DNA from: Actinobacteria bacterium HGW-Actinobacteria-6
GTDB lineage: Bacteria > Actinomycetota > Coriobacteriia > Anaerosomatales > Anaerosomataceae
Reading direction: 5' to 3'
Assembly (NCBI GenBank): GCA_002841295.1
Contig: PHEU01000010.1
Span: 1-64,000 of the forward strand
DNA length: 64,000 nucleotides
Under the pieces are notes generated by a model. That model was not told the origin of the DNA and searched no databases. It saw only the letters and a program-made list of their open reading frames with translations. Below are positions 1 through 64,000 of the stretch, piece by piece; position 1 is the stretch's first letter; each line of letters begins with the position of its first letter. A program made the translations under genes and the position numbers.

Positions 1-1
1 G

Positions 2-679
2 GCGGGCGCAGCGGCCGGCCTGCGCGCTATGGGCAAGTCCGACGAGATGACGGTCCTCGCGATGGCGGGCGACGGCGGCACGGGCGACATCGGCATCCAG
101 GCGCTCTCCGGCGCTGCCGAGCGCAACGACGACTTCATCTACGTGTGCTACGACAACGAGGCGTACATGAACACCGGTACGCAGCGCTCGGGCCTCACGC
201 CGCACGGCGCGCGCACGACCACCACGTGGGCCGGCAAGCGCGAGAACCCCAAGGACATGCCGCGCATCATGGAGGCACACAACATCCCGTACGTGGCTTC
301 CACGAGCGCCGCGTACCCCACCGACGTGTACGACAAGGTCGTCAAAGCGCGCGGCATCAAGGGTCTGCGCTATATCCACATGAACACGCCGTGCCCGAGC
401 GGTTGGAACTTCGATCCCAAGGACTCGGTGCGTCTCGGCAAGCTCGCCGTTGAGTGCGGCATCATCGTGCTGTACGAAGTCGAAGGCGGCGTCTTCCACC
501 TGACCGGTCGCAGTGCGGCGCTCGCGAAGGCGGGCAAGCCGCTCACGCCGGTCGCTGAGTACATCGCTACGCAGGGCCGCTTCAAGTCCATGAACGCCGA
601 GGCGATCGCCGAGGTTCAGGAGTGGGCGGACGGTCGTTGGGCCGGGTATGTTGAACGGAGCATCAAGAACGCCGAGTAG
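2..679 (+). CDS. porB: 2-oxoacid:ferredoxin oxidoreductase beta subunit (pyruvate type), 3' part
   Basis: The frame is open through the left edge, so the start lies outside the window and about 225 C-terminal residues are visible. The thiamine-diphosphate site is clear: MAGDGGTGDIG followed about 25 residues later by YDNEAYMNTG, the GDG...N motif of this family. The downstream CPSGW is also typical of the POR beta chain. By family knowledge the enzyme decarboxylates pyruvate or another 2-oxoacid oxidatively with CoA, passing electrons to ferredoxin in the cytoplasm. The alpha, gamma and delta subunits would be expected just upstream. Substrate specificity cannot be read from this fragment. 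It implies ferredoxin-based anaerobic metabolism, which fits the NfnAB-like pair at 37.4-39.6 kb. Confidence 0.9.
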   Translation, partial: AGAAAGLRAMGKSDEMTVLAMAGDGGTGDIGIQALSGAAERNDDFIYVCYDNEAYMNTGTQRSGLTPHGARTTTTWAGKRENPKDMPRIMEAHNIPYVASTSAAYPTDVYDKVVKARGIKGLRYIHMNTPCPSGWNFDPKDSVRLGKLAVECGIIVLYEVEGGVFHLTGRSAALAKAGKPLTPVAEYIATQGRFKSMNAEAIAEVQEWADGRWAGYVERSIKNAE

Positions 680-734
680 GGCAGTCCCGCCACACGTCGT
701 GTTGCCCGTGAGCGGGCGACAAAGAGGAGTCGCA

Positions 735-1619
735 TTGGCCGTCAAGGTGATCACTGATAGCTCGGCGGCCTTGCCGCGCAAGCTCCGCCGCGATTTCGAT
801 ATCGGCGTGGCAAGCCTCGTCATCCATCTTGACGGGGTCGACTACCCGGATGATACCGAAGACCACGACACGTTCTACGCGGCGCTCAAGTCGTCGAGTT
901 CGTTCGCCACCACCTCGCAGCCATCGGCACAGGATTTCGTCACGCTGATGGAGGAGCGGGTCGCGGCTGGTCACGATGTGGTGGGCGTCTTCGTGTCGCC
1001 GCTCATGAGCGGCACCATGGCGACAGCCGCCCTTGCGCGCGAGATGGTGCTGGAGACGTATCCTGATGCGACGATCGAGATCGTCGACGGCCGCAGCAAC
1101 TCGATGGAGCTTGGATTCGCCGTTCTCGCCGCAGCCGAATCCGCAGCCGCAGGCGCGACAGCCGCCGAGGCGGCCGCCGCAGCGACGGAGCGTACGCTAC
1201 ACACTAGGTTCCTGTTCGTTCCCGCCACGCTCGAGTACCTTCGCCGAGGCGGACGAATCGGCAACGCCTCGGCTCTCATCGGCACCTTGCTGAAGATCAA
1301 TCCGATTCTCACCGTCGCCGAGGGCATCACGGACCAGTTCGCGAAGGTGAGGACGCTTCGCCGTGCGCACAACATGATGGTCGAGAAGTTCATGGACGAC
1401 CTGCGTGAGCGAGGTGGTCTCGGCGATGTCATCGTGCACCACATCGACGCGGAGGCGGCGGGTATCGCGTTCGTCAAGCGGATCTCGGATATCGTCGGTC
1501 GCCAGGTAGAGCTCATCCCGAGCAGCCTCTCGGCTGGCGCACACGTCGGCCCGGGCACCGTCGCGCTCATCTACTACACGATCGATCGGATGGATCACAC
1601 GCACGCATTAAGCAGCTGA
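735..1619 (+). CDS. DegV family fatty-acid-binding protein
   Basis: A protein of 294 residues, the usual DegV length. It begins AVKVITDSSAALP, the family signature N-terminus. The TTG start at 735 is preceded by AAAGAGGAG at 721-729; upstream in-frame starts lack this signal and would overlap porB. The later motif FLFVPATLEYLRRGGRIG matches the conserved LEYLKKGGRIG segment of the lipid-binding fold. DegV/FakB proteins bind fatty acids and in some bacteria deliver them to the kinase FakA; no FakA gene is seen here. It lies 55 nt after porB and may be read through from it. Confidence 0.88.
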   Translation: MAVKVITDSSAALPRKLRRDFDIGVASLVIHLDGVDYPDDTEDHDTFYAALKSSSSFATTSQPSAQDFVTLMEERVAAGHDVVGVFVSPLMSGTMATAALAREMVLETYPDATIEIVDGRSNSMELGFAVLAAAESAAAGATAAEAAAAATERTLHTRFLFVPATLEYLRRGGRIGNASALIGTLLKINPILTVAEGITDQFAKVRTLRRAHNMMVEKFMDDLRERGGLGDVIVHHIDAEAAGIAFVKRISDIVGRQVELIPSSLSAGAHVGPGTVALIYYTIDRMDHTHALSS

Positions 1620-1686
1620 GCTTCAAGGTGTGCGGTTGGCATGCGCCGCGCTACACTCGTACGCACACCTACCAGGGAGGCTCCGT

Positions 1687-1872
1687 ATGCCTATCGTTCA
1701 CATTCACATGCTTGAAGGCCGCAACGTCGATCAGAAGCGCGAGCTCGTGCGCTCGATGACCGAAGCGGTCGTCAATTCTGTTGACGCGCCGCCCGAGCGC
1801 GTCCACATCGTCATCCACGAGATGAAGCGCGAGAACTTCGCCGAGGCCGGAATCCTGAACAGCGAAGCGTAG
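1687..1872 (+). CDS. 4-oxalocrotonate tautomerase family enzyme
   Basis: A 61-residue protein starting MPIVHIHMLEG. Proline follows the initiator Met, as required for the catalytic Pro1 of this superfamily. The ATG at 1687 has an AGGGAGG signal at 1674-1680. The body KRELVRSMTEAVV is the conserved helix, and Arg residues of the PPERVHIVIHE segment are typical. Members interconvert keto and enol forms of small acids as small multimers; the physiological substrate is unknown. The stop codon overlaps the Shine-Dalgarno of the next gene, so the two are probably co-translated. Confidence 0.88.
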   Translation: MPIVHIHMLEGRNVDQKRELVRSMTEAVVNSVDAPPERVHIVIHEMKRENFAEAGILNSEA

Positions 1873-1882
1873 GAGGATGACT

Positions 1883-3220
1883 GTGCTTTCTTCAGACGCG
1901 ATTCGCGCTGCCGTGCGCGATGGCATGCCGCAGCTCGTAGAAGACCTCCGTGCGCTTGTGGAGATCCCGTCCATCGCATTCCCCGGATTCGACCGAGGCC
2001 CGGTGCTTGAGACCGCCGAGCTGACCGCGTCACTGCTGCGTGCCGCAGGCTGTGACGTGCGTATGCTCGAGCTACCTGAGGGTCCGCCCGCTGTCTTCGG
2101 AGAGATTCCGGCACCGCCGGGTGCTCCGACCGTGCTGCTGTACGCGCACTACGACATTCAGCCGATCGGTGATCCTCAAGCCTGGCGCTCCGAACCGTAT
2201 GAGCTCACGGAGCGAGACGGGCGTCTGTACGGCCGCGGAACGGCGGACAACAAGTCGGGCATCTGCATGCATCTGGCGGCCATCCGTGCCTTTGATGGCA
2301 AGCCCCCGGTGGGAATCAAGGTGATCATCGAGGGCGAGGAGGAGACGGGGAAGAGCGACTTAGAAGAGTACGTGGTCGCGCACCCTGATCTCTTCGCTGC
2401 GGATATGGTCGTCGTAGCGGACATGGGCAATTGGCGCGTGGGCGAGCCAACGCTCGTTACATCGCTACGAGGCGTTACAGACTGCGAGATCGAAGTGCGG
2501 ACGCTCGCGGCCCCGGTGCATTCGGGCAAGTACGGCGGCCCCGTACCTGATGCCCTTATGGCGCTGATGCGCGCGCTCGTCAGCCTCACGGACGACGACG
2601 CCAACGTGACCATCGACGGCCTAGAGACAATTCCGTGGTCTGGCTACGAGCCCGCCGAGGAGGACATCCGGGTTGAGTCGGGTATGCTCGATGGCGTCGA
2701 GTACGTTGGCGAGGGTAGTCTCGGCGAGAAGCTCTGGGCGAAGCCCTCGGTGAACGTCATCGGCATCGACGCGCCTCCGATCGACGGTTCGCGCAACGCG
2801 ATCGTGCACGAGGCGCGTGCCCGCGTGAGCCTACGGCTTTCGCCAACCCAGGATCCGGCGGAAGCACTTGAGCTGTTGGTGAAGCACCTCGAGCACGCAG
2901 TGCCGTGGGGCGCGCAGGTCTCGGTGACGCCGGGCGCCATCGGCCCCGGCTTCTGGTCCGAGGACAGCGGTCCCGAGCACGACCTGGCACACGATGCGCT
3001 AGCCATTGCGTACGGAAAGCGCTCGGTCGCGATGGGCTCAGGCGGATCGATCCCACTCGTGAGCGCGTTCGCACAGGCGCTTCCCTCGGCAGAGATAGTG
3101 CTCTGGGGCGCCGAGGACGGTGCCTGCGCGATCCACGCGCCGAATGAGAGCGTCGACCGCGGTGAGCTGGAGCGCGCTTCGCTCGCCGAGGCGTTGTTGC
3201 TGGCCCGGTTGGGCGCCTAG
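1883..3220 (+). CDS. M20 family metallopeptidase (dipeptidase/deacylase type)
   Basis: About 445 residues. Metal-binding motifs of the M20 di-zinc family are all visible: LLYAHYDIQP (His, with the neighbouring catalytic Asp), GRGTADNKSG (bridging Asp), EGEEETGK (catalytic Glu plus ligand), VVADMG (Asp) and AIHAPNES (His). The perfect AGGAGG at 1871-1876 abuts an ATG at 1877, too close for initiation, but sits 6 nt before a GTG at 1883, which I take as the start. The family hydrolyses dipeptides or N-acyl amino acids in the cytoplasm; the exact substrate cannot be inferred. A dimerisation lid domain occupies roughly residues 190-320. Confidence 0.88.
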   Translation: MLSSDAIRAAVRDGMPQLVEDLRALVEIPSIAFPGFDRGPVLETAELTASLLRAAGCDVRMLELPEGPPAVFGEIPAPPGAPTVLLYAHYDIQPIGDPQAWRSEPYELTERDGRLYGRGTADNKSGICMHLAAIRAFDGKPPVGIKVIIEGEEETGKSDLEEYVVAHPDLFAADMVVVADMGNWRVGEPTLVTSLRGVTDCEIEVRTLAAPVHSGKYGGPVPDALMALMRALVSLTDDDANVTIDGLETIPWSGYEPAEEDIRVESGMLDGVEYVGEGSLGEKLWAKPSVNVIGIDAPPIDGSRNAIVHEARARVSLRLSPTQDPAEALELLVKHLEHAVPWGAQVSVTPGAIGPGFWSEDSGPEHDLAHDALAIAYGKRSVAMGSGGSIPLVSAFAQALPSAEIVLWGAEDGACAIHAPNESVDRGELERASLAEALLLARLGA

Positions 3221-3260
3221 CACGTGCGGTACAAAGCCCCATAGGGGAGGATTCACAATT

Positions 3261-3284
3261 CCGGCGCACGCGCCGGAGAGAAGG
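3261..3284 (+). promoter_or_regulatory. Leader hairpin touching the ribosome-binding site of the CWB2 surface protein
   Basis: CCGGCG (3261-3266), a CACG loop and CGCCGG (3271-3276) form a perfect six-pair stem. Its last bases merge into the purine-rich GGAGAGAAGG that serves as the ribosome-binding site of the ATG at 3293. There is no T-tract, so it is not an intrinsic terminator. A translation-modulating role is an inference only. Confidence 0.35.
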
Positions 3285-3292
3285 TGATTTGC

Positions 3293-5200
3293 ATGATAAA
3301 GAAGACCACGCACAAGAAGTTCTCGGCGATACTGGCGACTTCGGTCGCACTCTCGCTTGTGCTCGCGAGTGTACCTGCCGCGGCCGTGACGGCGCCAGTA
3401 GAGCGTGTGCGGCCCACGGGCGGCACACAGGCTGCAGCACCGGTTCGTCCGGCCGTCAGCGGCCTGCGCACCCTTGCGGCCGATGACAATATCCCGGGCA
3501 TCGCGCTCCCGACGTCGCCCGTCAGCGGCACGCTCAGCGCGACGAGCGATATCGACGATGTGTTCGCCGTGACGCTCGGCGTCGGCGACACGCTGACCGC
3601 TGCGATCACGGGCCCGTCGGGATCGTACTTCGATCTGTTCCTCTACGGGCCTGGCTCCACCGATGTGGATATCGACGACATCGTCTTCGGGACCGATGCG
3701 CCCGATCGTGATTTCGTCTATCCCTACACGATGGACTTCAAGGTGGACCCTGCTCAGGGATACGTAGCGGGAACGTACTACCTCGACGCGTACGCAGGCG
3801 ACGGTAGCGGCACCTACACGATCGCATATCGCATCATTCCGGCCGACAACAACGACGACATCCCGGGTGTGGCACTTCCGGCATCGCCGTTCACGCGCTG
3901 GAACACCTCGGCGTGGCTGTACCCGCATCCCGATAGCAGCGCGTTGGGCACGTTCGTGGACACGTTCGACGTCTACAGCGTCGCGCTTGCCGAGGGTGAC
4001 CAGTTCACCGCGACGGTGAGCAGTACCGACAAAGACCTCGACATGGAGCTGCTGTTCTATCCGCCGACCGCAAGCATGGTCGACACCGATGGCGCAGTTG
4101 CCTCGGCTGACGCCTGGGTCGCGGCAACTGACATCTCCAAGGCAGGACTCCCCGAGACGTTCAACTTCGTAGTACCGCCCGGCGGCGCGGGAACCTACTA
4201 CCTCTCTGCCGAGGCGTGGGGTGGCAGCGGTGACTACAAGGTCACGTGGAAGATCGACCAGTCCAATATCGTGCGCATGCAGGGGCCGAACCGCTACGAG
4301 ACCGGTCAGGCTATCGTCCGCAGCACTGCCGTGAGCTCCAAGTACGCGATTCTCGCGAGCGGCGCGAACTACCCGGATGCGCTCTCCGCAGCCGGCCTGG
4401 CGGGCGTGTACGATGCACCGTTACTGCTCACCAATCCGACGTTTCTCTCCGACACCGTCGCCGTGCAGCTTGTTGAGATGGGCGTGACCGACGTTATCGT
4501 GATCGGCGGCACAGCCGCTGTCAGCGGTAAGGTGGTGATCGCCCTGGAGAGCATGGGATTCAATTCGGTGGAGCGCATCTACGGCGCTGACCGCTACGAG
4601 ACCTCGGCCCAGTGCGCTAATCGCGTAGCACAGATTGCGGGCAGCGTTCCCAAGGCGTTTGTCGTGCGGGGAGACAGCTTCCCGGATGCGCTAGCGGTTT
4701 CGCCGTTCGCGTACACGCAGGAGATGCCGGTCCTCCTGACGAGGCCGACTTCGCTCCCGGGTTCGATCAGGAGCTTCTTGGACGCTAAGAACGTTGCTGA
4801 GGTCTATATTGCCGGCGGTACCCCGTCTGTTTCCAGTGGTGTCAAGGCGACCATCGATGGCCTCAACGAGGGAACGACCACCGTAGTCCGGATTGCCGGT
4901 TCCGACCGCTATCAGACCGCTCGCTTGGTCGCCGACTATGGCGTAACCAAGGGCTGGGGTACGTACGGGTTCGTTGGCGTAGCGATCGGTACCAACTTCC
5001 CGGATGCGCTGGCTGGTGGCGTCGGTTGCGGTCGGATGGGCGGCGTTCTGTTGCTCACAAGGCCTACGTCGCTCTCGACGCCATGCCAGTACGCGATCAC
5101 GGCTCATGCTGGCACGATCGATCGCGTGGCAGTGTTCGGCAGCTCGGCTGCCGTGAGCACTACCGTCTACAACGCAATCAAGGCGCTGCTGATTCCGTAG
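3293..5200 (+). CDS. Exported surface protein: two PPC-like domains and three cell-wall-binding repeat 2 domains
   Basis: A 635-residue exported protein. The ATG at 3293, 8 nt after GAGAAGG, gives a clean signal peptide (basic MIKKTTHKK, then a hydrophobic stretch ending VPAAA); a GTG at 3284 would add three residues. Residues about 60-190 and 190-330 are two similar beta-sandwich units, each ending GTYYL-x-A-x(4)-GSG, resembling pre-peptidase C-terminal (PPC) domains. From about 330 to the end there are three CWB2 repeats, marked by NRYETGQAI, DRYETSAQC and DRYQTARLV, each followed by a FPDAL/YPDAL motif. CWB2 modules are known to attach S-layer-like proteins to anionic wall polymers, so this protein should be non-covalently wall-bound. 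No enzymatic domain is evident. Confidence 0.88.
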   Translation: MIKKTTHKKFSAILATSVALSLVLASVPAAAVTAPVERVRPTGGTQAAAPVRPAVSGLRTLAADDNIPGIALPTSPVSGTLSATSDIDDVFAVTLGVGDTLTAAITGPSGSYFDLFLYGPGSTDVDIDDIVFGTDAPDRDFVYPYTMDFKVDPAQGYVAGTYYLDAYAGDGSGTYTIAYRIIPADNNDDIPGVALPASPFTRWNTSAWLYPHPDSSALGTFVDTFDVYSVALAEGDQFTATVSSTDKDLDMELLFYPPTASMVDTDGAVASADAWVAATDISKAGLPETFNFVVPPGGAGTYYLSAEAWGGSGDYKVTWKIDQSNIVRMQGPNRYETGQAIVRSTAVSSKYAILASGANYPDALSAAGLAGVYDAPLLLTNPTFLSDTVAVQLVEMGVTDVIVIGGTAAVSGKVVIALESMGFNSVERIYGADRYETSAQCANRVAQIAGSVPKAFVVRGDSFPDALAVSPFAYTQEMPVLLTRPTSLPGSIRSFLDAKNVAEVYIAGGTPSVSSGVKATIDGLNEGTTTVVRIAGSDRYQTARLVADYGVTKGWGTYGFVGVAIGTNFPDALAGGVGCGRMGGVLLLTRPTSLSTPCQYAITAHAGTIDRVAVFGSSAAVSTTVYNAIKALLIP

Positions 5201-5224
5201 CGCACAATCAGTACGTGAGACACA

Positions 5225-5250
5225 GTGGGCTTCGGGAAACCGGAGCCCAC
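5225..5250 (+). terminator. Terminator-like hairpin after the CWB2 gene
   Basis: An 11-bp stem (GTGGGCTTCGG with CCGGAGCCCAC, one G-U pair) is capped by a stable GAAA tetraloop, 24 nt after the stop codon. Only TTCGC follows, so the T-tract is weak. It separates the surface-protein gene from the tRNA-Phe promoter. Confidence 0.6.
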
Positions 5251-5264
5251 TTCGCGTGCGCGCC

Positions 5265-5293
5265 TTGAAAAATGTGCGGACGTTCGTTACAGT
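5265..5293 (+). promoter_or_regulatory. Promoter of tRNA-Phe
   Basis: TTGAAA at 5265-5270 and TACAGT at 5288-5293 are separated by 17 nt, a good match to the vegetative sigma-70-type consensus. The predicted transcription start lies about 9 nt before the mature 5' end of tRNA-Phe. Confidence 0.65.
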
Positions 5294-5308
5294 CTTTCAG
5301 CACGCTTC

Positions 5309-5384
5309 GGCCAGGTAGCTCAGTTGGTAGAGCAGCGGATTGAAAATCCGCGTGTCGGCGGTTCAAGTCCGTCTCTGGCCACCA
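5309..5384 (+). tRNA. tRNA-Phe (anticodon GAA)
   Basis: A 76-nt cloverleaf with encoded CCA end. The acceptor GGCCAGG pairs with TCTGGCC (one G-U). The D arm contains GCTCAGTTGGTAGAGC. The anticodon loop TTGAAAA gives GAA, reading UUC/UUU. The T arm holds the invariant GTTCAAGTC. It is a single-gene unit with its own promoter and terminator. Confidence 0.97.
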
Positions 5385-5400
5385 CACACAGCAATGACGA

Positions 5401-5429
5401 AGGGTCGGGCCTCAGGGTCCGGCCCTTTT
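5401..5429 (+). terminator. Intrinsic terminator of tRNA-Phe
   Basis: An 11-bp stem (AGGGTCGGGCC with GGTCCGGCCCT, two G-U pairs) has a TCAG loop and ends in TTTT. It starts 17 nt after the CCA end of the tRNA. Confidence 0.75.
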
Positions 5430-5523
5430 CATTTCCGCTCGCCCGACAGCCACTGCACCAAAAGCGTTTCCGCGGGGTATAGACCGCATGCACGGCCATT
5501 CTGTATTGGGGGGAGTGGGGGCA

Positions 5524-5934
5524 GTGAGTCCTGCAGAAGAACAGGTTTGGGAGCCCAGGGTCAACACGCGCAAACACGGTAGCGACATGGTCGTTCAGGT
5601 CGATCTTCCGGGGGTGGATTCTTCCAGCGTCGACATCGAGGTCCTGGACAGGATCGTGACGGTCAGCGGCGTTCGCGTGCCTGTCGTCGATGACGAGGAG
5701 TGGCTGACGCGTGAATCAGTGTACGGACCGTTCCTGCGATCGATAGAGCTTCCGGTTGCGATAGACTCCAGCGCGATTTGTGCAGAGATGCGTGAGGGCG
5801 TGCTCCTGCTGACCATACGTGAGGTCTTCGGATCCCCGGGATCATCGCATCCGGCACACGTGCGCATCGCCGGGCACGCTGGCATACGACCGAAGGGAAC
5901 CCTTCCGCAGGACTACTACGACGCGTGCCCGTAG
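5524..5934 (+). CDS. Hsp20/alpha-crystallin family small heat-shock protein
   Basis: About 136 residues. The core VVQVDLPGVDSSSVDIEV, then IVTVSGVRV, matches the beta2-beta5 part of the alpha-crystallin domain. FLRSIELPVAIDSSAI and MREGVLLLTI match the later strands that end in the (I/V)-x-(I/V)-like region. The GTG at 5524 follows a G-rich run (GGGGGGAGTGGGGG); an ATG at 5488 in the same frame is an alternative start adding 12 residues. Small heat-shock proteins hold unfolding proteins as oligomers in the cytoplasm. No CIRCE or similar operator is visible upstream. The C-terminal tail PKGTLPQDYYDACP is not a classical IxI motif, so oligomer contacts may differ. Confidence 0.8.
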   Translation: MSPAEEQVWEPRVNTRKHGSDMVVQVDLPGVDSSSVDIEVLDRIVTVSGVRVPVVDDEEWLTRESVYGPFLRSIELPVAIDSSAICAEMREGVLLLTIREVFGSPGSSHPAHVRIAGHAGIRPKGTLPQDYYDACP

Positions 5935-6144
5935 ATAGCAAGGGGGGCGCGGACCGTCACGTTTGTGTTCGCGCCCAGTCTGTTGCCCACATCGAGAGCC
6001 CTGCGACGAAAGGCAGCGACAGGGCATCTCGCCAGGGACTAGAATGGCCTTGCGAGGGCGCTGCTGCGCGGTGACATCGTCGTCTACTGCGGCCCGGCGT
6101 CGACCCGGTCCCGTCGGTTCCGACACCCGGAAGGCTGGGTGGCT

Positions 6145-8676
6145 ATGAGTCGAATGCAAAAGCACGCGGAGCTAACCGAACGACTTGGAGCACCTGCGGG
6201 CGAGCCCGTGTTGACACAGCAACTCGCGGATGCGGCGATGAAGCTGATTGGCTGCAATACTGCGGAGGACGTCTGGGAGGCAGCTGGCGATTTTCTGACG
6301 CTCATGTGTCCGGGCGCTGTGATCATCGTCAACGAGGTCACTCCCGAGATGGACTACCTCGTGGCGCGCAGGATCATCGGGCTGGAGTCATCGCTGCTGG
6401 CCAGGGCCGCCGACCTGTTCGGGGTCCAGCTTTTAGGCAGCCGTTGGCCTCTTGTCGCTGAGTACCGCGATGAGGTGTTCTCTGGCGAACTCACGCAGAT
6501 TGTCGGCGGCATCGCCGAGCTCGCCGCTCGAGAGATTCCCCGCTCGGCCGCCAAGGCGGGCGCCGCGCTTTTCGGTAGTCACGACGTGTACACCATCGGC
6601 ATCGCCGACGGTCACGGTGCCCTCGGTAGTATTCGTATCATCACTCGATTTGCAGAAGTCGGGGGGTCGATTCCCGAGGTCAAGGCTCGAATCATCGAAT
6701 CGTTCGCCCGGCACTGCTACTCGACGCTCGTTCGCCTGGAGCACGAGAAGGAGATGCTGGAGACCCAGCGACTCCTCAGATGCAGTCTCGAGAGTCAGCA
6801 AGGAACGATTCTCTTCTCAATCGACCCGGAGTACCGCTACTTGTACTTCAACGAGGCGCACGCTGATTCAATGCGGCGCTCGTACGGACAGGAGGTTCGG
6901 CCCGGCGAGAGCATACTCGACTGCATCACCTCTGCAGAAGATCGTGCAGCGGCGAAGGAGAACTACGACCGTGCTCTGGGCGGCGAGTCACACTCAAATA
7001 TCCGGAAGTACGGTGACGCTGAGTCAGCCTACTTCGAGAGCTTCTTCAACCCAATTATCGGCGACGACGGGAGCATCATCGGTGTGACGGGGATGGCCCG
7101 AGACATCACCGATCGCATCAAGGCAGAAGAAGAGCGCCTGGAGAGCGAAGAGCGCTTTTCGGCGCTGTTCATGCAGGCGCCGCTAGGGTATCAGTCGCTC
7201 GACGAAGACGGACGCTTCATCGAGGTGAATCCGGCGTGGCTGGAGACACTCGGCTACGAGCGAAAGGAAGTACTTGGCGCGTGGTTCGGGGACTTCCTCG
7301 CGCCGGAGTACGCAGATGCGTTCCGCGAGCGATTCCCGCTCTTCAAGGAGCGCGGAGTGATTCATTCCGAGTTCCAGATGCTGCACAAAGACGGCAGCCG
7401 GCACTTCATCGCGTTTGACGGTCGCATCGGACATAACTCAGATGGAAGCTTCAAGCAGACACACTGCATCCTCGCGGACATTACGGAGCGCAAACGCAAC
7501 GAGGCGGCGCTGATTGAGAGCGAGGAGCGATATCGCGCCGCCATAGAGACAGGAATGGACGGCTTCTGGCTCTCCGACACCGATGGACGCATCCTAGAAG
7601 TGAATCAGGCCTACTGTCAGATGAGCGGATATACCGAAGAGGAACTCTTGAGCATGCACGTCTCGCAGCTCGAATTTGGAGAGTCGTCCGAACAGGTCGC
7701 TGACCATATCGAGCGGGTCATGAAGAACGGGCGGGATCGCTTTGAATCCCAGCACCATCGCAAGGATGGCACAGTGTACGATGCTGAGATCAGCGTCTCG
7801 TATCAGGCGACGAACGGCGGTCAGTTCTCATGCTTCGTTCGGGACATCACCGAGCGCAAAGAGGCCGAGGACGCCCTCCTGCGATGGAACGCCGATCTCG
7901 AGGAGCGGGTTCAGGAACGTACCGAGGAGTTGACGGTCACGAACGAGGAACTCCTTGAGGCCAACCAACTGCTTGATGAGGCCACGCACGCGAAGAGCGA
8001 TTTTCTGGCATCGATGAGCCACGAGCTCAGAACCCCGCTCAACTCCATCATCGGATTCTCGGACCTTCTCGGCAAAGGGTTGGTCGGCGAACTGGAGCCT
8101 GAGCAGGAAAAACAGATTGGCATGATAAACGCGTCGGGAAAACGCCTGCTCTCGCTTGTCGACGACATCCTCGATCTGTCCAAGATCGAGTCGGGTCAGA
8201 CCGTCGCGAGCTTCGAGGAGTGCAAGACGGCACCATTGGCTGCTGCGGTCATGGACATGGTTCGTCCGCTTGCAGAAGCCAAGGACATCAAACTTGAGTA
8301 CGTGTGCGAGACGGACGTTGAGTCGTTCAGGTCCGACCCCCGATTCGTAAGCCAGATACTGACGAATCTGCTTGGGAATGCAGTTAAGTTCACGGACGTC
8401 GGAGCTGTCACCCTGCGCGTTTCCGCCGACCCGGCGAGCATGACGTTCGCAGTCATGGATTCTGGACACGGTATTGCCGCTGACGAACTGCCTCGTATCA
8501 TGGAGCGCTTCTACCAGGCCGGTCCAGCGTCTCAGGCCAAGAGCGAAGGAGCCGGTCTGGGGCTCGCAATATCATCTCGACTTGCCGAGATGATAGGGGC
8601 GACCCTGGAGGTCGCGAGCGAGGCCGGCGTGGGTTCCAGGTTCACTCTGCGGGTTCCCAGGGAGGAGGATGAGTGA
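6145..8676 (+). CDS. Cytoplasmic multi-PAS sensor histidine kinase
   Basis: About 843 residues and no transmembrane segment. The first 200 residues are a GAF-like or unclassified sensor region. Three PAS units follow at roughly 215-330, 335-455 and 460-575, each ending in a PAC-type DITDRIKAEE / DITERKRNEA / DITERKEAED segment. A coiled coil (about 575-620) leads to HisKA with the phospho-acceptor in SHELRTPLNSIIGF. The HATPase_c domain has the N box NLLGNAVKF, DSGHGI and GAGLGLAIS. The ATG at 6145 lies 10 nt after GGAAGG; a GTG at 6139 is an alternative. No response regulator is adjacent. The kinase half is nearly identical in layout to the next gene, suggesting duplication. Confidence 0.9.
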   Translation: MSRMQKHAELTERLGAPAGEPVLTQQLADAAMKLIGCNTAEDVWEAAGDFLTLMCPGAVIIVNEVTPEMDYLVARRIIGLESSLLARAADLFGVQLLGSRWPLVAEYRDEVFSGELTQIVGGIAELAAREIPRSAAKAGAALFGSHDVYTIGIADGHGALGSIRIITRFAEVGGSIPEVKARIIESFARHCYSTLVRLEHEKEMLETQRLLRCSLESQQGTILFSIDPEYRYLYFNEAHADSMRRSYGQEVRPGESILDCITSAEDRAAAKENYDRALGGESHSNIRKYGDAESAYFESFFNPIIGDDGSIIGVTGMARDITDRIKAEEERLESEERFSALFMQAPLGYQSLDEDGRFIEVNPAWLETLGYERKEVLGAWFGDFLAPEYADAFRERFPLFKERGVIHSEFQMLHKDGSRHFIAFDGRIGHNSDGSFKQTHCILADITERKRNEAALIESEERYRAAIETGMDGFWLSDTDGRILEVNQAYCQMSGYTEEELLSMHVSQLEFGESSEQVADHIERVMKNGRDRFESQHHRKDGTVYDAEISVSYQATNGGQFSCFVRDITERKEAEDALLRWNADLEERVQERTEELTVTNEELLEANQLLDEATHAKSDFLASMSHELRTPLNSIIGFSDLLGKGLVGELEPEQEKQIGMINASGKRLLSLVDDILDLSKIESGQTVASFEECKTAPLAAAVMDMVRPLAEAKDIKLEYVCETDVESFRSDPRFVSQILTNLLGNAVKFTDVGAVTLRVSADPASMTFAVMDSGHGIAADELPRIMERFYQAGPASQAKSEGAGLGLAISSRLAEMIGATLEVASEAGVGSRFTLRVPREEDE

Positions 8677-8803
8677 GGCAGCTGACACAACCGGAGCTGG
8701 TCATCGATCCGGAGTGACCGTAGCGTGCATGCCCGGTCTGGCGTGACTGTGGTGTATTCACATCAGGATGGGGACAATAGTCTCCAGACGCGTAACCTGA
8801 CAG

Positions 8804-11077
8804 ATGGCGGCAAACGTGGGAGTTCTCGATTTCCGAACGGCTTTCACCGGCCATATGATGACGACGGCGCTCTGTGCGCTCGTCATCAGTGTGCTCTGGC
8901 TGCGAAACCGCGACACATCCGAGGGCATGGGGCTGTGGGTCGCCAACTACTGGATACAGTTCGCGGCACTCACGTTGATCCTGTTGCGCGGGGCCATTCC
9001 GGACTTCCTGTCGATCTTGGTTGCGAATGTGCTGGTTGTTGCCGGCCTGCAACTTCTACTCGTCGGCCTCGCACGGTACGTCGAGGCTCAGTGGCCACGA
9101 CTTCAGAACTACGTCTTCCTCGCGCTGTTCAGCGGCGTCCATGCGTACTTCTTGTTCGCGCAGCCGAATCTACAAGCCCGTAACATAAACTCCGCGTTCG
9201 CTCTTCTGTTTCTGACGACCCAGGCGGCCTGGATGCTCGCCAGGAAGACCTCGCCGGATGTGCGCAAGGACACGAAGATGGTGGTCTTCGTGTTCGCAGC
9301 GTACGCAGTGGCAGCCACCACGAAGCTTGTGGTCGACGTTGCGGTCCCCGCTCCGCAGGATGTCTTCCAGTCCGGTACGTACGACTCTCTTGTGATTCTG
9401 CTCTATCAGTTCCTTCAGGTGGGGCTCTCGTTCGCACTTGTAATGATGGTGACGCGTCGGCTTGCCTCGGCGCTGACACAGGATGTGGCCGAGCGCGAAC
9501 AAGCGCAACACGCACTTGCACTCTCTGAGTCGAAGTTCGCCACCGCGTTTCGTACGTCGCCGGATTCGGTGAATATCAACCGGCTGTCGGACGGTCTGTA
9601 CCTCGATATCAACGAGGGCTTCACGAGACTCACCGGCTATACACCCGAGGATGTCATCGGTCGGACATCGACCGACATCGATATCTGGGCCGATCCCTCC
9701 GACCGGCAACGGGTCGTCGCGGGGCTCCTTTCCGAGGGTGTGGTGCATAACCTGCAAGCGCAGTTTCGCCGCAAGGACGGCAGCATCACCACGGCACTCA
9801 TGTCGGCGCAGGTCATCGACGTAGAAGGCGAACGCTGCATCCTGTCGGTGACGCGTGACATCACCGATCGCATCGCCGCCGAGGAGGCGCTGCGCAAAAG
9901 TGTGTCCGACCTGAGGAAGGCGCAGCACTTCGCACATGTTGGAAGCTGGTCGTGGGACGTACCTACCGGTCGTCTCGAATGGTCTGATGAGATGTTCTAT
10001 ATCTTCGGCGTGGACAAGGAGACGTTCACCGGCAATCTAGCCGACGTGATTACCGAGGCCATCCACCCGGATGATCGCGCGGCTGTCGAGGAATCGAACC
10101 GGTCGGTCATGGAGGAAGGGAGTCCGGTCCCGCTTGAGTACCGGGTCGTGCGCCGCGACGGAACCGAGCGAGTCGTGTGGGCTGAGGCCGGTGAGATGGT
10201 GCACGATGAGAATGGCGCGGTCGCCCGACTGAGTGGAACAGTCCAGGACATCACCGAGCGCAAAGCGGTGGAGCGCAAGATGCTTGAGCTCAATGAGGAG
10301 CTTGAAATGCGCGTTCAGGCGCGTACCGAGGAGCTGACCGCGACCAACGAGGAGTTGCTCGACGCCAACACGCGGCTGGAGGCGGCGACTCGCGCAAAGA
10401 GTGACTTCCTGGCATCTATGAGCCACGAGCTGCGCACGCCGCTCAATTCAATCATCGGATTCTCGGACCTGCTTGCGAAGGGCATGGTGGGCGACCTCTC
10501 CGCCGAGCAGGACAAGCAGATTCGCATGATCAATACGTCCGGCAAGTACTTGCTTGAACTCGTCAATGAGGTGCTCGACCTCTCTGCTATCGAAGCCGGC
10601 GGGATGCGCATGGAGTACCAGCCTGTTGATGTGACAGCGGCGGTGCGGTCGGTCGTTGAACTTCTTACGCCTTTGGCAGACGAGCGTGGGTTGCGCATGT
10701 CGTGGGAGGTCGAGCCGGCCGCAGCGAACATCGTGTCCGACCGGACGCGCCTGGAGCAGGTACTTTTCAACATCGTCGGCAACGCGGTCAAGTTCACGGT
10801 ATCGGGCGGAGTCGATATTCGGGCACGACGGGACACGAACGAGGTCGTGATCGCGGTTTCTGACACAGGTCCGGGGATTGCTGAGAACGAATGCGCGCGC
10901 ATCTTCGATGAGTTCTACCAGGTCGAACGCCGTGATGTCGCCAAGTCAGAAGGCACCGGTCTTGGGCTCACGGTTTCCAAACGCCTGATGGACATGCTCG
11001 GCGGAACGCTCGAGGTCGAGAGCACACTCGGTGAGGGGTCGACCTTCGTCGTTCGCCTTCCGGAAACTCACGGGTAG
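8804..11077 (+). CDS. Membrane-bound PAS sensor histidine kinase
   Basis: A 757-residue protein with about six to seven N-terminal membrane helices within residues 15-225, a compact integral-membrane sensor. Two PAS units follow (about 240-360 and 365-485), each closed by a DITDRIAAEE or DITERKAVER type PAC end. A coiled coil then leads to HisKA (SHELRTPLNSIIGF) and HATPase_c (NIVGNAVKF, DTGPGI, GTGLGLTVS). The region from the coiled coil to the end closely parallels the preceding kinase, but the sensor halves are unrelated. The ATG at 8804 has only a weak ribosome-binding site. It is an orphan kinase: no regulator gene is next to it, and the next gene encodes a cell-wall protein. The sensed signal is unknown. 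Confidence 0.88.
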   Translation: MAANVGVLDFRTAFTGHMMTTALCALVISVLWLRNRDTSEGMGLWVANYWIQFAALTLILLRGAIPDFLSILVANVLVVAGLQLLLVGLARYVEAQWPRLQNYVFLALFSGVHAYFLFAQPNLQARNINSAFALLFLTTQAAWMLARKTSPDVRKDTKMVVFVFAAYAVAATTKLVVDVAVPAPQDVFQSGTYDSLVILLYQFLQVGLSFALVMMVTRRLASALTQDVAEREQAQHALALSESKFATAFRTSPDSVNINRLSDGLYLDINEGFTRLTGYTPEDVIGRTSTDIDIWADPSDRQRVVAGLLSEGVVHNLQAQFRRKDGSITTALMSAQVIDVEGERCILSVTRDITDRIAAEEALRKSVSDLRKAQHFAHVGSWSWDVPTGRLEWSDEMFYIFGVDKETFTGNLADVITEAIHPDDRAAVEESNRSVMEEGSPVPLEYRVVRRDGTERVVWAEAGEMVHDENGAVARLSGTVQDITERKAVERKMLELNEELEMRVQARTEELTATNEELLDANTRLEAATRAKSDFLASMSHELRTPLNSIIGFSDLLAKGMVGDLSAEQDKQIRMINTSGKYLLELVNEVLDLSAIEAGGMRMEYQPVDVTAAVRSVVELLTPLADERGLRMSWEVEPAAANIVSDRTRLEQVLFNIVGNAVKFTVSGGVDIRARRDTNEVVIAVSDTGPGIAENECARIFDEFYQVERRDVAKSEGTGLGLTVSKRLMDMLGGTLEVESTLGEGSTFVVRLPETHG

Positions 11078-11162
11078 GACGACACTCGCTCTAACGTGCT
11101 GCTATCATTCAAGGTCTCGGATGCCGAAGAACCTTTTGGTACCGGTCACTGTAGGAGGCGGC

Positions 11163-12335
11163 GTGTTCCGGAGTCTACGAGAGGCCCGAATAGGCGTCGT
11201 GGCGATAGTTCTTGTCGCTACACTGTTCGCTGCACCCGGAATCGTGTTAGGCGCGCCATCGGCCGTCAGCGCGAAGCAGGCCGAGAAGGACGCCGCCATC
11301 GCGGAGGCGGACGCCCTTCAGCGAAGGCTCAACCAGCAGATCTCGGAATATCTGACGCTTGCCCGCCGCCTCGAGAGCGCTCGCCTTGAGGTCTCGGTGG
11401 CGGCAACCCGCGTCGTTGAAGCCGATGCGGATCTCGAGCGCTCGAAAAGCACGCTCGAGCAGCGAGTCGGTCAGATCTACCGGGGCAGCCACGTGAATGC
11501 TGTCGAGATTCTGTTCACCTCGGCGTCCGTTCAGGACTTGCTGGATCGCATGAACTACCTCGTGATCATCGGGCGATACGATACCCGGCTTGTCGAGGAG
11601 ATGCGCATCGCGAAGCAGCAGGCGGCGTGGGAAGAGCAATCGCTTCAAGAGCGCGCATGGCGACTCTCGGAAATGCAGGTTCTCGCCGACGCCCAGCGCA
11701 TCGCTATCGAGGAGGCGATTGACGCTCAGGAGGCGAAGATCGCCGAGCTGGATGAAGATATCGCGATGCTCGTGCGAGCAAGCATGTCGCTCGTCCCCGA
11801 TGGAGAGTTCTCTCCCAACACGGTGATCACAGACGATAACTACCGCGATGTTGATTCCATGAGCGAGCAAGAAGTCCAGACATTCCTCGACGCGCAGACG
11901 GGCACGCTAGGCGGCTACACGGCGCCAGACTACGCCGGTCAGCGCAAGACGGTGGCGCGCATGGTGGTCGAGGCTGCACAGCAGTGGGGCATCTCGCCCA
12001 AAGTCATTCTGGTGACGTTGCAGAAGGAGCAGTCGCTGCTTTCGGATGCGACGCCTTCGCAAAACGCGCTCGATTGGGCAATGGGATGTGGCAAGGCCGA
12101 CAGCCGGACGTTCTACGAGTACAAGGGCTTCGGCAAGCAGATCTGGTGGGGCGCGCAGAAGCTCGACAAGAATGCGGGTCCCTGGTATCCGGGCATCAAG
12201 ATGACCATCGACGGAACGCCGGTCTTTCCCACAAACTCGTCCACGTACTCGCTTTTCAAATACACACCGCATCTTCGCGGTACGACTTCGTTCTGGATGC
12301 TCTACTGGCGCTACTTCGGCAATCCTCTCGGCTAG
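11163..12335 (+). CDS. Secreted coiled-coil protein with C-terminal lysozyme-like domain
   Basis: About 390 residues. The GTG at 11163 follows AGGAGG at 11153-11158 and gives a signal peptide with a hydrophobic core VVAIVLVATLFAAPGIV. Residues about 35-220 are a long coiled coil of the PcsB/CwlO/EnvC type (QRRLNQQISEYLTLARRLESA and a YRGSHVNAVEILFTSASVQDLLDRMNYL-like hinge region). The C-terminal 150 residues (SEQEVQTFLDAQTG, then GISPKVILVTLQKEQSLL and a Trp/Tyr-rich tail ending YWRYFG) resemble a lysozyme-like domain found in actinobacterial exported proteins; the Glu in LQKEQS is the probable catalytic acid. A peptidoglycan-cleaving role is inferred, not proven. Confidence 0.75.
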   Translation: MFRSLREARIGVVAIVLVATLFAAPGIVLGAPSAVSAKQAEKDAAIAEADALQRRLNQQISEYLTLARRLESARLEVSVAATRVVEADADLERSKSTLEQRVGQIYRGSHVNAVEILFTSASVQDLLDRMNYLVIIGRYDTRLVEEMRIAKQQAAWEEQSLQERAWRLSEMQVLADAQRIAIEEAIDAQEAKIAELDEDIAMLVRASMSLVPDGEFSPNTVITDDNYRDVDSMSEQEVQTFLDAQTGTLGGYTAPDYAGQRKTVARMVVEAAQQWGISPKVILVTLQKEQSLLSDATPSQNALDWAMGCGKADSRTFYEYKGFGKQIWWGAQKLDKNAGPWYPGIKMTIDGTPVFPTNSSTYSLFKYTPHLRGTTSFWMLYWRYFGNPLG

Positions 12336-12415
12336 CAGTGAGCTCGGGGCGCCGAATGCCGTGACTTCCGGGCGACTGCCAGCGTTGTACACTGGTAACC
12401 GCTGAAGGAGGCCGA

Positions 12416-13102
12416 ATGCCGACTGCTCTGGTCGTTGATGACGAGGCAAACATCCGCGAGCTGGTGAGCGTCTATCTCACCTCGGCCGGCTTTGCTGTCG
12501 GGCAGGCAGAGGACGGCATCACGGGGCTGTCGCGTGCCCGGTCGGGGGAGTTCGACATCGTTGTGCTCGACATGATGCTGCCCGGGCTAGACGGTGCGTC
12601 CGTGTGCCGCCAGTTGCGTGAGACTTCAAGCGTCCCGGTGATCATGCTTACGGCGCGTGACACCGAACTCGACAAGATCGCGATGCTCGAGAGCGGCGCC
12701 GATGACTACCTGACAAAACCGTTCAGCCCGCCTGAGCTCGTAGCGCGCGTGCGAGCGGTGCTCCGGAGGGCTGCGGCAGGGACTCAGAGGCAGGAGCGGC
12801 TCAGTGTCGGAGGTCTCACGCTGGATCCGGCCACGCGCGAGGCCACTGTGGATGGACACACGATCGAACTTACCGCCAAGGAATTCGACTTGCTCGCGGT
12901 CATGATGCGCGACGCCGGAGTCGTCTTCAGCCGGGAGCGCCTGCTGGAAGCGGCGTGGGGGTTCAGCGATTTCGTTGATTCCCGCGGCATCGACGTGCAC
13001 ATCAAGCATATGCGCGAGAAGCTCGGAGACAACGCGCTCGCGCCGAGATTCCTCGAGACCGTTCGCGGCGTGGGATATCGGGTGCGAAAGGACGCGGAAT
13101 GA
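12416..13102 (+). CDS. OmpR/PhoB-family response regulator
   Basis: A 228-residue protein. The receiver domain (1-120) has the acidic pair in VVDDEAN, phospho-acceptor Asp in VVLDMMLPGLDG, Thr in MLTARD and Lys in TKPFSPPE. The C-terminal winged helix (130-226) includes LTAKEFDLLAVM and RGIDVHIKHMREKL, as in PhoB/OmpR. The ATG at 12416 follows GAAGGAGG. Its last four bases (ATGA) overlap the start of the partner kinase. PhoB-type proteins bind 7-bp direct repeats at 11-bp period; such a repeat lies at 14531-14548 upstream of the secreted-protein genes, making that operon its likely target (inference). Confidence 0.92.
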   Translation: MPTALVVDDEANIRELVSVYLTSAGFAVGQAEDGITGLSRARSGEFDIVVLDMMLPGLDGASVCRQLRETSSVPVIMLTARDTELDKIAMLESGADDYLTKPFSPPELVARVRAVLRRAAAGTQRQERLSVGGLTLDPATREATVDGHTIELTAKEFDLLAVMMRDAGVVFSRERLLEAAWGFSDFVDSRGIDVHIKHMREKLGDNALAPRFLETVRGVGYRVRKDAE

Positions 13103-14523
13103 CCGACACGAGGGTGCCGGGCCATCGCGGTTCGGTAGTTCGGAGCACGCAGCTTTCGATGCTGGCCGTCTCGGCCGTTTCGGCATTGGTCGTCTTTGCG
13201 GTCTTCTACGTGGCCTGGACGCAGTACACCGTCGCCGTGCGCACGACGGAGCTGTCGCGTCAGACGGTGGCTCTCGCAAGCGGCCTGTCGGCCGGTGGAC
13301 CGCTTACCGATGGCGATACGACGTCCGACGGCATTCGCCAGCAACTCTTCCGGGTGCAGGCAAGCCTCATAGGCGCGCGCCTCCTGGTGACGGATGTCTC
13401 CGGAATCGTCCACCTCTCGAGCGGCACAGAAGGCCAGGGGCCGAGCAGCGTAGGCATCGACTCTCTCGGCGATCCTGATGCGCGTGGTGCAAGGACGGCT
13501 GTCCGCTCGCTCTCGGGTGCCAATCGCGTGCTCGTGGTTGCAGCGCCCGTCGAACAAGATGGCTGGCTCGTCGCGCTTCAGCCGGTGAGCGAGATCTCGG
13601 CGGCCAGTAGTTGGGTGCTGCTGCTTCTCCTCGGGAGTGCCACGGTCGCACTCATCGTCGCCTGGGGTACCGGATCCGTGCTCGCGCGTCGCTTGACCGC
13701 ACCGATACTGCGATTGCGCACCGGTGCTGAGGCTATCTCGGCCGGTGAGTGGGGGCATCAGGTTTCCGAGGAGGGCGCGACCGAGATCGCATCGCTTGCA
13801 TCATCGTTCAACTCGATGTCTTCGCGGGTGGCGGACGCCTATGCGGCGCAGCAGCACTTCGTGGGCGACGTCTCCCATGAGCTTCGTACGCCGATCACAT
13901 CAATCCAGGGGTTCGCAGGCGCGCTTCTGGATGGAACCGTTGAGGATGAGGAGACTGCCCGAAGGTTCATCACGGTGATCCGGCAAGAGGCTCAGCGTCT
14001 CGGCGACCTCACCACGACGCTACTTGCACTTGCCGACCTGGATGCCGGGCGGGTCGAGGTCGCCCGGCGTCGGATCGACACCGTCGCGCTTGTGGATGCC
14101 TTGCGGGCCCGGCACGAGCCTGAAGCGGAGGCGTCTCAGATCGCGCTACATGTTGATGACCTCGCACCGGGGGGCGTACAGCCATTCGGCGACGAGTCCC
14201 GACTGCTTCAGGTTGCCTCGGCGCTCATCACGAATGCGATCAACTACACGCCGACGGGTGGCAAGGTGGCGGTCTTTGCCGAGACGGACGCGTCTGTGTG
14301 GCGGCTGTACGTGGATGACTCTGGTCCCGGGATACCCGTTGAGGATCGGGAGCGCATCTTCGAACGCTTCGTGAGGCTCGACCCGTCTCGCTCGGCAGCC
14401 GGTGGATCGGGACTTGGTCTTTCCATATGCAGACGCCTGACGCTCCTTATGGGAGGAGCCGTGCGTGCGGGTGAATCCCCACTCGGCGGTGCCCGACTCG
14501 TGATCGAGATGCCGCTGTCCTAG
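13099..14523 (+). CDS. HAMP sensor histidine kinase, partner of the upstream regulator
   Basis: A 474-residue inner-membrane kinase. The first membrane helix is at about residues 15-37, an extracytoplasmic sensor loop runs to about 168, and the second helix (WVLLLLLGSATVALIVAW) is followed by HAMP (to about 245). HisKA has the acceptor in VSHELRTPITSIQGF, and HATPase_c has ALITNAINY, DDSGPGIP and GSGLGLSI. It overlaps the regulator gene by four bases (ATGA), so translation is coupled. The extracytoplasmic loop of about 130 residues suggests an envelope signal. The two genes after it encode exported proteins, consistent with envelope stress sensing. Confidence 0.92.
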   Translation: MTDTRVPGHRGSVVRSTQLSMLAVSAVSALVVFAVFYVAWTQYTVAVRTTELSRQTVALASGLSAGGPLTDGDTTSDGIRQQLFRVQASLIGARLLVTDVSGIVHLSSGTEGQGPSSVGIDSLGDPDARGARTAVRSLSGANRVLVVAAPVEQDGWLVALQPVSEISAASSWVLLLLLGSATVALIVAWGTGSVLARRLTAPILRLRTGAEAISAGEWGHQVSEEGATEIASLASSFNSMSSRVADAYAAQQHFVGDVSHELRTPITSIQGFAGALLDGTVEDEETARRFITVIRQEAQRLGDLTTTLLALADLDAGRVEVARRRIDTVALVDALRARHEPEAEASQIALHVDDLAPGGVQPFGDESRLLQVASALITNAINYTPTGGKVAVFAETDASVWRLYVDDSGPGIPVEDRERIFERFVRLDPSRSAAGGSGLGLSICRRLTLLMGGAVRAGESPLGGARLVIEMPLS

Positions 14524-14530
14524 ACTGCCA

Positions 14531-14608
14531 ACTCAACAGGAACTCAACATCACGCTCACACGCAGACAACCTTGGAGCCCGATAACTATATCGAAGGCAG
14601 TTCCTGTT
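14531..14608 (+). promoter_or_regulatory. Probable PhoB-type operator and nested inverted repeat
   Basis: ACTCAAC occurs at 14531-14537 and 14542-14548, separated by AGGA: two 7-bp repeats at 11-bp period, the geometry of PhoB/OmpR-family sites. In addition AACAGGAACT (14535-14544) is exactly complementary to AGTTCCTGTT (14599-14608). A possible -10 (TATATC, about 14588-14593) lies between the arms. It sits between the two-component genes and the two exported-protein genes, so autoregulated envelope output is a reasonable reading. Confidence 0.5.
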
Positions 14609-14647
14609 CAGTGGGAACCGCGTTACGATGAAACTGAGGTGGCCAGC

Positions 14648-15193
14648 ATGAAGAAGAAGACTCAAAGCATCGCGGCTTTGATTACGGCGTCGGTCCTTGT
14701 CATGGCGATCGCCGTTCCAGCTGCGGCCCTGCAAGGAGCGGCGAAGCCTGAGGTCAGGAGCACCTCCACGACTTCTGCAGCCGCCGGGCAGGCCGCTGAT
14801 ACACGTGCGGCGAACCTCCGGAATAGGATCGAGAACGTTTTGCGGGCGCGCAAGGCTCGTTTTGACGCGATAGCCGCGAATCTTCAGAAGCGACAGGCGC
14901 GCGTCGAGGTGCTCGCGGGCAAGGTCGAGGCGCTTGGTGGCGATGTCGCCCAGGTGCGTACGATGATTCAAGAATCCACACGCCTTCTCGAGCAGGCGCG
15001 CGTGCAAGAGCAGGCGTGTGTCAGCGCTTTCAAGGCCGTTCCTGAGGCCGAGAACAAAGGCGTCGCATTCAGAGCCGCCAGGGCCGAGGGTCGCAAGGCC
15101 GTTGAACTCATGAAGCAGTCGCGTATCCAGCTCCGAACCGCAACTCAGGAGCTTGCACGTATCGCCGAGGGCGTTGCGGCGACGGAGGAGTAG
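14648..15193 (+). CDS. Secreted helical protein of unknown function
   Basis: About 181 residues. The ATG at 14648 lies 5 nt after GAGGTGG and begins MKKKTQSIAALITASVLVMA, a standard signal peptide with probable cleavage after PAAA. The mature part is a short Ala/Thr/Ser-rich linker followed by almost uninterrupted helix (residues about 60-180) rich in Arg, Glu, Gln and Ala with heptad-like spacing. A single Cys (QEQACVSAF) is present. No enzymatic motif is seen. Its stop codon TAG overlaps the GTG of the following lipoprotein by one base, so the two are co-expressed. Position after the two-component pair suggests an envelope-stress output or sensor ligand, analogous only in layout to Spy/CpxP; homology is not claimed. 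Confidence 0.72.
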   Translation: MKKKTQSIAALITASVLVMAIAVPAAALQGAAKPEVRSTSTTSAAAGQAADTRAANLRNRIENVLRARKARFDAIAANLQKRQARVEVLAGKVEALGGDVAQVRTMIQESTRLLEQARVQEQACVSAFKAVPEAENKGVAFRAARAEGRKAVELMKQSRIQLRTATQELARIAEGVAATEE

Positions 15194-15498
15194 TGACCAG
15201 ACGCCTGATCGTACTCCTCGTACTCGCCGCGCTTCTCCTTACGGGGGCGACTGGCTGCAAGGCGAAGAGTATTCAGAGTAACGAGACGGACGCGCCAAAC
15301 GGCACGTCCGTCTCGACCGCTACCTTGGATGCGTCGGCCACCGCTGAAACGACTGACGGTACTGGCTCTGGTACCTCCGGCACCGCTGCTGCCGAAGCCG
15401 AAGCGATCCAGAAGGAGCTCTCCGCAATACAGAAGGAACTCGACGGCATGTCTATGCCGGGCGACTCCGACTTCGATTCAATTGAAGACGAGCTCTAG
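15193..15498 (+). CDS. Small lipoprotein of unknown function
   Basis: A 101-residue protein with GTG start. The N-terminus MTRRLIVLLVLAALLLTGATGC is a lipoprotein signal with acylated Cys (lipobox ending ATGC; Ala rather than Leu at -3 is less common). The middle is Ser/Thr/Ala-rich and probably extended. The C-terminus has two near-identical heptads, AIQKELS and AIQKELD, that could pair with the coiled coil of the preceding secreted protein. It ends in an acidic tail. Its stop codon shares the bases CTAG with the stop of the convergent HD-GYP gene (15495-15498). Anchoring the secreted helical protein at the membrane is a speculative but testable role. Confidence 0.7.
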   Translation: MTRRLIVLLVLAALLLTGATGCKAKSIQSNETDAPNGTSVSTATLDASATAETTDGTGSGTSGTAAAEAEAIQKELSAIQKELDGMSMPGDSDFDSIEDEL

Positions 15499-16976
15499 AG
15501 GTACTGCCAGACGTCCTCGATGCCGGCTTCGGCCGCCGGGACGCACTCAGCAATAGAGAGCCTGAACGTCCCGCTCTCTGCTGAGATCAGCCGCAGGTCC
15601 ACTGTCTCCTGTTGCTCCAGCCATCGTCCCTTCGGGTCAATCAGCTGCTTCACGCGCGGGCGCAACAAGTCGTCGCGATTCACGCGGAACACCACGCCGG
15701 TGCTTCCGTCACTCATGCGCACGACAGCACCCATCGGGTAGATGCCGAGCATCGCCACAAGTGCCTTCGTGAGACTCGGGTCGTACGCCTTGTTACGACC
15801 CTGCATCAGCACAGCGAGAGCCTTGTCCGGCCGAATCTCTCGGCGGAACGGGCGTCTCGTCGTCATCGCGTCGTAGGCATCGCACAGCGCGACCACCTTG
15901 CTGAACAGATGCTGCTCGGAGGGGGCGTGCGCCTCGGGGTAACCCTGCATGTCGTGGCGCTGGTGGTGCTCGAACGCCACGACCATCGGCATCTGGTCGA
16001 CGAGCTGGATCCGCTTGAGCAGATCCGCGCCCTCGGTCGCGTGGCTCTTAACGATCTGCCATTCATCCGCCGAGAGGGGACCTTCTTTGTTGAGAATGTC
16101 CTCCGGGATACGGACCTTGCCGAGGTCATACAGCAGCGCTGAAAGACCGAGCGACTTGAGTGATTCGTCGTCCAGGCCAAGCGATGCGCCCAGCGAGAGC
16201 GAGAGTATGCACACGTTGATCGAGTGATTGAGGGTGTAGTCGTCATGGCTCTTGATCGCGGTCAGGCCCAAGACTGCGGCGGGGTCCTTGAACAGGTTGT
16301 CGAGCAGGTTGCTTACCATGCTCTGAAGCGGCGCGACCTCGAAGACCTTGCCAAGCTTCACCTGCGTTTCCACGTCATGCATCATGCTGACGCCTTGGTC
16401 GTAGTCCTTGCGAGCGTCGACTTTGTTCTGGCGCGCCTCGGCCTCGCGGACCTCTTCGTCCAGCTCGGTCGTTTCCATGACCTTCACCGCAGTGGCGCCA
16501 CGCGCCTCAAGGAAGGAGCGAGCGCTGTCGATGTCCGCGATACCGCCTTCGTTGAGCAGTGCCGCAAGCGCGCTCGCATCAGCGTCGCCGAAGCTCATGT
16601 CCAGCTTGACCGAGGAGATCTCACGCGCGATGAGATCCTCGATGAGCTTGCGGTAGGTAACGCTCTCCTCGGGCAGCACGTGGTTCTCGATGAACAGCGT
16701 GCCCTTGTAGACGTTGATCGTGACATCCTCGAAGCCGATATCCATGATGCTGCCTACTGCGGCGACCAGGTCGGTGTTCGACTGCACCACGAGCGGGTGC
16801 GATGGTGGATACAGCGACGCGTTCGTCTGCGCGACGGCGAACGCGCGAGCGAGCTCGCGGGCATGTTCGAGGCGCTTGGCGGTTGCGAAGGGTGTTCGGC
16901 TCGCGGGCTGAGCCATCGAGGCTATTTCCTCGTTTGACTCCAGTCGCTCCCCGTTGTTCTTCATCTCGTCGGTCAC
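15495..16976 (-). CDS. HD-GYP domain protein with altered HD motif
   Basis: A 493-residue cytoplasmic protein. Residues about 25-170 form an N-terminal domain with the motif ASLYPPSHPLV that is also present in the upstream HEAT-repeat partner. Residues about 225-400 are HD-GYP-like: HSINVCIL (first His), LLYDLGKVRIPEDIL, KSHATEG, HHQRHDMQGYP and CDAYDAM. The central HD pair is YD (codon TAT instead of CAT), and the signature HHExxDGxGYP reads HHQxxDMxGYP, so several metal or c-di-GMP residues are altered. The C-terminal 90 residues are a beta-rich tail. Normal members hydrolyse c-di-GMP; this one may be a binding-only or weakened enzyme. It starts with an ATGA overlap on the partner's stop codon. 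Confidence 0.85.
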   Translation of the reverse strand: MTDEMKNNGERLESNEEIASMAQPASRTPFATAKRLEHARELARAFAVAQTNASLYPPSHPLVVQSNTDLVAAVGSIMDIGFEDVTINVYKGTLFIENHVLPEESVTYRKLIEDLIAREISSVKLDMSFGDADASALAALLNEGGIADIDSARSFLEARGATAVKVMETTELDEEVREAEARQNKVDARKDYDQGVSMMHDVETQVKLGKVFEVAPLQSMVSNLLDNLFKDPAAVLGLTAIKSHDDYTLNHSINVCILSLSLGASLGLDDESLKSLGLSALLYDLGKVRIPEDILNKEGPLSADEWQIVKSHATEGADLLKRIQLVDQMPMVVAFEHHQRHDMQGYPEAHAPSEQHLFSKVVALCDAYDAMTTRRPFRREIRPDKALAVLMQGRNKAYDPSLTKALVAMLGIYPMGAVVRMSDGSTGVVFRVNRDDLLRPRVKQLIDPKGRWLEQQETVDLRLISAESGTFRLSIAECVPAAEAGIEDVWQYL

Positions 16977-18787
16977 GTGGGCATCTCCCCTCGATCTTCC
17001 TCCAGCAGTGCTAGCGTTCTCTGCGCGAGGTACCGTAGCTCGCGATTCTTCTTCCCGATGACAAGCTTACGCTTGGCCAGCCGCCTCAGGAGCGGTACGG
17101 CCTGTGGCGTCTTAAGCAAAGACAAGCTATTGAGAACTTCTTTCTTGAGCTCGTAGTTCCTTTCAAACAAGTAGATATCTTCCAGAATGCGTATCAGGGC
17201 CGGCGCGGCTTCTGTTACTTTCGCGCGGCCAATCTCGCGGGCAGCGACACGGCGTGTCGCGGGATCCCAATGGGCCAGCGCCTTCTGGAGCATCGCCGTG
17301 CTATCCGGTCCAGGTACGTCGGCAAGTGCGCTGATTGCCGAGGCGCGCACGCCGCTGTCGATGTGATCGAGCGCCTGGCTCACGACGGGCGTGAGGCGCT
17401 TGTCTTGTAGCGATACGAGGAGCCGTACGACGGCAGACGCTTGTGCGGGTGTACCGGTCCGCAGCATCCTTGCTGCGACCGGTCCGACAACCTCGGAGAG
17501 CCGTGCAGCAGAGCGCTCCAGGCGAGTGCGGGTCTCTTCGGAACCCGACACGTATGCGTCCAGCACGGACTCAGCGACTGCACTTCGAGTGGCGGAGACG
17601 GCTGTCGCAAGTTCTGGATCGGAAGCCATGTCGCTGAGCAATCCAAAGGCCGAGCCAAGATCGGCGTGAGCACCAGTCTTGAGCACGGACTTGATTGCGT
17701 CGCTGATGGCCTGCAAAGCCTCGGCATTCGGCTTGGCTCTGGCAACATCGACGGTCGTTGTGAGCGCCCTTGATGCGGCCGAGCCGGGCGTAGATGCACG
17801 CATCAGCGACTCAATGTAGAGCTGATCGCTTTCGTCCGACTCAGCCACCTCGGCGACCAGTGCCGGTACGTCCGGCGCTTCGGGAACTCCTCGGTCGTGT
17901 TCGCTTTGTGCCGCAGGCCTGAGAAGCGCGGCAAGTTCCCGCTGGATCTCCGGCGGCAGTTCGATCGAACTCATGAGCGAATCAGGCGCAAGCCCCGCAC
18001 TCGTCGCGGCGAGTTTCAGGAGCCTGGCAAGTGATGCTACCGGCATCTTTGAGATCGCATCGAGCATCCCCTGCATGGGCGAGCCGGCACTGTCTTTCAC
18101 AAGCGCGGAGGTGAGAATCTTCACTCGCGATTCCTCGTCGAGACGCAGAAGTGCATCCGCCACCCGCCGCGCCGCAAGGTCGCGAGCTGCTGCCTCGTAC
18201 GCGTCCACCGCCCGCGCAACGACGTCGTCGCCGGTGCCTGCAGCAGCATCGGCGGCCCACTGCGCAGCCGCAGCCGCGACCTCGGGGCCGATCTCATCTA
18301 GTGGTGCCGAGGTCAGGTCGATCCCCATCAGCCCTGATTCCGTAGACGCTCTGAGCGAGACCTCGACAAGCGCGATGTTACTCACGCCGGCAAGCAGTAG
18401 TGCCGCCCGAGCGCCTCCGCTTGAGCGAACCGCCTTGGCATCAGCGCCGAGGACGTTGAGGAACGCGGTTGTCTCGGCGGTGGTAATGCCGGGCGCGATG
18501 ATCAGCTGCCCAACCTGGAGTGCGTGGAGTTCCTCGGCAAGTCCAGCGATTTGAGTCTGCCCCGCACCGACGCTGATATCGCCGAGCAGGAATCGGGCGC
18601 GATCGACGCGCAGCTGCAGCGGTCCTGCGGACGCAACCTTGCGGCTTTCTTCGGTGAAGTGCGCGATCGCGTCATCCCGCATCGGACTGGAAGGCGGGTA
18701 GAGGCGAACGGCGTTGGCCGCAATCGAGAGCAGCCTCAGCAGCTGCTCCGCGCGTGCCGACGGGCTGTTGCCGCCGGAACCGTCCAC
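16973..18787 (-). CDS. HEAT-repeat protein sharing an N-terminal domain with the HD-GYP partner
   Basis: About 604 residues. The GTG at 18787 is chosen because GGAGGAGGG lies just upstream; the frame stays open further but without such a signal. Residues about 10-165 (ANAVRLYPPSSPMRDDA, then a beta-rich stretch and GITTAETTAFLNVLG) match the N-terminal domain of the next protein (LYPPSHPLV, then a similar strand/helix order). The middle is Ala-rich helical. From about 440 to the end there are HEAT repeats (SGVRASAISALADV, ATRRVAAREIG, KKEVLNSLSLL). No catalytic motif is present. It is the first gene of a two-gene minus-strand operon. HEAT solenoids usually mediate protein contacts, so a scaffold role for a signalling complex is inferred. 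Confidence 0.8.
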   Translation of the reverse strand: MDGSGGNSPSARAEQLLRLLSIAANAVRLYPPSSPMRDDAIAHFTEESRKVASAGPLQLRVDRARFLLGDISVGAGQTQIAGLAEELHALQVGQLIIAPGITTAETTAFLNVLGADAKAVRSSGGARAALLLAGVSNIALVEVSLRASTESGLMGIDLTSAPLDEIGPEVAAAAAQWAADAAAGTGDDVVARAVDAYEAAARDLAARRVADALLRLDEESRVKILTSALVKDSAGSPMQGMLDAISKMPVASLARLLKLAATSAGLAPDSLMSSIELPPEIQRELAALLRPAAQSEHDRGVPEAPDVPALVAEVAESDESDQLYIESLMRASTPGSAASRALTTTVDVARAKPNAEALQAISDAIKSVLKTGAHADLGSAFGLLSDMASDPELATAVSATRSAVAESVLDAYVSGSEETRTRLERSAARLSEVVGPVAARMLRTGTPAQASAVVRLLVSLQDKRLTPVVSQALDHIDSGVRASAISALADVPGPDSTAMLQKALAHWDPATRRVAAREIGRAKVTEAAPALIRILEDIYLFERNYELKKEVLNSLSLLKTPQAVPLLRRLAKRKLVIGKKNRELRYLAQRTLALLEEDRGEMPT

Positions 18788-18803
18788 TTTTCCCTCCTCC
18801 ACA

Positions 18804-18921
18804 TATCGATACCCTGTGTGGATTATCGGCGTACGGACAGCAAACCTGTTGGGATAGTGTGGAACACTCACCCTGTATATCGCGCCATCGCACACCGATA
18901 TATATCTATGGTACCTATAAT
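18804..18921. promoter_or_regulatory. Divergent control region with inverted repeats and a -10 box
   Basis: This gap separates the HEAT/HD-GYP operon (minus) from the IrrE-like gene (plus). A consensus TATAAT at 18916-18921 serves the plus gene, giving a leader of about 25 nt. Immediately upstream TATATCG (18876-18882) and CGATATA (18896-18902) form a perfect 7-bp inverted repeat with 13-nt spacer over the -35 zone. AGTGT-GGA-ACACT lies at about 18856-18868 and palindromic TATCGATA at 18804-18811. The arrangement suggests a repressor or autoregulator acting on both directions. Confidence 0.45.
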
Positions 18922-18950
18922 GAGCCAAGTCGTACGTCTGAGGAGTGAAC

Positions 18951-19445
18951 TTGGTCCTCCGTTCTGATAATTATTACCGGGCACTCGCCGAGAACGCGGT
19001 GAGGCAAGCGGGCATTGATGAGCCGCCGGTCTCGACCTCGCTCGTGGCGTCGCGTCTCGGCGTGCCCGTTATCGAGATGCCCCTGCCGCCGTGGTTCAGC
19101 GCGGCGCTCATCTACGAGGACGGCATGCCGGCGGTCTTGCTGAACAGCGCCCGCGAGCCGCACATACAAGTGGCTGGCCTTGGCCATGTTCTTGGGCACT
19201 TGCTGGTGGTGATCGACGATGCTGCAGTAGGTTATCCCAAAGCTGAATTCACGAACCATCATGCGGCTGATCTGATAGCCGACGAACTGGAGACACCGGG
19301 CTACATGGTCGCCGATCAGGCACAGAAGTGGTTTAACGACTACCGCTACCTGGCGAGACTCTTTGGCGTGAGCGAGAAGCGCATGCTTGAGAAGATGAAC
19401 GCGCTTGGAATCATCAAGAACCGCGGCGTCATGTGGGACTACTAG
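18951..19445 (+). CDS. ImmA/IrrE-like protein with a degenerate metallopeptidase motif
   Basis: About 164 residues. AGGAG at 18941-18945 is 5 nt before a TTG at 18951; a GTG at 18945 overlaps the ribosome-binding site and is less likely. Overall layout resembles ImmA/IrrE (COG2856): an N-terminal helix bundle, then GLGHVLGHLL where the family has HELGH, then HHAADLIADELETP where the family has ExEANxFAxxLLMP, and a C-terminal FGVSEKRMLEKMNALGII helix-turn segment. The catalytic Glu is Val and the third ligand position is not Glu, so proteolysis is unlikely. Family members cleave transcriptional repressors; this one may act as a binding-only regulator. It is divergent from the HEAT/HD-GYP operon. 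Confidence 0.6.
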   Translation: MVLRSDNYYRALAENAVRQAGIDEPPVSTSLVASRLGVPVIEMPLPPWFSAALIYEDGMPAVLLNSAREPHIQVAGLGHVLGHLLVVIDDAAVGYPKAEFTNHHAADLIADELETPGYMVADQAQKWFNDYRYLARLFGVSEKRMLEKMNALGIIKNRGVMWDY

Positions 19446-19533
19446 TCCCGACCCTGCTTTGGCTCTCCTGGTATCATCGTTGGGGTCGCCGACGAGTCGG
19501 CGCAATAGCTGTTCGACGTGAACGGGAGGGGCA

Positions 19534-20508
19534 ATGCGCACTACCTACGCTGTAGGTGTGGACGTTGGAGGCACTCGCATCGCCGCCGGACTAGTCGAGC
19601 GCAAGGGCCGTATGGTCAAAGAGGCCAAGGTTCTCACGCCCAAGAATGGTCCTTTTGCGGTGGTGGACGCGGTCATTGACCTCATTAACGAGGTGATGGC
19701 CGGAACGCATCCATCGGAGATAGCCGGAATCGGTATCGGACTTCCGGCTCAGATCGATTTCCTCAAGCAATCCATCGAGTTCTGCACGAACTTGCCGCTT
19801 GCGGGTGTGGACGTGCGCTCGCTTATCATGTCGCGCATCCGTCAGGATGTGACGATTGACAACGACGGGCATTGCGCGGGAATCGGCGAGGCGCGCTTTG
19901 GCGCTGCCAAGGGAGTCCGCGACTGTGTGATGATCACGCTCGGCACCGGCGTTGGCGGCGCGCTCTTGCTTGATGGAGAGCCATATCGTGGCTCACGCGG
20001 CCTCGGTGGCGAGATCGGGCACATGGTTGTGCGCCTGGACGGCCCCCTGTGTCCGTGTGGCGGCTCCGGGCACATAGAGTCGTACATCGGCCGCCCGGCT
20101 ATCGCGGCGCGCGGCAGAGAGGCTGCACGCGCCTACAGCGGCCAGGACATCCGTGATCGCGCGAACGGTGATGCCGAAGCGGTGACTGCCGAGCACGTGG
20201 TGCAGGCCGCGCTGGCTGGTGACGAAATCGCGCGCGGCATCTTGCTTGAGGCTGGCGATGTTCTCGGCGAGGCGCTTGTTGGCATCGTGAACCTGCTCAA
20301 TCCGCGGCTGATCGTCGTTGGCGGTGGCATCGGCGAATCCGCCGACATGCTCGTTGCCCGCGCTGCCGAGGTTATCGCCGAGAAGGCGCTTGCGGGCAGG
20401 CGTGACGTGAAGGTTGTCCAGGCATTGCTCGGCAATGACGCCGGTATGCTCGGCGCGGCAGGGCTCGCATTCGACGAGCACGACAGTAGGGAAGGACTGC
20501 ACCGATGA
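19534..20508 (+). CDS. ROK-family glucokinase
   Basis: A 324-residue protein. The ATG at 19534 follows CGGGAGGGG. The phosphate-binding start VGVDVGGTRIAAGL, catalytic DNDGHCAGIGEA, TLGTGVGGALLLDG and GEIGHMVV are the ROK kinase motifs. The ROK zinc site CxCGxxGCxE reads CPCGGSGHIES, with His replacing one Cys but preserving a metal ligand. The sugar-binding Glu in GHIESYIGR supports glucose kinase activity (ATP-dependent glucose 6-phosphorylation). No DNA-binding N-terminus is present, so it is an enzyme rather than a ROK repressor. Its end overlaps the next gene by four bases. A small hairpin (19487-19502) lies in the leader. Confidence 0.88.
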   Translation: MRTTYAVGVDVGGTRIAAGLVERKGRMVKEAKVLTPKNGPFAVVDAVIDLINEVMAGTHPSEIAGIGIGLPAQIDFLKQSIEFCTNLPLAGVDVRSLIMSRIRQDVTIDNDGHCAGIGEARFGAAKGVRDCVMITLGTGVGGALLLDGEPYRGSRGLGGEIGHMVVRLDGPLCPCGGSGHIESYIGRPAIAARGREAARAYSGQDIRDRANGDAEAVTAEHVVQAALAGDEIARGILLEAGDVLGEALVGIVNLLNPRLIVVGGGIGESADMLVARAAEVIAEKALAGRRDVKVVQALLGNDAGMLGAAGLAFDEHDSREGLHR

Positions 20509-21620
20509 CGACGACTCCCGCGAAGGTATTCTTCGCCCCCATGCGTTCCAAGATGAAGCGTAGCATGGTCACACGTGCCGGCGGTCTGCTCGAGCGTGCC
20601 GGTCTCAAGACCGCAATCGCCGAGACCGACCTTGTCGCGATCAAGTTGCACTTCGGCGAGCAGGGCAATACCGGCTTTGTAAGCCCCGTGTATGTCCGTG
20701 AGATCGTGCGTCGGGTGAAGGAGGCGGGCGGACGCCCGTTCCTGACCGATGCGAACACGCTCTATCGCGGCGAGCGTGCCAATGCAGTCGACCACCTCGA
20801 GTGCGCGCTCCACAATGGTTTTGCATACGCGACGGTTGAAGCACCGCTTGTGATCGCCGACGGCCTCGACGGTCGAGATGCGGTTGACGTGTCGGTTCTC
20901 GGTCGCCACTTCGACAGTGTTCGGATCGGCTCGGCGGCGGTCTTTGCCGATGCGATGATCGCCGTGACGCACGTGAAGGGCCACGAGGCCACCGGCTTCG
21001 GAGGCGCTATCAAGAACGTCGGCATGGGGCTTGGCTGTCGCTCGGCCAAACAGCGCATGCACGCCGACTTCAAGCCAGAGGTCACTGCCGAGAAGTGCAC
21101 TGCATGCAACCGCTGCGTCCAGCGCTGCCCGGTCGAGGCGATCACCATCGGTCCCGACCGCGTGGCGGTTGTCGATTACGAGGTCTGCTACGGCTGTGGC
21201 GAGTGCGTCGCCGCCTGCCCGTTCGCCGCGATCGCCACGCAGTGGAAGACCGACGCGAACATGCTGCAGGAGAAGATCGTGGAGCATGTGGCCGGCGCAG
21301 TCGCCGGCAAGCAGGGCAAAGTCCTTTACCTGTCCTTCATAACCGCAGTCTCGCCCGACTGTGACTGCTGGGACTTCTCAGACGCACCGATCGTCCCTGA
21401 CATCGGCGTGCTGGCCTCGGATGACATCGTCGCCATCGATCAGGCGGCGTACGATTTGGTGACTGCGGCTGTCGGCGTGCCTGGCTCTCGGGGTGAGGGC
21501 ATGGGCTCGGGCGATGACAAGTTCACGACCATTACCGGCGTGAACGGCACTCGCGCGATCGAATACGCCGAGGAAATGGGTCTCGGCACGCGTCAGTACG
21601 AACTCGTGAGAGTGGATTAG
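20505..21620 (+). CDS. DUF362 protein with two 4Fe-4S clusters
   Basis: A 371-residue protein starting in an ATGA overlap with the glucokinase gene. The N-terminal 180 residues are a DUF362 domain (VAIKLHFGEQGNTGF, VTHVKGHEATGFGGAIKN). Residues about 190-245 carry two ferredoxin-type cluster motifs, CTACNRCVQRCP and CYGCGECVAACP. A Cys cluster CDCWD follows (about residue 287). DUF362 proteins are predicted cytoplasmic iron-sulfur redox proteins of unknown function. Coupling to glucokinase is only by position; it may act in electron transfer with the ferredoxin enzymes of this organism. Confidence 0.85.
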   Translation: MTTTPAKVFFAPMRSKMKRSMVTRAGGLLERAGLKTAIAETDLVAIKLHFGEQGNTGFVSPVYVREIVRRVKEAGGRPFLTDANTLYRGERANAVDHLECALHNGFAYATVEAPLVIADGLDGRDAVDVSVLGRHFDSVRIGSAAVFADAMIAVTHVKGHEATGFGGAIKNVGMGLGCRSAKQRMHADFKPEVTAEKCTACNRCVQRCPVEAITIGPDRVAVVDYEVCYGCGECVAACPFAAIATQWKTDANMLQEKIVEHVAGAVAGKQGKVLYLSFITAVSPDCDCWDFSDAPIVPDIGVLASDDIVAIDQAAYDLVTAAVGVPGSRGEGMGSGDDKFTTITGVNGTRAIEYAEEMGLGTRQYELVRVD

Positions 21621-21645
21621 GCTCGGTCTTGGCGAGGGGGGAAAC

Positions 21646-22647
21646 ATGGATTACTTTGACGTCATCAAGCGCGCACTGACAGTCACCTGGAAGTACAAGG
21701 CGCTGTGGGTGCTCGGCTTCTTCGTTGGTGGGGGGAGCGGAGGCGGGGGCGGAAGCTCGAGTAGCTACTCCCGGTCGTTCACATTTGACTCCACATCAGA
21801 CAGCATGCTTGCCGCCGAGCTAGAACGCATCGGTGAATGGCTCGCACTCTACTGGCTGCCGCTCGTGCTCCTTGGCGGGGCTGTGCTGGCGTTTTCGCTA
21901 TTCTTCTCGGTTGCCGCGCAGGGCGGACTGATTCACATGGTGAATGAGTCCGAAGAGAACCGTCAGGTCAGGCTGAGAGATGGTTGGCGCGAAGGGTTCC
22001 GCCGCTGGGGTCGCACCTTCATGATCGATGCGGCGACCGTCGCGCCGATACTCGCACTGATCGCTGCGCTCGTCGCGGCGGTCGTGGCAGCGGTTGGCGG
22101 CATCATCTACGCCGGCGACTCGTCCGCATCCGCAGCCGGAGGTGCGTTCGTCGGATTTTGTTGCGGGTTCCTCCTCCTGATAGTCGCTCTGATCATTGCG
22201 GCGTTCGTGCTCGGCGTTGTGCAGTCGCTTGCCCTGCGCTACGGAGTGCTGCAAGACGTGTCCTTTGGACAGGCGCTCGCGCGTGGCTGGAATGATCTCT
22301 TCGGCAAACGCGGCGCGTTCGTCTTCGAACTCGCGATGATTATTCCGGGTCTGGTGTACGCAGCCGCCATCGGCATGTTCTCGCTCGTGTTCACCGTGCC
22401 TTCGGCCATGATGCTCGCATCGGGCAGTGCCGGTCCCGGCGCTGCACTTTCCAGCCTCCTGGCACTCATTCTTATTGTGCCCGCCTCGGCATATGCCGCA
22501 TTCCAGTCCTCGGCATGGACGATCTTCTTCCGTCGCATGAACGGACTGGAGCTCGCTCCGGCGGCCCAGGTCCCGGCGCCGGGTCAGAACGACTTCCTGC
22601 CGCCTCCGCCCGAGCCTCCCGCACCGGAGTCGCCGCCGTATGTCTGA
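21646..22647 (+). CDS. Multi-pass membrane protein of unknown function
   Basis: A 333-residue protein, ATG preceded by GAGGGGGG. After an N-terminal amphipathic stretch (FDVIKRALTVTWKYKALWVLGFF) there is a Gly/Ser-rich loop (residues about 28-45). Five or six membrane helices follow at roughly 65-90, 130-160, 170-200, 225-250 and 260-285. The C-terminal 30 residues are a Pro-rich tail (PPPPEPPAPESPPYV) probably in the cytoplasm. The topology resembles membrane proteins with repeated YciC/glycerophosphodiester phosphodiesterase-type helices, but I cannot assign a family with confidence. Its 3' end overlaps rsmI by 8 nt, so it is likely transcribed with it. Confidence 0.75.
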   Translation: MDYFDVIKRALTVTWKYKALWVLGFFVGGGSGGGGGSSSSYSRSFTFDSTSDSMLAAELERIGEWLALYWLPLVLLGGAVLAFSLFFSVAAQGGLIHMVNESEENRQVRLRDGWREGFRRWGRTFMIDAATVAPILALIAALVAAVVAAVGGIIYAGDSSASAAGGAFVGFCCGFLLLIVALIIAAFVLGVVQSLALRYGVLQDVSFGQALARGWNDLFGKRGAFVFELAMIIPGLVYAAAIGMFSLVFTVPSAMMLASGSAGPGAALSSLLALILIVPASAYAAFQSSAWTIFFRRMNGLELAPAAQVPAPGQNDFLPPPPEPPAPESPPYV

Positions 22648-23482
22648 CACCGGCCGACTGCTTGTATGCGCCACGCCGATCGGTAACCTCGGCGACGTGA
22701 CCCTGCGCGTGCTCGACGCTTTGCGGGACGCGCACGTGATCGTTGCCGAGGACACACGCGTCACGCGCAAGCTGCTCGCACGTTATGACATACACACGCC
22801 CCTCGAGCGCTACGACGAAGCGACTGCCGAGGCACGCACTCCGGAGCTCGTCGAGCGCATCGCCGGCGGTGCGTCAGTCGCCCTGGTGAGCGACGCCGGG
22901 ACCCCCGGCATCTCGGACCCGGGCGAGCGGCTCGTGGACGCGTGCATCTCGGCGGGGCTGCACGTCGACGTGCTGCCGGGTGCCTCGGCGATCATCACCG
23001 CGCTCGTATCGAGCGGCCTGCCGACGCGCGCCTTCTACTTCGGCGGCTTCCTACCGAGAAAAGCGGGGGAGATCCGCCGCACCCTTGATTCGCTCGCCGC
23101 GCTTGAGGCGACACTCATCTTCTATGAGTCGCCGAGGCGAGCCGCAGCCTCCCTCGCGATAGTGGCCGAGGCGTTCCCCGGACGTGCTGCTGCCATGGCA
23201 CGCGAGCTCACGAAGATTCACGAGGAGATTGCGCGCGACAACACGCAAGCTCTCGTCGCCGCGCTCGCGGGACGAGAGCTCAAGGGGGAAGTGGTGCTGC
23301 TCATAGGCCCGCCGTGCGCAGACGAGGCGCCGGTTACCGACGAGAGAGCGGTTCGCTCGGCGGTGGCGCTTCACCTCTCGGAGGGCATGACTCGCAAGGA
23401 CGCTGTGAAACGCGTGGCCGCCGACCTCGGCGTCGCGCGCAATGAGGTGTATCGCCTGGCTCTCGATAAAGGCGAGTGCTAG
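22640..23482 (+). CDS. rsmI: 16S rRNA (cytidine1402-2'-O)-methyltransferase
   Basis: A 280-residue protein. Typical RsmI motifs: LLVCATPIGNLGDVTLRVLDAL at the start (tetrapyrrole-methylase fold), VAEDTRVTRKLL, LVSDAGTPGISDPGERLV and VLPGASAIITALVSSGLP. It 2'-O-methylates C1402 of 16S rRNA with S-adenosylmethionine. The homologue yabC is next to abrB and metS in Bacillus, as here. The stop codon TAG shares CTAG (23479-23482) with the stop of the convergent abrB-like gene. Confidence 0.95.
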   Translation: MSDTGRLLVCATPIGNLGDVTLRVLDALRDAHVIVAEDTRVTRKLLARYDIHTPLERYDEATAEARTPELVERIAGGASVALVSDAGTPGISDPGERLVDACISAGLHVDVLPGASAIITALVSSGLPTRAFYFGGFLPRKAGEIRRTLDSLAALEATLIFYESPRRAAASLAIVAEAFPGRAAAMARELTKIHEEIARDNTQALVAALAGRELKGEVVLLIGPPCADEAPVTDERAVRSAVALHLSEGMTRKDAVKRVAADLGVARNEVYRLALDKGEC

Positions 23483-23721
23483 CGCTTCTTGATATCTGCA
23501 ACGCAGACGGAGCAGACCGGGCGGCCTTTGACGTCTGCAATGTCATCCTTCGACCCGCAGAAGACGCAGGCCTCATGGTACTTCTCGAGGATTACGCGCT
23601 CGCCTTCAACGGTGATCGACATCGGATCCTTGACGTTGATGCCGAGGGTTCGACGGAGTTCCATCGGGATGACTACGCGCCCCAGATCGTCTACCCGCCG
23701 GACAATCCCTGTATCACTCAT
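23479..23721 (-). CDS. abrB: AbrB/SpoVT-type transcriptional regulator with C-terminal zinc ribbon
   Basis: An 80-residue protein. The N-terminal 50 residues, STGIVRRVDDLGRVVIP and ELRRTLGI in slightly varied form (here SDTGIVRRVDDLGRVVIP), are the swapped-hairpin DNA-binding domain of AbrB/SpoVT. The last 30 residues contain CVFCG and CSVC, a four-cysteine zinc ribbon also found in clostridial relatives but not in B. subtilis AbrB. It probably acts as a dimer/tetramer transition-state regulator. It is convergent with rsmI (shared CTAG at stops) and divergent from metG, with a 131-nt gap between. In Bacillus abrB lies at the same point but also opposite to metS. Confidence 0.9.
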   Translation of the reverse strand: MSDTGIVRRVDDLGRVVIPMELRRTLGINVKDPMSITVEGERVILEKYHEACVFCGSKDDIADVKGRPVCSVCVADIKKR

Positions 23722-23852
23722 GCTCCCCGCCTTTCTATGGAGCCGCCACGGTCAGCCTGGCGTGCGTTATCATTATCTACCCGGACTGACTCGTACTTCC
23801 ATAAATGCCCAAGCAATCCGGCCGTGAAACCGAAAATGGAGCCTGAGTACTT

Positions 23853-25400
23853 ATGAGCGACAAGACTTTTTACGTCACAACGCCGATATATTACGTCAAC
23901 GCGGAGCCGCATCTCGGAACTGCGTACACAACGATCGCCGCCGACGCCATCGCGCGCTACCGTCGAATGACCGGCCACGACGTCATGTTCCTCACCGGAC
24001 TCGACGAACACGGGCAGAAGATCGCCCAGGCCGCCGAGGACAATGGCATGAGTCCGCAGGAGTGGGTCGACGCCATCGCGCCCAAGTTCAAAGCCGCGTG
24101 GGACATGCTCGGCGTGTCGTACGACGATTTCATCAGGACTACTGAACCGCGTCACAAGAAGGGCGTGCAAGCGTTCTGGACCGAGCTTTACGACCGCGGC
24201 TTCCTGTACCAGGGGAACTACGAGGGCTGGTACTGTGTTCCGGACGAGACCTACTGGACCGAAGAGCAGCTCGAGGATGGCAAGTGCCCTCAGTGCAGTC
24301 GCGACGTTCAGTTCATCAAGGAAGACAACTGGTTCTTCAAGCTCTCCGAGTTCCAGCAGCCGCTCCTGGACTTCTATGAATCGCACCCGGATTTCGTTCA
24401 GCCGGAGACCCGCCGCAACGAGGTTCTGTCCTTCGTGAAGGGTGGCCTCCGGGACCTGTCGATCTCACGTACCAACTTCACCTGGGGCGTTCCGCTTCCC
24501 TTCGCCGAGGACCACGTCACGTACGTGTGGATCGACGCGCTCCTCAACTACATCACCGCGCTCGGCTATGGTGGCGAGGATCACGAGCGGTTCGATCGCT
24601 ACTGGCCGGCTGACTACAACTTCGTCGGCAAAGACATCATCCGGTTCCACTGTGTTATTTGGCCGGCGATGCTCCTGGCCGCTGGGATCGCCCCGCCAAA
24701 GAGCGTCTTCGCGCATGGCTTCTTGCTCACCAAGGGCGAGAAGATGAGCAAATCCAAGGGCAACGCCCAGACTCCGGCGTCGCTCGTCGAGCGTTTCGGC
24801 GTGGATGCGTATCGGTACTACTTCATGCGTGACGTGCAGTTCGGCCAGGACGGCTCCATCTCGATGGAGTCGATGGTCCAGCGCTACAACGGCGATCTTG
24901 CCAATGACTGGGGCAACCTCGTCTCCCGGCTCCTCAACATGACCGAGAAGTACTTCGATGGCCTCACGCCGGCTGCGCCCACGGCAGAGCCGACCGATGC
25001 GGATGCAACGCTTCTCGCAATCGCAGGAGTCCTGCCCGAGAAGTACGAGGCCGCCATGGTGCGGCTCGACTACGTCTCGGCACTCGAAGCTGCATGGGAC
25101 CTCATCAAGGAGTGCAACCGTTACATCGAGACGCAGGCGCCGTGGACGCTCGCCAAGGAAGGCGACGATGCACGTCTTGCCGCAGTGATCTACAACACGC
25201 TCGAGGCGGTTCGTATCTCGGCGCTGTTCACCGCGCCTGTGATGCCGAACACCTCTGCTGACGTCTGGACGCGCCTTGGCCTGGGCGATATCACGGCCGT
25301 AACCGATATCGCCGCAGTTGCCGAGTGGGGACAGCTCCCGGCCGGTCTGCGTGTGTCGAAGGGCGAGCCGCTCTACCCGCGCATTTACGAGGAAGCCTAG
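23853..25400 (+). CDS. metG: Methionyl-tRNA synthetase
   Basis: A 515-residue class I synthetase. The HIGH-like segment is PHLGTAY (in YYVNAEPHLGTAYTTI), and KMSKSKGN is the signature loop. The connective peptide holds CPQC and an upstream Cys (GWYCVPDE), a reduced metal-binding knuckle. The protein ends after the anticodon-binding helical domain: the C-terminal tRNA-binding/dimerisation domain of many bacterial MetRS is absent, so it is probably monomeric. It charges tRNA-Met. The leader is short and shows no T-box. The following tatD gene starts 5 nt later. Confidence 0.95.
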   Translation: MSDKTFYVTTPIYYVNAEPHLGTAYTTIAADAIARYRRMTGHDVMFLTGLDEHGQKIAQAAEDNGMSPQEWVDAIAPKFKAAWDMLGVSYDDFIRTTEPRHKKGVQAFWTELYDRGFLYQGNYEGWYCVPDETYWTEEQLEDGKCPQCSRDVQFIKEDNWFFKLSEFQQPLLDFYESHPDFVQPETRRNEVLSFVKGGLRDLSISRTNFTWGVPLPFAEDHVTYVWIDALLNYITALGYGGEDHERFDRYWPADYNFVGKDIIRFHCVIWPAMLLAAGIAPPKSVFAHGFLLTKGEKMSKSKGNAQTPASLVERFGVDAYRYYFMRDVQFGQDGSISMESMVQRYNGDLANDWGNLVSRLLNMTEKYFDGLTPAAPTAEPTDADATLLAIAGVLPEKYEAAMVRLDYVSALEAAWDLIKECNRYIETQAPWTLAKEGDDARLAAVIYNTLEAVRISALFTAPVMPNTSADVWTRLGLGDITAVTDIAAVAEWGQLPAGLRVSKGEPLYPRIYEEA

Positions 25401-25404
25401 GTCC

Positions 25405-26262
25405 GTGACGTCTGTCGGGGACTTCATCACGTCACTGCCCGTTCTTGGCAACCCCGTGTGCGATGCGCATGCGCATCTCGACATGCTCGAGGACCCTGCT
25501 CGCGCGCTCGCAAACGCGGCGCTTGCGGGCATCGCGCTCGTGGCGACGGTTGTGGACTTATCCGAGGACGAGCGCACATTCTTGGAACTTGACGGCTGGC
25601 TTGCCTCGGCCGCCAGGATGCTCACGGCAGACGGTCACGTTGGTGTTGAGCTGCCCGAGGTGCGCATCGTCGTTGGAGCGCATCCGCACAATGCGAGCGA
25701 GTTCACGCCGACGGTCGCGGCTCGCATGCGCGAAGCGACGCGGCTGCCGCGGGTCTCGGCATTCGGTGAGCTAGGGCTCGACTTCCACTACGACAACTCG
25801 CCCCGGGATGTTCAGCGTGCCGCGTTCCGAGAGCAGCTGTCGATGGCCCATGAGCTCGCTGTGCCGATTGTCGTGCACTTGCGCGAGGCGCACGACGATG
25901 GCCTTGCGATTCTCCGCGAGCAGGGCTTGCCAGCGGCCGGCTGCATCATCCATTGCTTCACCGAGGGCGCTGCAACCGCCGAGCGGTTCCTTGAAGCCGG
26001 CTGCACCATCTCGTTTGCTGGCCCTATCACCTTCAAGAAGGCTGTGGCACTGCGCGAGGCGGCTGAGGTCACTCCGCTGGACCGCCTGCTCGTCGAGACC
26101 GACTGCCCGTTCCTGGCGCCCGAGCCGTTCCGAGGGCGGAAGAATGAGCCTGCGTTCACGGTGCTCACGGCCGCTGCTGTTGCTGCCGCAAAGGGCATAT
26201 CTACGGCAGAGGTTGCCCTGGCCGCACTGAGCAATGCACGGAAGCTGTATCTCCGGGGGTGA
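25405..26262 (+). CDS. TatD family metal-dependent hydrolase (DNase)
   Basis: About 285 residues from a GTG at 25405, just after the metG stop. Metal-binding motifs of the TatD TIM barrel are present: CDAHAHLDM, AFGELGLDFHYD, PIVVHLREAH, CIIHCF and LVETDCPFLAPEP. Known TatD proteins are 3'-5' exo- or endonucleases involved in DNA quality control. The homologue yabD follows metS in Bacillus. There is a modest insertion around residues 45-85 (EDERTFLELDGWLASAARML), longer than in E. coli TatD. Confidence 0.92.
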   Translation: MTSVGDFITSLPVLGNPVCDAHAHLDMLEDPARALANAALAGIALVATVVDLSEDERTFLELDGWLASAARMLTADGHVGVELPEVRIVVGAHPHNASEFTPTVAARMREATRLPRVSAFGELGLDFHYDNSPRDVQRAAFREQLSMAHELAVPIVVHLREAHDDGLAILREQGLPAAGCIIHCFTEGAATAERFLEAGCTISFAGPITFKKAVALREAAEVTPLDRLLVETDCPFLAPEPFRGRKNEPAFTVLTAAAVAAAKGISTAEVALAALSNARKLYLRG

Positions 26263-26267
26263 AGTAA

Positions 26268-26861
26268 GTGACGCAGCCACTCGTTCTAGGTTTTGCAGGA
26301 AGTCCGAGACATCATGGCAACAGTGAGCAGATGCTCGATGCCTGCCTCGCCGGAGCCGAGGGTGTCGGGGCGCGGGTTCATAAAATCGTGACTGCCGACA
26401 TGTCCATCAGGGGTTGTCAGTCCTGCCAGGGGTGCTCGCTCACGGGTGAGTGCGTGATGCGCGATCAGATGTACGAGGTCTACGCCTCGATCGACGCCGC
26501 CGCTGCAATCGTCTTCTCAAGCCCCGTCTACTTCGCGTCGGTTCCCGCGCAGCTCAAGATAGTGCTCGATCGCATGCAGCCGTACTGGGCTCGCACGCAT
26601 GTCCTGAAGCACCCGAAACCGGCCCGTCGGCCCGGGGGTATTCTCCTGGCTCGTGGCGGTGGCGACCCGTACGGCTTCACAGCGGCCGAGTACCCGCTCA
26701 GGAGCGTGTCCGCTGTTCTCGGCATTGATATCCTCGGAGAAGTGAAAGTCTCCGACGTGGACTCGCCGCACGACGTTGGCAGGCATCCGCTGGCGCTCGA
26801 CCATGCCCGCGCGCTTGGCGCCCGCATCGGATCCGCTGCGATGGGTGAGCGTTTGGAGTAA
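26268..26861 (+). CDS. Flavodoxin-fold NAD(P)H-dependent oxidoreductase with Cys-rich motif
   Basis: A 197-residue protein, GTG start with GGGGTGAAG upstream. The FMN phosphate loop GFAGSPRHHGNSEQML and the segment AAIVFSSPVYFASVPAQLK are typical of iron-sulfur-flavoprotein/NADPH-dependent FMN reductases. CQSCQGCSLTGECVM gives four cysteines in the position where such proteins hold a 4Fe-4S cluster or an active-site thiol. It is probably a cytoplasmic redox enzyme. It interrupts the otherwise Bacillus-like order between tatD and yabE, and takes the place of rnmV-type genes absent here. Confidence 0.82.
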   Translation: MTQPLVLGFAGSPRHHGNSEQMLDACLAGAEGVGARVHKIVTADMSIRGCQSCQGCSLTGECVMRDQMYEVYASIDAAAAIVFSSPVYFASVPAQLKIVLDRMQPYWARTHVLKHPKPARRPGGILLARGGGDPYGFTAAEYPLRSVSAVLGIDILGEVKVSDVDSPHDVGRHPLALDHARALGARIGSAAMGERLE

Positions 26862-26940
26862 CTATCTTCCTGATGAACGGAAGAACTCGCAGGTGGGTAT
26901 CGCCGTTCGTCAGTTGGGGTGTCGCGAGACCGTCGTTTCG

Positions 26941-26969
26941 TTGTTGCTGAGTTGTTGCTCGGCTATAAT
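26941..26969 (+). promoter_or_regulatory. Promoter of the yabE-like gene
   Basis: TTGTTG at 26941-26946 and TATAAT at 26964-26969 are separated by 17 nt, a strong sigma-70-type match. Transcription would start near 26976, about 40 nt before the ATG at 27015, so no long riboswitch leader fits here. Confidence 0.7.
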
Positions 26970-27014
26970 CGGCTACGTTGCGCTACCGACCTATTCCCGA
27001 AGCGGAAGGGCTTT

Positions 27015-28088
27015 ATGAGAAAGCCGGCCTCACCGGCCCGTCTCCTGAAGACCCCATATCTCATCCTCGTACTCATCGCAGCTCTCGTCGTACCAGTATC
27101 AGCATCCGGATTTGCCTGGGCCAGGAAGGGCGTCACCGTCATCGTCGATGGCGGGACTGCTTACTATAGAACGCAAGCTGACACCGTGGCCGATGTACTC
27201 GCCGAGGCGGGCATCGAAGTCGCGGTTCACGATGTGGTGAGCCCTGCTCCCAGCGTCGCTGTCGATGACGGCTCGATGATCGTGGTCCGGCATGCGATTC
27301 CTGTCAGGATCGATTGTAACGGCGAGATTCTGGATCTTGATGTCATCGGAACCACGGTCGCCGACGCACTCGTGGCAGCGGGACTCGACCCCTCACTTGG
27401 CTTGGATGTGGAGCCTGCGGTGGAGGCACCGCTTCGCTCGGATATGACCATCGTCGCCAAGGACGTCTTCTTGCGCATCGCGCAGAAGGAAGTCGACGTC
27501 CCGTTCAACATCATCGAGAAGTCCGACGCCTCGATGGAGATCGGTCAGCGCAAGGTCGTCTCGAACGGCAAGCCCGGTCGGGCGATGCGCGTATATGAGA
27601 TCGTCGTCACCGGTGGCATCGAAGGTGCCCGATACGTGAAGGCCGAAGAAGTTCTCGACGAGCCGGTCCCGCAAGTCGTCGCCGTTGGCACGAAGCGGGT
27701 GTCTAAGCGCATCACGGTCGTTTCGACTATCAGGGGTGGCGCCAAGAAGTCCGTGTCGCCGCCCACCAGTGGCCAGAAGATGACGGTAGTCGCTACTGCA
27801 TACACCCCGTGGGACGCCGGTTGTGGTGGACTCTCGGTTATCGAACGCAAGCTACGCGCCTATAACGTGCCGGATGGTTGGGGCATCATCGCTGTAGACC
27901 CCAAGGTGATCCCGCTTGGCTCCAAGGTCTACGTGTCGGGCTATGGCAACGCGATAGCGGCCGATACGGGTGGCGCCATCGATGGCAATCGCATCGACGT
28001 GTGCTTCTGGTCCGGCGGCGAGTCTGTGGCACGCAAGACAGCCATCAACTGGGGACGTCGTACCGTCACCATCACCATCATCAAGTAG
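27015..28088 (+). CDS. yabE: YabE-like exported protein: DUF348 repeats, G5 and 3D domains
   Basis: About 357 residues. The ATG at 27015 follows GGAAGGG and gives a signal anchor (LILVLIAALVVPVSA). Two DUF348 repeats occupy about residues 35-80 and 90-140 (each with DTVADVLAEAGIEV or TTVADALVAAGLD). A G5 domain spans about 185-265 and the 3D domain, named for its three Asp, spans 275-357 (AVDPKVIPLGSKVYV, ADTGGAIDGNRIDVCF). 3D domains are lytic-transglycosylase-like, so this is probably a peptidoglycan-remodelling enzyme resembling YabE and actinobacterial Rpf. It occupies the yabE position in the Bacillus-like cluster and has its own promoter. Confidence 0.9.
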   Translation: MRKPASPARLLKTPYLILVLIAALVVPVSASGFAWARKGVTVIVDGGTAYYRTQADTVADVLAEAGIEVAVHDVVSPAPSVAVDDGSMIVVRHAIPVRIDCNGEILDLDVIGTTVADALVAAGLDPSLGLDVEPAVEAPLRSDMTIVAKDVFLRIAQKEVDVPFNIIEKSDASMEIGQRKVVSNGKPGRAMRVYEIVVTGGIEGARYVKAEEVLDEPVPQVVAVGTKRVSKRITVVSTIRGGAKKSVSPPTSGQKMTVVATAYTPWDAGCGGLSVIERKLRAYNVPDGWGIIAVDPKVIPLGSKVYVSGYGNAIAADTGGAIDGNRIDVCFWSGGESVARKTAINWGRRTVTITIIK

Positions 28089-28098
28089 AAGAGGGCTC

Positions 28099-28965
28099 AT
28101 GGCTCACTCTTCGCTGGCCACACCGTCGGCAACTATCGCTGTCCTGCGCCGCCACGGCCTTGCGACCAAGAAGTCGCTCGGACAACACTTCCTCGTCGAC
28201 GACAATATCATCGGCCGGATCATGGCGCTCTCGGCACTGGGCGGAAATGAGCGCGTCCTTGAGGTGGGTCCCGGCATCGGAACGCTTACGCTCGCTCTAT
28301 GCGCCGCCGCTGGCTCGGTCGTAGCTATCGAGCGCGACGACGACTTGCTCGCCGTGTTGGCCGAGACCACAGCCGACTGCAATAACCTCACTGTGATTCA
28401 CGCGGACGCACTGCAGGTTGATCCCACGGAAATGGCAGGCGCTGACGGCCTGCCGATTGCGTTCGTGGCAAACCTGCCCTACGGAGTGGCCGCCACGCTC
28501 GTGCTGCGCGTTTTTGAGACGATGCCTTCCATCGCCTCGGCGACAGTCATGGTTCAGACCGAGGTGGCGAACCGCATGGCGGCATCTCCGGGATGCAAAG
28601 ACTATGGCGCGTATACTGTGAAGCTCGCGCTTCGCGCCCGGCCCGCCGGACGCTTCAATGTGGCACCAGGCTGCTTCTTGCCGCCACCGAGGGTCGACTC
28701 GACAGTGTTGAGACTTGAGCGTCTCGACGTGGGCTACGCTCCGGAAGATGTGGACCGTGCCGCCAGGACCGCTGATGCGGCGTTCACTCAGCGTCGAAAG
28801 ACGATCAGAAACAGCCTCACCGCATCGCTCGGCGCACCGTCTGAAAAGGTCGTGGCTGCGCTTGCCTCGGCAGGTGTGGACCCCGGTATCCGGGCCGAGA
28901 TGCTACCGGTCGAAACGTTCATCCGACTGGGCTCAGAACTGCATACGCAAGGCCTCCTACCTTGA
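28099..28965 (+). CDS. rsmA: 16S rRNA (adenine1518/1519-N6)-dimethyltransferase
   Basis: A 288-residue protein (KsgA). The ATG at 28099 follows AGAGGG. The motifs are KSLGQHFLVDD, VLEVGPGIGTLTLAL (SAM binding), NLPYGVAATLVLR (catalytic NLPY) and a C-terminal FTQRRKTIRNSL. It dimethylates two adenines of helix 45 in 16S rRNA. It starts 10 nt after yabE and is likely co-transcribed; rnmV, between yabE and ksgA in Bacillus, is missing. Confidence 0.95.
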   Translation: MAHSSLATPSATIAVLRRHGLATKKSLGQHFLVDDNIIGRIMALSALGGNERVLEVGPGIGTLTLALCAAAGSVVAIERDDDLLAVLAETTADCNNLTVIHADALQVDPTEMAGADGLPIAFVANLPYGVAATLVLRVFETMPSIASATVMVQTEVANRMAASPGCKDYGAYTVKLALRARPAGRFNVAPGCFLPPPRVDSTVLRLERLDVGYAPEDVDRAARTADAAFTQRRKTIRNSLTASLGAPSEKVVAALASAGVDPGIRAEMLPVETFIRLGSELHTQGLLP

Positions 28966-28990
28966 GTTTTATTGCCCACGGGGGTATACT
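28962..28990 (+). promoter_or_regulatory. Promoter of veg
   Basis: TTGAGT at 28962-28967 (overlapping the rsmA stop) and TATACT at 28985-28990 have exact 17-nt spacing. Bacillus veg is also driven by its own strong vegetative promoter, so the arrangement is conserved. Confidence 0.7.
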
Positions 28991-29014
28991 GTCCACCACT
29001 CGAGGAGGAACCGA

Positions 29015-29296
29015 ATGGATGGTATGAACCAGACTGAGGTCGTCGGGCGCATCCGCAACGACCTTGAAGCGTTGATGGGCAGCCGGATGCGTTTGCGCGC
29101 AAACATGGGTCGCTCAAAGATCATGGAGCGCGAAGGCGTTCTCGAGCAGACCCACCCTGCACTGTTCGTTCTCAAGATCGACGAGAAGCGCGGTCGCACC
29201 GCTCGTGTGTCCTATAGCTACGTCGACATTCTCACCGGAACCGTCGAGCTTACCGATTGCTCGTCCGGCGAGTGCGTTTTCCCCTGGTTGAACTAG
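29015..29296 (+). CDS. veg: Veg family protein
   Basis: A 93-residue protein. GAGGAGGAA at 29002-29010 precedes the ATG at 29015; a second ATG at 29024 would shorten it by three residues. The segment RNDLEALMGSRMRLRANMGR and the later SYSYVDILTGTVEL match Veg (DUF1021), a small beta-barrel protein linked in Bacillus to biofilm gene expression and found near ksgA and ispE, as here. Two Cys (DCSSGEC) near the C-terminus are not general to the family. Confidence 0.88.
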   Translation: MDGMNQTEVVGRIRNDLEALMGSRMRLRANMGRSKIMEREGVLEQTHPALFVLKIDEKRGRTARVSYSYVDILTGTVELTDCSSGECVFPWLN

Positions 29297-29319
29297 GCCG
29301 GGTTTCATCACGACCATCT

Positions 29320-29355
29320 CACGCGGGGCCGCATATGCGCCCCGCGTGTCGTGTT
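29320..29355 (+). terminator. Hairpin terminator between veg and ispE
   Basis: CACGCGGGGC (29320-29329) and GCCCCGCGTG (29339-29348) form a perfect 10-bp stem; the loop contains palindromic GCATATGC. Only a weak T-rich stretch (TCGTGTTT) follows. It lies 24 nt after the veg stop and just before ispE. Confidence 0.6.
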
Positions 29356-29366
29356 TCGGAGGCACT

Positions 29367-30263
29367 GTGACTGCGCATCGCATCGCACTGCTCGCTCCCG
29401 CCAAGGTCAATCTCTTCTTGGCTGTCGGTGAGCTCCGTTCAGACGGCTATCACGACGTCGTCACGATTCTTCAGGCGCTCGATGAGAGCGTCGCAGACGT
29501 CGTTGAGCTCACAGCCGCTGACTCGCTTTCGGTCACCTGCGCTCCCGACATCGGTGTCGCTGCCGAGGAGAACCTTGTTCATCGCGCGCTGGTGCGTCTC
29601 GGTGAGATCGCCGGACGCGCACCTGAGTTCTCGGTTCTGGTGCACAAGCGTGTGCCTGCAGCCGGCGGTCTCGGCGGTGCGAGCTCAGATGCCGCCGCTG
29701 CGCTGACCGGCGCCTGCCGCCTTTGGGGTCTCGATGAGAGTTCTGCCGAGGTCATCGATGTGGCCAAGTCACTTGGAGCGGACGTGCCGTTCTTCCTCGG
29801 TGGCGGGACGGCGCTGTACGACGGCCGCGGCGATTCATTCGTTCGCCGCATGCAGACCCCGGACCTTGCGCTCGTTGTCATCAACCCTGGGGTCTCGGTT
29901 CCAACTCCTGCGGCGTACGCCGCATTCGACCAACAGCTCCGCAACGGAACGCCTGATGCGAGCGCAATGATCGATGCGATCGACTCGGGCAATCCCGTTG
30001 ACATCTCGGCGGCACTCTTCAATAACCTCACGGAGGCCGCGATCGGTCTCGCACCTGAGGTACTCGAGGCTCTGCAGTTCCTGTCGCAGTCCGACGGCAT
30101 CCTCGGCTCGCTTGTTTCAGGAAGTGGTTCATCTGTCTTTGGAATATGCGAGAATACCGAGAGTGCACAGCGTGTTGCGCGTCTGGCTGCGGTGCGGGAC
30201 GGCTGGTGGGCTTCGGCCACATCAGCGTCTGCGGGGGGAATCACCGAAGTCGAGCCTGGGTAA
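29367..30263 (+). CDS. ispE: 4-(cytidine 5'-diphospho)-2-C-methyl-D-erythritol kinase
   Basis: About 298 residues from GTG 29367, preceded by CGGAGG. GHMP kinase motifs are visible: LAPAKVNLFLAVG at the start, PAAGGLGGASSDAAAAL (ATP phosphate loop) and SGSGSSVFGI near the C-terminus. It phosphorylates CDP-methylerythritol in the MEP isoprenoid pathway. It lies in the conserved veg-ispE-spoVG order. Confidence 0.94.
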   Translation: MTAHRIALLAPAKVNLFLAVGELRSDGYHDVVTILQALDESVADVVELTAADSLSVTCAPDIGVAAEENLVHRALVRLGEIAGRAPEFSVLVHKRVPAAGGLGGASSDAAAALTGACRLWGLDESSAEVIDVAKSLGADVPFFLGGGTALYDGRGDSFVRRMQTPDLALVVINPGVSVPTPAAYAAFDQQLRNGTPDASAMIDAIDSGNPVDISAALFNNLTEAAIGLAPEVLEALQFLSQSDGILGSLVSGSGSSVFGICENTESAQRVARLAAVRDGWWASATSASAGGITEVEPG

Positions 30264-30356
30264 CCGTTCAACGTTACGCGCGCGAGTTCGCAGGGAAACC
30301 ACGGTGTTGTGTCGAAGAGTATCGCACAGGGTTTTTGCAATCTTGGGGGAGACCAA

Positions 30357-30653
30357 ATGGACATCACAAAAGTCACGCTGCGCCCCGTCGCGATGAATAA
30401 GGTGTGCGCAATCGCCAGCATCGTCATCGATGATGAGTTCGTTGTTCATGACCTCCGGGTCGTCAACGGGGATAAAGGACTTTTCGTTGCCATGCCTTCA
30501 CGGAAGCTTCCGAGCGGCGAGTTCCGAGATATCTGTCACCCCATCAACACTGATGCGCGGCATATCATTCAGGACGCCGTACTTGAGCAGTTCGAGGCCG
30601 AGGGTGGTCTCACTGCGTTCTCTGCCGCAGCGGAGGCGCTGGAGCAGGCCTGA
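30357..30653 (+). CDS. spoVG: SpoVG family RNA/DNA-binding regulator
   Basis: A 98-residue protein, ATG after GGGGGAGA. ITKVTLRPV, ASIVIDDEFVVHDLRVVNGDKGLFVAMPSRK (read in two parts) and FRDICHPINTDAR are highly conserved SpoVG features. SpoVG proteins bind nucleic acids and regulate division, virulence or sporulation genes in Firmicutes; the family is not restricted to spore formers. Location between ispE and glmU is as in Bacillus except that purR and yabJ are missing. Confidence 0.93.
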   Translation: MDITKVTLRPVAMNKVCAIASIVIDDEFVVHDLRVVNGDKGLFVAMPSRKLPSGEFRDICHPINTDARHIIQDAVLEQFEAEGGLTAFSAAAEALEQA

Positions 30654-30676
30654 GGCATCGTTCGCGCTCTTTGCTG

Positions 30677-30685
30677 TGATATACT
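30677..30685 (+). promoter_or_regulatory. Extended -10 element upstream of tRNA-Gln
   Basis: TGATATACT contains TATACT (30680-30685) with an upstream TG at the extended -10 position. No good -35 hexamer is visible. The predicted start would be about 50 nt before tRNA-Gln. Confidence 0.4.
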
Positions 30686-30741
30686 CCCTGCGCCCGCTTC
30701 GCATTGCGATGCGGCTCATGAGCGTGCATAGGACATGACGC

Positions 30742-30816
30742 TGGGGCGTAGCCAAGCGGCAAGGCAGGGGCCTTTGGAGCCTCCATTCGTAGGTTCGAAT
30801 CCTACCGCCCCAGCCA
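30742..30816 (+). tRNA. tRNA-Gln (anticodon TTG)
   Basis: A 75-nt cloverleaf with encoded CCA. The acceptor TGGGGCG pairs with CGCCCCA, with discriminator G. The D arm is GCC-AAGCGGCAA-GGC, the anticodon loop CTTTGGA gives TTG, and the T loop is GGTTCGAATCC. The glmU ATG starts 25 nt after CCA and no terminator lies between, so the tRNA may be processed from a glmU precursor transcript. Confidence 0.96.
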
Positions 30817-30841
30817 AGAATCGACCGGGGAGACGCCCCGC

Positions 30842-32239
30842 ATGACGCGAAAGGTGCCAATGGGCGCGGCCGCACTCATCCTCGCTGCGGGCGAGGGCAC
30901 CCGTATGAAATCCGCCCTTCCGAAGGTAGCGCATCGCATCCTCGGCGTGCCGCTCGTGCGGTACGTCATTGATGCTGCCCACACAGCCGGCTGCGAACAA
31001 GTTGTCGTGGTCACAGGGCATGGAGCGGAGACCGTCGAGGCGCTGGTTGGCGCTGAGACGTGTGTGCGCCAGGAAGAGCAGCTTGGCACCGGTCACGCCG
31101 TGATGTGTGCCGAGAAGGCCCTTGAGGGCCTCACAGGCGCTCTCGTGGTCCTCTCGGGGGATTCACCGCTGCTTCGTCCCGAAACCATCGCGCGCCTCGT
31201 GGACGCGCGCGAGACATCACGCGCGGTGGCCGTCGTGCTCACGACCACGCTCGCTGATCCTGCTGGCTACGGTCGGATCGTCCGCGACGAGTTGGGCAAG
31301 CTTGCAGCGATCGTCGAGGACAAGGATCTTGAACCGGCGCAGCGGGCGATAGCCGAAGTGAACACGGGTACCTACTGTTTCGATGCCGGGGTACTCTTTG
31401 AGCATCTGAATCGTCTCGGCAATGCGAACTCGCAAGGTGAGTATTACCTCACCGACATGATCGCGCTCTTTCGTGCCGAGGGGCTCACGGTGACTGATGT
31501 GGCCACCGATCAGCCCGAAGAGACGCTTGGCGTGAACAGCCGGGTGCAATTGGCCGAGGCCGGCAAGGTGATGCAGCGTCGGATCAACCGGGAGCACATG
31601 CTCGGCGGCGTGACCATGACCGATCCCGAGCTCGTGTGGATAGCGCCAACGGTCGCACTTGGCAGAGATGTCGTTCTCGAGCCGATGACGACTCTCATGG
31701 GTACGACTTCCGTGGCCGACGGCTGCGTTCTCGGCCCGGATACGCGCATCACAGACTCTGTTATTGCCGCAGACGCTGTGATCGATTCGTCTGTGGTCGT
31801 GGAGTCGGTCGTAGGCGAAGGCGCGTCGGTAGGTCCGCGGGCGTATCTGCGACCCGGGACCGTGCTTGAGGCTCGTGCGCGCGCGGGTACGAGCGTCGAG
31901 ATCAAGAACAGCGTGGTCGGTGAGGGGTCGAAGGTCCCCCATCTATCGTATATCGGCGATGCGACCATCGGAAAAGGCGTAAATGTCGGCGCGGGTACGA
32001 TAACCTGTAACTACGATGGTGTGCGCAAGCACCGGACGGTGATAGGAGATGGTGCTTTCATCGGCTCCGATACGATGCTCGTGGCGCCGGTTACTATCGG
32101 CGATGGAGCAATCACCGGTGCCGGAAGTGCCATCGCCAAGGATGTACCGGCGGGTTCGCTCGGCATCGAGCGATGCGGGCAGAAGAACGTAGATGGATGG
32201 GCGGCCCGAAAACGGGCAGCGCATGGCAGCGACGAGTAA
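30842..32239 (+). CDS. glmU: Bifunctional UDP-GlcNAc pyrophosphorylase / GlcN-1-P acetyltransferase
   Basis: A 465-residue protein, usual length. The N-terminal uridyltransferase has LAAGEGTRMKSALPKV and the later GTGHAVMCAEKAL, NTGTYCF segments. From about 255 on, hexapeptide repeats form the left-handed beta helix (acetyltransferase) with HLSYIGDATIGKGVNVGAG and NYDGVRKHRTVIGDGAFIG. It makes UDP-GlcNAc for peptidoglycan. The Shine-Dalgarno GGGGAG (30827-30832) lies within a small hairpin, CGGGG-AGACG-CCCCG (30826-30840). The 3' end runs up to prs. Confidence 0.96.
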   Translation: MTRKVPMGAAALILAAGEGTRMKSALPKVAHRILGVPLVRYVIDAAHTAGCEQVVVVTGHGAETVEALVGAETCVRQEEQLGTGHAVMCAEKALEGLTGALVVLSGDSPLLRPETIARLVDARETSRAVAVVLTTTLADPAGYGRIVRDELGKLAAIVEDKDLEPAQRAIAEVNTGTYCFDAGVLFEHLNRLGNANSQGEYYLTDMIALFRAEGLTVTDVATDQPEETLGVNSRVQLAEAGKVMQRRINREHMLGGVTMTDPELVWIAPTVALGRDVVLEPMTTLMGTTSVADGCVLGPDTRITDSVIAADAVIDSSVVVESVVGEGASVGPRAYLRPGTVLEARARAGTSVEIKNSVVGEGSKVPHLSYIGDATIGKGVNVGAGTITCNYDGVRKHRTVIGDGAFIGSDTMLVAPVTIGDGAITGAGSAIAKDVPAGSLGIERCGQKNVDGWAARKRAAHGSDE

Positions 32240-32255
32240 GGGAGCGACCGCGATC

Positions 32256-33218
32256 ATGACCGGAAGCGGTAAGCGTATGTTGGTGTTCGCGGGTTCGCAC
32301 AACCGTGAGCTCTCTGAGGGCATCGTTAAGCACCTGGGCATTGAGCTCGGCAACATAAAGCTGAGCCAGTTTGCCAACGGTGAGATCTACGTCAGGTATC
32401 TCGAAAGCGTCCGTGGCGCCGATGTGTTCATCGTTCAGTCGATGACGCAGCCGGTCAACGCCTCGATCATGGAACTGCTCATCATGATCGACGCAGCCAA
32501 GCGTGCGAGCGCCCGGACCATCACGGCAGTCATTCCTCACTATGCATATGCTCGCCAGGACAAGAAGTCCGCAGCACGTGAGCCGATCACAGCGAAGCTG
32601 CTGGCCGACTTGCTCGCCACGGCTGGCGTTGACCGTGTCATCGCGATGGACCTGCACCAGGGTCAAATCCAGGGCTTCTTCAACCAGCCCGTCAATCACC
32701 TCACCGCTCTGCCGATCCTTGCGGATTACTTCGAGAGCCTCCACCTTGAGAACCTCGCGGTGGTCTCGCCTGACGTGGGCCGCGTGAAGGCAGGCAAGAA
32801 GCTCGCGGACATGCTCGGTGCAAGCCTCGCGATCATGCACAAGGGTCGTCCAGAGCACAACGTGGCGGAAATCACTCACGTTATCGGCGAAGTTGAAGGT
32901 AAGACGTGTATCGTGGCCGACGATATGATCGATACTGCGGGCTCTATCACGGAGGGCGCGAAGGCGCTCATGGTGAAGGGCGCGAAGGAAATCTACGTAG
33001 CTGCGACGCACGGGCTGTTCTCGCCCCCGGCGTATGACAGAATCGAATCGGCCCCCATCAAGGAGGTCATCGTGACCAACTCCCTCGAAGTTCCCGAGGA
33101 GCGCCGTCACGGCAAGATCAAGGTGCTTTCGGTCGCGCCGCTCCTCGCGCACGCGATTTCGAACGTGTATAACGACGAGTCCGTCTCAGAGTTGTTCGAC
33201 CCTGATTTCCAGCTCTGA
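32256..33218 (+). CDS. prs: Ribose-phosphate pyrophosphokinase
   Basis: About 320 residues. The ATG at 32256 is chosen after AAGGGAG (32238-32244); an upstream ATG at 32223 overlaps glmU. Motifs are MLVFAGSHNRELSEGI (substrate region), QDKKSAAREPITAKL, AMDLHQGQIQGFF and the PRPP loop VADDMIDTAGSI. The enzyme makes PRPP from ribose 5-phosphate and ATP for nucleotide and amino-acid synthesis. Order glmU-prs-ctc-pth is identical to Bacillus. Confidence 0.96.
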   Translation: MTGSGKRMLVFAGSHNRELSEGIVKHLGIELGNIKLSQFANGEIYVRYLESVRGADVFIVQSMTQPVNASIMELLIMIDAAKRASARTITAVIPHYAYARQDKKSAAREPITAKLLADLLATAGVDRVIAMDLHQGQIQGFFNQPVNHLTALPILADYFESLHLENLAVVSPDVGRVKAGKKLADMLGASLAIMHKGRPEHNVAEITHVIGEVEGKTCIVADDMIDTAGSITEGAKALMVKGAKEIYVAATHGLFSPPAYDRIESAPIKEVIVTNSLEVPEERRHGKIKVLSVAPLLAHAISNVYNDESVSELFDPDFQL

Positions 33219-33269
33219 CGCACAGTGGCGCGGACGACCGCGCCACCCACAAGTGAAGGGATCTTCATC

Positions 33270-33917
33270 ATGACCGATACTATCGAGATCGTTGCTGAAC
33301 ATCGTGAGCGGATCGGCAAGAGCAGCCGCATTCTGGCTCTCGAGGGCAAGTTGCCGGCCGTTGTTTACGGTACGGCCATCGAGTCACAGGCGATCGAGGT
33401 CGACCGCCACATCTTTGAGCAGATCGTGAAGCACGGCTCTGTCAGCTCCACGCTGTTCAAGTTGGCCATCGACGGTGGCAAGCCGCTCAACGTCATGGTT
33501 AAAGAAATGAAGCACGACCCGCTTAAGGGCACCATCGAGCACGTGGACTTCTGGGCGATCAACATGCGCGAGACTGTCGCGACGACTGTTCCCGTGACCT
33601 TCGTTGGCGACTCTGTTGGCGAAAAAGAGGGCGGCGTAGTCATCCACGAGATGCGCGAGATACACATCGAAGCGCTCCCGACCGACCTGCCTGAGAGCAT
33701 CGAAGTCGACGTGAGCGATCTTGAGATCGGCCAGGCGTTCCACGTAGCCAGCCTCGTGGCTCCCAAGGGCGTCACGATTCTAGATGATCCCGAGGCAATC
33801 GTGTGCGCTGTGACTGCGCCCACGAAGGCCGTCGAGGACGAAGAGGCTGCCGAAGCGGAAGCCGCCGAGCCCATGCTGGTCGGCGAAGACACCGAGGGCA
33901 CCGAGGACGAGGCGTAG
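33270..33917 (+). CDS. rplY: 50S ribosomal protein L25, general stress (Ctc/TL5) form
   Basis: About 215 residues from ATG 33270, preceded by GAAGGG. The N-terminal 95 residues (REROIGKSSR-like start, LPAVVYGTA) bind 5S rRNA; the larger C-terminal beta domain (DLPESIEVDVSDLEIGQAFHV) marks the two-domain Ctc/TL5 type. The last 30 residues are very acidic (EDEEAAEAEAAEP), probably disordered. In Bacillus ctc is stress-induced; no stress promoter is evident here. Confidence 0.93.
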   Translation: MTDTIEIVAEHRERIGKSSRILALEGKLPAVVYGTAIESQAIEVDRHIFEQIVKHGSVSSTLFKLAIDGGKPLNVMVKEMKHDPLKGTIEHVDFWAINMRETVATTVPVTFVGDSVGEKEGGVVIHEMREIHIEALPTDLPESIEVDVSDLEIGQAFHVASLVAPKGVTILDDPEAIVCAVTAPTKAVEDEEAAEAEAAEPMLVGEDTEGTEDEA

Positions 33918-33926
33918 ATCACCCGA

Positions 33927-34493
33927 ATGTCTATGCTGGTAGTTGGACTAGGCAACCCCGGTCCGGAGTATGCCGAAACGCGACACAACGCCGGGTTCAT
34001 GGTCATCGATCTTCTGGCCGAGAACCTCCGCGTTTCATACTGGAAAGAGCAAGCTGGCGCCAAAGTGGCCGTCACGCGGCTTGGCGATGAGGATCTCATT
34101 CTCGCCAAGCCGCAGACGTTCATGAACATCTCGGGCAAGGCCGTGCGCAAGCTCGTTGATACCTACGGCGTGAACGTCCCGGAAGTCATCATCGTGCATG
34201 ACGACCTTGACCTTCCCGAGGGGAGCGTTCGCGTGAAGCGCGGCGGTGGTCATGGTGGCCATAACGGCCTGCGCTCGCTCACGGATCAGCTCGGTGGTGC
34301 CGAGTACCTACGGGTCCGTGTGGGAATCGGTCGCCCTCCCGGGCGCCAGGATGCCGCCGACTATGTCCTTGAGCCTATGCGGCGTGATGCTGCCGAGCGA
34401 CTTTCGGCGATGGTCACCACTGCGGCTCAGGCTGTTCTGCACGTGCTTGAACACGGCGCGGACAGTGCGATGCAGGAGTACAACGCCGGCTGA
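33927..34493 (+). CDS. pth: Peptidyl-tRNA hydrolase
   Basis: A 188-residue protein. GLGNPGPEYAETRHNAGF carries the catalytic His (RHNAG); KPQTFMNISG, VHDDLDLP and GGGHGGHNGLRS are the other conserved substrate-binding segments. It frees tRNA from stalled peptidyl-tRNA. ATG 33927 or 33933 may serve as start; the ribosome-binding site is weak and coupling with rplY, 9 nt upstream, is likely. It ends the Bacillus-like cluster (spoVC). Confidence 0.95.
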   Translation: MSMLVVGLGNPGPEYAETRHNAGFMVIDLLAENLRVSYWKEQAGAKVAVTRLGDEDLILAKPQTFMNISGKAVRKLVDTYGVNVPEVIIVHDDLDLPEGSVRVKRGGGHGGHNGLRSLTDQLGGAEYLRVRVGIGRPPGRQDAADYVLEPMRRDAAERLSAMVTTAAQAVLHVLEHGADSAMQEYNAG

Positions 34494-34504
34494 GCGTGGC
34501 GCTG

Positions 34505-35728
34505 CTACTTGAGGTACTTCATCGGGTCGACGGTCGTACCGTTTACGCGCACCTCGAAGTGCAGGTGCGGACCCGTCGAGTAGCCCGTGGAGCCCACGGT
34601 TCCGATCCGGGCACCCTTGTCCACGTGCTGGCCGACCGATACCTTGATACCGCCGCTTTTTTGGTGACCGTAGAGCGTCACGACGCCGTTGCCGTGGTCG
34701 ATCATCACGGTGTTGCCGTAGCCGCTTCGTGAGCCTGCGTAGATCACCTTGCCATCGGCAGTTGCGACGATGGCTGCGCCGTCGATGGACTGCGCCGGGC
34801 TGAGGTTGCGGCCGATGTCGATGCCGCCGTGGTTCTCCTTGCCGTGGAACGGGCAGATGCGCGGCCCGAACGGGGAGGTGACACGGTAGAATCCGGGCAC
34901 CGGCCACGCCATCACGCCCGAGTAGTAGCCTGATCCGTTTCCAAAGAGCTCCTTGGCGATGCGGTCGCTCTCTGCCTCTTCCGCCTCCGCGAGTGCGCGC
35001 AGGCGTGCAGCTTCTTTCTTGTTCGCGGCGAAGAGTGTTTCCTTCTCGTCCTGAGTGGACTTCTGATCCGCTAGCCGGGAGTTCTGCTGTGAGCGCAGTG
35101 TCTGCAGTCGCTTCTGTTCGGCCGCCGCCTCCGCGCGTTTCGTGTTGACCGCCTCGAGCGAGCGGTCGAGGTCGCTCTTCGCCTTGTCGAGCGAGACTCG
35201 GGCGGCTTCTAGACCTTGCGCCGTCTCCTGGTTATTGCGCATAACACGCTGCGCGAGGGACGTGCGAGCGATGAGGTCTTCTACATCCTTGCTGCCGAGC
35301 AGGATCTCGAGGAAGAAGAGATCGCCTTGCTTGTACGTCTCCTCCAGGCGAGCCGCGAGCAATTCCTGCTGGTTGTCGTACTCGGATTGGTTGGCGTCGA
35401 TCTCAGCCTGCTTGGCGTTTGCTTCGGCACGTAGCGCGTCCACTTCGGATTGCAAGCGGCTGGTGCGGGCGGTCGCTCCGGTGATGTCGTCGGCCAGCGC
35501 GGAGAGATCCTTCTCGATTGCCGTCATTCGGTCTTCGAGGGAGTCTATCTCCTTGGCCAGGTCGGCGGCCTTTGCCTCGGCGGCCTTGGCTGCGGCGCGT
35601 GCGTCGGCAGCAGCCTTCTCGTGCGTCGTGAGGTCACTGCGCGTCACTCCAAGCGCAAACGGCGCGCTCAGGAGCGTGACGATGACGGTCATGATGATGA
35701 AGAGTACGGGAGCGCTTCTGCGTCTCAT
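34505..35728 (-). CDS. M23 family murein endopeptidase with N-terminal coiled coil
   Basis: A 407-residue exported protein. The signal peptide FIIMTVIVTLLSAPFALG is followed by a long Ala/Glu/Lys-rich coiled coil (about residues 28-270), as in EnvC and PcsB-like activators. The C-terminal LytM domain contains HGGIDIGRNL (first zinc His and Asp) and HLHFEVRVNG (HxH), plus MIDHGNGVVTLYGH, so all catalytic residues are present. It is expected to cleave peptide bridges of peptidoglycan, possibly at division. It is convergent with pth, 11 nt between stops. RBS GGAGGATACACAGC lies before the ATG. Confidence 0.92.
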   Translation of the reverse strand: MRRRSAPVLFIIMTVIVTLLSAPFALGVTRSDLTTHEKAAADARAAAKAAEAKAADLAKEIDSLEDRMTAIEKDLSALADDITGATARTSRLQSEVDALRAEANAKQAEIDANQSEYDNQQELLAARLEETYKQGDLFFLEILLGSKDVEDLIARTSLAQRVMRNNQETAQGLEAARVSLDKAKSDLDRSLEAVNTKRAEAAAEQKRLQTLRSQQNSRLADQKSTQDEKETLFAANKKEAARLRALAEAEEAESDRIAKELFGNGSGYYSGVMAWPVPGFYRVTSPFGPRICPFHGKENHGGIDIGRNLSPAQSIDGAAIVATADGKVIYAGSRSGYGNTVMIDHGNGVVTLYGHQKSGGIKVSVGQHVDKGARIGTVGSTGYSTGPHLHFEVRVNGTTVDPMKYLK

Positions 35729-35876
35729 GCTGTGTATCCTCCGGGGCGGCTTAACGGCCGTGATATTCTTCCGCCGGAAGGCGCTATCTCAAGCATCCTA
35801 GCAGCGATGATGGGTATACTGCAAACGAAGGCGTGTCCGGAGGGAGCGCCTAATCGGGGATGAAAGGATGATCAGC

Positions 35877-36257
35877 ATGTCGGACGATTTCCAAGGAGCA
35901 CCTCCCGCACCTCCCGCGCCGCCGGTATCCGCCCCTGTTGGGGATGGTTCCGGTCCGCAGAGCGACACCAGCAAGCTCTTGGCCGCGCTTGGCTACGTCA
36001 TTTGGATCGTTGCGCTTGTCGCCATTCTCATTGAGCCCTACAAGAACGAGAAGTGGGTCAAAGCGCACGCGGTCCAGGCGCTTGCACTGAATCTAGCCAT
36101 CTATGTCGTCTCGGCCGTCACGATGCCTCTCATGGGCCTTGGTGGCATCGTCGCTCTGGTAGGTTTCGTCTACACCATCATCCTCGCGGTGAAGGCGTAC
36201 AACGGCGAGAGCCTTGAGGTCCCGGTCATCTACGGCTTCGTGAAGCAGTACATCTAG
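35877..36257 (+). CDS. DUF4870-type small membrane protein
   Basis: About 126 residues. GAAAGG is 9 nt before the ATG at 35877; an ATG at 35868 overlaps it. A Pro/Ala-rich N-terminal tail (APPAPPAPPVSAP) is followed by three hydrophobic segments (LLAALGYVIWIVALVAIL, ALALNLAIYVVSAVTMPL, GIVALVGFVYTIILAV) and an amphipathic YKNEKWVKAHAVQAL between the first two, as in DUF4870/Tic20-like small membrane proteins. Function unknown. A TATACT at 35815-35820 may be its -10 element, but a -35 is not apparent. Confidence 0.75.
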   Translation: MSDDFQGAPPAPPAPPVSAPVGDGSGPQSDTSKLLAALGYVIWIVALVAILIEPYKNEKWVKAHAVQALALNLAIYVVSAVTMPLMGLGGIVALVGFVYTIILAVKAYNGESLEVPVIYGFVKQYI

Positions 36258-36264
36258 TTCGGTC

Positions 36265-37278
36265 TTACTCGCTCTGCTCGCTGAGCGAGATACTTGAATC
36301 CGCAGGGGCGGACGCGAGATGCGTCCGTCCCTCGCTATCGATGATGTAGACGCCGAGACCATGTGCCGTCGCGTAGGCGAGCGCAGCGTCCGGTCCATCG
36401 ACGAAGAGCGCGGTAGACAGGATGTCGCTGTCGAGGCCCGAGAAGCGCCCCACGACTGTGAGCGATCGTGTGCCACGCGCAGGCGTGCCCGTTTTCGGGT
36501 CGAGGATGTGGTGGTACCAGACGCCGTTGTGCTCGAAGTAGTGCTGGTAGTCGCCAGAGGTTGAGAGCGCCCCGTTGCCGGTCCACTCGGCAGTCATTCG
36601 CACAACCGTCGCGTCGCGCGGGTCCTCCACGCCGACCCGCCACGGCTCGCCGTCGGGCTTGCTGCCGAGCGTGACGGTCGTGCTCCCGGCCGTCACGAGC
36701 GCACCGGTGACGGCGCCTTTCGCATTGAGCGCGTCGCGCGCGCGGTCGAGCGCAAGCCCCTTGGCGGCGCCGCCGAAATCGAGGCCCGGCTCAGCGGTCG
36801 AGCTTGCGATGCCGAGGAAGCGCACACGGTCGTCGTCGCGCTCTGGCATCGAGGCCGTCTGGAGCGCAGCGGATAGCTCGCCCTCTGTAGGGACATGCCC
36901 GTCGCCGCCGAAGTCGTACAGCTTGACCACGCCGAGAAGAGTCGGCGAGAAGCTCTCGGCCACTCCGAGACGTTCGATGGCATCGAGGATCTCCACAGCG
37001 TCCGCCGGTAGTGCGTGCCACTCGAACGGCGCGGCATTAATGGCGGCAATGGTTGACGTTGCGCTGTATGCGTCAAGCTCGGCCTCGACTGCCGATATCA
37101 CGGCAAAGGCGTCTTCGATCGCGGCGTTCACGTCGCGGGGGTTCTCGCCGTATGCGTTGATCGTCACGACAGTACCGAGAGCCGGGCGGGTCACGGTGAT
37201 CGGCTTGTCTGCAGATGAACAGCCCGCAGGTGTGATCAGAGTGAGCGCGATGGCGAGTGCGAAGAATCGGCGTCCCAA
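36265..37278 (-). CDS. apbE: ApbE-family FAD:protein FMN transferase lipoprotein
   Basis: About 337 residues. I choose the TTG at 37278, 7 nt after GGAAGG, giving a lipoprotein signal with lipobox ITPAGC. ApbE motifs: PALGTVVTINAYG, LDFGGAAKGLALDRA, HHILDPKTGTPARG and DILSTALFV. The enzyme attaches FMN covalently to a Thr of target membrane proteins such as Rnf or Nqr subunits, outside the membrane; no such target is in the window. It is divergent from the NfnA-like gene, 83 nt apart. Confidence 0.9.
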   Translation of the reverse strand: MGRRFFALAIALTLITPAGCSSADKPITVTRPALGTVVTINAYGENPRDVNAAIEDAFAVISAVEAELDAYSATSTIAAINAAPFEWHALPADAVEILDAIERLGVAESFSPTLLGVVKLYDFGGDGHVPTEGELSAALQTASMPERDDDRVRFLGIASSTAEPGLDFGGAAKGLALDRARDALNAKGAVTGALVTAGSTTVTLGSKPDGEPWRVGVEDPRDATVVRMTAEWTGNGALSTSGDYQHYFEHNGVWYHHILDPKTGTPARGTRSLTVVGRFSGLDSDILSTALFVDGPDAALAYATAHGLGVYIIDSEGRTHLASAPADSSISLSEQSE

Positions 37279-37361
37279 AACGGTGCCTTCCGTGCGCGCG
37301 GGCAATGCCGCTAGTATACTTGTCCGCACGCTCGTTGAACTTCTCGGAAAGCAGGCATCGC

Positions 37362-38201
37362 ATGTTCCCGATCGTCCACCAGCGCCAGCTCTCGGATTCC
37401 GTCTTTGAGATCGGCGTTGCTGCACCGGCAATCGCTCGCAAGGCGAAGGCCGGGCAGTTCCTTATGCTGCGCGTTGACGATCACGGCGAGCGCATCCCGC
37501 TCACCTTCAGCGACTGGTCTGCCGAGGAAGGCTGGATCCGCTTCATCTTCATGCGGGTCGGCAAGACAACGCATCAACTGTCGCACCTCGGCGTGGGTGA
37601 TTCTCTTGCCGATGTCGTCGGGCCGCTCGGCATTCCCACGCACACCGAGGGCCTCGGGCGTGTCGCCGTCGTCGGCGGCGGCGTGGGTGCTGCGGTCGCG
37701 TATCCCGTCGCGCGTGCAATGGCCGAGGCGGGCAACGATGTCACGGTCATCCTCGGCGCTCGAAACCAGGAGCTTCTCATCCTGGAGGACGAGTTCCGCG
37801 CCTTGCCGCTCAAGGAGCTCATCGTCATGACCGACGATGGCTCGGCTGGAGAGAAGGGGCTTGTCACCGCGCCGCTCAAGCGGATGTGTGAAGCGGCCGA
37901 GCTCGACCACAGCATGGCGATCGGCCCCGCGATCATGATGAAGTTCTGCGCCGCGACCACGAAAGAATTCAACGTCCCCATCACTGTCTCGCTCAACCCG
38001 ATCATGGTGGACGGCACCGGCATGTGCGGCGCTTGCCGCGTAAGCGTGGGCTCGGAGACCAAGTTCGGCTGCGTGGACGGGCCCGACTTCGACGGTCACG
38101 CCGTCGATTTCGAGGAGCTTATGAGCCGCCAGCGCGTATACACCGACATCGAGCGTGAAGCGGACGCCGACTTCAGCAGGGAGTGCTCATGCCACCGCTA
38201 G
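37362..38201 (+). CDS. NfnA-like ferredoxin-NADP+ reductase subunit alpha
   Basis: About 279 residues from ATG 37362. The N-terminal FAD-binding barrel (IPLTFSDWS) and the NAD(P)-binding half with VGGGVGAAVAYPVARAM belong to the DHOD electron-transfer subunit/NfnA family. The C-terminal 2Fe-2S site is DGTGMCGACRVSVG with a further Cys in FGCVDGP. NfnA with NfnB forms an electron-bifurcating transhydrogenase using ferredoxin, NADH and NADPH. This gene overlaps the next by 13 nt. A role together with POR in ferredoxin/NADPH balance is inferred. Alternative: small subunit of a sulfide or glutamate dehydrogenase-like complex. Confidence 0.82.
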   Translation: MFPIVHQRQLSDSVFEIGVAAPAIARKAKAGQFLMLRVDDHGERIPLTFSDWSAEEGWIRFIFMRVGKTTHQLSHLGVGDSLADVVGPLGIPTHTEGLGRVAVVGGGVGAAVAYPVARAMAEAGNDVTVILGARNQELLILEDEFRALPLKELIVMTDDGSAGEKGLVTAPLKRMCEAAELDHSMAIGPAIMMKFCAATTKEFNVPITVSLNPIMVDGTGMCGACRVSVGSETKFGCVDGPDFDGHAVDFEELMSRQRVYTDIEREADADFSRECSCHR

Positions 38202-39631
38202 ACGAAACCCCTGCCGAGAAGCCCCGCCATAAGCCCTCGCGCGCCCCGCGCACGCCGATGCCCGAGCGCGACGCGAGTGAGCGCGCGCAGGACTTCGACG
38301 AGGTCTCCCTCGGCTATTCCGAGGAGCAGGCAGTTGCCGAGGCGAACCGCTGTATCCAGTGTAAGAATCCCACGTGCATCGAAGGGTGCCCGGTCAACAT
38401 CGACATCAAGTCCTTCATTGCCCGCATCATCGACGGTGATTACGGCGCGGCCGTCTCCGTGCTCAAGGAGCGTAACGCGCTGCCCGCCGTGTGTGGCCGC
38501 GTCTGCCCGCAAGAGGAGCAGTGTGAGGCCGTGTGCGTGCTTGCGCGAAAGGGTGAGCCCGTAGCGATTGGTCGCCTCGAGCGCTGGCTTGGTGACTTCG
38601 ACCTCGCATGCGACCTGGATCACCGCTGCGCGCCTGAGGTGGGGGAGCCCACCGGCAGGCGGGTTGCGATCGTGGGCTCCGGGCCCGCCGGTCTCGCGTG
38701 CGCGGGTGAGCTGCGGCACCTCGGCCATGCAGTGACGATCTTCGAGTCGCTCCACGCGCCCGGCGGCGTGCTCACGTACGGCATCCCGGAGTTCCGACTC
38801 CCGAAGGCGATCGTGCAGGCCGAGATAGAGATGCTCGGTGTCATGGGCGTTGAGATTGTCACTAACGTCGTCGTGGGTGCCACGTACACGCTCGACGACC
38901 TGCTTTCCGAGGAGGGTTTCGACGCGATCTTCGTCGGCAGCGGTGCTGGACTCCCGATCTTCCTCGGCATACCCGGTGAGAACCTGAACGGCGTCTACTC
39001 GGCGAACGAGTTCCTCACGCGCGTGAACCTGATGAAGGCGTACGAATTCCCGAAGCACGATACGCCGGTATGGCGCGGACGCAAGGTCGCTGTTGTCGGC
39101 GGCGGGAACGTCGCGATGGACGCTGCTCGCACCGCCAAGCGCCTTGGTGCCGAGGAGGTCTTCTTGGTGTACCGACGGTCGGAAGAGGAAATGCCTGCGC
39201 GTCGTGAGGAAGTGCACCACGCGCAGCAGGAAGGCATCGAGTTCAAGATGCTGTGCTCGCCGCAGGAGATCCTCGGCCATGACGGGTTCGTGACCGGGAT
39301 GACGGCCACCCGAATGGAACTTGGTGAACCCGATGCAAGCGGTCGTCGCGCGCCGGTGTGTGTGATGGACTCCGACTTCATCATCGACTGCGACACGGTG
39401 ATCGTGGCGCTCGGGACGCGTGCCAACCCGCTCATAGCGCAGACGACGCCCGATCTTGAGGTCACGTCGCGTGGCTACGTCAAGACCGACGAGGACGGTG
39501 CCACGAACAAGGCAGGTGTCTTCGCCGGCGGCGATATCGTTACCGGCTCCGCAACGGTCATTCTCGCCATGGGGGCGGGCAAGAAGGCAGCCGTGGCAAT
39601 CGATAATTGGCTTGCGGGTCGCAACGGCTAG
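38189..39631 (+). CDS. NfnB-like / NADPH-dependent glutamate synthase small-chain family oxidoreductase
   Basis: About 480 residues. GGGAG at 38179-38183 selects the ATG at 38189. The N-terminal iron-sulfur domain has CIQCKNPTCIEGCP and CGRVCPQEEQCEAVC, two 4Fe-4S clusters. GSGPAGLACAGEL binds FAD and VGGGNVAMDAARTAKRLGAE binds NADPH; a C-terminal GGDIVTGSATVI segment closes the flavin site. Adjacent NfnA-like subunit argues for the NfnAB transhydrogenase rather than true GltD, since no GltB large subunit is nearby. Confidence 0.88.
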   Translation: MPPLDETPAEKPRHKPSRAPRTPMPERDASERAQDFDEVSLGYSEEQAVAEANRCIQCKNPTCIEGCPVNIDIKSFIARIIDGDYGAAVSVLKERNALPAVCGRVCPQEEQCEAVCVLARKGEPVAIGRLERWLGDFDLACDLDHRCAPEVGEPTGRRVAIVGSGPAGLACAGELRHLGHAVTIFESLHAPGGVLTYGIPEFRLPKAIVQAEIEMLGVMGVEIVTNVVVGATYTLDDLLSEEGFDAIFVGSGAGLPIFLGIPGENLNGVYSANEFLTRVNLMKAYEFPKHDTPVWRGRKVAVVGGGNVAMDAARTAKRLGAEEVFLVYRRSEEEMPARREEVHHAQQEGIEFKMLCSPQEILGHDGFVTGMTATRMELGEPDASGRRAPVCVMDSDFIIDCDTVIVALGTRANPLIAQTTPDLEVTSRGYVKTDEDGATNKAGVFAGGDIVTGSATVILAMGAGKKAAVAIDNWLAGRNG

Positions 39632-39745
39632 CCGCTTGCCGGAGCCCTGCGGTATACTTTCGCTGCGACGACCGGACATCCGGCACTCATCTGCTGACGA
39701 ATGGTCTTATCGTACCGAAACGTGCGGCCGCTGGAAGGGGCGCCA

Positions 39746-40489
39746 ATGGAAGACCCCATCAACGTCCTATGTGTCGATGACGACGTCTCTATCGTTGAGA
39801 TGATCAAGATGGGCCTTGAGGCTGACGGTATGAATGTCAGCTCGGCGGGGGATGGTGCCGAGGCTCTCGAGGTGTTGCAGAACGAGCCTATCGACGTCGT
39901 TCTTCTCGACATCATGATGCCGAGAGTCGATGGCTGGATGGCTCTCATGGAGATCAGGAACAACCCGCTCACGGCGGACATCCCGGTCATCATGCTCACC
40001 GCTAAGACCCAGGATCTTGCGAAGATCCTTGCATTCAAGCAGGGCGTGCAGCAGTACGTCACTAAGCCGTTTAATCTTATGGAGCTCTCCGCACGCGTGC
40101 GAAGCCTCGTTCGCGGCCGACCGCGACCGTTGGCTCCGGGAGTCGGTTCAGAGACCGACTTCAGAAAGTTGGCCGTCCGCAAGGGTGGCCGCACGGTGCT
40201 GCTCAATATCGATGACATCGTGTATATCTCGGCGAAGAACAAGTCTACGTACGTACACACGTACGAGAACCAGTACCTGGTGGACCTGACGCTCACGGAG
40301 CTTGAGGGGAAGCTATCCAGGGAGAACTTCGAGCGCGTTCATCGGTCGTACATGATCAACTTGAACAAGGTGAAAGAGATCTTGCGCGTTGATGGCGCCT
40401 ACGTAGTTGTCGTGACTGATCGTGACGAGACCCAGATTCCAGTCGCTCGCAGGCAGGTTCGCGATTTCAGAGGATCGGTGGGCATCTGA
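39746..40489 (+). CDS. LytTR-type response regulator
   Basis: A 247-residue protein; GGAAGGGG at 39733-39740 selects ATG 39746. The receiver domain (1-120) includes CVDDDVS, phospho-Asp in VVLLDIMMPRVDG, MLTAKT and TKPFNLME. The C-terminal LytTR DNA-binding domain (about 145-245) has IDDIVYISAKNKSTYVHT, NFERVHRSYMINLNKVKEI. No histidine kinase is adjacent. The stop TGA overlaps the ATG of the DUF916-like gene (TGATG), tying it to the surface-protein locus. LytTR proteins bind direct repeats two helical turns apart; the GGCGG pairs at 23-bp period upstream of two surface genes (42703-42730 and 45563-45590) are candidate sites, an inference from geometry only. Confidence 0.88.
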   Translation: MEDPINVLCVDDDVSIVEMIKMGLEADGMNVSSAGDGAEALEVLQNEPIDVVLLDIMMPRVDGWMALMEIRNNPLTADIPVIMLTAKTQDLAKILAFKQGVQQYVTKPFNLMELSARVRSLVRGRPRPLAPGVGSETDFRKLAVRKGGRTVLLNIDDIVYISAKNKSTYVHTYENQYLVDLTLTELEGKLSRENFERVHRSYMINLNKVKEILRVDGAYVVVVTDRDETQIPVARRQVRDFRGSVGI

Positions 40490-41562
40490 TGCAGCGCAGC
40501 GCTCGCAAGCTTTCGCTGCTGTTAGTCCTGCTTGTGCTCGTCGGTCTCATCGCTCCCACGTCGGCAACCGCCGTTCGCACGATCGGGCTGTCGACGGGGA
40601 CGTTTGATTTCTCGGTGGCCGCCGGCAAGGGCGGGACCGGTGAGGTCGTCGTTATGAACAATGGCGACGAGAACCTCTCGGTACTCATCTATGCGGCGAA
40701 CCAGAAGGTGGATGCATCTGGGGCCATAAGCTATGAGGTTCCTAACCGCGATGATCAGGGTGTTCAGTACAACCCCGCGTTATGGCTACAGATCAAGATC
40801 GGGAAGCAGACACAGACAGTCGGGAACACGCCGTACATCGAGCTGACCCCAGGCGAGCAGGTGCCGGTGTCCTTTGAGATGCTGGTTCCGCAGGGCACGC
40901 CTCCCGGTGACCACCAGGTGCTGATCTTCTTTGAGATGCGCAGCGATGCCACGGGCGCTGAGGGTGAGGCCACGCCCCAGGTCAGCGGCCGGGTCGGTGC
41001 CCGCATCTCGGTTCGTGTCGAGGGGGAGATTGTCGAGAAGATCGACGTTCGTCCGTTCGCGACCAGGGGCTTCATCCTCGGCAAGACGCTCCCATACACA
41101 TTCGTGCTCCTGAACGAGGGAAACATCGACAAGCCGTTCAGCGCAAAGCTCACGCTGCTCGATTCCAACCTCGGCGAGGTGCTCTCAAGCAACGTAACAA
41201 CCGATAGCGTCGTCTACGCTGGAACGAACATCGAGTTCTCGGATGTCCTGCGTACGCAGAAGCAGCTCATCGGAAAGTACACGATGCGCCTTGAGATCGA
41301 GTATCCGCGTGAGGGGTCTGACGTCAACATCCCTGAGACGCTGAAGCTCGATAAGACCGTGTGGATCGTGCCGCTGTGGTTAGCGATCGCGGTGGTCGTC
41401 GTCGTCGGCCTGGCGCTGATCTTGGCGAGCTACAAGCAGAGCGTGCACAGCGCCGAGCGCAGGATCGAGAAGAAGCGGCAGGAGAGAGAGGCCCGTCGGA
41501 CGCTAGTCCATAACGAGGCTGATTACTTCCGTGTCGATAGGGATGACAACCTCGGTTCCTGA
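40489..41562 (+). CDS. DUF916-like exported, membrane-anchored surface protein
   Basis: A 357-residue protein. A signal peptide (LLLVLLVLVGLIAPTSATA) leads into a beta-rich ectodomain: TGTFDFSVAAGKGGTGEVVV and NLSVLIYAANQKV, then PQGTPPGDHQVLIFF, resembling DUF916 (the WxL-interacting protein family). A second Ig-like part (FVLLNEGNIDKPFSAKLTLLD) follows. The C-terminus has a membrane helix (PLWLAIAVVVVVGLALILA) and a basic cytoplasmic tail (RRIEKKRQEREARR), so it is anchored with ectodomain outside. In Firmicutes such proteins partner WxL proteins; the neighbouring small protein contains PWRL. The last 60 nt overlap the convergent small exported-protein gene. Confidence 0.72.
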   Translation: MQRSARKLSLLLVLLVLVGLIAPTSATAVRTIGLSTGTFDFSVAAGKGGTGEVVVMNNGDENLSVLIYAANQKVDASGAISYEVPNRDDQGVQYNPALWLQIKIGKQTQTVGNTPYIELTPGEQVPVSFEMLVPQGTPPGDHQVLIFFEMRSDATGAEGEATPQVSGRVGARISVRVEGEIVEKIDVRPFATRGFILGKTLPYTFVLLNEGNIDKPFSAKLTLLDSNLGEVLSSNVTTDSVVYAGTNIEFSDVLRTQKQLIGKYTMRLEIEYPREGSDVNIPETLKLDKTVWIVPLWLAIAVVVVVGLALILASYKQSVHSAERRIEKKRQEREARRTLVHNEADYFRVDRDDNLGS

Positions 41563-41796
41563 TGTCTTCGAACCCATCGTCATGACCTGACCGTCCGCCG
41601 TTTCGGCGATGAGCCGCCACGGGGTGTTGGCCTTCACGAGCACGATGCCGTCGCTGACGACGTTGTACGTCGCCTGACGGGCAACGGTGGCGTGGACCTG
41701 GGTGGTGGCGGTGACGCCGGGCTGCGCTGCAGCCGGCCCTGCGATCATGGTTGCCAGAAGCATCCCGGTCGCTGTGAGTACTAGTATTCGCTTCAT
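41503..41796 (-). CDS. Small exported protein with WxL-like motif
   Basis: A 97-residue protein. The ATG at 41796 follows GGGGGTG; a GTG at 41799 is in frame. The signal peptide is KRILVLTATGMLLATMIAGPAAA. The mature 73 residues are beta-rich with QVHATVARQATYNVVSDGIVLV and NTPWRLIAET, a Trp-x-Leu motif. Its 3' end overlaps the convergent DUF916-like gene by 60 nt, which is unusual in this tightly packed but otherwise little-overlapping window. It may be a minimal surface subunit working with that protein; function unknown. Confidence 0.6.
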   Translation of the reverse strand: MKRILVLTATGMLLATMIAGPAAAQPGVTATTQVHATVARQATYNVVSDGIVLVKANTPWRLIAETADGQVMTMGSKTSGTEVVIPIDTEVISLVMD

Positions 41797-42110
41797 CACC
41801 GTTCACCCCCGCCATAGTGCCTTCTATTTCATTTGTCGGCAGACAAACGGCAAATGATTAGGGAAGAACGGTCGATTTCCGACGAACGGCGGTGCTCATC
41901 GAAATCCTGGCGCGTGTCTGAGACGTGATGATGCACCATTCATCGGCGACGAACGGGCTATTGGCTGCGCACTCAGTGTGATTTGCGAGTGGGCGTCAGC
42001 GGTGTCACGAATGCCAGGCGTGAGGATTCCCACAGGCGCTGAGCTGCGCCTCGCCGGAATCGGTGTGACGCTTTGACGGGTCATCCACCGGCCCAGGCCT
42101 CAGGGAGCGC
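41797..42110. other. Intergenic region upstream of the small exported-protein gene
   Basis: About 310 nt without a credible gene. It contains the inverted repeat TTTGTC-GGCA-GACAAA (41832-41847), near the start of the minus-strand gene, and an exact 10-bp direct repeat CGACGAACGG at 41880-41889 and 41947-41956 (67 bp apart). These are possible regulatory sites for the minus-strand gene. Nothing else recognisable was seen. Confidence 0.45.
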
Positions 42111-42143
42111 AAAGAAGCCCGGGCGAGATGCCCGGGCTTCTTT
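42111..42143 (-). terminator. Strong terminator after the small beta-rich surface gene
   Basis: A perfect 14-bp stem AAAGAAGCCCGGGC with GCCCGGGCTTCTTT and a 5-nt GAGAT loop lies 18 nt beyond the stop of the minus-strand gene at 42162. Read on either strand the stem ends in a T-containing run, so it could act bidirectionally. Confidence 0.8.
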
Positions 42144-42161
42144 GTTGGAGCTGGCTGTGTG

Positions 42162-42560
42162 TTACTGGGCCAGCGTGTAGGTGATGGTGCCAGCGAGTGC
42201 CGTGCCGCCGTCGACGTTCCAGTCGACCATGCCGGTGACGTTGTCGGTGACGCTGATTGCGCCGCCGCGCAGACCGGACTGAGCGACCTCAAGGTCGCAA
42301 CCAAGGGCGGTGAAGTTGCCGACGTTGACAGAGGCGCTGAGGGTTGCGGCCTTGTTCGACTTGCCGGACAGTGCAACGGTGTTGCTGGAGTCGACATCGG
42401 GATCCAGGCTTCCAAGGCTAACCGACGGAGGAGCGGTGAGCTCGAGGATCGTGTTGACGTTCGCATTGACGGCGGTCGACGCGTCCAGTGCGACTGCATA
42501 TGCTACGAGGCCGAACACGAGCGCCATGACCGTGATAGCTATCAGGATCGTTCTCTTCAT
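42162..42560 (-). CDS. Small exported beta-rich surface protein
   Basis: A 132-residue protein. AAGAAGGAG before the ATG at 42560 and MKRTILIAITVMALVFGLVAY give a good signal peptide; the frame remains open 45 nt upstream but lacks a signal. The mature part has SVSLGSLDPDVDSSNTVALSGKSN and VTGMVDWNVDGG, ending AGTITYTLAQ. The same plan occurs in the last 95 residues of the large protein at 42741-45431 (DFGAVDPGV, then VPWSTDPG, AQIVYTVVTH), so this looks like a stand-alone copy of that terminal domain. Upstream it shares a bipartite control module with the large gene. Function unknown; pilus- or coat-like subunit is possible. Confidence 0.7.
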   Translation of the reverse strand: MKRTILIAITVMALVFGLVAYAVALDASTAVNANVNTILELTAPPSVSLGSLDPDVDSSNTVALSGKSNKAATLSASVNVGNFTALGCDLEVAQSGLRGGAISVTDNVTGMVDWNVDGGTALAGTITYTLAQ

Positions 42561-42635
42561 TTCATTCTCCTTCTTCTTGAATCTTCTCCCCAGAGGGGCT
42601 GGCATCCATTTTGTGCGGCTGTTTTCAGCCTCTGC

Positions 42636-42730
42636 TATCTCATATCGGGCTGCGCATCACCCCGATAAAGGGCCGCCTGCCGTACGGCGGAATAGTGTGA
42701 CAGGCGGCACATGAGTGGGACGAGTGGCGG
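42636..42730 (-). promoter_or_regulatory. Bipartite upstream module, copy A
   Basis: On the minus strand: a 35-nt block (42730-42696) with two CCGCC units at 23-bp period and ending TCACA, then 46 nt, then CCCGATATGAGATA (42649-42636), 76 nt before the ATG at 42560. Copy B upstream of the large surface gene matches 26 of 35 positions in the first block and 12 of 14 in the second with identical spacing. Part of block 2 also pairs in a TATCGGG/CCCGATA hairpin (42643-42667), seen only in this copy. Confidence 0.6.
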
Positions 42731-42740
42731 CTGATAGTCA

Positions 42741-45431
42741 TCAGTGCGTCACCACGGTATAGACGATTTGAGCCTGGTACGCGCCTGGATCGGTGCTCCA
42801 GGGGACGTCGATGCTGACGACGTCGGAGTAGTTCCTGGTTCCGCCGTCGATTCCGAACAGATTCGCGAAGGTGCTGCTGAGTCCGATCTCGCTCGCTGCG
42901 CCGCCCAACGTCTTCATAAGGTCGAAGGTCACATTTGACTTCACCTGCACGCCGAGCCCGCTGTGCGAGTACGGAACGCCAGGATCGACGGCGCCGAAAT
43001 CAATCGCGGTTTCGGAGAGAGTAAGCTCCACCCAGGGCGCTCCCGGCACCGCATGGAAGGTCGCTTCTCTCGTGGAGATCAGCATTCCGCCTGAGGTCGT
43101 CCATGCGACGGAGAGCCTGTAGGTGCCGTCGTAGATCAGATTGCGGTTCGTGACGGACCAGGAGTTCGTCGCAAGCCCGTTAGGGGCGCTCACGTTCAAG
43201 CCAGTGACCTGTGAGGAGAACCCTGGGCCTGCGCCGTAAAGTGTCCAGGCGCCGTCGGGGGCGATGTACGCATCTCCGGCGTCGAAGGCACCGTTCGCGT
43301 TCTGGTCCCACCATATGACGTAGGTCGCTTGCGTATTGGCCAGGGCGACGAAGCCGCTGTTCTCGAACGTGGCCGCCACGGTGATGGTGGAATCGACGGT
43401 GTCGCCGCCGGACGCAGACAGTGCAGTCACGGACGCCTTGAATCCCACATAGACGGGCTGGCTCGTTATGACGACCCCGCTGCTATTGAGCAGCGTGACG
43501 GTCCACGTGCCTGTGGGCGCGTTGTTGGCGATGTTGTACGAGGCCTGAGCGATGCCGCCGGTGTCAACGTTGACAGGGTTCGAAGTCGTGCTGACTCCAC
43601 TCGGATTCGTCCAGCGGAACATGACCTGTGAACCGGAGGCCAGGCCCATCCCGCGTGCGTAGACGCGATCGCCGAGGGCGAACGTGTCCTGAGGCGTTCC
43701 GAACCCGCTGATCCCGAACGTGACAAGTGAACTCACGAGAGTGCGGTTTGTGGCCGTGCCAGTGGAGCCAGCGAACGATCCGGTCACCGTTGCGATGTCG
43801 ACGCTCCCGGCCGTGGCCGCCGACGGCACGGTGACCCTCACGACGACAGCGGTTGAACCACCGAACGGAGGCAGCGTCACGGAGGTTATCGGCGTCGAGC
43901 CGTCTTCAGCATACAGACGCGCTGTCCAGCCGAGCGATGAGGCGACCGAGAGGTCGATGGTGCGTGTCTCGGACCAACTGTTGGTGATGGTGTGACGGTA
44001 GATGACCGATGTCCCGGCGCCTGCGGGCGAGGCGTTGTTGGGCGTGATCGTGATGGGCTGGCGTGCGACGGTCGTGTCGTAGCCCTTGCACTTCATGCTC
44101 GGCGAGCCGACCACCTGTGCATCGATGGTGGTTATGTTCTGCGTGCCGATGGCCGTTCCGAGCGGAACCTGGACCTTCACCGTGAGTCCTATGGACGCGC
44201 GCGGCGCGAGCGTTACCTGCGTGATAAGCGACGTGCCTGATGCATCATAGAGATTTGTCGGCCAGCTCTTGTCCGAGGTGGCGACGACGGTGACTGTTCG
44301 TGTCTCGTCAGTGTTGTTCAACACGGTGTTGTTGTACGTGATAGTTCCGCCGGGAGCCATGGTTCCCGAGCGATCCGGGACGACCAGGATCGGACCGACG
44401 GTCGTCAGGTCGGTTGCGGCGCCGACCGCTCCGGCTACGGTCACGTGTGTCGCGGTCAGGGTGAGCGTGTCCTTCACTCCATCTGAAGCATTGGTGGGCA
44501 CGACGAGGGAGACGACGACATCGAGCGACGCTCCGGATGCCAGCGCGAGGGTGTTGATCAGCTGCTGATTGTCGGCCCGGCGAATCTCGGTGGTCCAACC
44601 CTTCGAGGAGTGGGCGACGAGGTTGTAGGTGCTCGCGAGGTTGCCGGTGTTGGTGACGGTATGGGTGTAGGTCACGGTCGTCCCAGCCGGCGTGCCGGTG
44701 CTTCGATTCGGGGTCACACTGACCCCGAATCGGCGGAGCGAGACCATATCCGTGTCGTCATTGGCACTGCCTAGTGCGGAGCCGAACTGCATTGAAATCG
44801 GCGTTCCCGGTGCAACGCCAAGGGCGGCCCACGTGATCCGCCCCTCAAACTGCACGCCTCCGCTTTCGCCAGCACCGTCGATGGCTCCGGCGGGCACGGC
44901 TATCTGGGTCTTCCATGTGCCGACAGGTCTGCCCGTGTTCCCGGGCATCGGATCGCCTGCGGCGACATCGGCCGGCGTGTACGCGTAGAGAGACGCGCCG
45001 CTGTAGGCGTTCCCGCCGCTGAGGCCGTAACTGAGGACGAAGTCCTCGGTTCCGAGCCGACCGTCTCCACCTTTGTCGATGAAGACGAGGTATTCAGGCG
45101 CGCCACCGCCCGTGGCGGACGCCCGTCGGATGTAGTGGTACAGGTAGGTTGAGTCGTACGTCGCAGCCACGACTGCGAGGTCGATGTTCGAGTTGCCCGC
45201 GTCTCCAGTTGGGTCGTAGACACAGTTGGCGGCATCCTCGAATACCGACGCCCAGTCGGTGAATACGCCGTCGACTGAAATGGTCGTACTCACGAGCGCG
45301 CTCGTGGGAACGACGGGGATGAGAAGCGCGACTGCGAGTAAAACGCACAGATACCGAGAGTGGCAGATACTTCGCCCACTCCCGGCTCGCCGGTTCCGCT
45401 TGCGCGGGGTATGCGTCTTGGTCGGTGTCAT
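42741..45431 (-). CDS. Large exported multidomain surface protein
   Basis: About 896 residues. ATG 45431 follows GGAAGCGG; the signal region has a basic MTPTKTHTPRKRNRR start and YLCVLLAVALLIPVV. Residues about 45-240 resemble a DOMON/carbohydrate-binding type domain (VDGVFTDWASVFEDA, VFIDKGGDGRLGTEDFVLSY). Three or more related Ig-like repeats of about 100-125 residues follow (each with a TPNRS/VPDRS/TPNNAS-like opening, TYTHTVTNTG-type strand and GWT or SWPT core), resembling NEW3/CARDB domains. The last 95 residues (DFGAVDPGV to YTVVTH) resemble the small protein at 42162. No LPxTG, CWB2 or membrane anchor is visible, so attachment to partners such as the DUF916-like protein is likely. Confidence 0.75.
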   Translation of the reverse strand: MTPTKTHTPRKRNRRAGSGRSICHSRYLCVLLAVALLIPVVPTSALVSTTISVDGVFTDWASVFEDAANCVYDPTGDAGNSNIDLAVVAATYDSTYLYHYIRRASATGGGAPEYLVFIDKGGDGRLGTEDFVLSYGLSGGNAYSGASLYAYTPADVAAGDPMPGNTGRPVGTWKTQIAVPAGAIDGAGESGGVQFEGRITWAALGVAPGTPISMQFGSALGSANDDTDMVSLRRFGVSVTPNRSTGTPAGTTVTYTHTVTNTGNLASTYNLVAHSSKGWTTEIRRADNQQLINTLALASGASLDVVVSLVVPTNASDGVKDTLTLTATHVTVAGAVGAATDLTTVGPILVVPDRSGTMAPGGTITYNNTVLNNTDETRTVTVVATSDKSWPTNLYDASGTSLITQVTLAPRASIGLTVKVQVPLGTAIGTQNITTIDAQVVGSPSMKCKGYDTTVARQPITITPNNASPAGAGTSVIYRHTITNSWSETRTIDLSVASSLGWTARLYAEDGSTPITSVTLPPFGGSTAVVVRVTVPSAATAGSVDIATVTGSFAGSTGTATNRTLVSSLVTFGISGFGTPQDTFALGDRVYARGMGLASGSQVMFRWTNPSGVSTTSNPVNVDTGGIAQASYNIANNAPTGTWTVTLLNSSGVVITSQPVYVGFKASVTALSASGGDTVDSTITVAATFENSGFVALANTQATYVIWWDQNANGAFDAGDAYIAPDGAWTLYGAGPGFSSQVTGLNVSAPNGLATNSWSVTNRNLIYDGTYRLSVAWTTSGGMLISTREATFHAVPGAPWVELTLSETAIDFGAVDPGVPYSHSGLGVQVKSNVTFDLMKTLGGAASEIGLSSTFANLFGIDGGTRNYSDVVSIDVPWSTDPGAYQAQIVYTVVTH

Positions 45432-45495
45432 ATCCGCTTCCCGGACACTCGGTGGGATGCTTCGCCGTTCGCGAGGGTCCGCCAGGGTGCCACAG

Positions 45496-45590
45496 TATCG
45501 TATATCGGGACATACATGCCCTCTGACCAGCGGTTTCCGCCGTTCGGTTTCAAAATGTGATGGGCGGCACACTAGAGGGCTGAACGGCGG
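45496..45590 (-). promoter_or_regulatory. Bipartite upstream module, copy B
   Basis: On the minus strand: a 35-nt block (45590-45556) with two CCGCC units 23 bp apart ending TCACA, a 46-nt spacer, then CCCGATATACGATA (45509-45496), 65 nt before the ATG at 45431. It corresponds to copy A at 42636-42730. The second block may contain a -10 element (GATACT) and the first an activator or repressor site. Confidence 0.6.
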
Positions 45591-45619
45591 TTATACACGC
45601 TGTATCTCCCTTGCGGGAG

Positions 45620-46984
45620 TCAGTTTCGCAAGCTGCCGAGCGGTGCCGGAACTCGTCCACCTCGGCGAACCAGCCGAGTCCCGGCCCATGCGTTCACGGC
45701 CATGATGGGTGCGTGGCCGAGCAGTCCGCCGAACGACACGTAGTCTCCGACGCTCTTTCCGGGCACCGGGATGAGTCGCGCGGCGGTCGTCTTGGAGTTG
45801 ATGACGCCGATCGCACACGCATCGGAGATGACGGCTGCGATCGTCTCGGCAGGGGTGTCGCCGGGGATGGCGATCATGTCGAGGCCGACAGAGCAGACCG
45901 ACATCATCGCTTCCAACTTCTCGATGGTCAGTGCACCACATTCGACCGCGCGAACCATGCCCATGTCTTCTGAGACGGGGATGAACGCGCCGGAGAGGCC
46001 GCCGATGGAGCTCGTGCCCATGGCGCCACCCTTCTTGACGGCGTCGTTGAGCAGCGCGAGCGCGGTCGTTGTGCCGGGGCCGCCGCAGCGCTTCACGCCG
46101 ATGGCCTCGATGATCTCGGCGACCGAGTCGCCGTCGGCAGGCGTGGGGGCGAGCGAGAGGTCGACGATGCCCATGGTCACGCCGAGACGTCTCGCGGCCT
46201 CGCGGGCTACGAGCTCGCCGGCGCGCGTGATTTTGAACGACGTCGCCTTGATCGCCTCGGCAACGGCGGTGAGGTCGGCATCCTCGGAAAGCGAGCGCAC
46301 GACCGCATTCACAACGCCGGGACCCGAGATGCCCACGTTCACGACCACGTCAGCCTCGCCGGAGCCATGTACAGCTCCGGCCATGAATGGGTTGTCCTCA
46401 ACCATATTGCAGAACACCACGAGCTTGGCGCAGCCGATGCCGCTGCGGTCGGCGGTTGCCTCGGCAGTAGCTTTGATGGTGTCGGCCATGAGCATGACGG
46501 CGTCCATGTTGATGCCCGCGCGCGTGGAGGCGACGTTCACGGAGCCGCAGACGCGCTCAGTGAGTGCCAGCGCCGAGGGGAGCGAGTCGATGACCAGCTG
46601 GTCACCTCGGCCGATGCCCTTTTGCACGAGCGCCGAGAAGCCGCCGATGAAGTCGACGCCGATCTCTCTAGCCGCGCGGTCCATGGCGAGCGCGATGGGC
46701 GTGAGGTCCGGCCCGGCGCATGTCGCGATCTCCGCGATTGGCGTGACCGAGATGCGCTTGTTGACGATGGGGATCCCGAAGTCGCGCTCGATGCCCTCGC
46801 AGGTGGGGATGAGTTTCTCGGCCACGGTCATGAGGCGCTCGTAGACGCGATCCGCGATGCCAGCGGCATCACTCGCCGCGCAGTCGTTGAGCGAGACGCC
46901 GAGCGTTACGGTGCGGATGTCGAGATTCTGCTGCGTCACCATCGTGACGGTTTCGGCGATCTCCTCGGGACTGATATCAAGCAT
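45620..46984 (-). CDS. UPF0210 (PFL-like, DUF711) family protein
   Basis: A 454-residue protein starting at ATG 46984, 13 nt after the ACT-domain gene. Conserved stretches of this family are visible: [59 protein letters not shown] and [18 protein letters not shown]. Relatives have a formate-lyase-like fold without the glycyl radical and unknown function. The partner ACT-domain protein is usually adjacent, as here, suggesting amino-acid-dependent control of an unknown reaction. Confidence 0.9.
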
Positions 46985-46997
46985 GGTCGACTCCGGC

Positions 46998-47273
46998 CTA
47001 CACGCGGTGCATGAATCGGAAGACGTCCTCGCGCTGCAGTGTGATCTGCATGCCGATCTTCTCGGCCACGGTCGCGAGGCGCGCCTGCACAGCCTCAAAG
47101 CTCTCGGCATCCTCATCAACGGTGACGAGCATCGTCATCGAGAAGACTCCCGAGAGAATCGTCTGGCGGATATCCTCGATGTTCACGCCCGCCTCGGCGA
47201 GCGCACCGGAGACTCCTGCGACGATACCCACGCGATCTTCACCGAGTACCGAGAGAATCGCTTTCGTCTTCAT
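46998..47273 (-). CDS. ACT-domain protein, UPF0237 family
   Basis: A 91-residue protein. GGAGGTGCACC precedes ATG 47273. [21 protein letters not shown] and [20 protein letters not shown] are the ACT fold (beta-alpha-beta-beta-alpha-beta) with Gly at the ligand-binding turn. It most likely binds an amino acid and regulates the UPF0210 protein encoded 13 nt downstream. Confidence 0.9.
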
Positions 47274-47369
47274 GGTGCACCTCCGAGAGAGCGGTCGGAA
47301 CATCTCACCAGGCTATACTGAGCACGCGGGCGCTTCAAGGCGAAGATGCGAGTGATTGCGGAGGCAGAC

Positions 47370-47594
47370 GTGACGGTACCGATCGTTCCCGTGCGACAGG
47401 GCGATGTCGTCCGACTCAAGAAGGCTCACCCATGTGGTGCGAATGAGTGGGAAGTGAACAAGCTCGGCATGGATATCGGACTCACGTGCCTCGGCTGCGG
47501 CCGGAAGGTGCGCCTTGAGCGCTACGACTTTGACCGCCGCTTCCGCGGTTTTGAGCGCCGCGCCGAGGAGGGAACCGACGCAGCTCGCGACTAG
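47370..47594 (+). CDS. DUF951 family protein
   Basis: About 74 residues. GGAGG at 47360-47364 selects the GTG at 47370; an ATG at 47346 is in frame but has no signal. GDVVRLKKAHPCGANEWEV and DIGLTCLGCGRKVRLER are the DUF951 hallmarks; three Cys (one in HPCG, two in CLGCG) could bind a metal. DUF951 genes often neighbour mscS or engD/ychF in Firmicutes. Function unknown. Its stop shares CTAG (47591-47594) with the convergent gene's stop. Confidence 0.88.
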   Translation: MTVPIVPVRQGDVVRLKKAHPCGANEWEVNKLGMDIGLTCLGCGRKVRLERYDFDRRFRGFERRAEEGTDAARD

Positions 47595-48499
47595 GAGCCG
47601 TCCGAGGGCTCGAGCTTGCCTGGCACGTCCACGCGATTGAGCTGCACGTGCACGTGGTCGCCGCCGTTTCCGGTGTAGCCGCCAAGCTGGATGTCGATCT
47701 TGTCGGACATCTTGCGAACGCACGCGATGCGCGACGCCCCACCGACAACCCTGTCACCAACGGCGATCGTGAGATCATCGACGTGCAACATCACGAGGTC
47801 GACCTCGGGCCAACCGTCGGGGGTGATGTGGATCTCGTAGTCCGGGTACTTGTCGTACAGCTTGTACGCGCGTATCTGCACGACGGTTCCGCTCACGGGT
47901 GCGTAGACATCGGTTCCCGGGTCGGCACCGATGTCTGCAGCCGTGTCGGGCATGCCGCGACGATTGCTGCGCCATAGGCGGAGCACAGAACCCTGCCAGA
48001 TCGCTTCGATCGCGCCTGCTGTCTCGGCAGAGGCTCCCGTGGCGACGGCTTTCACCTTTGCGGCTTGTGTCATGTCGGCATCGGGCGCGAGCGAGTCCAT
48101 GTGGAGCGCCTTGTCGCCAGAGGCCTGATGGAAGGCGAGCGCGGTGATATAGGACGGATCGACCGGCAGCCTGAGGTTGAGGCTGCGGTAGGTGGCGAAG
48201 ACCTGGGTGGGTTCGCGCAGTGGTTCGGCGGGCGTGACTGTCGCGACGACGGAGCCGTCTTGAGCCGAGGCGGGCGCTTGGGTTGCCGCCCGGTTTCCGG
48301 CGGCCGAGGCGAGGAGCGCCACACCGATTCCGAGCACTGCAAGAATCGCGATGACGGGCAGTGGGCTGCGACGTCGCCGCCGGCTGCGGCGTCTTTCACC
48401 CACGGATATTCCCGTGTCGCGTATCGGGCGAAGTCGCGAGGCGGGTACACGGCGGGCTGTTGTGGGTCGGACGCTGCGGCGGGGCTCTCTCGACGTCAC
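47591..48499 (-). CDS. Membrane-anchored LytM/M23-like protein with degenerate site
   Basis: A 302-residue protein. A very basic N-terminus (RRRSRRRRRSPL) precedes one membrane helix (VIAILAVLGIGVALLASAAG), then an extracellular region. The C-terminal 120 residues resemble an M23/LytM domain: DPGTDVYAPVSGTVVQIR and GGDHVHVQLNRV preserve the fold and the HxH pair, but the first HxxxD motif has no His (DIGADPGTDV). It is probably inactive or a regulator, as in EnvC-like activators. It overlaps the CapA-family gene by 4 nt and is presumably in one operon. Confidence 0.72.
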   Translation of the reverse strand: MTSREPRRSVRPTTARRVPASRLRPIRDTGISVGERRRSRRRRRSPLPVIAILAVLGIGVALLASAAGNRAATQAPASAQDGSVVATVTPAEPLREPTQVFATYRSLNLRLPVDPSYITALAFHQASGDKALHMDSLAPDADMTQAAKVKAVATGASAETAGAIEAIWQGSVLRLWRSNRRGMPDTAADIGADPGTDVYAPVSGTVVQIRAYKLYDKYPDYEIHITPDGWPEVDLVMLHVDDLTIAVGDRVVGGASRIACVRKMSDKIDIQLGGYTGNGGDHVHVQLNRVDVPGKLEPSDGS

Positions 48500-49719
48500 G
48501 GAGTCACCGTCGCACCGTTGCCGTCAATCGAGACGACCGCGTTGTGCTTGGCCGAAATCAGTTTGAGCCGCTCGAGGATGACGCTCGCTGTGCTGCCGCT
48601 CACGAACTCCGGCTTGCCGTAGCTGTCGAGATACACAGGTGTTGTCTTCACATCCGTCACACCGTCAGGGCCAAGCTTCGCGTCGAGGATGAACGCCTCG
48701 CCGGTCTTGCGCGAGTAGTGATCGAAGACGAAGTCGCCGAGCGAGTAGGCGATGAGCCTTCCCTTGTAGTACTCGAGTCCCTGGATCACGTGCGGGTGAT
48801 GTGAGAGCACCATGTCGGCGCCGGCGTCCACAGCCTTGCGCGCGTCGCGGACTTGCTCGGCGTTGGCGTCGTCTTGGTACTCCACGCCCCAGTGGAACGA
48901 CACGATCACGTAGTCGTACTCCTGCTTGGCCGAGCGAATCGCGGTCACGACCGCATCCATGTTGTTGCGACCCTGAGCGAGCCCCCCATGCGAAGAGGTG
49001 GCGATGAAGCCCGGAGGCAGGATGTGTGAGAACGAGAGGAACGCCACAGTCGCGCCGTCGCGGGTCACGACGGCTGGCTTCCAGGCTGCGTCTTTGTCGG
49101 CTCCGGCACCCGCGTGCGCGATGTCGCGGGCATCGAGCGCTGCGACCGTGCCGGCCAGCGCATCTTCGCCATAATCCAGAACGTGGTTGTTCGCGAGCGA
49201 CAGGAAGTCGAAGCCGGAGCTCACGAGTCCTTCAACGCCACGTGGATCTCCCCGGAAGGTGACGTCCTTCGTGGCATTCTTGACGCCACCGGTACTCAGC
49301 GGGCTCTCCAGGTTGCCGACGGTCACATCAGCGGCAGAGAGATGCTTGGCTACTTCCGCAAGCGGTGCAGCGCCGCCAGATTTCGCGATGAGTACCTTCA
49401 CCTGTCGGTCGAAGATCATGTCACCGACTGCTGAGATGCTCAGCGTTGCCGGGCGGCTGGCCTCGGCCACTACTGCGGTTGCCGAGGCTGCGACTGCTTT
49501 CGCGCTTGTGCCGAGACTATGAAGCGGGGCGTGCGCTGCAGCGCGCGCGATGCTCGGGCGTGCCACCGACGGGCCGAGCAGCACGAAGGCCGCGACGCCG
49601 CCCGCAGCGACGATGAGCGTCGCTGCGACGACCATTGCCGCGAAGCGCTGCGTGCGCGCTTTCTGGCGGTGCGCCTGTCGGACCGCGGTTCGGTTGGTGG
49701 TTGTCGGGGTGGATTCCAT
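48496..49719 (-). CDS. CapA family protein (poly-gamma-glutamate synthesis type)
   Basis: About 407 residues. The ATG at 49719 gives a basic tail, one membrane helix (MVVAATLIVAAGGVAAFVLL) and an external domain. The CapA calcineurin-like fold is visible: SAVGDMIFDR, VTVGNLESPLS, FLSLANNHVLDYG, VIVSFHWGVEY and VLSHHPHVIQGLE. CapA proteins act in polyglutamate capsule synthesis in Bacillus, but the family is wide and no capB/capC genes are here. Operonic with the degenerate LytM-like gene. Confidence 0.88.
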   Translation of the reverse strand: MESTPTTTNRTAVRQAHRQKARTQRFAAMVVAATLIVAAGGVAAFVLLGPSVARPSIARAAAHAPLHSLGTSAKAVAASATAVVAEASRPATLSISAVGDMIFDRQVKVLIAKSGGAAPLAEVAKHLSAADVTVGNLESPLSTGGVKNATKDVTFRGDPRGVEGLVSSGFDFLSLANNHVLDYGEDALAGTVAALDARDIAHAGAGADKDAAWKPAVVTRDGATVAFLSFSHILPPGFIATSSHGGLAQGRNNMDAVVTAIRSAKQEYDYVIVSFHWGVEYQDDANAEQVRDARKAVDAGADMVLSHHPHVIQGLEYYKGRLIAYSLGDFVFDHYSRKTGEAFILDAKLGPDGVTDVKTTPVYLDSYGKPEFVSGSTASVILERLKLISAKHNAVVSIDGNGATVTP

Positions 49720-49920
49720 CCGGTCCCTTAAGCGTGTCGGCTGCTCGCGTACGCGAACAAGGGTACAACAGCCAGCAACCTTTGCGCCGAGTCGCACGTT
49801 TGTGAAGTTGTAACGAACTTGAAACACTGGGATGGTACACCAGGTATTCGTTCGTGTTCGGGGGGCGACTCTGGTGTTAGAATCGCACGAGCACAAGAGG
49901 TGTGCGGGAGGTGGGGGTCA
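49720..49920. promoter_or_regulatory. Divergent intergenic region before the V-ATPase operon
   Basis: 200 nt between the minus capA-type gene and the ATPase operon. For the plus strand, TGTTAGAAT at 49875-49883 is an extended -10 element without a clear -35. A short inverted repeat AAGTT-GTAACG-AACTT lies near 49805-49820. No other feature is evident. Confidence 0.4.
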
Positions 49921-50226
49921 GTGGAAAAGCTTGAGAGCATACTTCGCGCGGAAGACGAGGCGCGGGCGACCACATCCGAGGCGCATGAGGCAGCGAAGGT
50001 AGTCGTGGCTGACGCCAGGGCACTCGGCGCCGAGCGCAGGGCGACGATTGATGCCGAGGCTCGGCAGCGTGCAGCCGCAGCATCCGAAGAGACGCTGTCA
50101 CGAGCCCGCCGGGAAGCCGAGCAGCTAACGACCGAGGCGCGCGCTCAACTTGAGACCGAACTCGCCCGGGCGACACAGCGACTTGATGGCGCGGTAGCGA
50201 TCGTCATGTCGGAGCTGGTGGGTTAA
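49921..50226 (+). CDS. V-type ATPase peripheral-stalk subunit H (AhaH-like)
   Basis: A 101-residue protein; GGAGGTGGGGG precedes GTG 49921. The sequence is one continuous, charged Ala-rich coiled coil (EDEARATTSEAHEAAKVVVADA and onwards), as in subunits H/G, which pair with subunit E to form the peripheral stalk. It is the first gene of the V-ATPase operon, 2 nt ahead of subunit I. Confidence 0.82.
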   Translation: MEKLESILRAEDEARATTSEAHEAAKVVVADARALGAERRATIDAEARQRAAAASEETLSRARREAEQLTTEARAQLETELARATQRLDGAVAIVMSELVG

Positions 50227-50228
50227 CC

Positions 50229-52409
50229 GTGGCCGTAGCCCGGATGCTCAAAGTCGTCGCTTTCGTTCACGGCTCAGCCGTCGAGGAAGCCATCGAGCGC
50301 CTCCGTGGCGCCGGTGTCCTTGACATCGTGAGCGACGAGCACGAGCTGCCGGCTCCTGTTGCCATCGCCGAGGAAGAGCGACTCGCTGAGTTTGACGAGT
50401 ACATCGCGAACGCAGAGTTCGTTGTGAGCTTCCTCGGGAAATACCATGAGTCCGACGCGCCGTTTTCGGCGTTCATCAGTGAGAAGATCCATCTGAGCGA
50501 AGGCGAGTTCATCGCGCTGCGCTCAGATGCAGCGTTTGCCACGCTGTATCGGGAATGCGTCGACCTGAGCGACCGGCTTGCCGGGATGGGTCGGCAGCGA
50601 GTACGGCTCACCAGGCTCATTCAGGATCTCGAGCCCTGGCGTGATCTGCATCTGCAGATCAGCGGTTGGAAAGGTACCGAGAACGTTGTGCTGTTCACCG
50701 GCACTGTGCCCGCGAACGAGGGAGATGCGATTCGCCAGCGCCTGCGTGATGCGGTCACCGAGGTCACCATCGAGGAGCTTGGAGCCGTCGGCTCCCGCGC
50801 CGCTTGGGTCGTCATGGCGCATCGTGACACGCTCGATGAGGTGCGCGCGACGCTCAATCTTACGAACTTTGCAGAAGTCGCTTTCCCGGAGCTTTCGGAT
50901 TACCCCGCAGAGGAAATCGCACTCGCCCGCGACGAGATCGACCAGATCGACGCGGACCGAGAGCGCCTCCTCGAGCGAGCCAAGAGCCTCTCGGATGAGC
51001 AGTACTACTATGCCGTATCGCTTGCTGAGTCTCTCGGATCCGCGCGCGATGCGGTCGCCGTACGTGACCAGTTCGGCACCACCGAGCGCACCGTCGTGAT
51101 GGCCGGCTGGGTCTCGGCGCGCAACCGGGCTTCTCTAGAGGATGCGCTGGGGTCGCTCGGCGGGCTTGCGGATCTGACGTTCCGCGAGGCCGGTCCTGAT
51201 GACCGACCCCCGGTGAAGCTCGAGAATCCACGCTGGCTCCAGCCGCTCGAGACGCTCACGGATCTCTATGGTCTGCCCCAGTACGTCGAGATGGACCCGA
51301 CTCCGCTGCTCGCGCCATTCTTCTTGCTCTTCTTCGGCATCTGCATCGGCGACGTCGGCTATGGCCTGATGCTCATCGCTGGTGCGTATCTGATCAAGAA
51401 CCGGCTGGACGTGGCACCCGGCGTCAAGCGCTTCATGGATCTGCTCATGCTTGGCGGAGCAAGTGCAATGATCATCGGGGTCGTCACCGGGTCGTACCTT
51501 GCCATAGACACCGAGCAGCTGCCGCAGTTCCTGCAATCGCTCGCGCTGATCAACCCGATGGATCAACTCACCCAATTCCTGATCATCATGATCGGGCTCG
51601 GAGTCGTTCAGGTCTTCTTTGGGGTGCTCGTCGCGGCATACGATGCCGCGAGACGAGGCGATGCCTCCTCTGCGGTCAATGATCAGCTCTCGACCCTCTT
51701 GCTAGCCGTGATGATCACGGTGGCTGTGGTGGTTCCCGGGGCGGCGTCGTGGGCGATCGTGCTCGGTCTCGGTACTGTGATGCTCATGAAGGGTCACGCG
51801 ATCGAAGCAGCACTTGTGAATGCTGAGTTGCCGACGTGGGAGCGCATGGCCGGGGGCGCCTGGGTCGTGGCGTTCATCGGCTGGCTCACATCGCTCGCAT
51901 TCGGCGGCCCCGCCCTCGTGGGCTGGGCGTTCCTCGGCCTCTCTGCTGTTGGCCTGTTCGCATCCACAGGTGTGCGTCGATCGGTCGTAGCGCTGCTTGG
52001 CGGCGTGTATGCGGTCTATAGCATGACCGGATTCCTGAGCGACATCCTCTCGTACAGCCGCCTCGCGGCGCTTGGTCTCTCCAGCATGCTCGTTGGCAGC
52101 GTATTCAATCTGCTCGCAGGCCTCGTGTGGAGCGGTTCGGCGCCGATGTTCGCCAAGGGCGGTTTCTCGCTTGTAGGCGGCGTGCTCATCGTCGTGATGG
52201 CTTCGCTCATCTTCGTCGTCGGCCATGTCTTCAACGTTGTGATCAACCTGCTGAGCGCGTTCGTACATCCCGCGCGTCTGCAGTTCGTGGAGTTCTTCAG
52301 CAAGTTCTACGAAGGCGGTGGCCGCGGCTATGCGCCGTTCGGCTATCGAACCAAGGCTTTGGTGCTGCACGCACAGGGTGTGCAGCAGGAAGGAGGCACG
52401 GAATCGTGA
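50229..52409 (+). CDS. atpI: V-type ATPase subunit I (a-type)
   Basis: A 726-residue protein. The N-terminal 340 residues are cytoplasmic with two coiled-coil arms. From about 355, after GLPQYVEMDPTPLLAPFFLLFFG, there are seven or eight membrane helices; the Arg in DILSYSRLAALGLS is the essential channel residue. It forms the ion half-channels next to the K ring. GTG 50229 is proposed, ATG 50244 an alternative. The stop overlaps the K start (GTGA). Confidence 0.92.
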   Translation: MAVARMLKVVAFVHGSAVEEAIERLRGAGVLDIVSDEHELPAPVAIAEEERLAEFDEYIANAEFVVSFLGKYHESDAPFSAFISEKIHLSEGEFIALRSDAAFATLYRECVDLSDRLAGMGRQRVRLTRLIQDLEPWRDLHLQISGWKGTENVVLFTGTVPANEGDAIRQRLRDAVTEVTIEELGAVGSRAAWVVMAHRDTLDEVRATLNLTNFAEVAFPELSDYPAEEIALARDEIDQIDADRERLLERAKSLSDEQYYYAVSLAESLGSARDAVAVRDQFGTTERTVVMAGWVSARNRASLEDALGSLGGLADLTFREAGPDDRPPVKLENPRWLQPLETLTDLYGLPQYVEMDPTPLLAPFFLLFFGICIGDVGYGLMLIAGAYLIKNRLDVAPGVKRFMDLLMLGGASAMIIGVVTGSYLAIDTEQLPQFLQSLALINPMDQLTQFLIIMIGLGVVQVFFGVLVAAYDAARRGDASSAVNDQLSTLLLAVMITVAVVVPGAASWAIVLGLGTVMLMKGHAIEAALVNAELPTWERMAGGAWVVAFIGWLTSLAFGGPALVGWAFLGLSAVGLFASTGVRRSVVALLGGVYAVYSMTGFLSDILSYSRLAALGLSSMLVGSVFNLLAGLVWSGSAPMFAKGGFSLVGGVLIVVMASLIFVVGHVFNVVINLLSAFVHPARLQFVEFFSKFYEGGGRGYAPFGYRTKALVLHAQGVQQEGGTES

Positions 52410-52909
52410 AGGACCTCTTCTGGGGTATGGCGGGCGCCGACTGGGCACTGCTGGGAGGCGGCCTGGCCGCAGTCCTCGGCGGCATCGGCTCCGCTATCGG
52501 CATCACCGCGGCGAGCACGACGATCGCGGGCATCGTTTCTGAGGACGGTGAGAAGTTCGGTAAATTGCTGCCGTTGGCTGCAATGCCTGGTACACAGGGA
52601 ATCTACGGCTTCATCGCCGCCGTTCTGGTGATGATCTTCTTCAACTTCTTGGGTGGTGACATCAACATACCGGCGAGCATCGGCTTCAAGATCTTCCTCG
52701 CCTGCATGCCGGTGTCGTTCTTGTGCCTCGCCAGCGGCATCTATCAGGGCCTCACCGCATCGGCCGCTGCAGGCATCGTCGCCCGTCGTAGCGAGGACTC
52801 CGGTAAGGCACTCATCCTGCCGGCGCTCGTTGAGACGTACGCGGTGCTCGCGCTCATCGTGACGATCCTTATGCTCACGGTGCTGCAGGCTGCACTCGCG
52901 AAGATGTAG
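52406..52909 (+). CDS. atpK: V-type ATPase subunit K (membrane rotor proteolipid)
   Basis: A 167-residue duplicated four-helix proteolipid, GTG 52406. The ion-binding Glu is in helix 4 (LPALVETYAVLAL) and the first hairpin has no Glu at the corresponding place, as in the NtpK type. Residues known as the Na+ ligands in Enterococcus hirae NtpK appear in register: Thr and Gln in MPGTQGIYGF, Gln in SGIYQGL, and Glu in VETYA, with the Tyr that contacts the Glu also present. Na+ rather than H+ transport is therefore suggested but not shown. Confidence 0.92.
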   Translation: MKDLFWGMAGADWALLGGGLAAVLGGIGSAIGITAASTTIAGIVSEDGEKFGKLLPLAAMPGTQGIYGFIAAVLVMIFFNFLGGDINIPASIGFKIFLACMPVSFLCLASGIYQGLTASAAAGIVARRSEDSGKALILPALVETYAVLALIVTILMLTVLQAALAKM

Positions 52910-52921
52910 CCGGGAGCTCCT

Positions 52922-53530
52922 GTGGCACTCTCAGACATACTCAACCGCATCGCAAGCGACGCGGCGCACGAAGCGAAGGCGATCATCGAGTCTGCCAATG
53001 ATGAGGCGGAGCGTATCGTCTCGACCGCTGCCGCGCAGGCATCGGACGCCGCCGCTCGCTTTGAGCATGATTGCGCCCGTGAAGCCGAGCGTGATGCCGA
53101 GACGATTCTCGCCGGTGCACGACTCGCTGCGCGAGACGCGGTCGTCAAGGCTCGAGGAGAGCTCGTAGAGCGCGCACTTGTCGCGCTCGAGGAGCGCGTT
53201 GTCGGGCTGTCGGATGGCGAGTACACCGCATTCATCGCGCGGGCTGTGGTCGACGCTGCAAGCGGTGACGAGACCATCCAGGTTGCAGCCGCTGACAGTC
53301 AGAGACTGGTGGAGCTTGAAGCCGCGGTCGGAGCGCTGGCGCATGAGCGTGGGCGCGAGCTTTCTCTGCGGTTCGCGCCTGACTCGGCCCAAATCGCGCA
53401 TGGCGTCGTGCTGCTCGGCGATCGCTCTAGGAATGACCTCTCAGTTGCGGGCCTGATCGAGGCCGAGCGCGAGACGCTTGTCATGAAGCTAGCCTCGGCA
53501 CTGTTCGCTGAAGGGACTGACCTCGCGTGA
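52922..53530 (+). CDS. atpE: V-type ATPase subunit E
   Basis: A 202-residue protein, GTG 52922. The N-terminal 90 residues are a charged coiled coil (EAKAIIESANDEAERIVSTAA) that pairs with subunit H; the rest is the alpha/beta E-subunit head that contacts the catalytic hexamer (ARGELVERALVALEERV, LVELEAAVGAL). Its stop is in GTGA overlap with subunit C. Confidence 0.88.
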   Translation: MALSDILNRIASDAAHEAKAIIESANDEAERIVSTAAAQASDAAARFEHDCAREAERDAETILAGARLAARDAVVKARGELVERALVALEERVVGLSDGEYTAFIARAVVDAASGDETIQVAAADSQRLVELEAAVGALAHERGRELSLRFAPDSAQIAHGVVLLGDRSRNDLSVAGLIEAERETLVMKLASALFAEGTDLA

Positions 53531-54525
53531 GTGTCCCGCTCTATAAGACGGTATACGATTCGATCAGCTATGGGTTCGCGGTCGGTAAGGTCCGCGTTTT
53601 GGAGACGCGCGTCTTCGGCGGTGGCACCTACGAGCGACTCGTTGATGCGCCGAGCTTTGCCGAGCAGAAGAGGATCCTCTCGGACACCGTCTATGGGCGC
53701 TACATCGAGAATGCGGAGACGGCGGATGACGTCGAGACCGGTCTTGAGAGTGCGCTCGACGACTTCTACAAGTTCCTAAACGAGGCGAATCTTCCGGCAC
53801 CGGTCGTACGCTTCTTCCGCGTCCGTTACGACTACGCGAACCTCAAGGCGGTGCTCAAGGCCCGTGCCCTGGGTGCGCCGCTCGACGGAATGCTGGTCGA
53901 TCTTGGCACCGTGCCCGCCGAGGTGGTGAGCGGTCCGGTCGAGCATCTCCCGGAGTTCCTCGCCAAAGTCGTTGCGGGACTCGCCGGCGATGATGAGCAG
54001 GTTGTGAGCGTCGAGCAGATCGATACCGCCGTTGAACACGCCTCATTCACCGACCTGGCCGAGACTGCACGCGTCTCGAAGAGCCGTGCGCTCAAGGAAC
54101 TCGCCCGACTTATGATCGATGTCGTCAACGCTCGTGCGGCTATCCGTGCCCGCCGTCGCGAGCTTCCCGCATCCGATCTGGCCGGGGCGTTCTTCAAGGG
54201 TGGTTCGCTTCATCTCAGCAGGATTGAGAAGGCGTATATCCTGCCGTTTGCCGAGTTCGCCGATGCAATCGCGTCGATGCCCGCGCTCGGTGGGGTCGAG
54301 CCGGAGCTGTTGACCGACCTGGCCTCGCTCGATGTCGTGCTCGACAACCTGATAGCGCGCTTCTTGCGCCGTGCGCGGGCCGTGCAATTCGGGCCCGAGC
54401 CGGTCATCGCGTACGTGATGGCGCGCGAAGCTGAAGTGACCGCAGTTCGGACGCTGCTCATCGGGCGGCTTGCCGGACTTGACCGCGATGCGCTGCGCAG
54501 TCGTCTGCGCGAGCTGTATGTGTAG
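53527..54525 (+). CDS. atpC: V-type ATPase subunit C (d-type)
   Basis: A 332-residue protein, GTG 53527. Features of the C/d subunit include YGFAVGKVRVLETRV near the start, FFRVRYDYANLKAVLKA, and a near C-terminal PEPVIAYVMAREAEV segment with the family's EVTAVRTLLIGRLAGL. It forms the funnel that connects the central stalk to the K ring. Confidence 0.9.
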   Translation: MSVPLYKTVYDSISYGFAVGKVRVLETRVFGGGTYERLVDAPSFAEQKRILSDTVYGRYIENAETADDVETGLESALDDFYKFLNEANLPAPVVRFFRVRYDYANLKAVLKARALGAPLDGMLVDLGTVPAEVVSGPVEHLPEFLAKVVAGLAGDDEQVVSVEQIDTAVEHASFTDLAETARVSKSRALKELARLMIDVVNARAAIRARRRELPASDLAGAFFKGGSLHLSRIEKAYILPFAEFADAIASMPALGGVEPELLTDLASLDVVLDNLIARFLRRARAVQFGPEPVIAYVMAREAEVTAVRTLLIGRLAGLDRDALRSRLRELYV

Positions 54526-54534
54526 GTGATGACG

Positions 54535-54861
54535 ATGGCCAAGATCGCGATAGTCGGGGACTCCACGAGCGTGGCGGGCTTCCGCCCGCTTGGCTTTGCG
54601 ACGTTTCCAGTGGAGCGCGCCGAGGACGCACGTGGACTCTGGCGTGAGCTTTCGGGCGGGGCGTACGGTGTCGTCTTCGTGACGGAGCCTGTGTACTCGG
54701 CGCTTGAAGATCTGATCGTCGAGGTGCTCGACCAGCCTGTGCCCGCCGTGACGATCATCCCGGGAGCGGGAAGTCCCGGCGGCGTTGGCGGAGCAAGAAT
54801 CAATCGCGCTATCGAGCGCGCACTCGGTACCAGCATGTTGATCCGGGAAGAGGAAGAGTAG
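54535..54861 (+). CDS. atpF: V-type ATPase subunit F
   Basis: About 108 residues. AGGTGA (54523-54528) lies 6 nt before ATG 54535, preferred over GTG 54526 and ATG 54529. AKIAIVGDSTSVAGFRPLGF and GVVFVTEPVYSALED fit the subunit F fold, and PAVTIIPGAGSPGGVG is the characteristic loop before the C-terminal helix. It sits in the central rotor with subunit D. The stop is directly adjacent to the ATG of subunit A. Confidence 0.9.
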   Translation: MAKIAIVGDSTSVAGFRPLGFATFPVERAEDARGLWRELSGGAYGVVFVTEPVYSALEDLIVEVLDQPVPAVTIIPGAGSPGGVGGARINRAIERALGTSMLIREEEE

Positions 54862-56669
<1,808 letters not shown>

Positions 56670-56670
<1 letters not shown>

Positions 56671-58082
56671 TGCGCGAGTATATGACCACACGCGACATCG
56701 TTGGACCGCTGCTGCTCATCGAGAGTGTCACGGATGTCACGTACGGCGAACTCGTGGAGCTGGAGTACCCTGATGGCACCAAGAGCCTCGGCAACGTGCT
56801 CGAGGTGAACGGAGACGTCGCGCTCGTGCAGGCGTTCGAGGGTACGCGCGGCTCCAACCCGTCGGGCACCAAGGCGAAGTTCCTCGGGCGCTCACTTGAG
56901 CTTGGCGTGTCGCGTGACATGCTCGGCCGCGTCTTCGACGGCCTTGGCCGTCCGAACGACGGCGGACCCGAGATCATCCCGGACAAGCGCCTCTCGATCT
57001 ATGGCTCGCCAATCAACCCGACGGCGCGCGACTTTCCCGATGACTTCATCCAGACCGGCGTCTCGGCTATCGACGGGCTCAACCCGCTCGTGCGTGGGCA
57101 GAAGCTGCCGATCTTCTCGGGCAGCGGTCTGCCACACAACGAACTCGCGGCGCAGATCGCGCGTCAGGCAGCCGTGCTCGCGCGCAGTGCGCAGGCTGAC
57201 GTGGTCGGCGAGAAGCTTGAAGGCGAATTTGCCGTCGTGTTCGCGGCGATGGGCATCACGTTCGAGGACGCCGACTTCTTCACCCAGGAGTTCCGCACCA
57301 CCTCGGCAATCGAGCGCGCGGTGCTCTTCCTCAACCTCGCCGACGACCCGGCCGTCGAGCGCATCGCAACCCCGCGTATGGCGCTTACCGCTGCCGAGTA
57401 CCTCGCCTACGAGTGCGACATGCACGTGCTCGTCATCCTCACGGACATGACGTACTACTGTGAGGCGCTGCGCGAGGTTTCCGCAGCACGCAAAGAAGTG
57501 CCCGGTCGCCGCGGCTACCCCGGCTACCTGTATACCGACCTCGCCACCATCTACGAGCGTGCTGGCCGAGTGAAGGGCCGTGCTGGCTCCATCACCCAGG
57601 TGCCGATCCTCTCGATGCCTGACGATGACAAGACGCACCCGATTCCGGACCTCACCGGCTACATCACCGAGGGCCAGATCATCCTCGACCGCAACTTGCA
57701 CCGCCGGGGCATCTACCCGCCGGTCGCCGTGCTGCCGTCACTCTCGCGTCTCAAGCAGAAGGGCATCGGCCCGGGCAAGACCCGCGAGGATCACGCCGAC
57801 CTCAGCAACCAGCTCTTTGGCGCGTACGCGCGTGGCCTCCAGGCTAAGGAGCTTGCGGTCATTCTCGGCGAGGCGGCGCTCTCGGACAGCGATAAGGCTT
57901 TCGTGGCATTCGCGGATGCGTTCGAGGATCGCTTCATCCGCCAGGGCAAGCACGAGGAGCGCACCGTCGCCGAGACGCTCGCGCTCGGCTGGGAACTCGT
58001 CTCGTTGCTGCCTCGTTCGGAGATCAAGCGGATCAAGGACGAATACGTCGACAAGTACATGCCCACGGAGACGGAGGCATAG
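56670..58082 (+). CDS. atpB: V-type ATPase subunit B
   Basis: A 470-residue protein. It lacks a Walker A loop but has [18 protein letters not shown] at the equivalent place, as expected for the non-catalytic subunit. Also seen: [46 protein letters not shown] and [12 protein letters not shown] in slightly broken stretches, all typical of B. It alternates with A in the hexamer. Confidence 0.96.
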
Positions 58083-58289
58083 GTGTTCTCCTCGGGAATG
58101 CGTATAGGCATGGCCATCGTTCTCGCGCTGTGTTTCTGCGTGCTGATCGGGTTCAATCTCTTCAGTATGCGGGTCTACGCCAAGACCGGCGCGAAGGACC
58201 TGACCGCGGCGCGCGTCATCCGCATGATCAATGCTGCGCTGCTCGTTGGCGCGCTTGGCCTTGTCGTGTGGGCAATGATGAGGGGATGA
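58083..58289 (+). CDS. Small two-helix membrane protein inside the V-ATPase operon
   Basis: A 68-residue protein from GTG 58083, directly adjacent to the atpB stop and 4 nt before atpD. Two hydrophobic segments, MAIVLALCFCVLIGFNLFSM and MINAALLVGALGLVVWAMM, are joined by a basic loop with YAKTGAKDLTAARVIR. It is not one of the known ATPase subunits that I recognise. Coding position, spacing and lack of an internal promoter imply co-expression. It could be an assembly factor, a ring-associated peptide or an analogue of small proteins such as AtpI/AtpZ in F-ATPase operons; that is speculation. Confidence 0.68.
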   Translation: MFSSGMRIGMAIVLALCFCVLIGFNLFSMRVYAKTGAKDLTAARVIRMINAALLVGALGLVVWAMMRG

Positions 58290-58293
58290 CGCT

Positions 58294-58935
58294 ATGACGA
58301 AGATGCGCGTCAACCCGAACCGCATGGAGCTGCTCAAGCTCAAGCGCCGCGGCGATGTCGCCAAGCGCGGTCACAAGCTGCTCAAGGACAAGTTCGACGA
58401 GCTCCTCAAAGAGTTCATCGCGCGTATATCGGCAAACCGAAAGCTCCGCGCAGAGGTGGAGAGCCGTCTCATCGGCGCATACGGCCTTCTGGCCATCGCA
58501 CGTGCCGAGGCAGGGAAGGCGAACCTCACGCAGGCACTGCTCACGGGCGCGCCTGTGGAGTTGCTTGAGGCGAGCGAGCGACGCGTCATGAGCGTGCGGG
58601 TGCCGGAGTTCGAGCTTGGAGAGGTCCCGGAGCCGGGCGGCTACTCGCTTGCAACGATGCCTGCGGTGCTCGACGGCGCGCTCGAGGCGCTCGCCGAGGT
58701 CGTGCCGATGATGGTCGACCTGGCGCAGCGCGAGAAGGCTATCGAGCTCCTCGCCGGTGAGATCGAGCGCACGCGTCGCCGGGTGAACGCGCTTGAATAT
58801 GTGCTCATGCCGTCGATCAACGAGACCGTCAAGGACATCCAGATGAAGCTCGACGAAGCCGAGCGGGGAAACCTCACGCGGCTCATGAAGGTGAAGGACA
58901 TCATTGCCGCGCAAGAGGCGGCCGGCGAACGATAG
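58294..58935 (+). CDS. atpD: V-type ATPase subunit D (central shaft)
   Basis: A 213-residue protein. The N-terminal MTKMRVNPNRMELLKLKRRG (about the family start) and the long helices, with QREKAIELLAGEIERTRRRVNALEYVLMPS near the C-terminus (here quoted in part), form the coiled-coil axle. The RRVNALEYVLMP segment is the most conserved signature. It is the last gene of the operon. Confidence 0.93.
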   Translation: MTKMRVNPNRMELLKLKRRGDVAKRGHKLLKDKFDELLKEFIARISANRKLRAEVESRLIGAYGLLAIARAEAGKANLTQALLTGAPVELLEASERRVMSVRVPEFELGEVPEPGGYSLATMPAVLDGALEALAEVVPMMVDLAQREKAIELLAGEIERTRRRVNALEYVLMPSINETVKDIQMKLDEAERGNLTRLMKVKDIIAAQEAAGER

Positions 58936-59241
58936 TCGAGCGCAGTGCGTACTCAAGTCCGGGTTCTGATTGCCGATACTCTAGTTGTCAGGATCGACCA
59001 TGTTGGTCCTCGGCACGCGAACCGCGCTCGTTGGATGCCCCTCCGGCTCAGCGCGGGGAGTTCACGCAAGACCCTGACGTTGTGACGACGCCAGGGCCTT
59101 GCTGTTTCTGGGGGCGAAATGCACGTTCGCTGATGAGGCAGCATATGGTAATAATGGCATTGTCCGAGCATCGACCGCATTGGTTGGACTCGGGAGTCGC
59201 TGGCGGTGAGCATCGTTGACCGCAACTGAGGAGGTACGCTG
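58936..59241. other. Intergenic region after the V-ATPase operon
   Basis: About 300 nt with no credible gene. A possible operon terminator lies at 59068-59100: AAG-A-CCCTG pairs with CAGGG-C-CTT around a 15-nt loop, followed by GCTGTTTCTG. A TAATAAT at about 59149-59155 (before the next gene) may be a -10 region, without a convincing -35. Both are low confidence. Confidence 0.35.
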
Positions 59242-60135
59242 ATGTTCTGCCGGTCTTGTGGCAAAGAGAACGCTGACGAAGCGCAATTCTGTACCGGCTG
59301 CGGGGTTCAGCTGCGCGTGCCCGACGTGACCACCCCCGACATGTTCCCCGAGCGAGGGTTCGCTCAGGTGGACGTTCTCGACTCGGCGACCACGCAGGTC
59401 ATGGAGACGGTGACAGCGCCGATGCCTTACGCGCTGCCTCTGCAGGTTGCTGCAGCCTCGCCGCAGAAGCGTTCGATGACCGGGCTCATCGTTGCACTCG
59501 TCATCGTTGGCGTGCTGGTAGTCGGTGGTGGAATCGCGGCAGGCCTGTACTTCATGGGCGCCATCGGCGATGCGCGCGATGCAGTCTCTGCGATCGAAGA
59601 TGGTTACTCGGCGGATATCACGCCTGAGTTGGAGGAATACGAAGCGCCCGCCGCGAGTGTTGAAACATACCCGTCACAAGAGCCTGCGCTGAGCGATGAC
59701 GAGTCCTATGATGCGATTGCCGAGTACTACGTCGCCCTCGGCAACATGAGCGATAGCGTGGGCGTTGCGTACACGGACAAGTACGGCGGAACCGGTTTTG
59801 CCTACGAAGTGTTCAATCCGAGCATTGGCGCCAAGAGTCTCTCCGAGCGCGAGAAGCTGGTCTCCCAGTGTCAGGAGATGCTCGACACGGTCTCCGGTCA
59901 GAAACAGACGCTGGATGAGGTCCAAGTCTCAGTATTGTACGAGTCTCAGAAGACCACGCTGCTTTCTCTCTACGGGCTGCTTGAGCGTCGGGCGCAGGTC
60001 ATGCTTGGCGCGGCGCAGGCTGCGGTGGATGACCCAAGCGAGACGAAGTGGCGACCGATTCTTTCGCCCGCCAGCACCCAGACCCGCGAGCAGTTCGAGG
60101 CCGAGTATCCTCTGGCTGAGCCAGTTCGGCAGTAA
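59242..60135 (+). CDS. Zinc-ribbon membrane protein of unknown function
   Basis: A 297-residue protein; GAGGAGG precedes ATG 59242. The N-terminus MFCRSCGKENADEAQFCTGCG is a zinc_ribbon_2-type knuckle (two CxxC pairs). A Pro/Thr-rich linker leads to one membrane helix (LIVALVIVGVLVVGGGIAAGLYF, residues about 80-102). The C-terminal 190 residues are extracytoplasmic, helical (SEREKLVSQCQEMLDTVSGQK) and without a known motif. This zinc-ribbon/TM architecture is common in Coriobacteriia-type genomes and usually unassigned. The next gene starts after 1 nt. Confidence 0.75.
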   Translation: MFCRSCGKENADEAQFCTGCGVQLRVPDVTTPDMFPERGFAQVDVLDSATTQVMETVTAPMPYALPLQVAAASPQKRSMTGLIVALVIVGVLVVGGGIAAGLYFMGAIGDARDAVSAIEDGYSADITPELEEYEAPAASVETYPSQEPALSDDESYDAIAEYYVALGNMSDSVGVAYTDKYGGTGFAYEVFNPSIGAKSLSEREKLVSQCQEMLDTVSGQKQTLDEVQVSVLYESQKTTLLSLYGLLERRAQVMLGAAQAAVDDPSETKWRPILSPASTQTREQFEAEYPLAEPVRQ

Positions 60136-60136
60136 T

Positions 60137-60862
60137 GTGAGCACCCGCGGACGAGCACTGCTAACGGCTGCGCTTGCGGTGACCTTGCTGGTCGCGCTGT
60201 CCGCTTGCTCGGCTCCGACCACGAGGGCCGTCCGCGTGTCGCCAGCGAAGGCGAACATCCCGGCTGCGGCCGAACGGACCCTCTCGGCACAGCCGGCACC
60301 CACTGGTCGCTCGACCATTATCGCCTGGCAGCCATCACACCAGGCCGACACCGGTGTGGACTGGGATGAGCACGTGATTTGTGGCGATATCGTCGATCGC
60401 GTGATTGCGCTGATGCCCGAGTTCGAGCACGTCAAGGCGTGGGAGACCGGCATGGGTCTCAGCGGCTCAAACGGCTACCGTCCGCAGCCCAAGAACACGG
60501 CCGCGTTTGACTCCGAGCTTCGGCAGGCCAACTCGGCGCCGGCGAGCGTGTTCATTTCGGTGCACAACGACGGCGGCGCCCCGAGCGGCGTCCTCGGCAT
60601 GTGCATGCCCGGAGATGCGAGCAGCCGCGCGCTTGCCGAACGGCTCAAGACCGCGCTTGTCTCGGCCACAGGATTGTCCGATCGCGGGATGCGCGAGGAG
60701 CGGCTCTACAGCCTGGAGTCGGCTCGCAATCATGCCGGCATCCGGTTGCTTCTTGAAATCGGCGACAACAAGGCCGACCGTGGCTTCTTGCTCGACGCGG
60801 CCAATCGGCAGGCCATCGCGCAGGCGCTTGCGGACTCATTGTGTGAGAGCGACTTGCCGTAA
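60137..60862 (+). CDS. Amidase_3-like lipoprotein (N-acetylmuramoyl-L-alanine amidase family)
   Basis: About 241 residues from GTG 60137, one base after the previous stop. The lipoprotein signal ends LVALSAC. The domain then reads PSHQADTG (zinc His), VKAWETG (possible Glu ligand), FISVHNDGG (second His) and LLLEIGDNKADRG (catalytic Glu), corresponding to the Amidase_3 fold. It is short for the family and the metal motifs are somewhat unusual, so activity should be treated as probable. It likely trims stem peptides from glycan strands at the membrane face. Confidence 0.75.
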   Translation: MSTRGRALLTAALAVTLLVALSACSAPTTRAVRVSPAKANIPAAAERTLSAQPAPTGRSTIIAWQPSHQADTGVDWDEHVICGDIVDRVIALMPEFEHVKAWETGMGLSGSNGYRPQPKNTAAFDSELRQANSAPASVFISVHNDGGAPSGVLGMCMPGDASSRALAERLKTALVSATGLSDRGMREERLYSLESARNHAGIRLLLEIGDNKADRGFLLDAANRQAIAQALADSLCESDLP

Positions 60863-60877
60863 GCGCTTCCAGGCGCT

Positions 60878-62221
60878 CTAGCGCGTCTGACCGGTCACGT
60901 TCCAGCTGCCGAGAAGCAACGCCGGCGTGAGGTTCGCGCCGCCCTCCTCCGGACCGACGAGCACACGGCGGTCTCCCACGGCGCGCACGTCTGAGAGTGC
61001 GTCTACCGCGCTTTGCGTGAAGCGTATGTTCTTCACCGGCTGTGTGAGGCGGCCGTTCTCGATAAGGAACGTGCCATCGCGCGTCATACCCGTGAGAGTC
61101 ACGCGAACCGGGTCTTCGACGTTCACGTAGTGGAAGCGCGTGACGTACAGGCCGCGCTCTACGCTTGCGATCATCTCGTCCACGGACGTCTTGCCAGCTG
61201 CAAGTTCAAGGTTCATCGGCAGGGGGCCATACGGGTTCGGCGCGGGGAGCGCATGACCGGTATTCGGCACGCCGAGCTTTGCGGCCCAGTACGAGTCCGT
61301 GACGGGCCCGCGCACGACGCCGGCTTCGACAAGCGGTGTGCGCCGCTTTGGGGAGCCCTCAAAGTCGAAGGTGAGGCCGACCGTCTCGGCGGAAAGCGCA
61401 TTCTCGGTCAGCGTGATGAGTTCCGAGAGGAGCAGCTCGCCCTCGTGCCCGGCGATGAACGAGGCCTTCTCGGCCACAGCTTGCGCGCCAAAGCCAAGGT
61501 AGCCGAGGAAGTCGAGCACGTCCGAGACAGCCTCGGGGGCGAGCACGACTGCGTACGCACCAGGCTCAAGCGAGCCCGGGTCGTCCGAACGCTGCGCGAG
61601 CATCGCCGCCTCGTCGCCGAGCGCCTCGGGTGCGAATTGAGCGGCGTCGCAGCCCAGCCATGACGCCCATCCGCTCCCGCCGTCGGTTCCTGCCGAGAGA
61701 ACGGTCGCCTTCACGTCGGTCACGCCCATAGCCGCGTCCACGCCGTGTGAGTTTGCGATTGCGACCGCGTAGTCCACGCGCGCCACGGTGCCTGCGGCGG
61801 ACAGGCCACGGAACCGCGACTGTTCGATGATCGCTGCGGCTGCCTTCGCGCGCGCCTCGGCATCGAACGCCTGCGTGCTCGCACACACACGCTCGATGCG
61901 CTCGATCTGCGCGGGCTTCGGCAGACCGGGGTACTCCGCGTCTTCGGGCGCCACGCGCGCGGCCGCGACGGCCGACTCACAGCATGCCTTGAGCGCGGCG
62001 TCGTCGAGCCGGTTGGTGCTGGCAACGCCGGTTCGCTTGCCGAGGACGGCGCGCACTGAGACGGTGGTGTCTTCCTCGGCCACGTTTTGGTGGATTCTGT
62101 TGTTGGCGAAGCGCGTCAGCGCGGCATCGTTTGCGGCGACGACCGCTTCGGCCTCATCGGCGGGCGTGAGCGCGACGGCGCGGGCGGCCAGCTCGCGTGC
62201 CTGGTCCTCGGAGATTCTCAT
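60878..62221 (-). CDS. pmbA: TldE/PmbA family protease subunit
   Basis: About 447 residues from ATG 62221. ALTRFANNRIHQNVAEEDTTVSVRAVLGKR (read in parts) is a conserved PmbA N-terminal segment, and FDFEGSPKRRTPLVEAGVVRG and GALPAPNPYG-like HALPAPNPYG are typical of the TldD/PmbA C-terminal domain. TldE has no zinc motif and forms a heterodimer with TldD. Known roles are maturation of peptide microcins and degradation of CcdA in E. coli. Its start overlaps the tldD stop by four bases (ATGA). Confidence 0.92.
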   Translation of the reverse strand: MRISEDQARELAARAVALTPADEAEAVVAANDAALTRFANNRIHQNVAEEDTTVSVRAVLGKRTGVASTNRLDDAALKACCESAVAAARVAPEDAEYPGLPKPAQIERIERVCASTQAFDAEARAKAAAAIIEQSRFRGLSAAGTVARVDYAVAIANSHGVDAAMGVTDVKATVLSAGTDGGSGWASWLGCDAAQFAPEALGDEAAMLAQRSDDPGSLEPGAYAVVLAPEAVSDVLDFLGYLGFGAQAVAEKASFIAGHEGELLLSELITLTENALSAETVGLTFDFEGSPKRRTPLVEAGVVRGPVTDSYWAAKLGVPNTGHALPAPNPYGPLPMNLELAAGKTSVDEMIASVERGLYVTRFHYVNVEDPVRVTLTGMTRDGTFLIENGRLTQPVKNIRFTQSAVDALSDVRAVGDRRVLVGPEEGGANLTPALLLGSWNVTGQTR

Positions 62222-63660
62222 CGTCCCACTCCAACCTGGATGTCGCGGAATCGTGCGGGGGAGGCGCCATGCGCCACGTGCGCGACTTGCATCGGCTCGC
62301 CCTTGCCGCAGTTGGGAACACCCCAGACCTGCCAGTGCTCGGCCGAACAGACGGCGTCGCAGCCGGCCCAGAACTTGGGTGTGATGCCGGTGTAGTTGGG
62401 GTTCTTGATCATCCGGCCGAGCTTGCCGCCTTTGATCTCCCAGCCGATCTCGCACGCGAACTGGAAGTTCAGTCGCCGGTCGTCGATCGACCAGGAACTG
62501 TTCGTCTCGAAGTAGATGCCGTCATCGGTGTCCGCGATGAGGTCGTCAAAGCTCCAGTCGCCGGGCTCGAGCGAGAGCGTCGTCATGCGAACCAGCGGGA
62601 TGCGATTCCAGCCGTCGGCACGCGCGCAACCGTTACTGGCCCGCCCAATGGCTGCGGCAGCCTCACGCGAGCTCTGGAAGCCTGTGAAGAGGCCTTCGTG
62701 CACGATGTAGTCGCGCTGCGCCGGCACGCCCTCGTCGTCGTATCCAAAGCTTCCGAGTGACCCGGGAACCGTCGCGTCTGCCACGACCGAGACGTGCTTT
62801 GAGCCGTAGCGTAGCGAGCCGAGGTCGCCGAGCTGCACGAACGACGTTCCGGCGAAAGCCGCTTCGTCGCCGAGCACGCGATCGAGTTCGGTCGGGTGTC
62901 CCACGCTTTCGTGCACTTGCAGCGCGATCTGGCTGGCATCGAGGATGACGGTCGTGGTTGTCGCCGGGCACGGTATGGCGCTCACAAGCGCCGCTGCCTC
63001 CTCGGCCACACGCGGTGCATTGCCGATGAGGTCGAGCTTGAGGATCGCTTCCCAGCCGCCCTGGACCGACTGCCCGCCGTGCGAGTTCGGGTAGGAGCGG
63101 GGGAGCACTTCGCCGTCGCCGAGCGCGTACGCTACGATACCGGCGCTGCTCTCCACGTACGACTGCTCGATCATGCTGCCTTCCGAGGAACCGAACACCT
63201 TCTCGACCTTGATGAAGCCGAGAGACGCGCTCGTGACGGTGACGAGTTCTTGCGTGCGGAGGCCCTCATCGGCCGCCAGTAGCAGCGCGAGCTTCTCCTC
63301 CAGCGGGATCTTGAACGGGTCGATCTCGCACGGCCCGCGCCAGACGTCGTCGAAGACGCCCACGGGTGAGAGCCGCACGGGTGCTGCCGCTGTGATGGCC
63401 GAGGCGCGCGCGATCGCGACCGCCTGGCGCGCCGCGGTCCTGATGGCGTCTGGCGTGAGCGCGGAGGTGGATGCGAAGCCCCAGGCGCCGTCAGCGATGA
63501 CGCGGATGCCGATGCCGAGGGACTCGGAGCTTTCGATGCCTTCCACGCGACCGGTGCGTACCGAGATGCTCTCCTCGGAAGTGAGCACCACGCGGGCGTC
63601 GGCGTAGGTTGAACCGGCGGACGCAGCAGCATCCAGCGCGGTCGTGACGAGGTCTTTCAT
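62218..63660 (-). CDS. tldD: TldD family metalloprotease
   Basis: A 480-residue protein. QVHESVGHPTELDRVLG contains the HExxxH zinc site, with the third Cys ligand expected in the C-terminal CxxG-like segment (WGVPNCGKGEPMQ). GIGIRVIADGAWGFAST near the N-terminus is the conserved domain 1. It degrades unfolded peptides together with TldE. AAGGATCGCC precedes the ATG at 63660. No microcin or lasso-peptide gene is seen next to it. Confidence 0.93.
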   Translation of the reverse strand: MKDLVTTALDAAASAGSTYADARVVLTSEESISVRTGRVEGIESSESLGIGIRVIADGAWGFASTSALTPDAIRTAARQAVAIARASAITAAAPVRLSPVGVFDDVWRGPCEIDPFKIPLEEKLALLLAADEGLRTQELVTVTSASLGFIKVEKVFGSSEGSMIEQSYVESSAGIVAYALGDGEVLPRSYPNSHGGQSVQGGWEAILKLDLIGNAPRVAEEAAALVSAIPCPATTTTVILDASQIALQVHESVGHPTELDRVLGDEAAFAGTSFVQLGDLGSLRYGSKHVSVVADATVPGSLGSFGYDDEGVPAQRDYIVHEGLFTGFQSSREAAAAIGRASNGCARADGWNRIPLVRMTTLSLEPGDWSFDDLIADTDDGIYFETNSSWSIDDRRLNFQFACEIGWEIKGGKLGRMIKNPNYTGITPKFWAGCDAVCSAEHWQVWGVPNCGKGEPMQVAHVAHGASPARFRDIQVGVGR

Positions 63661-63706
63661 GGCGATCCTTAGGACGCGGGATTGAGAAGACGTGCGTTGA
63701 ACCAGT

Positions 63707-63758
63707 CTACCGCACCGCGGCAGCGGGGTTTGCTACCGCACCGCGGCAGTCGGGTCCG
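63707..63758. repeat. Near-tandem 26-bp duplication at the 3' end of the NlpC/P60 gene
   Basis: CTACCGCACCGCGGCAG occurs at 63707-63723 and 63733-63749, exactly 26 bp apart. The following bases of the two units match partly (about 5 of 9). The second copy supplies the stop and last codons of the NlpC/P60 gene on the minus strand; the first lies beyond the stop. It looks like a recent small tandem duplication. Confidence 0.75.
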
Positions 63759-64000
63759 TCTTCGCGCCGAGGATCGGAGCGGTGCGCTGCGACCAGTCGT
63801 AGCGTCGTGCACCGGCGTAGTCCGAGCGATCCGCGAGCTTTGAGAGCTTCACGAAATCTCCGGTTCTGGGGGCGTGGATGAAGTACCCGGCACCCACATA
63901 GATACCCACGTGGTGGATTGGTGAGCCGAAGAATACGACGTCGCCAGGGAGGAGTGCGGAAGGCGATACAGCCGTGCCCAGGTTGAATTGAGCGCCCGAG
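63733..64000 (-). CDS. NlpC/P60 family hydrolase, C-terminal part
   Basis: The gene runs off the right edge; the last 89 codons are visible. LLPGDVVFFGSPIHHVGIYV contains the catalytic His (HVGIYVG), and GYFIHAPRTGDFVK includes the downstream His/polar residue of the triad. These are hallmarks of cysteine endopeptidases that cut D-Glu-DAP bonds in peptidoglycan. The catalytic Cys lies outside. The final residues TDPTAAVR and stop lie in one copy of a 26-bp duplication. Confidence 0.88.
   Translation of the reverse strand, partial: SGAQFNLGTAVSPSALLPGDVVFFGSPIHHVGIYVGAGYFIHAPRTGDFVKLSKLADRSDYAGARRYDWSQRTAPILGAKTDPTAAVR

Follow-up and report, generated by a model that had tools for sequence, protein, structure and literature searches.

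Two genes for exported surface proteins, A and B, in a 64,000-nucleotide stretch of an Anaerosomatales genome (the window; the genome as a whole is 2.35 Mb, and the labels of its close relatives read Coriobacteriia or Anaerosomatales) are each preceded by the same two-block module. Is this repeat a promoter with an activator site, and if so, which regulator and which sigma factor act on it? Genetic work on Anaerosomatales, a lineage widespread in the subsurface, is almost absent, and an answer would provide a testable cis-regulatory code (box, spacing and -10 element) for their surface proteins.

No Pfam family was found for gene A, whose predicted structure has a mean pLDDT of 45; orthologues of both genes occur in many relatives. 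The C-terminal ~97 residues of gene B (window 42741-43040) match small surface proteins of relatives, which suggests an anchoring or assembly domain shared with those proteins, perhaps serving the WxLIP-like protein encoded at 40489-41562. The WxLIP-like gene overlaps a regulator gene by one base.

Two surface genes share an upstream module of fixed geometry

Re-alignment of the two copies on the minus strand showed the first block to be identical at 26 of 35 positions and the second at 12 of 14, with 46 nt between the blocks in both copies, exactly as an earlier note on this DNA had stated. Its distances of 65-76 nt to the start codons hold to within one base, the actual values from the end of block 2 being 75 nt for A (start 42560) and 64 nt for B (start 45431). 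The filler between the blocks had been called diverged, and just 20 of its 46 positions are identical, but it contains a third conserved box, CCGNACGGC. In three 64-kb runs of a first-order Markov simulation with the same dinucleotide make-up, no pair as good was found; the real 64-kb window gave 44 pair positions in the same test, of which those listed at 7-10 kb probably reflect repeats in coding sequence.

The first block had been described as CCGCC occurring twice at a 23-bp period. Taken literally, this pattern is at chance level in the window and the genome except at A and B, which shows that the register is wrong; it shows boxes 1 and 2 (CCGYTCRTC) out of register, their true period being 20 bp. 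Alignment of 17 sites resolves three boxes with this period, CCGYTCRTC, CCGYTCGTC and CCGTACGGC, at -79, -59 and -39 relative to the CCGATA of the second block. Box follows box in the same orientation at roughly two turns of the helix (20-bp period in A and B), the arrangement that had been anticipated for a LytTR protein. The A and B boxes of the window are one to two changes off the consensus CCGYTCRTC, exact sites being found in relatives.

Table 1. Positions of genes, module parts and boxes in the window.
Feature	Position	Strand	Basis or remark
Second, inverted exact LytTR-type box, hydrolase promoter	26872..26880	-	box scan
Exact LytTR-type box before cell-wall hydrolase-like gene (27015-28088)	26903..26911	+	conserved across most of the family
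LytTR-type box (1 mismatch), directly downstream of the TATACT of the regulator promoter	39667..39675	-	box scan
Second LytTR-type box (1 mismatch), in front of regulator gene	39696..39704	-	box scan
REC-LytTR response regulator, proposed box binder	39701..40489	+	Pfam Response_reg and LytTR
WxLIP-like membrane-anchored surface protein	40489..41562	+	sub-threshold Pfam WxLIP_PGBD, E 7e-4
Third small exported-protein gene	41503..41799	-	ORF and profile search
LytTR-type box cluster upstream of third surface gene	41842..41956	-	two exact (41881, 41948), several near
Gene A, small exported surface protein	42162..42560	-	orthologues in relatives
Module A second block, CCGATA = WhiG/flagellar-type -10 candidate	42636..42649	-	fixed relative to box 2, all aligned sites
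Module A weak -35-like TTTA	42666..42669	-	16 nt before cCCGATA
Module A box 3 (CCGTACGGC, near-palindromic)	42679..42687	-	39 bp upstream of CCGATA, conserved
Module A block 1	42696-42730	-	aligned to copy B
Module A LytTR-type box 2 (CCGCCTGTC)	42699..42707	-	59 bp upstream of CCGATA, all aligned sites
Module A LytTR-type box 1 (CCACTCGTC)	42719..42727	-	79 bp upstream of CCGATA, 17 aligned sites
Gene B, 896-aa exported protein, Ig-like domains	42741..45431	-	Pfam FixG_C; MG2 below cut-off; orthologues
Module B second block, CCGATA -10 candidate	45496..45509	-	alignment
Module B -35 position, reads TGGT	45526-45529	-	alignment
Module B box 3 (CCGAACGGC)	45539..45547	-	alignment
Module B block 1	45556-45590	-	aligned to copy A
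Module B LytTR-type box 2 (CCGCCCATC)	45559..45567	-	alignment and order-wide pattern
Module B LytTR-type box 1 (CCGTTCAGC)	45579..45587	-	alignment

Copy A also lies after gene B and can fold into a GC-rich hairpin (GCCGCCTG...CAGGCGGC then CCTTTAT), as might be expected of a terminator, a riboswitch or some other RNA element. The outer stem is lost in one relative (G004), however, no hairpin with a T-run of this kind accompanies copy B, which precedes gene B, and an Rfam search returned only sub-threshold matches, none of them on the modules. With no Rfam match and an unconserved hairpin, an RNA element was rejected as extremely improbable.

The module is conserved within the order

If the repeat serves transcription of surface genes, it would be expected to recur before such genes elsewhere, and it does so in some 15 further genomes of Anaerosomatales (class Coriobacteriia). 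A PWM built from five sites (A and B of the window's own genome and of G004, and A of G020) found more surface-gene sites in G016, G002, G006, G003, G023, G028, G009, G014, G013, G008 and others, with CCGAT at the same distance in 24 sites even though the PWM spans box 1 to box 3 and excludes CCGATA. In the LytTR loci, a histogram of box-to-CCGATA distances peaks at 59 bp with 19 exact pairs, where the average distance has 0.5.

The search of related genomes for the two-block pattern that the earlier note had proposed found blocks and spacing conserved: in a set of 69 genomes from the order, box2-N50-CCGATA matched 25 times (19 times beside the surface genes) and the reversed control not once, which makes the phylogenetic evidence much stronger than the window simulation. 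Many module sites are orthologous, so these counts are non-independent; what counts as independent is each promoter type (A, B and third gene) and each separate genus. Outside the window's own family the A/B module is rare, the regulator nonetheless being kept.

The boxes match a LytTR site and cluster at a LytTR gene

AlgR is a member of the LytTR family. It recognises the box CCGTTCGTC, with the natural variants CCGTTTGTC and CCGTTCATC (PMC4064291). By sequence comparison, the block-1 box is this published AlgR/LytTR core, and the boxes here vary in the same way as the natural AlgR variants.

The locus itself encodes a REC-LytTR response regulator, probably starting at 39752, with a close orthologue (66-98% identity) in 38 of the 41 genomes searched, own included. 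One genome without the regulator (G018) was disregarded, as the hydrolase gene normally ~12 kb away is also missing there; the whole region may be absent from that assembly. Across 46 loci, exact-consensus boxes are concentrated in two places, with 46 less than 500 bp upstream of the regulator gene (2.0/kb) and 49 at 2-3 kb past the regulator start, which is the zone of the surface-gene promoters (1.8/kb). Box density elsewhere is ~0.1/kb, so that both peaks stand ~20x above background, and two control patterns had no peak at either place in these loci.

In 44 of the 46 loci the 190 nt upstream of the regulator contain a box with no more than one mismatch (exact in 28), where base composition would predict one by chance in about a fifth of loci, and these boxes adjoin or directly follow a TATACT-like element. 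Boxes at a regulator's own gene are the usual sign of autoregulation, and their position at or past TATACT suggests that it is probably negative. LytTR genes often carry an inverted pair, GAYGARCGG-N8-CCGYTCRTC, over or past a TATACT-like -10 (window 39655-39704; relatives' loci).

Among 53 two-box matches from 61 genomes, a 12-nt spacer is over-represented (8 matches), and this is the geometry typical of LytTR proteins. The link to the LytTR regulator, first drawn from its presence in the same locus, is thus strengthened by a box that is the AlgR site and by order-wide clustering of boxes at the LytTR gene and the surface promoters. Judged from sequence, the module is very probably the docking site of the neighbouring LytTR-type regulator.

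Several other LytTR regulators are encoded per genome, at ~35% identity to the neighbour, and boxes also occur at distant promoters, as they might if a paralogue encoded elsewhere bound them; we consider this unlikely, since it is the gene of the neighbour itself that shows the highest enrichment (44/46 loci). Nor does box 2 appear to belong to a different protein family. It is flanked by TGTG/CACA in most A/B-type sites, forming a near-palindrome (T at -61 and A at -50, each in 16/17), and could be read as a CRP/FNR-family dimer site (TGTGNCGNNCGNCACA) that places the module under catabolite or redox control instead of LytTR. Yet these flanks are gone in G005, G026 and G021 while CCGYTCGTC stays, and the 9-mer has no GTG/CAC around it in box 1 or in the promoters of the regulator and the hydrolase. 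The TGTGA-N6-TCACA palindrome is not conserved throughout, its flanks being missing at several sites, and box density peaks at a LytTR gene. We rejected a CRP-like site for its unconserved flanks and hold it to be very improbable.

The second block resembles a flagellar/WhiG-type -10 element

CCGATA is the core of GCCGATAA, the flagellar/WhiG-type -10 consensus (PMC8325347), and is invariant in the aligned sites, [GCA]CCGATAY(A), with two flanking positions varying. A FliA/WhiG-family sigma factor, scoring above the curated cut-off of TIGR02479, is encoded in 7 of 7 genomes tested, and the window's genome has such a factor. Matches to TAAA-N-GCCGATA fall at gaps of 15-16 in 57 of 63 cases, mostly as TAAAG, in a count that leaves out G030 (control equal to signal); TAAAG-N15/16-GCCGATA is therefore a real promoter class here.

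The modules themselves depart from this class at the -35 position, 16 nt away, which reads TNNA in A-type sites and TGGT or TGGC in B-type sites; T is found at -21 in 14 and A at -18 in 12 of the 17 aligned sites, and a perfect TAAA only in the third-gene promoter of G006. We infer that A and B pair a good -10 with a poor -35, as would be expected if an activator replaced the -35 contact. The sigma assignment is less certain than the LytTR assignment because of the poor match of the -35 to TAAA, especially in B (TGGT). This mismatch in B, together with the use of TATAAT/TATACT by the hydrolase and regulator promoters, makes it a distinct possibility, if short of a probability, that CCGATA belongs instead to a sigma-A promoter or is bound by a second regulator, with the LytTR part still standing. 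The bases past CCGATA do not fit TANNNT, however, and CCGATA does fit the flagellar/WhiG class present in these genomes.

In the window's own genome, a perfect TAAAG-N15-GCCGATA precedes a type IV pilin gene located between pilC and a prepilin peptidase gene (L284:1728-2219, G000:C61).

A model of the promoters and their closest known counterparts

The earlier reading of the repeat as a promoter with an activator site is supported by box identity, fixed spacing and order-wide recurrence, and our best model, which we regard as likely on present sequence evidence, is that of LytTR-activated, WhiG-type promoters of a surface-protein regulon. From what the sequences contain (box identity, spacing, conservation, regulator co-location and a sigma gene) we infer a course of events that extends to binding, phosphorylation, activation, direction of control, sigma identity and start site. 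The neighbouring REC-LytTR regulator, most likely when phosphorylated via some kinase, would bind the three boxes, centred at about -88, -68 and -48 of the predicted start, and would recruit polymerase, probably with the WhiG/FliA-type sigma factor, to the good -10 CCGATA despite the poor -35. It would also bind its own promoter, at or just past TATACT, and probably repress its own synthesis.

The likeness to the AlgR promoters of Pseudomonas aeruginosa (algD, algC, rhlI) lies in several boxes per promoter, one of them near -45, and in the same 9-bp box with the same variants (PMC4064291). Here, however, three evenly 20-bp-spaced boxes stand close to the promoter, whereas AlgR sites are often distant and irregular, and an AlgR-type LytTR box would be at work in a different phylum and on other targets. 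AgrA at P2/P3 of Staphylococcus aureus likewise binds direct repeats, centred near -60, as a LytTR dimer at promoters whose -35/-10 elements are suboptimal (PMC4227749), a mode of action predicted here, but its box sequence is different, the present module has three boxes, and the sigma type here is probably another.

WhiG-type sigma factors occur in unicellular actinobacteria, and in Rubrobacter one controls type IV pili (PMC8325347). Those Rubrobacter promoters, under an RsiG/c-di-GMP switch, share the -10 class and the pilin promoter (PMC8325347), while in the present modules the -35 is degraded and LytTR-type boxes are added. No RsiG motif was found in the 7.5 kb around the sigma gene. With one LytTR regulator and one WhiG/flagellar-type sigma factor, the surface regulon may respond to a two-component signal and to the type IV pilus sigma factor alike, a proposal that we see as evenly poised, perhaps with c-di-GMP input through that factor. 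The first cultured Anaerosomatales members are non-motile and bear pili-like appendages (PMC9686372); if the sigma assignment is true, LytTR activation would be tied to a flagellar-class sigma where cultured members do not swim.

A literature search on LytTR and Coriobacteriia found no earlier description, the only overlap being a survey of membrane regulators. LytTR regulons are a known kind; this member, its triple 20-bp layout and the WhiG-type pairing appear to be undescribed.

Boxes at other promoters

The box cluster before the third surface gene (Table 1) has related promoters in G006, G016, G020 and G023. The box before the hydrolase gene (27015-28088), whose product is 3D-domain-like, is exact in 17 of 29 relatives, essentially the window's own family; among genera its distance to the -10 takes one of two values, ~61 or ~52 bp, which differ by nearly one helical turn. 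A genome-wide scan with the two-box pattern at 2 mismatches rose only modestly above control and included coding matches, and was dropped as a regulon list.

Two or three CCGTTCGTC-like boxes, 20-21 bp apart, precede a GATACA-type -10 at a gene for a conserved ~110-aa protein located elsewhere in the genome (VYDLEGVLG...; G003, G004, G018). A further cluster with boxes in both orientations, probably intergenic, is conserved in three genomes (G000:C1:29015, G004:C21:377827, G003:C1:354299).
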